Below are positions 1 to 32,817 of a DNA stretch of 32,817 nt, in pieces (positions within the stretch are counted from its first letter, which is position 1; each line of letters opens with the position of its first letter). The DNA is taken from positions 1 to 32,817 of the IMG/VR virus record IMGVR_UViG_3300033388_005292. One strand, given 5' to 3'. The notes below the pieces were generated by a model. It was not told where the DNA came from. It saw only the letters and a program-made list of their open reading frames with translations, and searched no databases. The position numbers and the translations under genes were made by a program. The stretch comes from a virus.

Positions 1-172
1 TTTGGCTCATTACATGTTCATGTAAAGATTTGAATTTAGATTCTTTAAATGTATTGATATCAATTGTAGTTACATTATTTAGTTCTTTTGCTCGTTGTAA
101 ATCAGGTTCAACTTCAGAAGTATTATAAATCTTTCTCGTATCACCCAATTCGTTATCTCTTTCTATAAACAT
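1..172 (-). CDS. Hypothetical protein, 3' end outside window
   Basis: An open minus-strand frame starts with ATG at 172 and runs off the left edge, giving at least 57 codons. The protein begins MFIERDNELGDTRKIYN and is rich in charged residues. An AAAGGA ribosome binding site lies just upstream, inside the end of the preceding gene, whose stop codon is only 2 bases away. It is therefore the next gene of the same minus-strand operon. I do not recognise the family and no function can be assigned. Confidence 0.7.
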   Translation of the reverse strand, partial: MFIERDNELGDTRKIYNTSEVEPDLQRAKELNNVTTIDINTFKESKFKSLHEHVMSQ

Positions 173-174
173 TA

Positions 175-996
175 TTATTCCAATCCTTTTCTTATTCCGT
201 ATCGTTGTGCACCATAGTTTCCTAGATCTTCTATAGCCATAACAAGTTTTTGAGTATCTATTGCATAAAACCCTGATGAATTAATAGAGTTTGTTTCTAA
301 TACATAAAATTCTCCATCTGACATAGCAATATCTAAAACATATGCAACATCAGGTGAATATGTATCTGCACTACCCCAAGCACAATCTAATGCCATAACA
401 TCATTTACGTTGTTATCATATCGAACTTGATCACCAAATTTATAATAACTACAATCAATAACATTTTTATCTACAATAAAAAATCTTATCTCTTGTTGAA
501 TCTTCTTAGGTGTAGATATAATTACTTCAGTATCAAGATCAACTGTTGAAAATTCATTTTCAGTAATTTTACTAATTGCATCTCTCCAATTATTAAATTC
601 TTCTATTGTCCTTACTCCAGCAGTGAATGATTTTGAATCCTTTTCAGGTCTAATGAAGAATTCTTTCATGTTTGTTTCAAGATTACCAATTGTATGGAAC
701 TCCATATCAGAATTTAACATCATGTCACCATAATTTTTCAGTAAGGATTTCATACCTAAATTAGGCGATATATAAGATCCTGGCTCCCAACCACGTTCTT
801 TAGCAATCTTAGATAACGTATATGATCCATATGTAAATACTGGACCTTTATCTGAAACATCTATGTCTTCGATAATTCTACCTGAGAATGGTATTGCAGT
901 ACAGAAAGTATGATCAATATTCATTCTTTCTAAATTCTTACAAAGTTCACGATATTTAGGATCATAATCGAATCCCTTTTGTATAACCCAATACAT
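175..996 (-). CDS. R2K-clade ATP-grasp domain protein
   Basis: This 273-residue protein resembles the R2K clade of ATP-grasp enzymes, which are common in phages. ATP-grasp enzymes make carboxylate-amine or carboxylate-thiol bonds using ATP. Visible features are a FIRPEKDSKSFTAG segment at residues 114-127 (the basic nucleotide-binding R..K stretch), QEIRFFIV at 168-175, an acidic strand ending in VLDIA at 220-224, and the metal-ligand-like ETNSINSSG at 234-242. The N-terminal 80 residues form the small pre-ATP-grasp region. The start codon overlaps the previous stop by one base (TAATG), so it is translationally coupled to 996-1532. The substrate is unknown; R2K members have been proposed to modify peptides or proteins. 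Family call fairly sure, function not. Confidence 0.75.
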   Translation of the reverse strand: MYWVIQKGFDYDPKYRELCKNLERMNIDHTFCTAIPFSGRIIEDIDVSDKGPVFTYGSYTLSKIAKERGWEPGSYISPNLGMKSLLKNYGDMMLNSDMEFHTIGNLETNMKEFFIRPEKDSKSFTAGVRTIEEFNNWRDAISKITENEFSTVDLDTEVIISTPKKIQQEIRFFIVDKNVIDCSYYKFGDQVRYDNNVNDVMALDCAWGSADTYSPDVAYVLDIAMSDGEFYVLETNSINSSGFYAIDTQKLVMAIEDLGNYGAQRYGIRKGLE

Positions 997-1532
997 TATT
1001 TCTTCTCCTTTTTACTTTCACTGTATTCTTTTAATTTTTCATTGAAATCATCAGATTCAGTATCAGTAACATCTTCAATAATAACACCATTATGAAATGG
1101 AGGGAAAAACATACATTTCCATACACCATTTTCAGGTTGAAAAGCACCAAAAGCCATATCAGGATGATAAAAAGTAACATCATCAACTATTTTATATGCT
1201 CTAACGACTTTATCTCCATCTGTAAATTTATATAAACGACAACGTTTTAACGTTACTAATCTAGATGGCTTTAAATAAGATGGTGGTACTTTATAAATAG
1301 TTCGTTTACTATAATTGATTTCACCTTTACGTGGACCTTTAGTGTATTCGACCCAACCATATATGTGTTCTATTATAGCAACTCCGCCCTTTGTAATTTT
1401 TTTTAACTCGAAAAAATTCTCTACTGGTGACATTTCAATGGCTTTGAGTTCTTTATCCATAGGATGTACATCTACTAAATTAACAACATTTAAATTCATC
1501 TCAAGCATTTTTTTCAACTTTTCAATTATCAT
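996..1532 (-). CDS. Hypothetical protein, 178 aa
   Basis: I do not recognise this protein. It has a charged N-terminus (MIIEKLKKMLEMNLN), a central beta-rich stretch with several Tyr/Phe/Trp residues (residues about 45-150) and a very acidic then basic tail (DTESDDFNEKLKEYSESKKEKK region split around residue 155). There is no signal peptide, membrane segment or Cys cluster. A GAGGT ribosome binding site precedes the ATG. The first 11 bases overlap the end of the upstream gene and the stop overlaps the start of the ATP-grasp gene, so the three are one translational unit. Confidence 0.75.
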   Translation of the reverse strand: MIIEKLKKMLEMNLNVVNLVDVHPMDKELKAIEMSPVENFFELKKITKGGVAIIEHIYGWVEYTKGPRKGEINYSKRTIYKVPPSYLKPSRLVTLKRCRLYKFTDGDKVVRAYKIVDDVTFYHPDMAFGAFQPENGVWKCMFFPPFHNGVIIEDVTDTESDDFNEKLKEYSESKKEKK

Positions 1533-1839
1533 AGTATTTTAACCTCTTTATCACTTTCATTCTATTAGCAAGATACCATTTACCACCTTGGTTTCTAGGT
1601 CGCATGAATTCAGTATAATCTTCAATTTCAACTAAATACCACACTCTTTCTTCCTTTTCTTTAATATGAGGAGCAGATGGAGTTGTACAACAATGCCATC
1701 CCGGCCTATGCGCAAATCCTTTAGTTGGGTGATCCCCAGCTTCTAACCAAACATTCATATCAATACGTTGAGAACGATTAATATAAAGTGGTCCTATTGA
1801 TCCATCTTTTCTTCTTTTAAATAATTTATAAGCTAACAT
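1522..1839 (-). CDS. Hypothetical phage protein with HPTKGFAHRPGWH motif
   Basis: This is a 105-residue protein when started at ATG 1839, which has an AAGGAG ribosome binding site at 1844-1849. A longer frame from a TTG codon at 1854 would place that ribosome binding site inside the gene, so I reject it. It contains the pattern YKLFKRRKDGSIGPLYINR, then HPTKGFAHRPGWHC with conserved-looking His/Cys/Trp residues. I recall the same pattern in uncharacterised phage and prophage proteins. The gene sits between the radical SAM gene and the 178-residue unknown, overlapping the latter by 11 bases. Function unknown. Confidence 0.75.
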   Translation of the reverse strand: MLAYKLFKRRKDGSIGPLYINRSQRIDMNVWLEAGDHPTKGFAHRPGWHCCTTPSAPHIKEKEERVWYLVEIEDYTEFMRPRNQGGKWYLANRMKVIKRLKYYDN

Positions 1840-1850
1840 ATTTCTCCTTC

Positions 1851-2822
1851 TCAATTAATCTTTCTTTCCTTCCTTCCAAATAATGGATTAGTCATATTAT
1901 GAAATGCTAACCATTCTTCATAAAATCCTATTGTACATTCATGAAATTCTGAGCATTTTTCACAACATCCATTGTAATATGAATTTTCTTGATGTTCTAA
2001 TATATCACTTATCATAGTACCTTTAGGTTCAAATATATCAAAAATATCCTGTTTAAATATATTTCCTAACGGTGTCTCTCTCATTACATCACAGGCACCA
2101 CAAAGATATATAGTACCGTCTGAATCTACAATATTGTCTATTAACGCAAACCAACATACACCTCTACGAGTATCCCAACGACAATTATCTACATCATTAC
2201 GATATCCACACCAATTTCCGTTCCAATAATGTTTCTGAATATTATTCTTATCAAAAAATTCTTTTGATTCTTTCAATTTTGAATAAACATTTATGAAAGA
2301 GTACATATCACTTTTAATAGCATTTTCAATTTCAGGATTTCTTAAAAAGAAATTCATAGATCTAAACGTACTTTTATAAAAGAATCTTACCCATTTGATG
2401 TTTCTATGAAATATATCAAAATAAGTATTAGAATTTGTAAATGAATTAAAATCCTTTCTATTTGTACCATAAAAACTAATAAACATTACAGTTTTAGTGG
2501 TTTCATCAAATAACCATTTAAGTTCTTCTTCCAAATCCATACAACACAGATTAGTGAAGAAGGTAATCCTTTTAACAGCGTCATTTTTCTCTAAATACCC
2601 TATCATTTTAAGGAAATCTTTATTGAGGAAGGGTTCACCCACAGTAGGAGTCAATTGAAACTCATCGTAACCATATTCTATTAGTTTATCAACGATTACT
2701 ACAAAGGTATCAAAACTCATATCTTTAGGGAGATTTTTCTTATCTTCCTTAGTCATATGTTCAAGAGCACAGTTCTTACATTGTAAGTTACAGCGACTCG
2801 TTAGGTTTAACATTATTTCCAT
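1851..2822 (-). CDS. Radical SAM protein with SPASM-like C-terminus
   Basis: This 323-residue protein has the radical SAM signature C11-x3-C15-x2-C18 (TSRCNLQCKNC), which binds a 4Fe-4S cluster and S-adenosylmethionine. The GEP motif for SAM binding is at residues 62-64. The C-terminal third holds many Cys residues (CWFALID, CGACDVM, CCEKCSEFHEC), typical of a SPASM or twitch domain with auxiliary Fe-S clusters. SPASM enzymes usually modify peptides or proteins, but some act on sugars or nucleotides. The start overlaps the stop of a 57-codon gene (TAATG), so it is translationally coupled. Radical SAM chemistry is firmly supported; the substrate is unknown. Confidence 0.9.
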   Translation of the reverse strand: MEIMLNLTSRCNLQCKNCALEHMTKEDKKNLPKDMSFDTFVVIVDKLIEYGYDEFQLTPTVGEPFLNKDFLKMIGYLEKNDAVKRITFFTNLCCMDLEEELKWLFDETTKTVMFISFYGTNRKDFNSFTNSNTYFDIFHRNIKWVRFFYKSTFRSMNFFLRNPEIENAIKSDMYSFINVYSKLKESKEFFDKNNIQKHYWNGNWCGYRNDVDNCRWDTRRGVCWFALIDNIVDSDGTIYLCGACDVMRETPLGNIFKQDIFDIFEPKGTMISDILEHQENSYYNGCCEKCSEFHECTIGFYEEWLAFHNMTNPLFGRKERKIN

Positions 2823-2995
2823 TAGTCTAATAAATCCACTTCTTTATATGATTTTTGAAATCCTTCACCATTTTCTAACCATTCGTCTGCATCTTCTTTA
2901 CTAGTTGTAACTATACCTATAAATTCTGCTTCAATATCAAAATGGTGAGTTTTAGCTGCAAACAATACATAACATTTTTTATTTTCGTTTTCCAT
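2822..2995 (-). CDS. Small hypothetical protein, 57 aa
   Basis: This short gene begins with ATG at 2995, preceded by a strong AAAGGAG site 5-6 bases upstream, and ends with a TAA that overlaps the ATG of the radical SAM gene. The protein starts MENENKKCYVLFAAKTHHFD and contains FIGIVTTSKEDADEWLENG. This matches the general pattern of small, widespread phage proteins of unknown function (a beta hairpin followed by a SKEDAxxW helix, DUF7336-like). The coupling to the radical SAM gene is notable, but the sequence does not look like a peptide substrate. Confidence 0.75.
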   Translation of the reverse strand: MENENKKCYVLFAAKTHHFDIEAEFIGIVTTSKEDADEWLENGEGFQKSYKEVDLLD

Positions 2996-3004
2996 AATAC
3001 TCCT

Positions 3005-3145
3005 TTAATCGAGCCAATAGTACTTATTAAACGGTAGTTTCCAACCTCGTCTACCAAAACCAATATTACCATGACCTTCATCAAATTTTTCTTGAAATCT
3101 TTCTCCAATTAAATCAAAAAACCAAAATATAATTTTAGTTGACAT
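3005..3145 (-). CDS. Small hypothetical protein, 46 aa
   Basis: A minus-strand frame runs from ATG 3145 to a TAA at 3005-3007. The protein reads MSTKIIFWFFDLIGERFQEK then a Gly/Arg-rich stretch and ends in NKYYWLD. The first 11 bases overlap the end of the upstream 156-residue gene. No clear Shine-Dalgarno is present, so translation would depend on coupling. It fills the gap between two firm genes on the same strand, which supports it. The competing 63-codon frame at 2917-3108 overlaps this gene and the better-supported 57-codon gene and is rejected. Function unknown. Confidence 0.5.
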   Translation of the reverse strand: MSTKIIFWFFDLIGERFQEKFDEGHGNIGFGRRGWKLPFNKYYWLD

Positions 3146-3605
3146 CTTTAATATCATTCATCATTTTAATCCATGAATCAGTTTCATAATCTCTTATGGT
3201 TTTATTACGATTTGTTTGAACATGTTTTATAAATTCCATAGGTAATCTAATCTCATGGTAACGTATATAATGAGATAAATCAACAGGCCAAATATATGTA
3301 CCATCCGTTCTTTCATATGATCCTAAGTTAATTCCACATATCCTACAATAAGAATAACCCATATAATGATTACATTTTGGGTTTTCATCAAGATACGTTG
3401 CAATATGTTCCCTCTCTAAGTCACCATAAGGGATACCATCACGAGATCCATAATTTGTAATCTCTAACCAAAAATCTGGATCTATATAATCATTAGGATC
3501 AGGAAACTTAGAATATTCCTGAACTGATTTTTTTATATATCTCCTTTTAGTAAAAGAATCTTTCCTTTCTTGGGAATGGTCCCAATAGCCAATCATTTTT
3601 AACAT
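3135..3605 (-). CDS. Hypothetical protein with a possible zinc site, 156 aa
   Basis: I do not recognise this protein. A Cys/His group, C78-x-H80-x6-C87-x2-C90 (KCNHYMGYSYCRICG), looks like a zinc-binding knuckle and is followed by a YIWPVDLSHYIRYH segment. The N-terminus is basic. A GAGGT ribosome binding site lies about 10 bases before the ATG. The gene is preceded by an HNH nuclease gene 17 bases upstream on the same strand. A role in nucleic-acid binding is possible but is inference only. Confidence 0.75.
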   Translation of the reverse strand: MLKMIGYWDHSQERKDSFTKRRYIKKSVQEYSKFPDPNDYIDPDFWLEITNYGSRDGIPYGDLEREHIATYLDENPKCNHYMGYSYCRICGINLGSYERTDGTYIWPVDLSHYIRYHEIRLPMEFIKHVQTNRNKTIRDYETDSWIKMMNDIKDVN

Positions 3606-3622
3606 ATTATTTATTACCTCAA

Positions 3623-3994
3623 TTAAACTTTATCACATTTTTCTTGATTGCAGTCATAACACATTGTTTGATAATTATCTAATGTATTAGAACCACCTTT
3701 AGCTTTAGGGATAATATGATCCTTAGTCATAAGGGTTTCATCACCATTTTCATCAACTGCGTATAGATTAAAATGATAACTTTCTGAACTTGCCATTCTT
3801 TCAGCTGCAAAATGAGTACCTTTTAATCCACAAGTAGCACATCCTAAGTTTTTAACAAATACATCATACCGTTGAGACGTTCTACTTACAATAATTCCAT
3901 CAAATTCAATTTTCTTTGGTCCTCGTGTCTGAAACAACGGAAGGATTTCATCCACAGGATAAAGTTTATGTCTTACGTATTTTTGAACATGCAT
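3623..3994 (-). CDS. HNH endonuclease
   Basis: This 123-residue protein has an HNH nuclease domain: C52-x2-C55 (CATCG), then KDHIIPKAKGGSN with the catalytic D92-H93 pair, then a second Cys pair C112-x2-C115 (CYDCNQ) completing the structural zinc site. The first 45 residues are basic and may bind DNA. Phage HNH proteins of this size are usually free-standing homing endonucleases; some help packaging, but that class sits by the terminase and this one does not. An AGAGGT site precedes the start. Confidence 0.85.
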   Translation of the reverse strand: MHVQKYVRHKLYPVDEILPLFQTRGPKKIEFDGIIVSRTSQRYDVFVKNLGCATCGLKGTHFAAERMASSESYHFNLYAVDENGDETLMTKDHIIPKAKGGSNTLDNYQTMCYDCNQEKCDKV

Positions 3995-4029
3995 TTTATT
4001 ACCTCTTTATAATTAAGTTCCAAAAGGAA

Positions 4030-4060
4030 TTTACCCCCGCTACTTTTGAGCGAGGATAAA
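4030..4060 (-). terminator. Stem-loop downstream of the gp23-like mini-gene
   Basis: On the minus strand an 11-bp stem pairs 4050-4060 with 4030-4040, counting two or three G-U pairs, around a 9-base loop (TCAAAAGTA). It starts a few bases after the stop codon of the 136-residue gene. The U-run after it is weak, so it may act as an mRNA 3' end or processing site instead of a true terminator. Part of the stem lies in the 27-bp direct repeat. Confidence 0.5.
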
Positions 4061-4067
4061 TCCTTTA
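4041..4067. repeat. 27-bp direct repeat, copy 1
   Basis: This 27-base stretch is identical to 4536-4562. Copy 2 forms the last codons of the nucleotidyltransferase gene, so copy 1 is a duplicate of that gene end placed just beyond, and overlapping the stop of, the 136-residue gene. The two copies are 495 bases apart and bracket exactly one gene. Confidence 0.9.
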
Positions 4068-4475
4068 TTCAACATGACATGTATACTCATATCTACCATT
4101 GTTGATAATTTCTACGTTAATTATCCCTTTAGCACCATTTCTAAGTTTGGCTTGAACACACTGTTTAATATCTTCAGACAAAACAGACACTACTTCTGGA
4201 TTAATATCAACACCAACTGCTTCTAAATCCTCAACTAACTCTGTACTTAAATACATTACTATTGGATCTTCTGTTTGGAGTGTTTGATCATAATCACACA
4301 CGTCAACACCACTCAATAAAATTCGAACAGATGGAATAATAATATTTCCAACATTGGGATCTAATTTATATTGATTACTTATAGCTTCTAAAACTTTTGA
4401 AGCTCTTTCTTCATTTATAACTGGAGCGCCAATATTTAATAGTGGTTGCCATTTTTCGATCAATGCTTTACTCAT
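4065..4475 (-). CDS. Miniature gp23-like (major capsid) protein, internally deleted
   Basis: This 136-residue protein appears to align with separated pieces of T4 gp23. KALIEKWQPLLN near the N-terminus resembles the AELLNKWKPLLEG start of gp23. IIPSVRILLSGVDV resembles the AIPNLIAFDICGVQPM segment at the start of the folded capsid domain. YLSTELVEDLEAVGVD followed by an acidic helix resembles YSIELAQDLRAVHGMD deep in gp23. The bulk of the roughly 520-residue capsid protein between and after these blocks is missing. The comparison is from memory. The gene is flanked by 27-bp direct repeats. It could be a shrunken capsid paralogue, a scaffold-interacting regulator or decoy, or chance similarity. 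An AAAGGG site precedes the ATG. Confidence 0.6.
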   Translation of the reverse strand: MSKALIEKWQPLLNIGAPVINEERASKVLEAISNQYKLDPNVGNIIIPSVRILLSGVDVCDYDQTLQTEDPIVMYLSTELVEDLEAVGVDINPEVVSVLSEDIKQCVQAKLRNGAKGIINVEIINNGRYEYTCHVE

Positions 4476-4534
4476 TTTTATACCCTTTTTGTTTGTGATT
4501 ATTTACCTTCAATAAGTAAATTTATCCTCCCTCG

Positions 4535-5932
4535 TTACTTTTGAGCGAGGATAAATCCTTTAATCTTCTCGACATCATTAATATCAATATTTTTATCAAG
4601 AATCCAGTTAATAGTATTACGAATTACCTTACCAATCTTTGGACCAGACTTGATATCAAGCAATTCCATAACAAATTGTCCATTAACAAGCTTCTTAACA
4701 TCTCTTAATTTACCTGAGTCAATAAAATTAGATTTAACCTTTTCGATCTTATCTAATTTTTCTTGCCATTTTTCAGGATTAAAAGCACCTTTTCTGGATT
4801 TGTCATCTGCTTCAGACGTTCTAAATAAAACTTCCCAATTAGGATCGTTTATTAAAGCAACAACCTTTTTATTAGTCATCTTAGTCAATAAATGAAACTT
4901 CATGTGATTCTTAGCTGCAAATTTCAATGCATCACGAGTTTTATTATCGATTTTCAAATCCTTAGCAATATCATCAATCATATGTACTGATTTATTTTCG
5001 TGACCGAAGAAACGATGTAAACCCTTTTCACAAACGAAATGAGTTCGAGTCTTTCCTAGATCATGGAATAAAATAGCTAGATTAATTACAGGATCATTAC
5101 CTTCATGTTTAGCTAATGCAGATATTGTATGCTTCCAAACATTACCCTCAGGATGATGCTCAGGAGAATGATCAAATTGATCCATAATATCCACATCAGG
5201 TAGAATATGCTTCAATAAACCTGTTGCCTTAAGTGTGACAATACTACTAGCAAATTTAATACCTGTTTGTTTAGCCATCTTAAACAATTCAGCAAAGATA
5301 CGCTCTTTAGATACGTTTGTAATCTTTTCAGCGTTATCTTGAATTGCTTGAAATGTATCTGGATGGATAGCAAAACCGAAACGTGTAGCAAATCTAACTG
5401 CACGAATCATCCTAAGGAAATCCTCATTAAATCGTTCTTGAGCATCACCTACAGTATCAATGATACCAATAGTTAAGTCACACTGTCCACCGAAATGATC
5501 AATAATATTACCATCTTTAGACATAGCTAAAGAATTAATAGTTAAATCTCTTCTAGCTGCATCATCTTTAAACTCAGTAACAAATTCAACAGTATCAGGA
5601 TGTCTTCCATCAGAGTAATCTTTTTCTGTACGGAAATTAGCAACTTCGAAGTGTTCATTATTATGTTCAACCACAATAAGACCAAATTCTTTATTACGGC
5701 CAATATTATGAGTATTAAAATGTTCTTCGAGAAGATCTACAGAAACATTAGTAGCAATGTCTACATCATTTATGTCTGTACCTAATAGGATATCACGAAC
5801 AACCCCGCCAACAATAAATGCTTGGGGATTAGTGATATTATTTTCAGCAGCAATTTCAAAAATCCTTTCAATGATTTCAAAAGCATCAGAAACTAAAGGA
5901 TTAGATTTTAGATTTTCAATATTTTCATTCAT
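4535..5932 (-). CDS. cca: CCA-adding-type nucleotidyltransferase with HD domain
   Basis: This 465-residue protein is a class II tRNA nucleotidyltransferase/poly(A) polymerase family member. GGVVRDILLG at residues 42-51 is the nucleotide-binding GGxxRD motif, and D56-V-D58 is the metal-binding DxD pair. ARRDLTINSLA and the ERFNEDFLRMIRAVRFATRF helices are the following family motifs. A C-terminal HD phosphohydrolase domain is marked by ILFHDLGKTRTH. Cellular enzymes of this family add or repair the 3' CCA end of tRNA. No tRNA gene is visible here, so the phage enzyme may act on host tRNAs or on phage tRNAs elsewhere. Poly(A) addition cannot be excluded. Its last codons lie in a 27-bp repeat and hairpin. 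A weak TTGAAT/TATTAT promoter may lie upstream. Confidence 0.88.
   Translation of the reverse strand: MNENIENLKSNPLVSDAFEIIERIFEIAAENNITNPQAFIVGGVVRDILLGTDINDVDIATNVSVDLLEEHFNTHNIGRNKEFGLIVVEHNNEHFEVANFRTEKDYSDGRHPDTVEFVTEFKDDAARRDLTINSLAMSKDGNIIDHFGGQCDLTIGIIDTVGDAQERFNEDFLRMIRAVRFATRFGFAIHPDTFQAIQDNAEKITNVSKERIFAELFKMAKQTGIKFASSIVTLKATGLLKHILPDVDIMDQFDHSPEHHPEGNVWKHTISALAKHEGNDPVINLAILFHDLGKTRTHFVCEKGLHRFFGHENKSVHMIDDIAKDLKIDNKTRDALKFAAKNHMKFHLLTKMTNKKVVALINDPNWEVLFRTSEADDKSRKGAFNPEKWQEKLDKIEKVKSNFIDSGKLRDVKKLVNGQFVMELLDIKSGPKIGKVIRNTINWILDKNIDINDVEKIKGFILAQK
4536..4562. repeat. 27-bp direct repeat, copy 2
   Basis: This stretch is identical to 4041-4067. It encodes the last residues (KGFILAQK) and stop of the nucleotidyltransferase. 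On the minus strand it can also fold with 4520-4534, pairing CCTCG with CGAGG or ATTTATCC with GGATAAAT, so the repeat carries the rising arm of a hairpin at the gene end. Confidence 0.9.
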
Positions 5933-5975
5933 AATTACATTTCTCGTTTTGTGATAATATAATCATGAATCTAAT

Positions 5976-6827
5976 TTATTCAAGACGACTTTTTATATAT
6001 TTTTCAAAATTCTCAAATGATTCATACAAATGGTTATGATGGAATAAAATATTTTTAGGGTTAGTTTTTTTAGTAAAGGGGTAACGATGACCTACTTGAT
6101 ATTGATTTTTTATCAATTTATATCTCATAGGACTTTCAATATACATGAGATCGAGAGCATATTCCTCGATTTCAGCGTAGTATTTTTCAGGTATTGCTTT
6201 TATATTACCAAGTATACGTTGAGTACAATTCCACCATGTTTCATAAAAATCCATAGAAGGGTCTGATATAATAAAACAACTTTCTAGATTTCTTTTAAGT
6301 TCATAACCAAAAATTTTATCAACATAACACCAAGGCTTCTTACCACCTAATAATGTTCCTACAGTGGGCCATCTAGGTCTTATTAATCCTTTAGGTAACT
6401 GTTTCAATATGTTCATATCTAAATCAATATGAATAGTATGACCATAATTACATCCAATTTCCTTTTCAAACCATGCACCAACTAATGGCACGTTTAAATA
6501 CCCGCACTCAAATCTTTCAGTTTCTGGAAAATATTGTTCAATATATGAAACTTTCAGTCTTTTGAGTTGTTTTTTAGTCTTTTCTGATATAGTCTTCTTA
6601 GAGGGACAAATACAGTAAATGTCGATATTTCTATACCAACCTGAATTTTTTCTCCAAGATTCAAAGCATTTTATTGCTTCTTCTTCAAGAGGTTCAGATG
6701 ATGGATTACTTGAATCCCATTCTCTCCATTTATCACCAGCACCAATATTAGTATCACTATTTTCAATTACAGTAAATAATGCTATATTTGGTCTAAGTTC
6801 ATTTTCGTAATATCTTTCCAAGAACAT
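5976..6827 (-). CDS. Probable GT-A-type glycosyltransferase
   Basis: This 283-residue protein contains HTIHIDLDMNIL with a D-x-D pair like that of metal-dependent GT-A glycosyltransferases. It is followed by the LIRPRWPTVGTLLGG and GYELKRNLESCFIISDP segments that such folds use to hold the acceptor. Near the C-terminus, FHHNHLYESF supplies His residues that often complete the metal site. It is the last gene of the sugar cluster and follows a methyltransferase by one base, with an AAAAGG site overlapping that gene end. Donor and acceptor are unknown; phage DNA bases or host surface sugars are both possible. Confidence 0.6.
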   Translation of the reverse strand: MFLERYYENELRPNIALFTVIENSDTNIGAGDKWREWDSSNPSSEPLEEEAIKCFESWRKNSGWYRNIDIYCICPSKKTISEKTKKQLKRLKVSYIEQYFPETERFECGYLNVPLVGAWFEKEIGCNYGHTIHIDLDMNILKQLPKGLIRPRWPTVGTLLGGKKPWCYVDKIFGYELKRNLESCFIISDPSMDFYETWWNCTQRILGNIKAIPEKYYAEIEEYALDLMYIESPMRYKLIKNQYQVGHRYPFTKKTNPKNILFHHNHLYESFENFEKYIKSRLE

Positions 6828-6828
6828 G

Positions 6829-7416
6829 CTACACCTTTTGGAGAAGAAATATAATATTCATTCCTTTTCTCACCCTCATTTGAATATTGAAATCTATTGT
6901 GTTATTAAGATAATTTAGAAATTTAAAAACCGTTTCATCAGTAAAACGATTTTTATGACCATAACCAACTTCATCATAATTCAAAATGGGTTCTGATTCA
7001 TAAATATCAATTAACTCTTGATATGTAGTTTCTTTTTTATCTTTATCAAAGGTAAATCGTTTATCTGGAACAATACAATATAGTTTTCCGAGTTTTTTTG
7101 TTACTCTTAAAGACTCTTCAATAGCTTTCCCAAAATTAATTACATGTTCTAGAACATGACAAGAACATGTAAAATCATATGTATCATTATCGATATCAAT
7201 CAAACTATCTCCAGTTCCAAAAATATCGGTATCAGGTATTGAATTATAATATTCTTCTTTAATGGATGTTTCACCTTTAGCTACTTCTATCAATTCGTCT
7301 CTTGTTCTAACGTCACAATAATCCATTTTAGTATTCCCACTATATGGAAATGGAGTATAAAATGCACCCAATTCTAATCCTAGTCCTGATAAATTATTTA
7401 AAATATAATTTTTCAT
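6829..7416 (-). CDS. Class I SAM-dependent methyltransferase
   Basis: This 195-residue protein shows the Rossmann-type methyltransferase order. GLGLELGAFYTPF near the N-terminus is the SAM-binding motif I, MDYCDVR is the acidic end of beta 2, YDFTCSCHVLEHVINF is motif IV with the HVLEH signature, and GKLYCIVPDKR is the following strand. The DxRFTFD/ELIDIYESE arrangement is like methyltransferases that travel with glycosyltransferases and modify sugars. It is relatively short, with a small C-terminal part. It sits between an HNH gene and a glycosyltransferase in one operon. Confidence 0.8.
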   Translation of the reverse strand: MKNYILNNLSGLGLELGAFYTPFPYSGNTKMDYCDVRTRDELIEVAKGETSIKEEYYNSIPDTDIFGTGDSLIDIDNDTYDFTCSCHVLEHVINFGKAIEESLRVTKKLGKLYCIVPDKRFTFDKDKKETTYQELIDIYESEPILNYDEVGYGHKNRFTDETVFKFLNYLNNTIDFNIQMRVRKGMNIIFLLQKV

Positions 7417-7417
7417 T

Positions 7418-7696
7418 TTATTTTCCTCTCTGTTTTTGTTTAATGATCCACTTTTTAAAACGAGCTAAATGTTTATGAGAATTTAATAAACTTAATGTGT
7501 TATATCTAGTAGCTAAATTCATTTCACTGCAAAATTCATGGAATGTTTTATGACAATCACAACAGACATCAATTGTTTCCAGCATTTTCTGTTTAGAAAA
7601 TTTTCTTTTAATTTTCTTTTTAGAATGTGTAGCTTTAGGAATCAAATGATGCCTAGTTGTGTCAGATACATCTCTTTTACAAAATTCACATATCAT
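7418..7696 (-). CDS. HNH endonuclease, small
   Basis: This 92-residue protein has an HNH arrangement: C3-x2-C6 at the start (MICEFCKRD), TRHHLIPKAT with the catalytic His pair, and CCDCHKTFHEFC completing the zinc and metal sites, followed by a basic tail (KKWIIKQKQRGK). The ATG overlaps the stop of the HNH gene upstream by 4 bases, so two unrelated HNH proteins are made from one message. It is probably a free-standing homing nuclease; its own target is unknown. Confidence 0.8.
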   Translation of the reverse strand: MICEFCKRDVSDTTRHHLIPKATHSKKKIKRKFSKQKMLETIDVCCDCHKTFHEFCSEMNLATRYNTLSLLNSHKHLARFKKWIIKQKQRGK

Positions 7697-8283
7697 TTTT
7701 TATGTATATATGGTTTCCAACTATCAGTTAATTTTTCATCATTTTTCATTTTATTCAAAACGGTATCCCATTGTGGTTTAAATGGTTCATTCAATAATTT
7801 CAAATTAGCCTCTTTTGGTGTTCTATCTGCTTTCGTATGATTACATGTCATACACGATGCTACTAAATTAAGCCATGTTGTTTTACCACCTTGTGCTTTA
7901 GGTACAACATGATCAACATTCATATCAGCTTTAGTACCTTGTTTACCACAATATTGACATATAAACTTATCACGCCTTAATATGTTAAGTTTAGTTAGCC
8001 TAGGAGACCTATAAGATGATGCAAATCTAGTCTCCATTTTTATTATTTCTGGGATAATAAAAACATTTTTTAAATTTAATCTAAAATGTAATAAAGTATT
8101 ATCGTGCTCAAATATTTCATTTGAATATTCAATCCATTCCATGAATTCATATGTAGTATATGTATGATCAGCTATTAATGCTCTACCATTCAATACATCA
8201 TTAATACACTTATATACAGTTTTTATGTTAATTGGCATCCAAGAACTATTGAGTACCAAAACTCGTTTTTTAAAAAAATCCAT
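7693..8283 (-). CDS. HNH endonuclease with RVLVLN N-terminus
   Basis: This 196-residue protein begins MDFFKKRVLVLNSSWMPINI, a start shared by a bacterial and phage HNH family. The nuclease domain has C109-x2-C112 (CQYCG), D124-H125 (NVDHVVPKAQGGK), N139, and C144-x2-C147 then H149 (CMTCNH). All residues expected for catalysis and zinc binding are present. A T4-type late promoter (TATAAATA) lies about 30 bases upstream. The leader plus the first codons are duplicated in front of the methyltransferase at 9073-9810. Likely a mobile homing gene. Confidence 0.88.
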   Translation of the reverse strand: MDFFKKRVLVLNSSWMPINIKTVYKCINDVLNGRALIADHTYTTYEFMEWIEYSNEIFEHDNTLLHFRLNLKNVFIIPEIIKMETRFASSYRSPRLTKLNILRRDKFICQYCGKQGTKADMNVDHVVPKAQGGKTTWLNLVASCMTCNHTKADRTPKEANLKLLNEPFKPQWDTVLNKMKNDEKLTDSWKPYIHKK

Positions 8284-8355
8284 TATATATTCCTCAACTC
8301 AAATTATACTTTTATATTTATAATAATCTTTACAATGAGTTTTTCAAGTCAATAA
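8248..8355 (-). repeat. Duplicated leader and 5' coding region, copy 1
   Basis: About 100 bases covering a late promoter, the untranslated leader and the first dozen codons of the HNH gene closely match 9776-9880. The core from 8279 to about 8332 differs from copy 2 at only a handful of positions. Boundaries are approximate because identity fades at both ends. Confidence 0.75.
8315..8322 (-). promoter_or_regulatory. T4-type late promoter
   Basis: TATAAATA on the minus strand matches the T4 late promoter read by the gp55 sigma factor, which needs no -35 element. It lies about 30 bases before the HNH start codon, within the duplicated leader. Confidence 0.65.
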
Positions 8356-8365
8356 ATATAAAATT

Positions 8366-8390
8366 CTTATCAATCTATGCTCAATAAGAT
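8366..8390 (-). terminator. Possible terminator after methyltransferase
   Basis: TCTTAT and ATAAGA form a 6-bp stem around a 13-base loop, followed on the minus strand by an AT-rich ATTTTATATTT run. It lies between the end of the methyltransferase at 8425 and the next late promoter, where a terminator is expected. The stem is AT-rich and weak. Confidence 0.35.
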
Positions 8391-8424
8391 AAAAATTCTA
8401 CATAATCACTACATAAAGCTACTT

Positions 8425-9069
8425 TCATTGATTATCTCCTTGAAAAAAATTTATTTGTGGGTATATATCAGCAGGGTTTTCATGCACTTGATATTTAATT
8501 TCTCCTTCCCAATAATGTCGAGCTTCCCAAATATGTCGATACTTATTTTCATATAAATTATTGAATTCTCTGTTGGTTGATGTTATTTTTTCATGTATTT
8601 TACCAAAATCATCTGCTACTGTGTGTTTTGGTCTATTTGCTATATGTAACGTATCACCAAAAAGTCTGCATATATTAACATGCCCATAATGGTCCTGAAC
8701 AGTAAAAAATTCAAAATCTGATGCAGGTAGTGCATAAAACCCTCGTTTACATTTCTTACTGATTAAATCAAGAGCTTTTGGTAAATTTTCAATATGTTCA
8801 AATGTATGAGAACTATAACAAAAATCAAAATAATCATCTGGTATATCTTGAAGTATTTCACATACATCACCATTCATAAATTCTCGACCGTCTACCTTGA
8901 TATCTTTACCATGACGTTGAGCATTATTATCTACTTTATCTATAATATGTGTAGAAACAGGAAATGGTTTACCACCAGCACCTATATCAACAATTTTATC
9001 ACCTTGTTTAAAACTGAAATCTATATTAAAAAGTCCAGCATATGGACCATTACGGGGAAATAAATTCAT
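8425..9069 (-). CDS. Class I SAM-dependent methyltransferase
   Basis: This 214-residue protein carries KIVDIGAGGKPFPVSTHIID (SAM-binding motif I, Gly-rich loop and acidic beta 2) and DVCEILQDIPDDYFDFCYSS followed by HTFEHIENLPKAL (motif IV with the SHTFEH variant). A C-terminal region resembles methyltransferases acting on small molecules or sugars. The start follows the stop of another methyltransferase by 3 bases in the same operon. It could methylate a sugar added by the neighbouring glycosyltransferases; this is inferred from context. Confidence 0.8.
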   Translation of the reverse strand: MNLFPRNGPYAGLFNIDFSFKQGDKIVDIGAGGKPFPVSTHIIDKVDNNAQRHGKDIKVDGREFMNGDVCEILQDIPDDYFDFCYSSHTFEHIENLPKALDLISKKCKRGFYALPASDFEFFTVQDHYGHVNICRLFGDTLHIANRPKHTVADDFGKIHEKITSTNREFNNLYENKYRHIWEARHYWEGEIKYQVHENPADIYPQINFFQGDNQ

Positions 9070-9072
9070 TTA

Positions 9073-9810
9073 TTATTCTTTCCTTAAAATTGATAAACCG
9101 AATGTATACAAACCTCTAACTGAACGTTGAGATCTATCATTAATATCTACGTTATTAAAATCAGTACTACCTAAACGTTTCATACCATTTTCCTCTAAAG
9201 GAGTTATAATACGTTCCATAAAGGTATCTGGGGTATAAACTCTTGAATCAGTATGTGATCCAGCGGGCCTATCAGCCACAATTATTCTATTAGCATCTGG
9301 ATATTCTAAATATTTTTCATAGAAATCCGTAGATATAACCATTATACCACCACTTTTTAAGTATTTAGCAAGATTTAATACCGTTTGGGTATCATTTGGT
9401 ATATGTTCAATTACACTGAGATTTGTGATTAGATCAAATTTATTTTCTAATTCTGGTAAAAATTGTTGTAAATCACCAGTTAAGCTTTTTACATTAAACT
9501 TTTTACCCATCATCTCACGGTATTCTCTGTCTGCAATATCAATACACGACACATCATAATCTTTACTTGCAAGATAATATGGGAACACTGATTTAGCACT
9601 ACCTATGTCAAGAACTTTACCTCTAAACCTATGACCAGAGTATAATAAACTATAACCATACTCAAACCATTTTAAATTATTACATTCTAAATTATTTTTA
9701 TTAGCAAAACTTTGAATCTCTTTAAAAAGTGTATCAATCTCTTTGGTATTACGTTCACTTTTATCGTATAATTTATTAAGAACCAAAACTCTTTTATTAA
9801 AATTGTCCAT
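9073..9810 (-). CDS. Class I SAM-dependent methyltransferase with HNH-derived leader
   Basis: This 245-residue protein contains GKVLDIGSAKSVFPYYLAS (motif I), YDVSCIDIAD (acidic beta 2), NKFDLITNLSVIEHIPND (motif IV with IEH) and SGGIMVISTDFY, the complete methyltransferase core. Its first residues MDNFNKRVLVLN copy those of the HNH protein at 7693-8283 (MDFFKKRVLVLN), and its upstream DNA is a near-copy of that gene's leader. The enzyme domain itself is unrelated to HNH. It therefore looks like a methyltransferase whose 5' end was replaced or extended by recombination with an HNH gene. Expression is likely late, from TATAAATA at 9842-9849. Confidence 0.82.
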   Translation of the reverse strand: MDNFNKRVLVLNKLYDKSERNTKEIDTLFKEIQSFANKNNLECNNLKWFEYGYSLLYSGHRFRGKVLDIGSAKSVFPYYLASKDYDVSCIDIADREYREMMGKKFNVKSLTGDLQQFLPELENKFDLITNLSVIEHIPNDTQTVLNLAKYLKSGGIMVISTDFYEKYLEYPDANRIIVADRPAGSHTDSRVYTPDTFMERIITPLEENGMKRLGSTDFNNVDINDRSQRSVRGLYTFGLSILRKE

Positions 9811-9880
9811 TATATATTCCTCGACTTAAATTATAGTTTTATATTTATAATAATCTTTCTAATGATTTTTTCAAGTAAAT
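9776..9880 (-). repeat. Duplicated leader and 5' coding region, copy 2
   Basis: This region is the near-identical partner of 8248-8355. It spans the first codons of the methyltransferase, its leader, and a late promoter. It shares the TATATATTCCTC stretch next to the start codon and the TATTTATAATAATCTTT stretch over the promoter. Confidence 0.75.
9842..9849 (-). promoter_or_regulatory. T4-type late promoter
   Basis: TATAAATA on the minus strand lies about 30 bases upstream of the methyltransferase start, at the same distance and in the same context as the copy before the HNH gene. Confidence 0.65.
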
Positions 9881-9924
9881 CAGAGTTCAAATATTAGTGA
9901 GTTTCAATATAGATTATAATAATT

Positions 9925-10728
9925 TCAAATACTATACACACCATTCTCAATTTTACAAAACTCTTCTAGTAATTTCTGTAGATTTTTAAATTTTTGTGGT
10001 AAATAATGTTCGAAAGCTTTCCATTCTTCAGTATTTACTATTCTAACATATTCTTTTTCTTCATGAGATTTAACCACCCATTTAAAACGTTTCTCAGGTT
10101 GTATGACTATAGGTGCTCTATTAAGAGACATATGTATACCATGTACAGGGCGGTTTTTTACGAAATTTTCAGTACATATTGGTTCATCACTCATTATTTT
10201 TATTGGATCACCAAATGTATCTTCAATTATATTATATAACATATTCTCATCATTACCCCCTGAACAAGTTATATATTTACTTCTAGACTTATTAGTCTTT
10301 TTATAATATTCGTTAGACTTCACAAAATGTAATCCAGTTATGCGTTTATTTGAAATATTCGGACGTATTTCATTATCAAAACATAATTTTCTTCGTTCCA
10401 TTTTCATGATGTGAAATTCTTTAATACTTTCTGTTAAAAGTATATCAACATCACCTATATAAGTATAATTAGTCTTTAATTCAGGTTCTTCTAAAAATCT
10501 AGATTTTTGTGAAGGTATGTTACAATTTTTCTTATTTCTGATAAGAAATTCAGTATCAAAAATTTCCTTAAGTATATCCAATCCTTTCATTTTTTTAATA
10601 TCGTCAGGTCTATCTGTAACGACTTCAATTACACTATTCGGTTCTTGTGTTAAAGCAAAAAATATGTAAGGTAGTATGAAAAGATTGTACTTCCCATCAC
10701 AATTAATAAAAAAATTCAAGTCTTTCAT
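9925..10728 (-). CDS. Probable glycosyltransferase, GT8-like
   Basis: This 267-residue protein has the pattern of a GT-A enzyme. An N-terminal ILPYIFFALTQEPNSVIEVV segment scans like the nucleotide-binding half. TNYTYIGDVDILLTES at about residues 86-101 holds the D-x-D motif in the GDVDILL form used by GT8-like enzymes. GLHFVKSNEYY, and PVHGIHMSLNR with a His near the C-terminus, fit acceptor and metal contacts. It lies in the sugar cluster on the minus strand, after a tiny upstream frame that ends 2 bases before its ATG. Sugar and acceptor are unknown. Confidence 0.6.
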   Translation of the reverse strand: MKDLNFFINCDGKYNLFILPYIFFALTQEPNSVIEVVTDRPDDIKKMKGLDILKEIFDTEFLIRNKKNCNIPSQKSRFLEEPELKTNYTYIGDVDILLTESIKEFHIMKMERRKLCFDNEIRPNISNKRITGLHFVKSNEYYKKTNKSRSKYITCSGGNDENMLYNIIEDTFGDPIKIMSDEPICTENFVKNRPVHGIHMSLNRAPIVIQPEKRFKWVVKSHEEKEYVRIVNTEEWKAFEHYLPQKFKNLQKLLEEFCKIENGVYSI

Positions 10729-10729
10729 A

Positions 10730-10786
10730 TTATAAAAGTTCCTTTACTAAATTATTAAAATGATTATTCACTGTTTCTATATTCAT
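10730..10786 (-). CDS. Tiny possible leader ORF, 18 aa
   Basis: An ATG at 10786 is preceded by an AGAGGTT ribosome binding site and encodes MNIETVNNHFNNLVKELL, stopping 2 bases before the start of the next gene. The spacing and good ribosome binding site suggest a translated leader coupled to the glycosyltransferase, or the remnant of a decayed gene. There is no homology evidence. Confidence 0.35.
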   Translation of the reverse strand: MNIETVNNHFNNLVKELL

Positions 10787-10788
10787 TT

Positions 10789-11535
10789 TTAACCTCTTAT
10801 TTCATAAACAATATTTTGTTTAGTTTCATGTAACGGTTTAACTCTATTATAAACAGTTTCATTACGTTTAAAATATGCTAAATCAATTTTCTTATCCAAA
10901 GCTCCACATGCATGATAAAAAGCGGAATCTATTACGTAAACATGTTTAGCTAAATTCATTATAGCAAATTGAACATTTATATTATAAGTATTATAGTCAA
11001 AATCCTTTCCAACTTCAATAATATCAATATCTTTTTCTACATATTGTTCATTAAAATTCGTTGGAAAGTCCTTTGGAGGTAAACTAGGACTAGACCCATG
11101 AACAAAAGAAAATTCTCTATCATTCACGAATTCCTTTGCAATCGCATAGTCTTCATCTGTGATATATACTTCAGTGTGATAGTTATCAATATCATTCATA
11201 TCGCAACCTAAATCCCTTAGGTTTATAAGAATTTTATTGTCTGGTGGTTTATGATCTAAAAATACTGTTTTATCATACTGCTCACTACCTAGTTTTTTAC
11301 AATGTTCAGTTACAATACTCTTGCCAGTATGATAGTCAGGGAAGTCGTTCCATGCATCTTTAATCCAATGGATTTTATCTATGTAAGGACAATTCAAAAA
11401 TACTTCAGATGATTTAAACCGTTCAAGCATAGCAAAACCAATATAATTACCTGTTTGACGTTTATAATTACGTAATGCAGGTGTAGCTAAAATACAATCA
11501 CCTATTCCGTGTGGATATATTATTAAAACTTTCAT
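10789..11535 (-). CDS. Glycosyltransferase family 9 (heptosyltransferase)-like
   Basis: This 248-residue protein begins MKVLIIYPHGIGDCILATPA, the N-terminal GIGD-x-(I/L)-x-(S/T)-P motif of GT9 heptosyltransferases. It continues with the alternating strand-helix pattern of a GT-B fold. HVYVIDSAFYHACGALDKK matches the C-terminal donor-binding region, where family members normally have a D/S-x-G-x-x-H segment. It is shorter than the 320-350 residues of bacterial heptosyltransferases. Cellular members add heptose to lipopolysaccharide core; here the target may be a phage or host glycan. Confidence 0.72.
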   Translation of the reverse strand: MKVLIIYPHGIGDCILATPALRNYKRQTGNYIGFAMLERFKSSEVFLNCPYIDKIHWIKDAWNDFPDYHTGKSIVTEHCKKLGSEQYDKTVFLDHKPPDNKILINLRDLGCDMNDIDNYHTEVYITDEDYAIAKEFVNDREFSFVHGSSPSLPPKDFPTNFNEQYVEKDIDIIEVGKDFDYNTYNINVQFAIMNLAKHVYVIDSAFYHACGALDKKIDLAYFKRNETVYNRVKPLHETKQNIVYEIRG

Positions 11536-11536
11536 A

Positions 11537-12214
11537 TTAACCTCTATTACATTCAGGACAATAAGCTAATTTACCAGTATGGCATTTATGCCACACATTT
11601 CGAGTAAAAGGATCAAACAGACTACCTAGATCCAAAAATGTACAATCTTTTCTTTGTGTACTCCATTCATATGTTAAAACTCTACTTAAAGGACCACAAC
11701 TACTTATAACTACATCACCGGGATTGAAATCTTTCCAACTATGTTTTACTTTTTCATATGCTTGCCAAGAATCTTGTATAGGGACGGTAATATAAGAGTA
11801 GATGTTATCATGGAATTCTAGTTTTTTCAAGTTTTGGTCATTTCCAGATATCCAAACAACCTTTCGTTTTTTAAGAATCTTATTAAAATCTTTTATAGAT
11901 TTTTCCCAGTTCCCATTATTACAAAATTGGACAGCGTGAGTTTGGTATTCATAATCTGGTTTAACATATGTGTCATATAGTTTTCTCAAACGTGGAAAAC
12001 AAACACTACATGGTTTTCCTATCCAATAATTTTCTGAAGTATGTAGAATAGCACAACAAAGTTTGTTATGAAGTCCAACACTTATAACCTGATTTCCACG
12101 AGCAGCAACACTTCCAACTTTTTCAATTCCCATCATCTCCCCATCATTGAATCTATTAAAGGAAAATGGTGTACCATTATCAAGTAATGTTATTAAATCG
12201 TCATATTTATTCAT
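11537..12214 (-). CDS. GT-D fold glycosyltransferase-like protein
   Basis: This 225-residue protein has PFSFNRFNDGEMMGI near the N-terminus. That matches the FxRFGDGE motif of GT-D glycosyltransferases (formerly DUF1792), where the acidic residues sit in the catalytic site. The rest follows that family: VVWISGND, PGDVVISSCGPLSRVLTYEW, then TFLDLGSLFDPFTR near the C-terminus. A C-terminal CHTGKLAYCPECNRG tail has four Cys/His residues and may bind zinc. Characterised GT-D enzymes add glucose to O-linked sugar chains on bacterial adhesins. Here it sits among other glycosyltransferases. Confidence 0.7.
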   Translation of the reverse strand: MNKYDDLITLLDNGTPFSFNRFNDGEMMGIEKVGSVAARGNQVISVGLHNKLCCAILHTSENYWIGKPCSVCFPRLRKLYDTYVKPDYEYQTHAVQFCNNGNWEKSIKDFNKILKKRKVVWISGNDQNLKKLEFHDNIYSYITVPIQDSWQAYEKVKHSWKDFNPGDVVISSCGPLSRVLTYEWSTQRKDCTFLDLGSLFDPFTRNVWHKCHTGKLAYCPECNRG

Positions 12215-13047
12215 AATAAATCCTTAATCATTTTTTCTATTGTATTAATTGACGGATTCCATTCATCTTTATCATAAAATGTTACATCAACATTGAAAGG
12301 ATTCCAGTCTGTTAAATAACGATTTTTATTACAAGGATGTGACCAAACCATTTGTTTACAATTACAAAGAGTAGCAAAGTGTAAAGGTCCAGAAGATGGT
12401 CCAGTAATACATTTAGAGGAATGTAAAATATCAGCAAGCTCAGATAAGGATGTATCTAATAGGTTATCTGAACCTTCTACATGATACGCACAACCACTTA
12501 AACCAATACTCCCTACTTTATAACCCTCTTTTACTAATCTTTCAGCTAAATCATTCCATTTCTCTATATCCCAATCTCTACTCTTTTTAGATTGTGCGAG
12601 ATGGCCTTGGAAATTTTGAAAGTTTCGAGCATGGAAAATTACATCGTATTGTTTATCCTTAACAAAATTCCCGTATGTAATATATTCAGAACCGATTTTT
12701 TTAAGTTCATTAAATGTTCCAGCTTCAGATAAAATATTAGGACTCATTACAGTAAATTGTTTATTTATATTATACCTAGATTCAAGTTTCTTACATAGTT
12801 TATCAACATTTTCTTTATTTTCTAGAACAATAAACGTACCAGCATTAAATGTATTAGGTTCAACTTCAATAAAATCATCACAAAAATCCTCATAAAGAAA
12901 TTTATATTCTTTTCTTGTCCCTATTATTACATTTTCAAATTCTTTAGCATATTTTCTGACATATGCCTGCCATGAAAATAATTCATGACCAAATTCACCA
13001 ACAAATGGTCCAACAAATAAAGCATCTTTAATACCTTTTAATATCAT
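12211..13047 (-). CDS. GT-B glycosyltransferase, GT9-like
   Basis: This 278-residue protein starts with ALFVGPFVGEFGHELFSWQA, a Gly-rich acceptor loop seen in phage and marine bacterial GT-B enzymes. Later it has KQYDVIFHARN, YKVGSIGLSGCA, and KCITGPSSGPLHFATLCNCK. The last segment is the nucleotide-sugar site (GPxSGPLH) of the GT9/heptosyltransferase superfamily. It overlaps both neighbours by 4 bases (ATGA junctions), so the three genes are translated together. The substrate is unknown. Confidence 0.72.
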   Translation of the reverse strand: MILKGIKDALFVGPFVGEFGHELFSWQAYVRKYAKEFENVIIGTRKEYKFLYEDFCDDFIEVEPNTFNAGTFIVLENKENVDKLCKKLESRYNINKQFTVMSPNILSEAGTFNELKKIGSEYITYGNFVKDKQYDVIFHARNFQNFQGHLAQSKKSRDWDIEKWNDLAERLVKEGYKVGSIGLSGCAYHVEGSDNLLDTSLSELADILHSSKCITGPSSGPLHFATLCNCKQMVWSHPCNKNRYLTDWNPFNVDVTFYDKDEWNPSINTIEKMIKDLL

Positions 13048-13718
13048 TTTCTATTATGAACTCCTAGTGTGAAAACATGTTTATAATTATCTCTAAATGG
13101 TTTAAACAAATAAAGACTCATCGGGTTTTTCCAAAATACATAACTAAACGCAATTTGATCTCTAGGTGTGTATTTACGTATCTCTTCAAACCAAAGTTTA
13201 CAGAATTTTCTCATTTTCATAGAATCTTTTCGTACTAATACACCAGATTCAATTAATGGTATATTAACTGGTAGACCTTCATTTTGATATGTAGTTTTTT
13301 GTTTATTAATATTTTCAGGTGTGTCCTTTTTCAATTGTAAACATGCATCACATTCTTCATAAACAGTATTTCTATGTGGGTGTTTACTTACAAAAATATC
13401 TGACAAATCTAATGGCAAATCCTTTAAAAATGTATATATGTTTCCATGTAAATGTATGTAACCATCGATCCATATTAAAAAATCATAATCAGGGATATAT
13501 TTGTAATATTCAAGTTTAATTTGTCTTGCTAAACGAATATTATCTAAATTATCTTCATTTTCAATATAAACAATATCCCATGTTTTCGATTTTAATTCTT
13601 TATTGTTAGTAAAAAGAATATAATCAAATTCTGGAAGTTTATTATTGATTTCTCTTACACTATCATAATCACCAATAATAGCACTATAAATACATTTTTT
13701 ACTATAACTCTCTAACAT
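13044..13718 (-). CDS. DUF616/TOD1-like glycosyltransferase
   Basis: This 224-residue protein resembles the DUF616 (TOD1/MUCI70-like) glycosyltransferases. CIYSAIIGDYDSV at the start, DYILFTNN, the IRLARQIKLEYYKYIPDYDF segment, and LIWIDGYIHLHGN follow the family order, and YTPRDQIAFSYV matches the C-terminal donor region. In WIDGYI the usual DxD-type site is D-G-Y. Family members in plants and bacteria transfer sugars on polysaccharides. It overlaps the downstream GT-B gene by 4 bases. Confidence 0.7.
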   Translation of the reverse strand: MLESYSKKCIYSAIIGDYDSVREINNKLPEFDYILFTNNKELKSKTWDIVYIENEDNLDNIRLARQIKLEYYKYIPDYDFLIWIDGYIHLHGNIYTFLKDLPLDLSDIFVSKHPHRNTVYEECDACLQLKKDTPENINKQKTTYQNEGLPVNIPLIESGVLVRKDSMKMRKFCKLWFEEIRKYTPRDQIAFSYVFWKNPMSLYLFKPFRDNYKHVFTLGVHNRK

Positions 13719-13731
13719 TAACTATTCCATT

Positions 13732-14283
13732 TTATTCTAAATGTTTTGTATATTTCATACCTTCCAACAATCTATAATAGTGAAGGAGATATACACCTTC
13801 CATAACGGCAATTTTGAAATCACCCTTAAGGATCTTTCTACTAAAATCTGTATCTACACCAAGAAGTTTTGTATCTTCAGTGAATTTACCTACTTCTTTC
13901 CAAGTTTTCTTTTGAAATAACATCATTACACCTGATATATCCTGTTCTAAAAATTTAAGATCTAAAAATTTATGTTCTTGAAGATATAACCCTATACGTC
14001 TATGATTTATAATAGAATCATTTTTATTCATAGTTCCCATATAACACTGGTGTTCATTATTAACTCTATTAGTATAACATGTAAATAAGCCTACATTTTG
14101 ATTTTGAGAGATGATTTCGTGGATTTGATTACCATAATCATCAGTCATGAACATAGTATCAGCATCTGTAAAACAGATCCAATCATTATCGTTCTTAACA
14201 AGTGAGACATATTTATTATATTCCTCACCAAGATTCTTTGTTAAAGAAAACGGTGTGAAGTAATGTATATTCATTTTGCCCAT
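13732..14283 (-). CDS. GT2-like glycosyltransferase
   Basis: This 183-residue protein has DWICFTDADTMFM, a D-A-D metal and nucleotide-sugar motif of the GT-A fold. It also has QDISGVMMLFQKKTWKEVGKF, the region of GT2 enzymes that positions the acceptor, and GVDTDFSRKIL with an acidic ED-like pair. It is short for a GT2 enzyme. Two starts are possible: ATG 14283 (GGA site upstream) or ATG 14274, which overlaps the upstream stop as ATGA. The latter removes three residues only. Confidence 0.72.
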   Translation of the reverse strand: MGKMNIHYFTPFSLTKNLGEEYNKYVSLVKNDNDWICFTDADTMFMTDDYGNQIHEIISQNQNVGLFTCYTNRVNNEHQCYMGTMNKNDSIINHRRIGLYLQEHKFLDLKFLEQDISGVMMLFQKKTWKEVGKFTEDTKLLGVDTDFSRKILKGDFKIAVMEGVYLLHYYRLLEGMKYTKHLE

Positions 14284-14951
14284 TTTTCCATCATTATCTT
14301 ATGACTTGCTTCCCATACAGGATCATTTCTCCATTCACCTTCACTACAGTGAACTACCCAAAGTGGAGCGGTTGTCATAGACAAACCTAATTTCCTTGCA
14401 GTTAAACAAAAATCAATATCATAATGGTGGAATTTTAATCTATTATCAAATCTCAAACCAGAATCTTTTAATGTTTTTAACTTACATGCAAGGAATAGAC
14501 CATCTAAAACAATACAATTTTTTGAATAATCACCAAAATAAACTGTTCTATATTCATCATTGATACAATGAGGTACTATACCACTCCATTCACATTTTGT
14601 ATTATGCCAAGTTGTTGGATAGGATAATGACCACTTAGTTGCTCCTGCCATACCAATTATATCATCGTCTTTAAAAGCATCTTCAAGTTTATTATCAATA
14701 GATAAATCCTCAATAAATACATCATCATGTACAAAGATAAATGATGTATTTTCATCCATATCATCTGAAATAGCTTTTCCGATAGCCTCATTGTAACATT
14801 CACAAAGACCTCTAGTATTTTCAGTAAAAATATTAAAAGTTATATCATCACCAAATATTTTACTTAATCTTGATCCAGTAAAACCTAAAGGTGTTTTTTC
14901 AAAATCCTTTTCAGTTTTTTTAGTACAACTTACTATATGTAATTTACTCAT
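14271..14951 (-). CDS. GT2 family glycosyltransferase
   Basis: This 226-residue protein has LCECYNEAIGKA, then TSFIFVHDDVFIEDLS (the GT2 D-D-V metal motif), VLDGLFLACKLKTL, and KFHHYDIDFCLTARKLGL. The last is the classical GT2 catalytic ED/DxDFC region that activates the acceptor. The order and spacing are complete for the short phage and bacterial GT2 group. It begins 8 bases inside the end of gp52 and leads the sugar cluster, so cluster transcription may continue from the topoisomerase genes. Confidence 0.82.
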   Translation of the reverse strand: MSKLHIVSCTKKTEKDFEKTPLGFTGSRLSKIFGDDITFNIFTENTRGLCECYNEAIGKAISDDMDENTSFIFVHDDVFIEDLSIDNKLEDAFKDDDIIGMAGATKWSLSYPTTWHNTKCEWSGIVPHCINDEYRTVYFGDYSKNCIVLDGLFLACKLKTLKDSGLRFDNRLKFHHYDIDFCLTARKLGLSMTTAPLWVVHCSEGEWRNDPVWEASHKIMMEKWAK

Positions 14952-16356
14952 ATAAATTTTTCCTCAATTCTTTAAGATCATTTAACCACATTTTCTGTAT
15001 GCTTGTATTTTTCAATACATCCAATTCATTTTTATGATTCATTATATCCTTCATCATTTTACTTTGTTTTTCTTCAGTAATTGATGAAATCGGCATATTT
15101 AATAAAAAATCATATGAGCCATCAATTGCTTCTATTTTTTTAACTTTTTCAAGATCAGTGATGATATCTTTAGTCTTACTGTTCATAATCTGTAATTTTT
15201 TACTTACAACTAATTTAATAAAAATGATTTTAGATTTCAATACTTTAATATCTTTTATTATATTTTTTAATAAAAACGCTTTTCGTTTCTTAGTATAATA
15301 CAATTTTATTTTGATATATCTTTCAATCAGCTCTTTTGATGAATCGAAATGTATGATACTCATTTTTTCATCATTACAATTATAATATTCTTTATAAGTA
15401 TTAGAAAGTGCAAATATATCAAGTATTTTTTCATCTGTATGTTTATTTAAAAAATCTCTAGTGACTTTTACTTCAAATTTAAACGTATTTTCAATAGATA
15501 AATCCTTATAATTTTTTATAATACCTTCATCTTGAAGATGATCTAAATATTCAATATATGTAAGTGTTTTAGATTCTTTATTAGATTTTTTCTTAATTAA
15601 TGAATAAGTAACTCTTTTAGATTTATTATATCCAAAAGGTAATTCAGTTATAAGAATTGTTGTAGTATTTTTACGCATGAATTTTCCATCAATCTTATAT
15701 GAATTATCACCTAAGTCAGTTACTTTACCAGTAAATCCTTTATAATATGGTAAGAAATCATAACGTGGTGTTTTACCTGTAAGACGATTTTCAATATAAT
15801 TAATTAATTTTTCAGGATCTCGTGGTAAAATAAATTGTCTGAATCCAATAGACAACCCTTCAAACCCATTAGCTAAAATCATAGGTATAGTGGGAACAAA
15901 AAACCGTGGTTCAATTATCATTTCACCATCTTCAGACGTTTGTTTAACAAGTAATGGTTTATCATCTTTTTTGAAAATATATTGTAAATTTTTCCTACAA
16001 GATGTTGATATATAACGTTCAGCGGAAGCCTTATTAACAGTCCTTACACCAAAATTACCTTCAGTAGTAAGTAATGGAACATTATTAGGTCCGACAAAAT
16101 CCTGAGCAACACCTATAATAGGACCATAAAGACTAGTTGAACCATGATGGTAATCACAAAACTCAGAGGTTTTAGCCATTAAACGTTCGACTTTTAAATT
16201 TATAATTTTCTTCTCAATAGCTGTATGGATTACTTTTCTACGAGATATATTAAACCCATCTATATATGATGCAATTTTTCTAGCAACCTCATACGCCGCA
16301 TATTGAGCATAATCATTCTCAAAAAAATCTGTAACTTTTACTTCATTAAATTCCAT
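14944..16356 (-). CDS. 52: DNA topoisomerase II medium subunit, gp52-like
   Basis: This 470-residue protein is the DNA-cleaving subunit of a T4-type type II topoisomerase (GyrA/ParC-like; T4 gp52 is 442 residues). GNFGVRTVNKASAERY places the catalytic Tyr at 115 next to Arg 114, close to the T4 active Tyr. IEPRFFVPTIPMILANGFEG is the conserved tower/hinge segment that follows. The C-terminal half is helical and basic, and there is no GyrA beta-pinwheel domain, as in T4. It works with the ATPase subunit encoded 7 bases upstream (16364-18283) to relieve topological strain and support origin firing. Confidence 0.95.
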   Translation of the reverse strand: MEFNEVKVTDFFENDYAQYAAYEVARKIASYIDGFNISRRKVIHTAIEKKIINLKVERLMAKTSEFCDYHHGSTSLYGPIIGVAQDFVGPNNVPLLTTEGNFGVRTVNKASAERYISTSCRKNLQYIFKKDDKPLLVKQTSEDGEMIIEPRFFVPTIPMILANGFEGLSIGFRQFILPRDPEKLINYIENRLTGKTPRYDFLPYYKGFTGKVTDLGDNSYKIDGKFMRKNTTTILITELPFGYNKSKRVTYSLIKKKSNKESKTLTYIEYLDHLQDEGIIKNYKDLSIENTFKFEVKVTRDFLNKHTDEKILDIFALSNTYKEYYNCNDEKMSIIHFDSSKELIERYIKIKLYYTKKRKAFLLKNIIKDIKVLKSKIIFIKLVVSKKLQIMNSKTKDIITDLEKVKKIEAIDGSYDFLLNMPISSITEEKQSKMMKDIMNHKNELDVLKNTSIQKMWLNDLKELRKNLYE

Positions 16357-16363
16357 TTATACC

Positions 16364-18283
16364 TCAACTTTTTAAAATATCCAATTTAGTATTAACTATA
16401 TATTCTTTTCTTATATCTGATGTTTTCTTTGATAACCAATTATGTATATATTCATCTGAATTATCATTTACAACTATTTTTTCGAGAAAATAATTAAAAC
16501 CAAATTGTTTTATTAAAGGTTTTAGTTCAGATGGTTGCCATGTACCCAATCCTTTAAAGTATTTTGATTTCATCCCTTTAATAGAGTTATTTTCTCTAAA
16601 ATTATTAAATTCTTTATAATTGAAAAAATGTTGGACAATTTTATTATTCTTCTTTAGTACAATTAAAGGTGTTCGAAAACGTAAAAGTTTTCCCTTTTTG
16701 ACAATATCAGGTATAATCTTATTAAAAAATCCAATCATTAATCCTTGAATATGTGCACCATCAGCATCTTGATCATTAGCCATAACTATGTAATCATATT
16801 GACAATCAGTATCTGATATATCTTGAGTAATGTTCAATCCAAGAATTTGTATAATACCATTTAATTCAGTATTTTTAAGAATAGTATTATTACTTCGTTC
16901 ATATGCATTTAATGGCACACCTTTCATTGCATAATAACCAATTTCTTCCCTGCCGAGAATAGGTGAGATACCACCAAAGGCTGAATCACCCTCACAGAGA
17001 AACAAAAAACGTTGTTTTCTACTAGGTGGAAAATATTTTTCTAATTTAACTTTTTTCTTTAATAGTTTTTTATTAGCTGTATCAGCTTCTTTCTGTTTTT
17101 TATATTCTTCTTTAATTCTATATGTGTCGATAATAGGATCAATAAAATCTTTGTTTTTTATAATTTTTGTTACGAACTTATCCCAATTTATATCTCCAAG
17201 GAAATCCTTAATAGAGACTCTACCATCTTCCTTATCTTCTTTTGAAACTGTAATACTATTAGTAAGACGTTCTTTTGTTTGACTATCCACTTCAATACTA
17301 GGGAAATTTCTGAAGATTGATATTATTTGAAGCTTATTCTTAATATCCCCCGGCTTCATATTAGGGAAGCGTTTTATGTACTTATCTTTAATTCTATTAA
17401 CAACCATATTTAAAATATGGTCAACATGATTACCACCATTACAGAAATTCAACCCGTTTACATGTGAGGAATGTCTAAAATCATCTGATTCATTAGGCAT
17501 TATACATATGATGTAATTATCATCTTCAAGATATTCAAAAGTATTTCCAAATGCTTGAAGATATGTTTTAGTCATTTTGGCTCGAACTTGTTTACCATTG
17601 AACACAAATTTGATTTTAGGGAATGTAACACCAAGATGTGTTAGACGTTCTTTGATTAATTGTTTATGCTTCGGATCAATAGAATCTAAACCGAATCTAG
17701 CCAAGTCAGGTTCAAAATAAACTTTTGTACCATGTTTAGAGCTTTTACCCATTTTAAAATCATACTCACTTAGATTGTTTCTACAATTCAATGAGATTTT
17801 TTTACCATCATGACAAGTTTCCATATTAAATACTTTTGAAAAACAGTTGGTAATAAAGCTACCTACACCATTCATACCTAAGCCTATACGTCCATCATCT
17901 GAAAAATTAGCTCCAGCTTTAGCTTTAGTAAAGGCTACAACAGGTGCCCAATCTTTCTTGTTGGTCTCTTTGTTAATAACCTTTTTGATAGGGATACCAC
18001 GTCCATCATCACAAATAGTGACATCATTATTAGTGATATCTATTTTGATATTTGCACCAAATTTAAAACCAGTTCTAATAGCTTCATCTACACAATTGTC
18101 GATAATTTCATTAATTATCTTCAATAAACCTTCAACTGATTCATATTCCACATAATCAAACTTACTATTTGATTTAAGGAAAAATCCTTCTTTTGTTGTA
18201 GGTTTTATACTCCCTAAATATTGGGAGGGTCTTAAAAGTACGTGCTCTACATCAGTTAATATTTCTACATCATTTTCTTTCAT
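16364..18283 (-). CDS. 39: DNA topoisomerase II large subunit, gp39/gp60 in one chain
   Basis: This 639-residue protein combines both parts that T4 encodes separately as gp39 and gp60. The GHKL ATPase has the N-box NEIIDNCVDEA (58-68), D92-D-G-R-G-I97, and GLGMNGVGS (134-142). The TOPRIM domain has LCEGDSAFGG (E431-G-D-S) and NDQDADGAHIQGL (D504, D506, D508), which bind the metals needed for cleavage. Length equals roughly the sum of the two T4 proteins and the reading frame is uninterrupted. Partner of gp52 immediately downstream. The promoter region upstream is shared with the divergent patatin gene; TATATATAAT-like sequence near 18310-18320 may be its -10. Confidence 0.95.
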   Translation of the reverse strand: MKENDVEILTDVEHVLLRPSQYLGSIKPTTKEGFFLKSNSKFDYVEYESVEGLLKIINEIIDNCVDEAIRTGFKFGANIKIDITNNDVTICDDGRGIPIKKVINKETNKKDWAPVVAFTKAKAGANFSDDGRIGLGMNGVGSFITNCFSKVFNMETCHDGKKISLNCRNNLSEYDFKMGKSSKHGTKVYFEPDLARFGLDSIDPKHKQLIKERLTHLGVTFPKIKFVFNGKQVRAKMTKTYLQAFGNTFEYLEDDNYIICIMPNESDDFRHSSHVNGLNFCNGGNHVDHILNMVVNRIKDKYIKRFPNMKPGDIKNKLQIISIFRNFPSIEVDSQTKERLTNSITVSKEDKEDGRVSIKDFLGDINWDKFVTKIIKNKDFIDPIIDTYRIKEEYKKQKEADTANKKLLKKKVKLEKYFPPSRKQRFLFLCEGDSAFGGISPILGREEIGYYAMKGVPLNAYERSNNTILKNTELNGIIQILGLNITQDISDTDCQYDYIVMANDQDADGAHIQGLMIGFFNKIIPDIVKKGKLLRFRTPLIVLKKNNKIVQHFFNYKEFNNFRENNSIKGMKSKYFKGLGTWQPSELKPLIKQFGFNYFLEKIVVNDNSDEYIHNWLSKKTSDIRKEYIVNTKLDILKS

Positions 18284-18347
18284 AAATTATTCGAGTACCG
18301 TTTTAATTATTATATATAGACTTTTTTAGGCTTTTTTCAATTTTTTT

Positions 18348-18370
18348 CGACTTAATAGTCGTATTTTTTA
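18348..18370 (+). terminator. Hairpin with T-run between divergent genes
   Basis: CGACT and AGTCG form a 5-bp stem around TAAT and are followed on the plus strand by TATTTTTTA. It sits just before the late promoter of the patatin gene, so it may block read-through into that gene or be part of a regulatory site. The stem is short. Confidence 0.35.
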
Positions 18371-18375
18371 ATAAA

Positions 18376-18383
18376 TATAAATA
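18376..18383 (+). promoter_or_regulatory. T4-type late promoter for the phospholipase gene
   Basis: TATAAATA on the plus strand begins 34 bases before the ATG of the patatin-like gene. An AGGA ribosome binding site follows. This gives the gene its own late expression although its neighbours face the other way. Confidence 0.7.
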
Positions 18384-18409
18384 AACACTAACATATAGGA
18401 AGTCCAATT

Positions 18410-19408
18410 ATGATTACCATTTTATCAATTGATGGTGGTGGTATAAGAGGCGTTATCCCTGCTAGGATAATCATTGAGATTGAGAACATATTAAAAGTAA
18501 AACTAAATAAGGAAAAAATCGACATATCTGATTATTTTGATCTTATAGCTGGATCAAGTACAGGTGCAATACTTGCATTATTATATTCACTCCCAGATCA
18601 TCCTGATTCCTCAGAAATCCTTAATATTTATTATGATAACGGGAAGAAAATATTTAAAACCAATTTTTGGAAGAGAATTACCTTTGGGTTATTTTCAGAA
18701 AAATATGAAACAAAAAGTATAAAGAATACTCTTAAAGAATATTTTAGTGATTTTAAACTTAGTGATCTTAAAAAGGATTGTTTAGTAACTGCTTTCGATA
18801 TGGAACAATATCGAAGTATTTTTTTCACAAACCCTAAAAGTGATGATAAGGATTTTAAATTAGTTGATGTCGCTTTATCTTCTTCTGCTGCACCTACTTA
18901 TTTTGATCCTTATCCAATGGAATCAGTAGATAAAACAAATAAACATGTAAATGTTGATGGTGGTTTATTTGCAAACAATCCAGCTATGTGTGCAATGATA
19001 GAAGCATGTAAAAATTATAAATGTGATTTAGATGATATTACTATAATTTCCATTGGTACAGGTATGAAATGTGAAAAAAGTCTTTCTATATCTTATGAAA
19101 AGGCAAAAAAATGGGGATTAATTAAATGGATTAAACCACTTATTAATATAATGATGTATGGTACATCAAATATAGTTCACCATCAGTTAAAAATCCTTTT
19201 TACATATTTAAAATCTGATTATTATCGTCTTCAACCAGTTTTTAGTATAAAAGATCAGAAAGATATTTCATTAGAAATGGATGATGCATCAAAGAACAAT
19301 ATAGAAGCATTATTGTTAAAAACTGAAAATTATATTGTAGAAAATTATAGTAAATTGATAAAAGTTGCAGATAAATTGATCGAATTATACGACGAAAAAA
19401 ATTCATAA
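18410..19408 (+). CDS. Patatin-like phospholipase
   Basis: This 332-residue protein is a complete patatin-family acyl hydrolase, which cleaves fatty acids from membrane phospholipids. The oxyanion loop DGGGIRG is at residues 8-14. The nucleophile elbow GSSTG (48-52) contains Ser50, and the partner Asp183 lies in NVDGGLFANNP. The layout resembles the stand-alone bacterial patatins, including the CapV effectors of CBASS defence. No signal peptide or membrane segment is seen. It is the only plus-strand gene between 1 and 24134, convergent with uvsW (12 bases between stops), and has its own late promoter. Possible roles are damage to the host membrane at lysis or membrane remodelling; an anti-phage role against competitors is also possible. 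Confidence 0.92.
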   Translation: MITILSIDGGGIRGVIPARIIIEIENILKVKLNKEKIDISDYFDLIAGSSTGAILALLYSLPDHPDSSEILNIYYDNGKKIFKTNFWKRITFGLFSEKYETKSIKNTLKEYFSDFKLSDLKKDCLVTAFDMEQYRSIFFTNPKSDDKDFKLVDVALSSSAAPTYFDPYPMESVDKTNKHVNVDGGLFANNPAMCAMIEACKNYKCDLDDITIISIGTGMKCEKSLSISYEKAKKWGLIKWIKPLINIMMYGTSNIVHHQLKILFTYLKSDYYRLQPVFSIKDQKDISLEMDDASKNNIEALLLKTENYIVENYSKLIKVADKLIELYDEKNS

Positions 19409-19420
19409 AATTCTTTCAAT

Positions 19421-21055
19421 TTAATCATCTTCATCTTCATCAGGGAAATGATATTCTCGAACTATTTTTTTATCATAAGGTACATCAATAGCTTTAATTA
19501 TAAAATCATCCTTTTCAATCCCGTAATGAGTATCATAAAGCTTTAATCTATCAACAAAATGCCTTTTAGAATAAAAGAAACTATGATAGAAATCGATAAC
19601 GTTAACAGAACTCTTACCATCCATTAAACGTAATCCACGTCCTATAGCTTGGATAATTTTAACTACTGCTTTACCTGAAGAAAACCCAAACCCTATATTT
19701 CTAATATTTTTAATACTCATTCCAGTACCAATACATCTAGTATTACCTATAAGAAAACAATCATCATATAATTCCATTTCTTTACGAACATTATCTCGGT
19801 ATTTCAATTTTGTCTTACCGTCAATATAATATAATCTCTTATTATCTTTGTTAATAGATTTTAAATACTCGTATAATTTCTTTCCATGTTCGATATGATC
19901 AAATAAAATTATAGTATTTCCTTTGAATTTATATAAAACTTTAACAACAAATTTATTAGTAAAGGAACAATCTTCTATATATTCCCATTCCATAGGAAAC
20001 CATAAACGATTAATTTCTTCTTCAACTTGCCTAATAAGATCCGGATCACCTAATTTCTCTACATTTTCTTTCATATCTAATAATTTTTGAGGAGTCTTAA
20101 ACTTTACATTATTTCCATGTTCAAAAAATACTGATATCATTTTATTTTTAGCTATAAATCCTCTGTCTTGTAATTCTTTAGCGCGAATGGTTTTGAGTAC
20201 TGGACCTAATAACCCTACCATTTCCCATTCATTAGGTTTCCATTCAGATTCAGTACCAGTGAACCCAAAGGATCTATATTTAGCTGTTTTAGCTAATAGT
20301 GCACTAAATAAACTTCCATTACTAACCCCGTGACATTCGTCAACTAATAATAAATCAAAATCTGGAATTTCACTTTCTATTCTAGGTTTATTACCTTTTC
20401 TACTTTTAAACGAATATTGAACATTTGTTATAATAATTTTTTGATCACCTATTTCATCAGAATCCTTACTTGCACCAAATTTGCAAATATCAGAACGATC
20501 AAAACCATATTCAACAAAATCCTCAGTAAACTGATTCAATAATGATATATTAGGCACTACAACTAATACACGTTTAGTATCAGCATATTCAAGTGAATTT
20601 TTAACTATACCATACATTATTAAGGATTTACCTGCACTTGTAGCAAAAATAAAACATCCTCGACCAACTTTTAATGCTTTACGAATAGCTTCTTCTTGGT
20701 AATCATGATATTTAAATTCTTCATTATTAGGTTGGAGTAAATCAAAATCAGTCACTTTAGATGGGATTATCATATGACGCACTTCAGAAATATCTATTTT
20801 TATACTCATATCATATTTTTTGATGAATTTAATAATGTCTACAGACAATCCCGGTTTAAACGTATAGATATCTGAGATACAACTAATATCATCTTTAGAC
20901 CAATTTCCACCTTTAGTCCATTTATGTTTACGTCCTTTATCATTTTTCACACTAAAGGATTTCCGAATATATTTAAGAAGTCCTTCATTATTAGACTTCA
21001 TTTTTATTCTAGATTTATTAACCTTAACAAATTTTATATAAGTTTTAGATATCAT
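19421..21055 (-). CDS. uvsW: UvsW-like DNA/RNA helicase
   Basis: This 544-residue SF2 helicase matches T4 UvsW (about 500 residues). The small N-terminal domain (1-110) precedes the Q-like YHDYQEEAI motif, Walker A ATSAGKS (138-144), DECH (239-242), a FTGTESEW motif III region, and QAIGRGLRLMDGKSSV as motif VI. In T4, UvsW unwinds R-loops and branched DNA, switching replication from origin to recombination mode. It is overlapped by one base with the UvsY-like gene upstream, matching the T4 association. The C-terminus is very acidic (DEDEDD). Confidence 0.92.
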   Translation of the reverse strand: MISKTYIKFVKVNKSRIKMKSNNEGLLKYIRKSFSVKNDKGRKHKWTKGGNWSKDDISCISDIYTFKPGLSVDIIKFIKKYDMSIKIDISEVRHMIIPSKVTDFDLLQPNNEEFKYHDYQEEAIRKALKVGRGCFIFATSAGKSLIMYGIVKNSLEYADTKRVLVVVPNISLLNQFTEDFVEYGFDRSDICKFGASKDSDEIGDQKIIITNVQYSFKSRKGNKPRIESEIPDFDLLLVDECHGVSNGSLFSALLAKTAKYRSFGFTGTESEWKPNEWEMVGLLGPVLKTIRAKELQDRGFIAKNKMISVFFEHGNNVKFKTPQKLLDMKENVEKLGDPDLIRQVEEEINRLWFPMEWEYIEDCSFTNKFVVKVLYKFKGNTIILFDHIEHGKKLYEYLKSINKDNKRLYYIDGKTKLKYRDNVRKEMELYDDCFLIGNTRCIGTGMSIKNIRNIGFGFSSGKAVVKIIQAIGRGLRLMDGKSSVNVIDFYHSFFYSKRHFVDRLKLYDTHYGIEKDDFIIKAIDVPYDKKIVREYHFPDEDEDD

Positions 21056-21516
21056 TACATTAGTTTCATTAATTCTACAGCATTTTTAACGGAATAACCG
21101 AATTGAGATAAGACTTTACAACAATCTTCTAAATAATTAATCAATTCTTTTTGTAACTCAATAGTATCCCTTATTTTTTGTAAATCTTTTCGTTGTTTAA
21201 CTTCCCTATCAACAACAAAAGAAGGTCTACCATCATCAACAAATTCTTCTTTGATTATATCTTTCTTTTTAGTATACGCTTTCTCTAAACGTTTTAAATA
21301 GTTTCTTTCTTTGAACAATGAATTTATATAACCATGATGTATAGTAGGAGCAACTAAAGCCTTTTCATGGATATTCATATCTCTCAATTCTAAAGATCTC
21401 TTAATTGAATTACTATATCTTCTAATTTTTTCAGGAAGATTCTTCTCAGCCTCTTCAAAAATATCAATAGTTACTTTATCAATTCCATCTGGATATTCGT
21501 ACTTTTCTTCGTCCAT
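21055..21516 (-). CDS. uvsY: UvsY-like recombination mediator
   Basis: This 153-residue, helical and highly charged protein resembles T4 UvsY (137 residues). The N-terminal FEEAEKNLPEKIRRYSNSIK aligns in style with the start of UvsY. The C-terminal YLEDCCKVLSQFGYSVKNAV matches the LLDFCSGALDAIKSRGFAIK region of T4. UvsY loads the UvsX recombinase on gp32-coated single-stranded DNA. Its position directly beside uvsW, with a TAATG overlap, supports the call. The similarity is judged from memory and is weaker than for UvsW. Confidence 0.7.
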   Translation of the reverse strand: MDEEKYEYPDGIDKVTIDIFEEAEKNLPEKIRRYSNSIKRSLELRDMNIHEKALVAPTIHHGYINSLFKERNYLKRLEKAYTKKKDIIKEEFVDDGRPSFVVDREVKQRKDLQKIRDTIELQKELINYLEDCCKVLSQFGYSVKNAVELMKLM

Positions 21517-21517
21517 T

Positions 21518-23122
21518 TTAATTCTCCATTAAAGATGTTTTCCACCATTTGGGAAAACGGGTTTCAGTTTTATTATAAAACCAATTAAAACTTTGGTCTA
21601 AAATATATGCTGTTGCAAAATCATCAACACTTCTAACACTTCTACCTGTCATTTGGATAAGTGATTGGATAGTTTCATTCTCATACCAACGAGCATCACG
21701 TTCCATACGTGTTTTAATCCAAGGATCACCTAAGTTGCCATAAGGTAGCTTACAAACGATAGTAAAACGACTTAAATTATCATCAAGAGAAATACCTTCT
21801 GTTAATGAAGGAGATATTAACACTAAATCATCTCTTTTACTAGTCATAAAATAATCAAGTTGTTCATTACGTTCTTTACCTCTAGGCATAATGAGTCTAT
21901 CGTTATTTATATTGCTTATTAAGTATTTTGCTATATCATAATTTACAGTATGTATAATACCTCTTTCATTTTCATGAAAGTCTAATAAATCCTTTATAAC
22001 TTCTAAAAGTATGGGTTTATTTTCCTCTTTATTTTTATAATTTAAGTTTACTACATCTAAATTATGAATAGGACGTTTATCAGGAGGAATTGGTGAATCA
22101 CATGATATAAATACAGCATCTTTTACATCAAATCCTAAATCCTTACAGAATTGTTGTTTATCAAAAATTGTTGCTGACATAGCTAAAACCCTTTCACCAT
22201 AATCTAAAAGGAATGGTTTACCATATTGTCTAGCATAAATCGGTTTAAAAGTTATTTCCAATTTAGCTTTTTGAATCGTAATACCATTTTTAAAATCATG
22301 ATTATAATTCTCAGCCATATTAATACTATCTAAAATACGATTTAGGAAGATTAAACGTTTTTTATAAAAATCAAATTCATAAGTATTTGGTGTAACCATT
22401 TCTATTTCAGATTCATCTTCTTTATATTGGTTTTCTATATCTTCACGAAAATCATTAAACAACCATTCATATTTTTCTTTTTCGGTTACAGATTCTTCTG
22501 GAATATTTAATATGTTTTTAATTTCATGATGATGGAATTCTTCTTTAGATAATGATAATGTCATAAAATTAATTAATTCATTTTCACTATTATGACACTC
22601 ATCAAGTATTAATAGATTTCTAGGTGAATGTTTTTCAAAATCAGAAAAATTCATTCCGATAAAATAAGAATAATTTGTAACCATCATACCTGAATTATAA
22701 GCAGTTTTTCTAGCTTCTTTATAAACACAATCTTGACAACCTTTATTCCCTCTAGAACAATGACCAGCATCACATGTAAATTTTGTGTTTTGTTGACAAA
22801 CGTAATTATTTTTACCTTTAATAAGTTTCATACCGATTTTAGAAAAATCGTTCATATATTGATCTTGTAAGGTTTTTTGTGATGTTACAACATAACTCGA
22901 TTTATAATAATTAGATAAAGTAACTCCAATAGCTGATTTACCAATTGCTGTAGGAGCACATAAAATAACTAATTTTTTTCCACTATCAAAGGATTTTGTA
23001 ATTGCATCAATAATTTTCCTTTGTTTAGGTCTAGCAGAAGGAAAGGGAAAATATTTTTTAAAATCATCATTATTCATATATTTAAATATCCATTTTTGGT
23101 TAAGGTACATGTATTTAAGCAT
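21518..23122 (-). CDS. DinG/XPD-family Fe-S DNA helicase
   Basis: This protein of up to 534 residues is an SF2 helicase of the Rad3/XPD/DinG type. Walker A is CAPTAIGKSA, motif Ia VTSQKTLQDQ, and motif II LDECHN. Between them, NYVCQQNTKFTC, CSRGNKGC and CVYKEA provide the four Cys ligands of a 4Fe-4S cluster. C-terminal motifs include MSATIFD, LISPSLTEGISL and QMTGRSVRS. Such 5'-3' helicases unwind forks, R-loops or D-loops. Neither candidate start (ATG 23122, 23107 or 23077) has a good ribosome binding site; 23077 (MNNDDFKKYFPFP) begins nearest the conserved domain. T4 uses Dda and gp41 and lacks a DinG-type protein, so this is an addition. Confidence 0.88.
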   Translation of the reverse strand: MLKYMYLNQKWIFKYMNNDDFKKYFPFPSARPKQRKIIDAITKSFDSGKKLVILCAPTAIGKSAIGVTLSNYYKSSYVVTSQKTLQDQYMNDFSKIGMKLIKGKNNYVCQQNTKFTCDAGHCSRGNKGCQDCVYKEARKTAYNSGMMVTNYSYFIGMNFSDFEKHSPRNLLILDECHNSENELINFMTLSLSKEEFHHHEIKNILNIPEESVTEKEKYEWLFNDFREDIENQYKEDESEIEMVTPNTYEFDFYKKRLIFLNRILDSINMAENYNHDFKNGITIQKAKLEITFKPIYARQYGKPFLLDYGERVLAMSATIFDKQQFCKDLGFDVKDAVFISCDSPIPPDKRPIHNLDVVNLNYKNKEENKPILLEVIKDLLDFHENERGIIHTVNYDIAKYLISNINNDRLIMPRGKERNEQLDYFMTSKRDDLVLISPSLTEGISLDDNLSRFTIVCKLPYGNLGDPWIKTRMERDARWYENETIQSLIQMTGRSVRSVDDFATAYILDQSFNWFYNKTETRFPKWWKTSLMEN

Positions 23123-23174
23123 GCATAAAATTATCTAGTCTATTTATTATAATAAAAAAATACATTATTTAAAG

Positions 23175-23202
23175 ATCAAAAATGAAAATGTGTAACATTT
23201 TC
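23175..23202 (-). terminator. Putative terminator of the structured RNA
   Basis: On the minus strand GAAAATG and CATTTTC form a 7-bp perfect stem around TTACA and are followed by ATTTTTG and further T-rich sequence. It lies directly after the long-range helix and before the helicase gene leader, where an RNA end is expected. Confidence 0.5.
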
Positions 23203-24019
23203 GAGGGTGAATTACGACCAAAGGAGTAAGAGGGAGTGCCTTAACGGGACGCCCTCAAAGGATCAGGTTATTTTAAAGATCATTAAATTCTCTTATTAGT
23301 CCAAAATTTAATATTAATTTTAAATTCAATTTAAGAGGGTCACTTTGAGTAACCCTCTCTTACTCCTTTGGTCGTAATTCACACCCGAAGTGCTTCACAC
23401 TTCATTGTCGTTCCACTCCTTTTAAATAAAGTATTTTAAATTATTAATTATATTAAATAAAAAGTAATTTTAAGATATGGGAACCCATCACCTATCGGGT
23501 TGAACCACTTGATAGGCTTATAAATTTATGGACTTTAACCAAACGTTACATATCATTGTGTTAACGACTGCCTGTTTTTCCCAAGCAGAGACGACAAATT
23601 AACTGGAGAATGGACATCACTCCTATTAGAATAAAAATTCTAATACCGTATATAAACAGAGTAGATTAAAACTACACAAATTCTCTTTTGCCAACAATAT
23701 CTTACGTATAAACTCGTTGTAATAATGGTGTATCTTATCGATACTAAAGTGTTCCCTATTGCCTGTAGGCTGTTTTTTATCCCAGTTGGGTTATATCGTA
23801 TATAATCTATCTCTATAAAAAGAGTTCAGCGAGGGAGCCCTTAAACTGATCAACTATATACTTCACATCCAATTATACTTTCATATAATCAAATAAGCTC
23901 CGGTTGTATGCCGTTTCCCCTTGCTATCGGGACGTCGGGTGTCATACTATCTCTGCGTATTCTAAACACTTAACATTATCAACGCTATGTAATTCTCTAT
24001 ATTTTCTTAAAAGTCTTTT
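23180..24019 (-). ncRNA. Candidate large structured non-coding RNA, about 840 nt
   Basis: The only long gap in the window (23123-24134) has no credible reading frame but is full of helices. Examples are the 25-bp perfect pairing of 23208-23232 with 23357-23381; the 11-bp hairpin 23334-23344/23348-23358 with a 3-base loop; a 6-bp hairpin GAAGTG/CACTTC at about 23386-23402; an 8-bp ATTAGAAT/ATTCTAAT hairpin near 23625-23644; GCCTGTAGGC and CCCAGTTGGG near 23761-23790; and a three-part stem GTATG-CCG-CCC with GGG-CGG-CATAC near 23906-23946. Local GC is higher than in the genes around. A consensus sigma-70 promoter faces it from the right, and a terminator-like hairpin closes it. I cannot match it to a known family; GOLLD- or ROOL-type ornate RNAs are the nearest idea. 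No tRNA, tmRNA, RNase P or group I core is visible. Confidence 0.6.
23208..23381. repeat. 25-bp perfect inverted repeat enclosing two hairpins
   Basis: Bases 23208-23232 are the exact reverse complement of 23357-23381. A GGGTG/CACCC extension continues outward after a 2-base bulge. Inside are the 11-bp hairpin at 23334-23358 and a GAGGG/CCCTC hairpin at 23230-23256. As RNA this would be a very stable long-range helix closing a multi-branched junction. Confidence 0.92.
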
Positions 24020-24025
24020 TAAACA

Positions 24026-24054
24026 ATTATAATGAGATTTTTAACTAATTTCAA
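24026..24054 (-). promoter_or_regulatory. Consensus sigma-70 promoter driving the structured RNA
   Basis: On the minus strand TTGAAA (24054-24049) and a perfect TATAAT (24031-24026) are separated by exactly 17 bases. This is a strong host-type (early) promoter pointing left into the gene-free structured region. No protein gene lies within 900 bases downstream. Confidence 0.75.
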
Positions 24055-24092
24055 CAACTATTTCAAAATAAACACTATTTTTTTGGAAATTT

Positions 24093-24100
24093 CATAAATA
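24093..24100 (+). promoter_or_regulatory. T4-type late promoter
   Basis: CATAAATA followed by TACA lies about 35 bases before the start of the 113-residue gene and shares the form of the other late promoters on this strand. Confidence 0.55.
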
Positions 24101-24134
24101 TACATACAAAAGATTTATTTAAAGGAGTATAATA

Positions 24135-24476
24135 ATGAGTCATTACTATAATAATTCAAATCGTAATTTAACTGAAGCATATGAAGAAAAACTTGAACAA
24201 GATAAAGATTTCGAAACCAAGGCTATTTGTGAAGAAATGGGTAGAACCACTAAGAAAACTAGTGACGACGTTTCAAATAAACTTAGTAAACTTCTAGCTA
24301 AACTTGATGAATATGAAGATAATTTCACAGAAGATCCTGAACGTTTCAAGAATTTTATTGCTAACATCAAAAAAGAACGTGAAACCGTTAGACAAGCAAA
24401 ACTTTTAGTTATGGATATGTCTAAAACTCTTAAGAAGTTGGATGGTGTTATCGGTTCTTTTCAAATGGATTTCTAA
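24135..24476 (+). CDS. Hypothetical coiled-coil late protein, 113 aa
   Basis: This 113-residue protein is helical, charged and probably coiled-coil (residues 40-105). It begins MSHYYNNSNRNLTEAYEEKL, where LTE at 12-14 fits the (I/L)xE cleavage motif of T4 prohead protease. An AAAGGAG site precedes the ATG, and a late promoter lies upstream. Its place just before the terminase region means a small terminase subunit (gp16-like) is conceivable, but I see no sequence match and do not assign it. It could equally be a small head protein. Confidence 0.75.
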   Translation: MSHYYNNSNRNLTEAYEEKLEQDKDFETKAICEEMGRTTKKTSDDVSNKLSKLLAKLDEYEDNFTEDPERFKNFIANIKKERETVRQAKLLVMDMSKTLKKLDGVIGSFQMDF

Positions 24477-24488
24477 GGAGTATTATTA

Positions 24489-24686
24489 ATGAAATTTAAA
24501 AGTACATATGATGAATATATAAAAAGAATTGGTGAATTAGGAAAAACTAAAACAGTTAAGGATAAAAAAGTGAGTAACGTACCTAAGACAAATACTACGG
24601 GTACAACTTCTATTCCTTCTGAGGTTATTGTTCCATTGACGCCTGATGGTAAACCTACTAAGCAAATGGTAGAACCTAAACCTTAA
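24489..24686 (+). CDS. Small putative internal head protein, 65 aa
   Basis: This 65-residue protein starts MKFKSTYDEYIKRIGELGK, a basic/aromatic amphipathic segment ending in IGE (14-16). That is like the capsid-targeting sequence and (I/L)xE cleavage site of T4 internal proteins. The rest is low-complexity, Thr/Pro/Lys-rich and probably unstructured, as expected for a packaged peptide. A GGAG site precedes the ATG. It ends back-to-back with the minus-strand HNH gene (stop codons adjacent). Role inferred only from the N-terminus and late context. Confidence 0.65.
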   Translation: MKFKSTYDEYIKRIGELGKTKTVKDKKVSNVPKTNTTGTTSIPSEVIVPLTPDGKPTKQMVEPKP

Positions 24687-24971
24687 TCAAGGTTTATTAT
24701 AATTATACGGTGAAGCATTTATACCAGTTATAGATGCTTCACCTTTTTTATGCCAAATTAATTCACCACTAAAATTACCTTCGATAATATATTCCCCATC
24801 ATGAGTTAGATCATGACAGTTTGGGCAAATCCATGCAAGATTCCAAAGTTCATCCCAACGAGGTATATTTCTTCCATGAATATGGTGACAGACTAATTTA
24901 GTTTTAGTCTTACATATAGGGCATTCTCTCTTACCACTTCTATTACTTTTCCTAATATTTCTCTTACTCAT
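24687..24971 (-). CDS. HNH endonuclease next to the fractured terminase gene
   Basis: This 94-residue protein has C17-x2-C20 (CPICK), VCHHIHGRN with H29-H30, N44 in ELWNLAWICPNC, a second pair C49-x2-C52, and H57. These are the full HNH set. The N-terminus is very basic (MSKRNIRKSNRSGKR). It lies on the opposite strand to all surrounding late genes, a mark of a mobile insertion, and only 340 bases before the terminase gene that is broken by a split intein. It might be the homing nuclease linked to that fracture. No clear ribosome binding site is seen. Confidence 0.82.
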   Translation of the reverse strand: MSKRNIRKSNRSGKRECPICKTKTKLVCHHIHGRNIPRWDELWNLAWICPNCHDLTHDGEYIIEGNFSGELIWHKKGEASITGINASPYNYNKP

Positions 24972-24990
24972 AAAATTATTTACTGAATTT

Positions 24991-24998
24991 GATAAATA
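24991..24998 (+). promoter_or_regulatory. T4-type late promoter
   Basis: GATAAATA followed by TTATTAC lies 33 bases before the GTG start of the 89-residue gene. It also lies directly upstream of the HNH gene on the other strand, where it has no apparent role. Confidence 0.5.
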
Positions 24999-25030
24999 TT
25001 ATTACATAGAATTAATTAATAAAAAAGAAT

Positions 25031-25300
25031 GTGAAAAAGTATAAATCAAAATTTAATAAAATATATGAAAGTATATTAGGACAAGCATCATATAAAGACG
25101 CTGTTTTAAAAGACGTCCAAATAGCTGATAATTATATTAAGCTTACTAAAAGAGGTAATACCTTTAATGTAAAAACAGGTAAAGGTGGAAATATTTTAAA
25201 AGTTAAATTTAAAACTATTTATACTTCAAAATCTGAGGACGCAGCTAGTGAGTATTTTTATAAAGCTAGACGCAAAATTTTTAATAAATTAGGAAAATGA
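25031..25300 (+). CDS. Small putative internal head protein, 89 aa
   Basis: This 89-residue protein starts at GTG 25031; the ATG two bases earlier meets a stop at once. It begins MKKYKSKFNKIYESILGQAS, a basic/aromatic head ending in IYE (11-13), which fits the prohead protease motif. The remainder is basic and beta-rich (KLTKRGNTFNVKTGKGGN, KVKFKTIYTS) and could bind DNA. The ribosome binding site is weak. It precedes the terminase gene by 10 bases and probably shares its message. Function inferred only. Confidence 0.65.
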   Translation: MKKYKSKFNKIYESILGQASYKDAVLKDVQIADNYIKLTKRGNTFNVKTGKGGNILKVKFKTIYTSKSEDAASEYFYKARRKIFNKLGK

Positions 25301-25310
25301 GGTTCGAGAT

Positions 25311-26498
25311 ATGATTAATTTAGAAAATATTGATATTATTGATTCTAAAAAAATTGGTTATTACTTTATCAATCAGATTAAAGAAAACAATGAATATAAA
25401 ATAACTAAAAGTAAAATCAATTATAAACATAAGGATGCTTATCCACATATGTTTAAAGAGGTATATAAATGCTCAGATGATAATGAATGTAATGAGAATT
25501 TTTTGGATTATCAAAAGACTATTGAAACATATGTCAAAAATGTTGACCTTTTAAATGATACTTTTAATGAATTTACTTATATGAAGAATAAAAATATTAC
25601 TAAAGGTAATATTCGTATTGATCTTCCTCAGGATTTAGGTAAATTTAGATTAGAAGAAACAATTAGATGTACATACGACCCTATTTATTTTATAGATAAT
25701 TATTATTATATTATTAGTCCGACGTATGGTAAAAGTATAATATCTATGTATATAAAACAAGAAGGGTTATTGCGATCTATGATCGAGAATGATCGAGTTG
25801 TAACCTTAGCTTCTAGACAATGTGGAAAATCAACTTCGTATTGTATGTATGCTTGTCATACTGTATGTTTTAAAGAAAATCAAAATATTCTATTATTGGC
25901 AAATAAATTATCAACAGCCAAAGGTATTTTAGCAAGAATTAAATTTGCATTTGAGTTATTACCTAAATGGCTTAAACCTGGTGTTAAAACCTGGAATAAA
26001 GAATCTGTAGAATTTACAAATGGTTGTACTATTACAGCATTTGCTGCTTCATCTGATGGTGCTCGTTCTGAAGCAGCTAATGTACTTATTATTGATGAAA
26101 TGGCTTTTATTCCAGCTAATGTAGTAGAAGAATTATGGCAATCAGCGTATCCAACAATTTCTTCATCCAATAATTCTAAAGTAATACTTGTATCAACACC
26201 ATTCGGTACTGGTAATATGTTTTATGAATTATATTCAGCTGCAATTACACAACAAGATAATGATAATGTTATAGAGAAATGGACACCTTATAGAATCGAT
26301 TGGTGGGATGTTCCTAATAGGGATGAAGTATGGAAGGAAAAACAATTAGTAGCATTTAACTATAATATGAAACGATTTAATCAAGAATTTGGTAATTGTG
26401 TTCATGGTGATACTATTGTTAAGTTAAGAGATAAAAAAACTGGTAAAGAGTTTGAATCTACTTTAACTAAAATTTATAATAAACTCAAAATGAAGTAA
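25311..26498 (+). CDS. 17: Terminase large subunit, ATPase half fused to a split-intein N-part
   Basis: This 395-residue protein is the N-terminal half of a gp17-type terminase, the motor that packages DNA. Walker A is SRQCGKST (168-175), Walker B VLIIDEMAF (258-266, D262-E263), and motif III is ILVSTPFGTG. The match to T4 gp17 runs through LLPKWLKPGVKTWNKESVEF and ends at RFNQEFGN (355-362). T4 continues there into the nuclease domain, but here Cys363 begins CVHGDTIVKL, an intein block A, and the frame stops after 33 intein residues. The nuclease half is absent from the window. A GAGGTT site precedes the ATG. The active enzyme would need protein trans-splicing. Confidence 0.93.
   Translation: MINLENIDIIDSKKIGYYFINQIKENNEYKITKSKINYKHKDAYPHMFKEVYKCSDDNECNENFLDYQKTIETYVKNVDLLNDTFNEFTYMKNKNITKGNIRIDLPQDLGKFRLEETIRCTYDPIYFIDNYYYIISPTYGKSIISMYIKQEGLLRSMIENDRVVTLASRQCGKSTSYCMYACHTVCFKENQNILLLANKLSTAKGILARIKFAFELLPKWLKPGVKTWNKESVEFTNGCTITAFAASSDGARSEAANVLIIDEMAFIPANVVEELWQSAYPTISSSNNSKVILVSTPFGTGNMFYELYSAAITQQDNDNVIEKWTPYRIDWWDVPNRDEVWKEKQLVAFNYNMKRFNQEFGNCVHGDTIVKLRDKKTGKEFESTLTKIYNKLKMK
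26397..26495 (+). other. Atypically split intein, N-terminal fragment (33 aa)
   Basis: Residues 363-395 of the terminase ORF start with Cys and read CVHGDTIVKLRDKKTGKEF, matching intein block A (C-x-x-G-D-T-x-V). The preceding extein residues QEFGN are at a conserved terminase site. The fragment ends before block B, so it is far shorter than usual N-inteins of about 100 residues. It is close to the 25-residue N-part of the AceL-TerL intein, as I remember it, which also interrupts a phage terminase. Confidence 0.88.
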
Positions 26499-26499
26499 T

Positions 26500-26526
26500 G
26501 TAATAATATGAAATTCAATGAAAAAT
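26500..26526 (+). repeat. Duplicated gene start, copy 1
   Basis: This 27-base stretch over the start codon (GTAATAATATGAAATT and on) recurs at 26881-26907 with a single mismatch. It encodes MKFNEK in both genes. Confidence 0.7.
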
Positions 26527-26879
26527 TTAATAAATTGACTAATAGGGATATAGTAATTACTATACCTAAAAGTATTTTATGGTCTGATTATGAAAAGGAA
26601 ATATTGAAAGCTTCTAAGGGTGAAATTATGAATTTTAAAGTTAATAATTTTCCTAATACTAAAAAAGGTTGTAAATGTTATATAGTTCACGAGGGTTTAG
26701 TTAAAGGTTATATGTATGTTTCTGGTCTTTCTGAAAGGGAATTTAAATGTTCAACAACTGGAAAGGACTGGAAAGGGAAATTCATTGAAAGAACAGGAAA
26801 ATTTTATCCACTTAAGAATCCTATTAAGATGAAAGGATTTCAAGGATATAGATATTTTGATCAAGGTTTAAACACATAA
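26508..26879 (+). CDS. Hypothetical protein, possibly PUA/ASCH-like, 123 aa
   Basis: This 123-residue protein starts MKFNEKFNKLTNRDIVIT. Its body has the pattern KKGCKCYIVHEGLVKGYMYV and GFQGYRYFDQG, which recalls small PUA/ASCH/EVE-type beta-barrel domains that bind modified nucleotides or RNA. This is a weak pattern judgement. It follows the broken terminase by 9 bases, in the place where an intact terminase would continue. It contains no intein C-part (no terminal HN) and no nuclease motifs. The start region is duplicated at the next gene (26881-26907). There is no clear ribosome binding site. Confidence 0.65.
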   Translation: MKFNEKFNKLTNRDIVITIPKSILWSDYEKEILKASKGEIMNFKVNNFPNTKKGCKCYIVHEGLVKGYMYVSGLSEREFKCSTTGKDWKGKFIERTGKFYPLKNPIKMKGFQGYRYFDQGLNT

Positions 26880-26880
26880 G

Positions 26881-26907
26881 GTAATAATATGAAATTTAAT
26901 GAAAAAT
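26881..26907 (+). repeat. Duplicated gene start, copy 2
   Basis: This is the partner of 26500-26526, with one mismatch, over the start of the 202-residue gene. The proteins diverge immediately afterwards. Confidence 0.7.
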
Positions 26908-27497
26908 GTTTTTTAATTGATAGTAAGATATGGCATGGATCATATTCTAAGAATTTAAATGTAAGTGGTGCTTTTAAGAATTTAAATGAATCACTTTCTT
27001 ATAATGCAGCATTAGATGCTATGAATGAAGTTGGTGATACTGCTGTATATGACTATGGTGATGGTGATCATGTTTTGACATATAAGAGTAATCGTTGTTA
27101 TAATAAAGGAAAATTTAACGAATATATGGTTAAAGATATCCTGCCAGATAAAGATAAAACATATCCTATGAAAATGGCATATAATAAAAATGGTTATATG
27201 GGTAGTCCGAAAATGGCTAAGTATTTATGTACAGAATTACAGTTAGTTCCAGAAATGGCTGATAGTAAACATTCTGTTTGTAGTATTGGTAAAAGTGAAA
27301 AGGACGGTAAATGGTATGGATGGTCTCATAGAGCTGTATGTGGATTTGATAAAGGTGATAAAATTTTTGATTCAAAATATGTAAAAGAAGGTGCAGATAT
27401 GGATGACATGCCTTTTATTGAACGCGGTGAAGAAGTTATAAAAACTGATGAAGATGCTAAAAAAGCAGCTAAGAATTTTGCTAATTATATGTCATAA
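26889..27497 (+). CDS. Hypothetical late protein, 202 aa, putative processed head protein
   Basis: I do not recognise the family. The protein starts MKFNEKCFLI and has NLNE at about 31-34, where LNE fits the prohead protease site. Processing there would release a segment starting SLSYNAALDAMNEVGD. Later features are KYLCTELQLVPEM, KDGKWYGWSHRAVCGFDKGD and an acidic/basic C-terminus. There is no membrane segment. An AAGGT precedes the ATG. It lies in the late operon with other proteins sharing the N-terminal MKF pattern. Confidence 0.7.
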   Translation: MKFNEKCFLIDSKIWHGSYSKNLNVSGAFKNLNESLSYNAALDAMNEVGDTAVYDYGDGDHVLTYKSNRCYNKGKFNEYMVKDILPDKDKTYPMKMAYNKNGYMGSPKMAKYLCTELQLVPEMADSKHSVCSIGKSEKDGKWYGWSHRAVCGFDKGDKIFDSKYVKEGADMDDMPFIERGEEVIKTDEDAKKAAKNFANYMS

Positions 27498-27500
27498 ATA
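27493..27500 (+). promoter_or_regulatory. T4-type late promoter
   Basis: CATAAATA followed by TTATAT overlaps the stop of the preceding gene and lies 27-34 bases before the start of the zinc-ribbon gene. Confidence 0.5.
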
Positions 27501-27526
27501 TTATATAACAGGGTGAGGTCAATTCA

Positions 27527-27733
27527 ATGAAATTTGAAAAATTATATAAAGAATATAAAGCTTGTTTTGAAGAAAAAGATTATGGCACAATGTCAGTTGT
27601 ATGTGCATGGTGTGATAAGGATTTAGGTAAAAAGAAAGCGTTAAGAGCTAGTGATAAAGATGTAATTACACATGGCATTTGTCCTAAATGTCAAAAAGAT
27701 ATGGCAAAACAAATAGCAGCATTAAAAAAGTAA
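27527..27733 (+). CDS. Small zinc-ribbon protein with MKF-type N-terminus
   Basis: This 68-residue protein starts MKFEKLYKEYKACFEEK, like its neighbours. It is followed by a four-Cys zinc ribbon, CAWCDKDLG and then THGICPKCQKDM (two C-x2-C pairs about 25 residues apart). The same knuckle pattern occurs in many bacterial and phage proteins of unclear function. No exact (I/L)xE site is seen in the N-terminus. A GAGGT site precedes the ATG and a strong terminator follows the gene. Confidence 0.72.
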   Translation: MKFEKLYKEYKACFEEKDYGTMSVVCAWCDKDLGKKKALRASDKDVITHGICPKCQKDMAKQIAALKK

Positions 27734-27748
27734 ATAAAAATATTTTTG

Positions 27749-27788
27749 ATCCTCTCCATTAATTTTGGGAGGATTTTCTTTTTCTTTT
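27749..27788 (+). terminator. Rho-independent terminator
   Basis: ATCCTC at 27749-27754 pairs with GAGGAT at 27769-27774, extended by CC/GG inside, and is followed by TTTTCTTTTTCTTTT. It ends the transcript of the terminase operon just before a new late promoter. Confidence 0.85.
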
Positions 27789-27795
27789 ATAAATA
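27788..27795 (+). promoter_or_regulatory. T4-type late promoter for the ParB-ART gene
   Basis: TATAAATATG starts at the end of the terminator T-run and 47 bases before the ATG. Promoter and AAGGAG ribosome binding site are both strong, so the gene has its own late unit. Confidence 0.65.
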
Positions 27796-27834
27796 TGATA
27801 AAGAAATACATATTATATTTTAAGGAGTTGTAAA

Positions 27835-28506
27835 ATGGAATACGATAAAACTTATAGAACAATAATTGAAAGAGCGAATAAACCCTTTCCAGTAGATATT
27901 AGTAACCTTTATTCACCTAAAGAAAAACTTGAAAAGACTGTAGGTCAGTTAAACAATAAAGAATATTCACGTAATAAAGGTAAACCTATTAAAGTAAGTA
28001 GAATGGGTCGTAATAAATACTATATTATAGATGGTAATCATAGGGCTTTAGAAGCTTATCTTGATGGACATAAAACAATTAATGCTGAAATTGATGAGTA
28101 TTTACCTAATATGAAAAAATCCAGTAAAAACTATGACGATATAATGAATAATGCTAGTCAAGTACTTGATTATGCTAATCAAATTGAACGTGAGATTGAT
28201 GAAAATAAAATTCCAAAAGCTGTTCCTAGATACTTATATCACGCTACATATAAACAAATGCTTCCAACATTAAAGAAAAATGGTTTAGAAGCTGGAGCGT
28301 TTTTAAGTACGTCTTATAAAGAAGCTTATTCTAATGCAGAAATGCTTGAAAATATGGATCAAGATTGGAAAGATAATATAGTTGTTTTTAAGATAAATAC
28401 TGGTAAACTCGATAAAGACAAAATGTTTGTAGATTCTAAAGATGATCCTAAGATTTACGAATATCAAGATACTGTTTCATATGATGTAATGGTTAAAAAT
28501 TCGTAA
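27835..28506 (+). CDS. ParB-like domain fused to ADP-ribosyltransferase-like domain
   Basis: This 223-residue protein has three parts. Residues 1-12 (MEYDKTYRTIIE) resemble a capsid-targeting leader ending in IIE, a prohead protease site. Residues 18-90 match a ParB/sulfiredoxin-like domain: PIKVSRMGRNKYYIIDGNHRALEAYLDG, split here as PIKVSRMGRN and YYIIDGNHR, with the DGNHR signature at 66-70. Residues 130-220 resemble a small ADP-ribosyltransferase or RNA 2'-phosphotransferase-like fold: PRYLYHATY with H136, GAFLSTSYKEAYSNAE, and a C-terminal YEYQDTVSYD stretch. The T4 head packages the ART protein Alt, so a packaged, injected effector is plausible. Domain calls are from motifs only. Confidence 0.68.
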   Translation: MEYDKTYRTIIERANKPFPVDISNLYSPKEKLEKTVGQLNNKEYSRNKGKPIKVSRMGRNKYYIIDGNHRALEAYLDGHKTINAEIDEYLPNMKKSSKNYDDIMNNASQVLDYANQIEREIDENKIPKAVPRYLYHATYKQMLPTLKKNGLEAGAFLSTSYKEAYSNAEMLENMDQDWKDNIVVFKINTGKLDKDKMFVDSKDDPKIYEYQDTVSYDVMVKNS

Positions 28507-28507
28507 A

Positions 28508-28798
28508 ATGCCTATTAATCCAAAAGATTTTTTAAGGTTATTTTGTTTAACTAAACAAAAGGCACATGTACCTAAATGGATCGTTAGACAACATTGTCCA
28601 CAGGCTATATTAGTTTCATACATTGAACCTAATATGTTAACATTTGAAATAGAATACGATTCTTTGGAAAAATTCTTTAGAGAAATGAAAAATATACATA
28701 AAGTTTATATTGATGAGAAAGCTAATACACATACTGGAGGAGATATGCCTACAGTAATAGATTACACTACTTGTATCATTAAATGTACCTTGAAATAA
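28508..28798 (+). CDS. Hypothetical protein, 96 aa
   Basis: This 96-residue protein begins one base after the ParB-ART stop and is probably made from the same message, perhaps as a partner. It reads MPINPKDFLRLFCLTKQ, then WIVRQHCPQAILVSYIEPNM and FEIEYDSLEKFFREMKN. This is an alpha/beta pattern with no motif I recognise. It might be an accessory or an immunity-like partner for the upstream effector, but nothing in the sequence shows it. Confidence 0.65.
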   Translation: MPINPKDFLRLFCLTKQKAHVPKWIVRQHCPQAILVSYIEPNMLTFEIEYDSLEKFFREMKNIHKVYIDEKANTHTGGDMPTVIDYTTCIIKCTLK

Positions 28799-28812
28799 AA
28801 TACTTTTCCTTT

Positions 28813-28820
28813 TATAAATA
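28813..28820 (+). promoter_or_regulatory. T4-type late promoter for the long fibre gene
   Basis: TATAAATATTTATAG lies 51 bases before the ATG of the 1007-residue gene, in the only gap between it and the gene before. Confidence 0.65.
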
Positions 28821-28863
28821 TTTATAGTAATTTTCATGCACAAGAAAAAGGTTTAATTAAAAT

Positions 28864-31800
28864 ATGGCTATACGATATAGAAACTTACTCACACCAATAT
28901 ACATGGGTGAGGAAGCACCAGAAAATATAAAACGTTCTATCTTTTTAATGGGATATTCTGATGCAGATTGGTTCAATGAAGCCATAGATTATCTTAAACA
29001 AAAAGAATTTGATGATTCTGTAATTTTTATACCCCAAACTGAAAATGGTGAAGAACTATCATTAACAGAAGAAATTGAATGGGTTGATAAGTATTTAAAA
29101 GTTGCTGATGCCGTTATATTTTGGGATACTATTAAAGAAGATGGTAAAAAAGGTAATTTATTATTTAATTATAATGATTATCTTCTATCTGAACATTTTT
29201 TCTATGGTATTAAGAATGTATCATTTTTAGGTCCAAGAGCTAATGATAATACAAAGAAAAATAAAGTTTTAGAAAATACTTTTATAAATTATATTTCTCA
29301 GGCAAAGTATAGTAAGCGAGATGTACCTGAAGCTCCGTTTAGGGATTTAGAAACTACTTTAGATGAAGCTATTGAGTTTATTGGTGAAGGTATTGAACGT
29401 GAAACGAAACATTGTATTCCTAAACATATTTGGGAATCACCGTTTTTTGAAAGAAAATATCGTAAAGAAATATTCAATTTTAATAATGAAATAAATCATA
29501 TTAATGAAATCCATGCACCTAATCTTCCTGATGCTCAATATAACTATCTTATTTCAGTAAGTTATTTTGATAATAAATCTGAAAAAGAGATAAATGAAAC
29601 ATGGACAATACCTAAATATGAAGATAATGATGATAGAAATTTACCGTTTATATTGAACCAAAAAGAAGCATCATCTGAAACACGCCATATTGTAAGAACA
29701 GATGCTCAAGATATGCTTGAATCTAAAATTGATTCAGTTAGTGCAGTATTTATGGGTCTTAGTGATGAGAAGGATTTAATTATAGAAGAACTTTCTGGTC
29801 ATACAGATCAAATAGATAATATTTTCGATAAAATTAATGAAAAACATGATAGTATACATAATAAATTAATATCATATAAAAATGATATTAAGAAAACTGT
29901 AGTAAATTCTAAAAAATTCTTTAAAAAGGAAACTATTGATAGTGTAAATCAAATTATAACTGAAGTTAAATCTAATATAGAGAAAGAGTTTAAAGTTAAT
30001 AATATTAGATTAGATACAAATAAAACTGAAATCACTAAAAATATTGGAAGGTTAGATGAACATTTAACAAGATTAAATAATTTTGATACTTTATTATCTG
30101 AAGTTACTGGACAAATTGATGATAAATTTTCCTCTGTGAAAACAGTTATTGATGAACAATATAAAGTAAATCAAAAAAATAATGATAATTTAAAATCCAA
30201 AATCGAAGACAATTCTACAAGTTTAGGTGATTTAAATAATGAATTTACTGAACAGAAAAATACACAAAAAGAATTAGATTTAGATCTCAAGAGTAAGATA
30301 GATAATACTAGTAAGGATTTAAATAAAAAATTAGATAAAACTAATAAAGTTTTAGAAAAATCACAAGATTCATCTAAAGTATTTCAAAAAACTACTGATA
30401 CGAATATTAAAAATATACAGAAGTCCTTTAGAGGATTTGAGAAATCTATTGATGTATTAGAAGATAAAACATATAATGATCTTCAAGTAGAAATAAAACA
30501 ATTAAATAAAGTTATTGATGAACAAGTACTTTCAGAAGTTAAAAACCTATCTAGTGAAATTAAAGGTGATTTAAAATCTTCAGCTAAGAAACTCTCAAGT
30601 ACGTTTAAAAAGAAAGATAAAGAAATTCAGAAAAATACTGAAAGTATTGATAAAAACACTAAAAGTATTGGTAAGAATAGTTCTGAAATTCAACGTCTTG
30701 ATAATAAAATTAAATATCATCAAAATGAATATACTGGAGGTGGTGGTACAGATCAAATCGCTACACGTTTTAGAGATACTAAATTTGAAGTATATAAAGA
30801 TGGTGATGAATCAGCTAAAGTTATATTTAATCTCCAATCCCTTGATGCTAATGAAATAGTTACTATATATGGAAATAGTGCACAAAATGATAGTATCGAT
30901 TTAATTTTACCTGCGCAAAGTGGTACAATAGCATTAATATCCGATATATCAGGTGGAAGTGGTGGTGGACATATAATTCAGGACGAAGGTGTAGATTTAA
31001 CACAAAGAGATAGATTGAATTTTATTGGTCAAGGTTTTTCAGTTACTGATAGTGTTAGCTCTACTGATGTTGAAGTTTTAGGTTCTAGTGTAATAGCCTT
31101 TGATTGGTATCATGATACAGTTGTGACTTCTTTACCTGAACCAACTAGTGGATATTTTAAATTTAATAATTCTAATTATTCTTCAGTTACTGAAATTTAT
31201 CTTTCAGTTTATGAAAAAGACGGTTTAAATGTTTCAAGTATTTTGGAGAATTTAATATCTGGTAATAGTATAGTATTTCAAAGTTCATCTGATATAGAAG
31301 ACTCTGTTTTATATCAATTGAATGGTGACGTAATTTCTACTAGTGCTTCTGTTACATTACCTGTAGTATATAAATCATCTAATGGATCTAATTTTACAAG
31401 TGGTGAAGTTTGTATTGGTACGTTATTCTGTTGCGGTGGTAGTTCAGTTGTAGTAGTAGGATCTGATAAAGAAGTTCAATTTAATTATAATGGTGAATTA
31501 AGCGCAAAGGCAGGATTTGAATACGATTACAATACTGATATTTTATTAGCACCAACTGTGCAAATAGGACTATCAGGAACTTTAATTGATACAATATCTA
31601 ATTATGACATAGATTCCCCCTTAGAAGTTGTGGATACTATAGATGCTAACAGTGGTAATGCAGCATTTTGGAATTATCTTTTAAATGATGGTACTAATTT
31701 TAGAGCAGGTAGAATAATGTCATGTTGGGATGGATCTTCACTTCAATTTAATGAAGTTACTACTAATGATATCGGAAATACAAGTGGTGTTTCATTTAGT

Positions 31801-31887
31801 GCAACATTAAGTGGATCTGATGTATTATTAGTAACTCTCACAAATTCTGATAATTGGATTGTAAAAGCTAAAAGAGAATTACTATAA
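28864..31887 (+). CDS. Long coiled-coil fibre protein with N-terminal deoxyribosyltransferase-like domain
   Basis: This 1007-residue protein has three regions. Residues about 22-130 have SIFLMGYSDADWFNEAIDYL, SVIFIPQTENG, and VADAVIFWDT, the order of nucleoside 2-deoxyribosyltransferase-like Rossmann domains. Residues about 280-620 are a long Lys/Asp/Asn-rich coiled coil (repeating KxLDKTNK, ESIDKNTKSIGKN). From about 624 a GGGG hinge leads to a beta-rich tail: LPAQSGTIALISDISGG, VQFNYNGELSAKAGFEYDY and similar segments are typical of phage tail fibres and end in WIVKAKRELL. It is likely a trimeric tail or whisker fibre. The enzyme-like head domain is unusual and may be a structural relic or a misread fold. 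Confidence 0.72.
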   Translation: MAIRYRNLLTPIYMGEEAPENIKRSIFLMGYSDADWFNEAIDYLKQKEFDDSVIFIPQTENGEELSLTEEIEWVDKYLKVADAVIFWDTIKEDGKKGNLLFNYNDYLLSEHFFYGIKNVSFLGPRANDNTKKNKVLENTFINYISQAKYSKRDVPEAPFRDLETTLDEAIEFIGEGIERETKHCIPKHIWESPFFERKYRKEIFNFNNEINHINEIHAPNLPDAQYNYLISVSYFDNKSEKEINETWTIPKYEDNDDRNLPFILNQKEASSETRHIVRTDAQDMLESKIDSVSAVFMGLSDEKDLIIEELSGHTDQIDNIFDKINEKHDSIHNKLISYKNDIKKTVVNSKKFFKKETIDSVNQIITEVKSNIEKEFKVNNIRLDTNKTEITKNIGRLDEHLTRLNNFDTLLSEVTGQIDDKFSSVKTVIDEQYKVNQKNNDNLKSKIEDNSTSLGDLNNEFTEQKNTQKELDLDLKSKIDNTSKDLNKKLDKTNKVLEKSQDSSKVFQKTTDTNIKNIQKSFRGFEKSIDVLEDKTYNDLQVEIKQLNKVIDEQVLSEVKNLSSEIKGDLKSSAKKLSSTFKKKDKEIQKNTESIDKNTKSIGKNSSEIQRLDNKIKYHQNEYTGGGGTDQIATRFRDTKFEVYKDGDESAKVIFNLQSLDANEIVTIYGNSAQNDSIDLILPAQSGTIALISDISGGSGGGHIIQDEGVDLTQRDRLNFIGQGFSVTDSVSSTDVEVLGSSVIAFDWYHDTVVTSLPEPTSGYFKFNNSNYSSVTEIYLSVYEKDGLNVSSILENLISGNSIVFQSSSDIEDSVLYQLNGDVISTSASVTLPVVYKSSNGSNFTSGEVCIGTLFCCGGSSVVVVGSDKEVQFNYNGELSAKAGFEYDYNTDILLAPTVQIGLSGTLIDTISNYDIDSPLEVVDTIDANSGNAAFWNYLLNDGTNFRAGRIMSCWDGSSLQFNEVTTNDIGNTSGVSFSATLSGSDVLLVTLTNSDNWIVKAKRELL

Positions 31888-31922
31888 TATAAAATAAAAT
31901 TCTTAATTTTACTTTCAAATTC

Positions 31923-31930
31923 TATAAATA
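31923..31930 (+). promoter_or_regulatory. T4-type late promoter for the last fibre gene
   Basis: TATAAATATTCATAT lies in the gap before the final gene, about 100 bases upstream of its ATG, ahead of the long hairpin. Confidence 0.65.
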
Positions 31931-31947
31931 TTCATATAAAACCAGAT

Positions 31948-32010
31948 GGACAGTGAAATTTGGAATTTCTAAATATAATATTTCTCTATTCTACTAAATT
32001 TCATCTGTCC
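31948..32010 (+). promoter_or_regulatory. Long 5' leader hairpin
   Basis: GGACAG (31948-31953) pairs with CTGTCC (32005-32010), and GAAATTT (31955-31961) pairs with AAATTTC (31996-32002), with small bulges between. The loop is 34 bases. It lies downstream of the late promoter and ends 16 bases before the fibre ATG. It could stabilise the mRNA or act as a weak terminator of the gene before. Confidence 0.6.
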
Positions 32011-32026
32011 TTTAAAAAGGATATAA

Positions 32027-32817
32027 ATGTCAAACGAATTTAAAGTAAAAAATGGTTTAAAACTATCAAATCATATTTCAGGATTTTTATTAACTGTTGA
32101 TGCAGATGAAGTAGTTGTTAATTCAACTAAAAAAGAATCAGATATAACAACTAATAGTTCAGATATTACGTATCTTTCTGGTGAAATTGATAATAACACT
32201 TCAGATATTACGTATCTTTCTGGTGAAATTGATAATAACACTTCTGATATTACGTATCTTTCTGGTGAAATTGATAATAACACTTCTGATATTACGTATC
32301 TTTCTGGTGAAATTGATAATAACACTTCAGATATTTCAATATTATCATCTGATATTACATACTTATCTGGTCGAATAGATTTAAATAATGTTCATTCAAA
32401 TTTATCAGGATTAAATTGGTCTGAAGCAGGTCATATCATTGATGAAGATGTTAGTTTTGATAATTATGATCTTACTGATGTCGGAAGAATTTTAATGGAT
32501 GTTAATGGAACTGACGAAAATGGAGAAGGAACTCTTGCATGGAACCATATGGATCGTACTGTTAGTATTCATACTGGATTAGGACCAGTTCTTCAAGTTG
32601 GTCAAGAAACTTTCTTTCAAATATATAACGCTACTTCTGGAACGTTGGAAAATGGTAAAGTAATAAGACCTGTTGGTGGGTTCACTGATGATTTACCACA
32701 CGCTAATTATGCTAGAGCAGATGTCTTTTCTAATTTTGGTAATGCTTTAGCTACTACTACTCAAGATATTTTATCAGGTGAATCAGGCTTTGCAGTTCTA
32801 CAAGGTAAAATTAGAGG
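32027..32817 (+). CDS. Tail fibre protein, 3' end outside window
   Basis: An open frame from ATG 32027 (AAAAAGGA ribosome binding site) reaches the right edge: at least 263 codons with no stop. It starts MSNEFKVKNGLKLSNHIS, an N-terminus common in phage fibre proteins. It then has four exact-length repeats of SDITYLSGEIDNNT (residues about 45-100) and degenerate copies, likely a trimeric coiled coil. After this, LAWNHMDRTVSIHTGLG, VLQVGQETFFQIYNATSG and NGKVIRPVGG match the beta-rich part of T4-like and marine phage fibres. Probably a distal or side tail fibre. Confidence 0.88.
   Translation, partial: MSNEFKVKNGLKLSNHISGFLLTVDADEVVVNSTKKESDITTNSSDITYLSGEIDNNTSDITYLSGEIDNNTSDITYLSGEIDNNTSDITYLSGEIDNNTSDISILSSDITYLSGRIDLNNVHSNLSGLNWSEAGHIIDEDVSFDNYDLTDVGRILMDVNGTDENGEGTLAWNHMDRTVSIHTGLGPVLQVGQETFFQIYNATSGTLENGKVIRPVGGFTDDLPHANYARADVFSNFGNALATTTQDILSGESGFAVLQGKIR
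32159..32326 (+). repeat. Four tandem 42-bp repeats in the fibre gene
   Basis: Units are 32159-32200, 32201-32242, 32243-32284 and 32285-32326. They are identical apart from TCA/TCT at the first codon and each encodes 14 residues (two heptads). A fifth, degenerate copy follows to about 32380. Near-identity at the DNA level suggests recent expansion and possible length variation. Confidence 0.95.

What the first reader, a model, noticed from the sequence alone, without database searches (positions are those of the whole stretch)
25311..26498. Terminase gene fractured by an atypically split intein
Seen directly: the gp17-like frame matches the ATPase half and stops 33 residues after a conserved extein site (QEFGN). 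Those 33 residues begin CVHGDTIVKL, an intein block A. No nuclease half, intein block B or C-terminal HN+Ser/Thr/Cys junction exists in any frame of the window, and unrelated genes follow. Known: short-N split inteins such as AceL-TerL (about 25-residue N-part) were found in phage terminase genes from environmental DNA. Inference: packaging in this phage depends on protein trans-splicing. A new short N-intein with its genomic context is also valuable biochemically.
Basis: partly seen in the sequence, partly recalled or inferred. Interest (0 to 1): 0.9.

Follow-up and report, generated by a model that had tools for sequence, protein, structure and literature searches.

The report
Half a phage terminase, split-intein ended
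This phage DNA encodes only the front half of the enzyme that packs DNA into virus heads, ending in a short tag that in relatives glues it to a separately made back half; the back half is not in this fragment, so the two halves are probably encoded far apart.

Summary
ORF 25311-26498 is a complete gp17-type terminase ATPase. It breaks off at a conserved site (QEFGN) and continues for 33 residues that match the N-part of atypically split TerL inteins: a profile built only from other loci gives E = 2e-7, and the next window frame gives 0.79. Profiles of the C-intein and nuclease domain find nothing in six frames. Relatives show what the missing partner looks like: a contig 47% identical over the ATPase has an N-part at the same site and the C-intein-nuclease gene 0.2 kb downstream. 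Sixty-five IMG/VR loci have both halves, never more than 1.11 kb apart; the window has 6.3 kb downstream and 25.3 kb upstream without one. Dispersed split terminases do exist in public complete genomes: Campylobacter phage NCTC12673 (halves 27 kb apart, opposite strands) and Salicola phage SCTP-2 (three pieces across 440 kb). So this is a member of the known AceL/GOS/Cat-TerL class, inserted one residue downstream of the commoner position and probably dispersed. The C-half was not recovered (the record is a fragment) and splicing is untested. An assembly break or a relic copy cannot be excluded.

The parts
25311..26396 (+). N-extein: terminase large subunit (gp17-type) ATPase half, residues 1-362, ending at the conserved junction QEFGN
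   Evidence: T4 gp17 match E 1e-37; Pfam PF03237 1.7e-21; inteinless relatives continue through this junction
26397..26495 (+). N-part of an atypically split intein, 33 residues starting at Cys1 (CVHGDTIVKLRDKKTGKEFESTLTKIYNKLKMK)
   Evidence: N-part profile from other loci E 2.1e-7; aligned with 12 other N-parts; family profile matches CatN of 6dsl at 2.6e-4
26496..26498 (+). Stop codon TAA ending the N-half; also the first base of a 31-nt repeat
   Evidence: Sequence; repeat D1
26496..26526 (+). First copy of a 31-nt direct repeat, spanning the TerL-N stop and the start of the next gene; second copy (94%) at 26877-26907
   Evidence: the repeat finder; only these two copies in the window, none expected in shuffles
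26508..26879 (+). Gene of unknown function lying where the C-intein/nuclease gene lies in relatives; single phage match, in the 462-kb record LR756500
   Evidence: no family; 49.5% identity, E 1e-24

Best explanation
This is the N-half of a fractured phage terminase large subunit. The gene makes the ATPase domain fused to a short N-intein. A second gene, outside this fragment, makes a C-intein of roughly 105 residues fused to the nuclease domain. The N-part threads into the C-part, the rebuilt intein excises by class 1 chemistry through Cys1, and the ATPase is joined after QEFGN to the nuclease half to give full-length TerL. In this phage the two genes are probably dispersed: more than 6.3 kb apart downstream, or more than 25.3 kb apart upstream, instead of neighbours. 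Shown: the N-half, the identity and exact site of the N-intein, and the absence of the partner from the contig. Inferred: the existence and distance of the partner, the splicing, and its need for packaging.
For: N-part profile E 2.1e-7. Exact conserved insertion point. L002, the nearest ATPase found (47%), has an N-part at the same site and the C-intein/nuclease gene 178 nt on; L069, L070 and L072 likewise. 18 of 18 further IMG/VR terminase loci baited on the N-junction alone and with enough sequence have a C-half. Real dispersal precedents: NCTC12673 about 27 kb and opposite strands, SCTP-2 in three pieces, LR756501 about 12.6 kb. Catalytic ATPase motifs are intact, and composition and gene style do not change across the point.
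Against: The C-half of this genome was never seen. In all 65 split IMG/VR loci with both halves the gap is at most 1.11 kb, so a lone N-half is atypical and an assembly error or a relic would look the same. No read data and no close relative were available.
Confidence: 0.73

Rival explanations
1. The split is real but the separation is not: the contig is chimeric or misassembled just after the N-half, and in the true genome the C-half follows within about 1 kb as in the other loci.
For: 65 of 65 two-gene loci have adjacent halves. A 31-nt repeat starts exactly at the N-half's stop codon, the kind of place where assembly can go wrong.
Against: GC, GC skew and third-position GC run on unchanged. 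Genes with the same kind of MKF-leader lie on both sides of the point. The repeat recurs only 381 nt on in the same contig. Dispersed halves do exist in complete genomes.
Confidence: 0.12
2. The N-half is a relic: a recombination or deletion removed the C-half and the phage uses another, intact terminase, or none (defective genome).
For: No C-half in the window. The cassette-like repeat directly at the stop codon shows past recombination there.
Against: The ORF is full length with all ATPase motifs, and the N-intein is not degenerate. Phages rarely keep a dead 1.2-kb gene (general knowledge).
Confidence: 0.1
3. Not an intein: the ATPase gene simply ends with an unrelated 33-residue tail and works as a separate ATPase subunit.
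For: The tail alone finds no intein chain in the PDB by single-sequence search.
Against: Profile E 2.1e-7 with Cys1 exactly at the conserved junction; homologous tails sit in genes whose neighbours are C-intein/nuclease fusions.
Confidence: 0.03

Closest known systems
AceL-TerL, GOS-TerL and the consensus Cat-TerL: atypically split inteins of T4-like terminase (IntN 25, 37 and 30 aa; IntC 104, 115 and 104 aa; review PMC11766414)
   Same: Same host gene (TerL), same short N-part of about 30 residues starting at Cys1 (Ser1 in GOS-TerL), recognisable with a family profile that matches CatN
   Different: The C-part is unknown here.
L002 (IMGVR_UViG_3300035698_012468) and L070, L069, L072: split TerL genes at or near the same junction
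   Same: QE[FY]GN|C N-junction (L069: QEMEA|C), N-part of 30-34 residues, partner with HN|CF
   Different: Their two halves are neighbours, 0.2-0.9 kb apart at most (L070 has a further coding stretch fused ahead of the C-intein)
Fletchervirus terminase (Campylobacter phage NCTC12673) and Salicola phage SCTP-2 terminase
   Same: TerL broken by short-N split inteins with the pieces far apart in the genome. SCTP-2's second N-part is the most like the window's (16 of 30 identical)
   Different: Their inteins sit at the Walker A and Walker B motifs, not at the ATPase-nuclease junction
Fractured genes with split inteins and an intervening homing endonuclease (arrangement described for AceL NrdHF in PMC7891396)
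   Same: A gene broken into two ORFs by a split intein in a phage
   Different: No second half is in view, so no intervening endonuclease can be seen; an HNH gene lies upstream on the other strand (24687-24971)

Membership tests
Atypically split TerL intein (AceL/GOS/Cat-TerL class) | Host protein is a T4-type terminase large subunit | tested here: met
   gp17 and Pfam matches
Atypically split TerL intein (AceL/GOS/Cat-TerL class) | Short N-part (25-37 aa) starting at Cys1 or Ser1, block A, ending at a stop codon | tested here: met
   33 residues, Cys1, profile E 2.1e-7; alignment with other N-parts
Atypically split TerL intein (AceL/GOS/Cat-TerL class) | C-part of about 104-115 aa ending HN before Cys/Ser/Thr, fused to the TerL nuclease domain, in the same genome | tested here: inconclusive
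   Absent from the 32.8 kb, but the record is a fragment; present in relatives
Atypically split TerL intein (AceL/GOS/Cat-TerL class) | Protein trans-splicing activity | not testable with these tools
   Needs co-expression with a C-part
Dispersed fractured terminase (as in NCTC12673 and SCTP-2) | Halves not adjacent | tested here: met
   None within 6,319 nt downstream or 25,310 nt upstream, subject to the assembly being right
Dispersed fractured terminase (as in NCTC12673 and SCTP-2) | Both halves present, kilobases apart, in one genome | tested here: inconclusive
   Only the N-half is seen; no complete genome is held

The most novel reading that the evidence does not exclude
The packaging motor of this phage, perhaps a very large one, is assembled by trans-splicing of two polypeptides encoded at distant loci, the QEFGN|C intein halves having been driven apart by insertion or reshuffling of leader-repeat gene cassettes directly at the N-half's stop codon. 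Dispersed fractured terminases would then be a recurrent state reached in several phage lineages and at several intein sites.
Probability: 0.6. Interest if true: 0.6.

Novelty: new member of a known kind. Interest (0 to 1): 0.5.

Why it matters
Split inteins with a short N-part are sought for peptide labelling, and only a few from TerL have been characterised. This case leads to dozens more with genomic context, to a second insertion register, and to public isolates with dispersed, even three-piece, terminases. An essential motor that can form only after products of distant genes meet makes an old question testable in phages that can be grown: is trans-splicing a tolerated parasite, or does it time packaging?

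Tried and rejected
A single-sequence search of IMG/VR with the N-half found no relative. C-half patterns for this register returned only loci whose N-half is adjacent. Rfam and tRNA scans of the window were empty, so no known RNA family or tRNA lies there. A contiguous intein hidden by a wrong stop codon was rejected because no C-half exists in any frame of the window. L071 (contiguous intein in a more distant terminase) and L205 (not a terminase) were set aside as off-target pattern hits. L043, listed by script as a C-half without N-half, does have one in the same stretch, with another ORF between. No paper on dispersed TerL split inteins was found, but the library holds only open-licence papers. 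Structure prediction was not used: it would not have tested the missing half.

Full report
What is there. The window is a whole 32,817-base IMG/VR virus record, probably a fragment. ORF 25311-26498 (+) encodes 395 residues. Its middle part matches T4 gp17 structures at E about 1e-37 and Pfam Terminase_6N at 1.7e-21; SRQCGKS, LIIDE and STPFG are intact, read directly. At QEFGN (26382-26396) the terminase match ends, and 33 residues follow to the stop at 26496-26498.

Is the tail an N-intein? A profile was built from 23 N-parts of other loci, leaving the window out. In the six frames of the window it finds this tail at E = 2.1e-7, aligned from Cys1; the next frame scores 0.79. A family profile that includes the window row matches CatN, the N-part of the solved consensus atypical intein 6dsl, at 2.6e-4; the window tail alone does not find it. 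The site is exact: inteinless relatives, fetched by a motif just upstream, mostly read QEFGN followed by one residue and F, with no interruption.

Is the other half missing? Profiles for the C-intein and the TerL nuclease domain, built from the 45 non-redundant C-half loci, find nothing in any frame with all filters off (best E 2.6 and 2.1). A joint C-intein/nuclease profile also finds nothing in the window, while it scores 2e-95 in the L070 record, which was not used to build it (the higher scores for L002 and L072 are of rows used in building). So 25,310 nt upstream and 6,319 nt downstream hold no partner.

What relatives do. L002, the nearest ATPase found (47% identity), has QEFGN|CVSGDTFIDI... 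with a 30-residue N-part and, 178 nt on, a gene with a C-intein ending VVSHN|CFHGSSFTLI and the nuclease domain. L070, L069 and L072 repeat the pattern. A pattern for HN|CEFLGS..TLI gave 66 stretches; most are split, and L031, L039 and L068 are contiguous. Over all loci with both halves, 65 have gaps of -41 to 1,110 nt between open frames. Many are near-copies, so these are not 65 independent cases. A search baited on the N-junction alone, not biased by the C-half, gave 20 stretches: one is not a terminase, one ends 429 nt after the N-half, and the other 18 all have the C-half next door. The window is therefore an outlier in IMG/VR.

Precedents for dispersal. In Campylobacter phage NCTC12673 the N-half ends IFIDE|CVAGDTKITVRNKKTG... 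at about 46.0 kb (-), and the C-half...NFVSHN|CAFIDKW..., begins at about 72.9 kb (+). In Salicola phage SCTP-2 the terminase is in three pieces: 429 kb (-) ending RQLGK|CVDYETN...; 256 kb (+) with a C-part at its start and |CLDGETTVKLRDKESG... near its end; and 216-218 kb (-) with a C-part, what looks like a further contiguous intein, and the nuclease. In the 735-kb record LR756501 an N-piece (624 kb, -) and a C-piece (611 kb, -) are about 12.6 kb apart. Of the seven N-parts compared, SCTP-2's second one is most like the window's, 16 of 30 identical. That these pieces splice is inferred from their anatomy; nothing was assayed.

Insertion register and history. In the commoner group the junctions are QEFx|C and HN|CEFLGS; in the window, L002, L070 and L072 the N-junction is QE[FY]GN|C and the known partners read HN|CF, one residue further on. 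On a tree of ATPase domains the downstream-site bearers are scattered among inteinless relatives, and strongly supported branches force at least six changes. This fits repeated gain or loss. The window and L002 both sit on long branches, so their pairing is uncertain.

How it probably works. In Cat-TerL a disordered short N-part folds onto a partly folded C-part to form the active intein (PMC11766414). By analogy the N-part here should thread into its C-part, and class 1 splicing should join QEFGN to the nuclease half. Splicing, and its need for packaging, are inferred.

Why the halves may be apart. A 31-nt repeat starts exactly at the TerL-N stop codon and recurs (94%) 381 nt on, in front of the Tad6-like gene; each copy spans the stop codon of one gene and the start of the next. 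This suggests cassette insertion or exchange at this spot. The gene between the copies has a single phage match, in the 462-kb record LR756500, and the long protein at 28864-31887 matches stretches of Bacillus phage G and other very large phages, a hint that the source phage is large. None of this proves that the halves were separated here. GC, skew, third-position GC and gene style do not change across the point, which speaks mildly against a chimera.

Limits. The C-half remains the decisive missing piece.

Noticed in passing
Salicola phage SCTP-2 (MF360958): 429,359-429,748 (-), 256,428-257,321 (+), 215,993-218,077 (-): Its terminase large subunit is in three dispersed pieces bearing two split inteins, at Walker A (RQLGK|C) and near Walker B, plus an apparent contiguous intein in the third piece; two trans-splicing steps would be needed.
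   Followed up: partly
Campylobacter phage NCTC12673 (NC_015464): about 46.0-46.7 kb (-) and 72.9-74.2 kb (+): Terminase halves about 27 kb apart on opposite strands, split at Walker B by a short-N intein; neither half is in the record's listed features. About 40 Campylobacter phage records show matches to both parts.
   Followed up: partly
LR756501 (735 kb): 623.9-624.2 kb (-) and 609.4-611.4 kb (-); LR756500 (462 kb): 197.4-197.7 kb (-) and 194.3-196.0 kb (-): Uncultured very large phages with terminase split at Walker A; pieces about 12.6 kb apart in LR756501 and close together in LR756500.
   Followed up: partly
26889-27497 (+): Gene next door but one matches Pfam Tad6, an inhibitor of type I Thoeris defence, at E 1e-31 over residues 86-202; a likely anti-defence gene.
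   Followed up: no
24489, 26508, 26889 and 27527 (+): Several small neighbouring genes share an N-terminal leader of the form MKF(N/E/K)...; L002 neighbours have MKFNEVYDNFINEA, MKFKELYESVVNEA, and LR756500 has MKYI(L/K)EYEEFLLE on many genes, including a homologue of the 26508 gene. Reminiscent of the T4 capsid-targeting leader (from memory, untested).
   Followed up: partly
L069 1-2955 (+): A terminase gene apparently carrying three inteins: the C-part of one near the start, a contiguous one in the middle, and the short-N split one at the nuclease junction.
   Followed up: no
3623-3994 (-), 7693-8283 (-), 24687-24971 (-): Three HNH endonuclease genes scattered through the fragment, one just upstream of the terminase half.
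   Followed up: no
1851-2822 (-), 4535-5932 (-), 18410-19408 (+): Radical SAM/SPASM protein, a CCA-adding-type nucleotidyltransferase with HD domain, and a patatin-like phospholipase.
   Followed up: no
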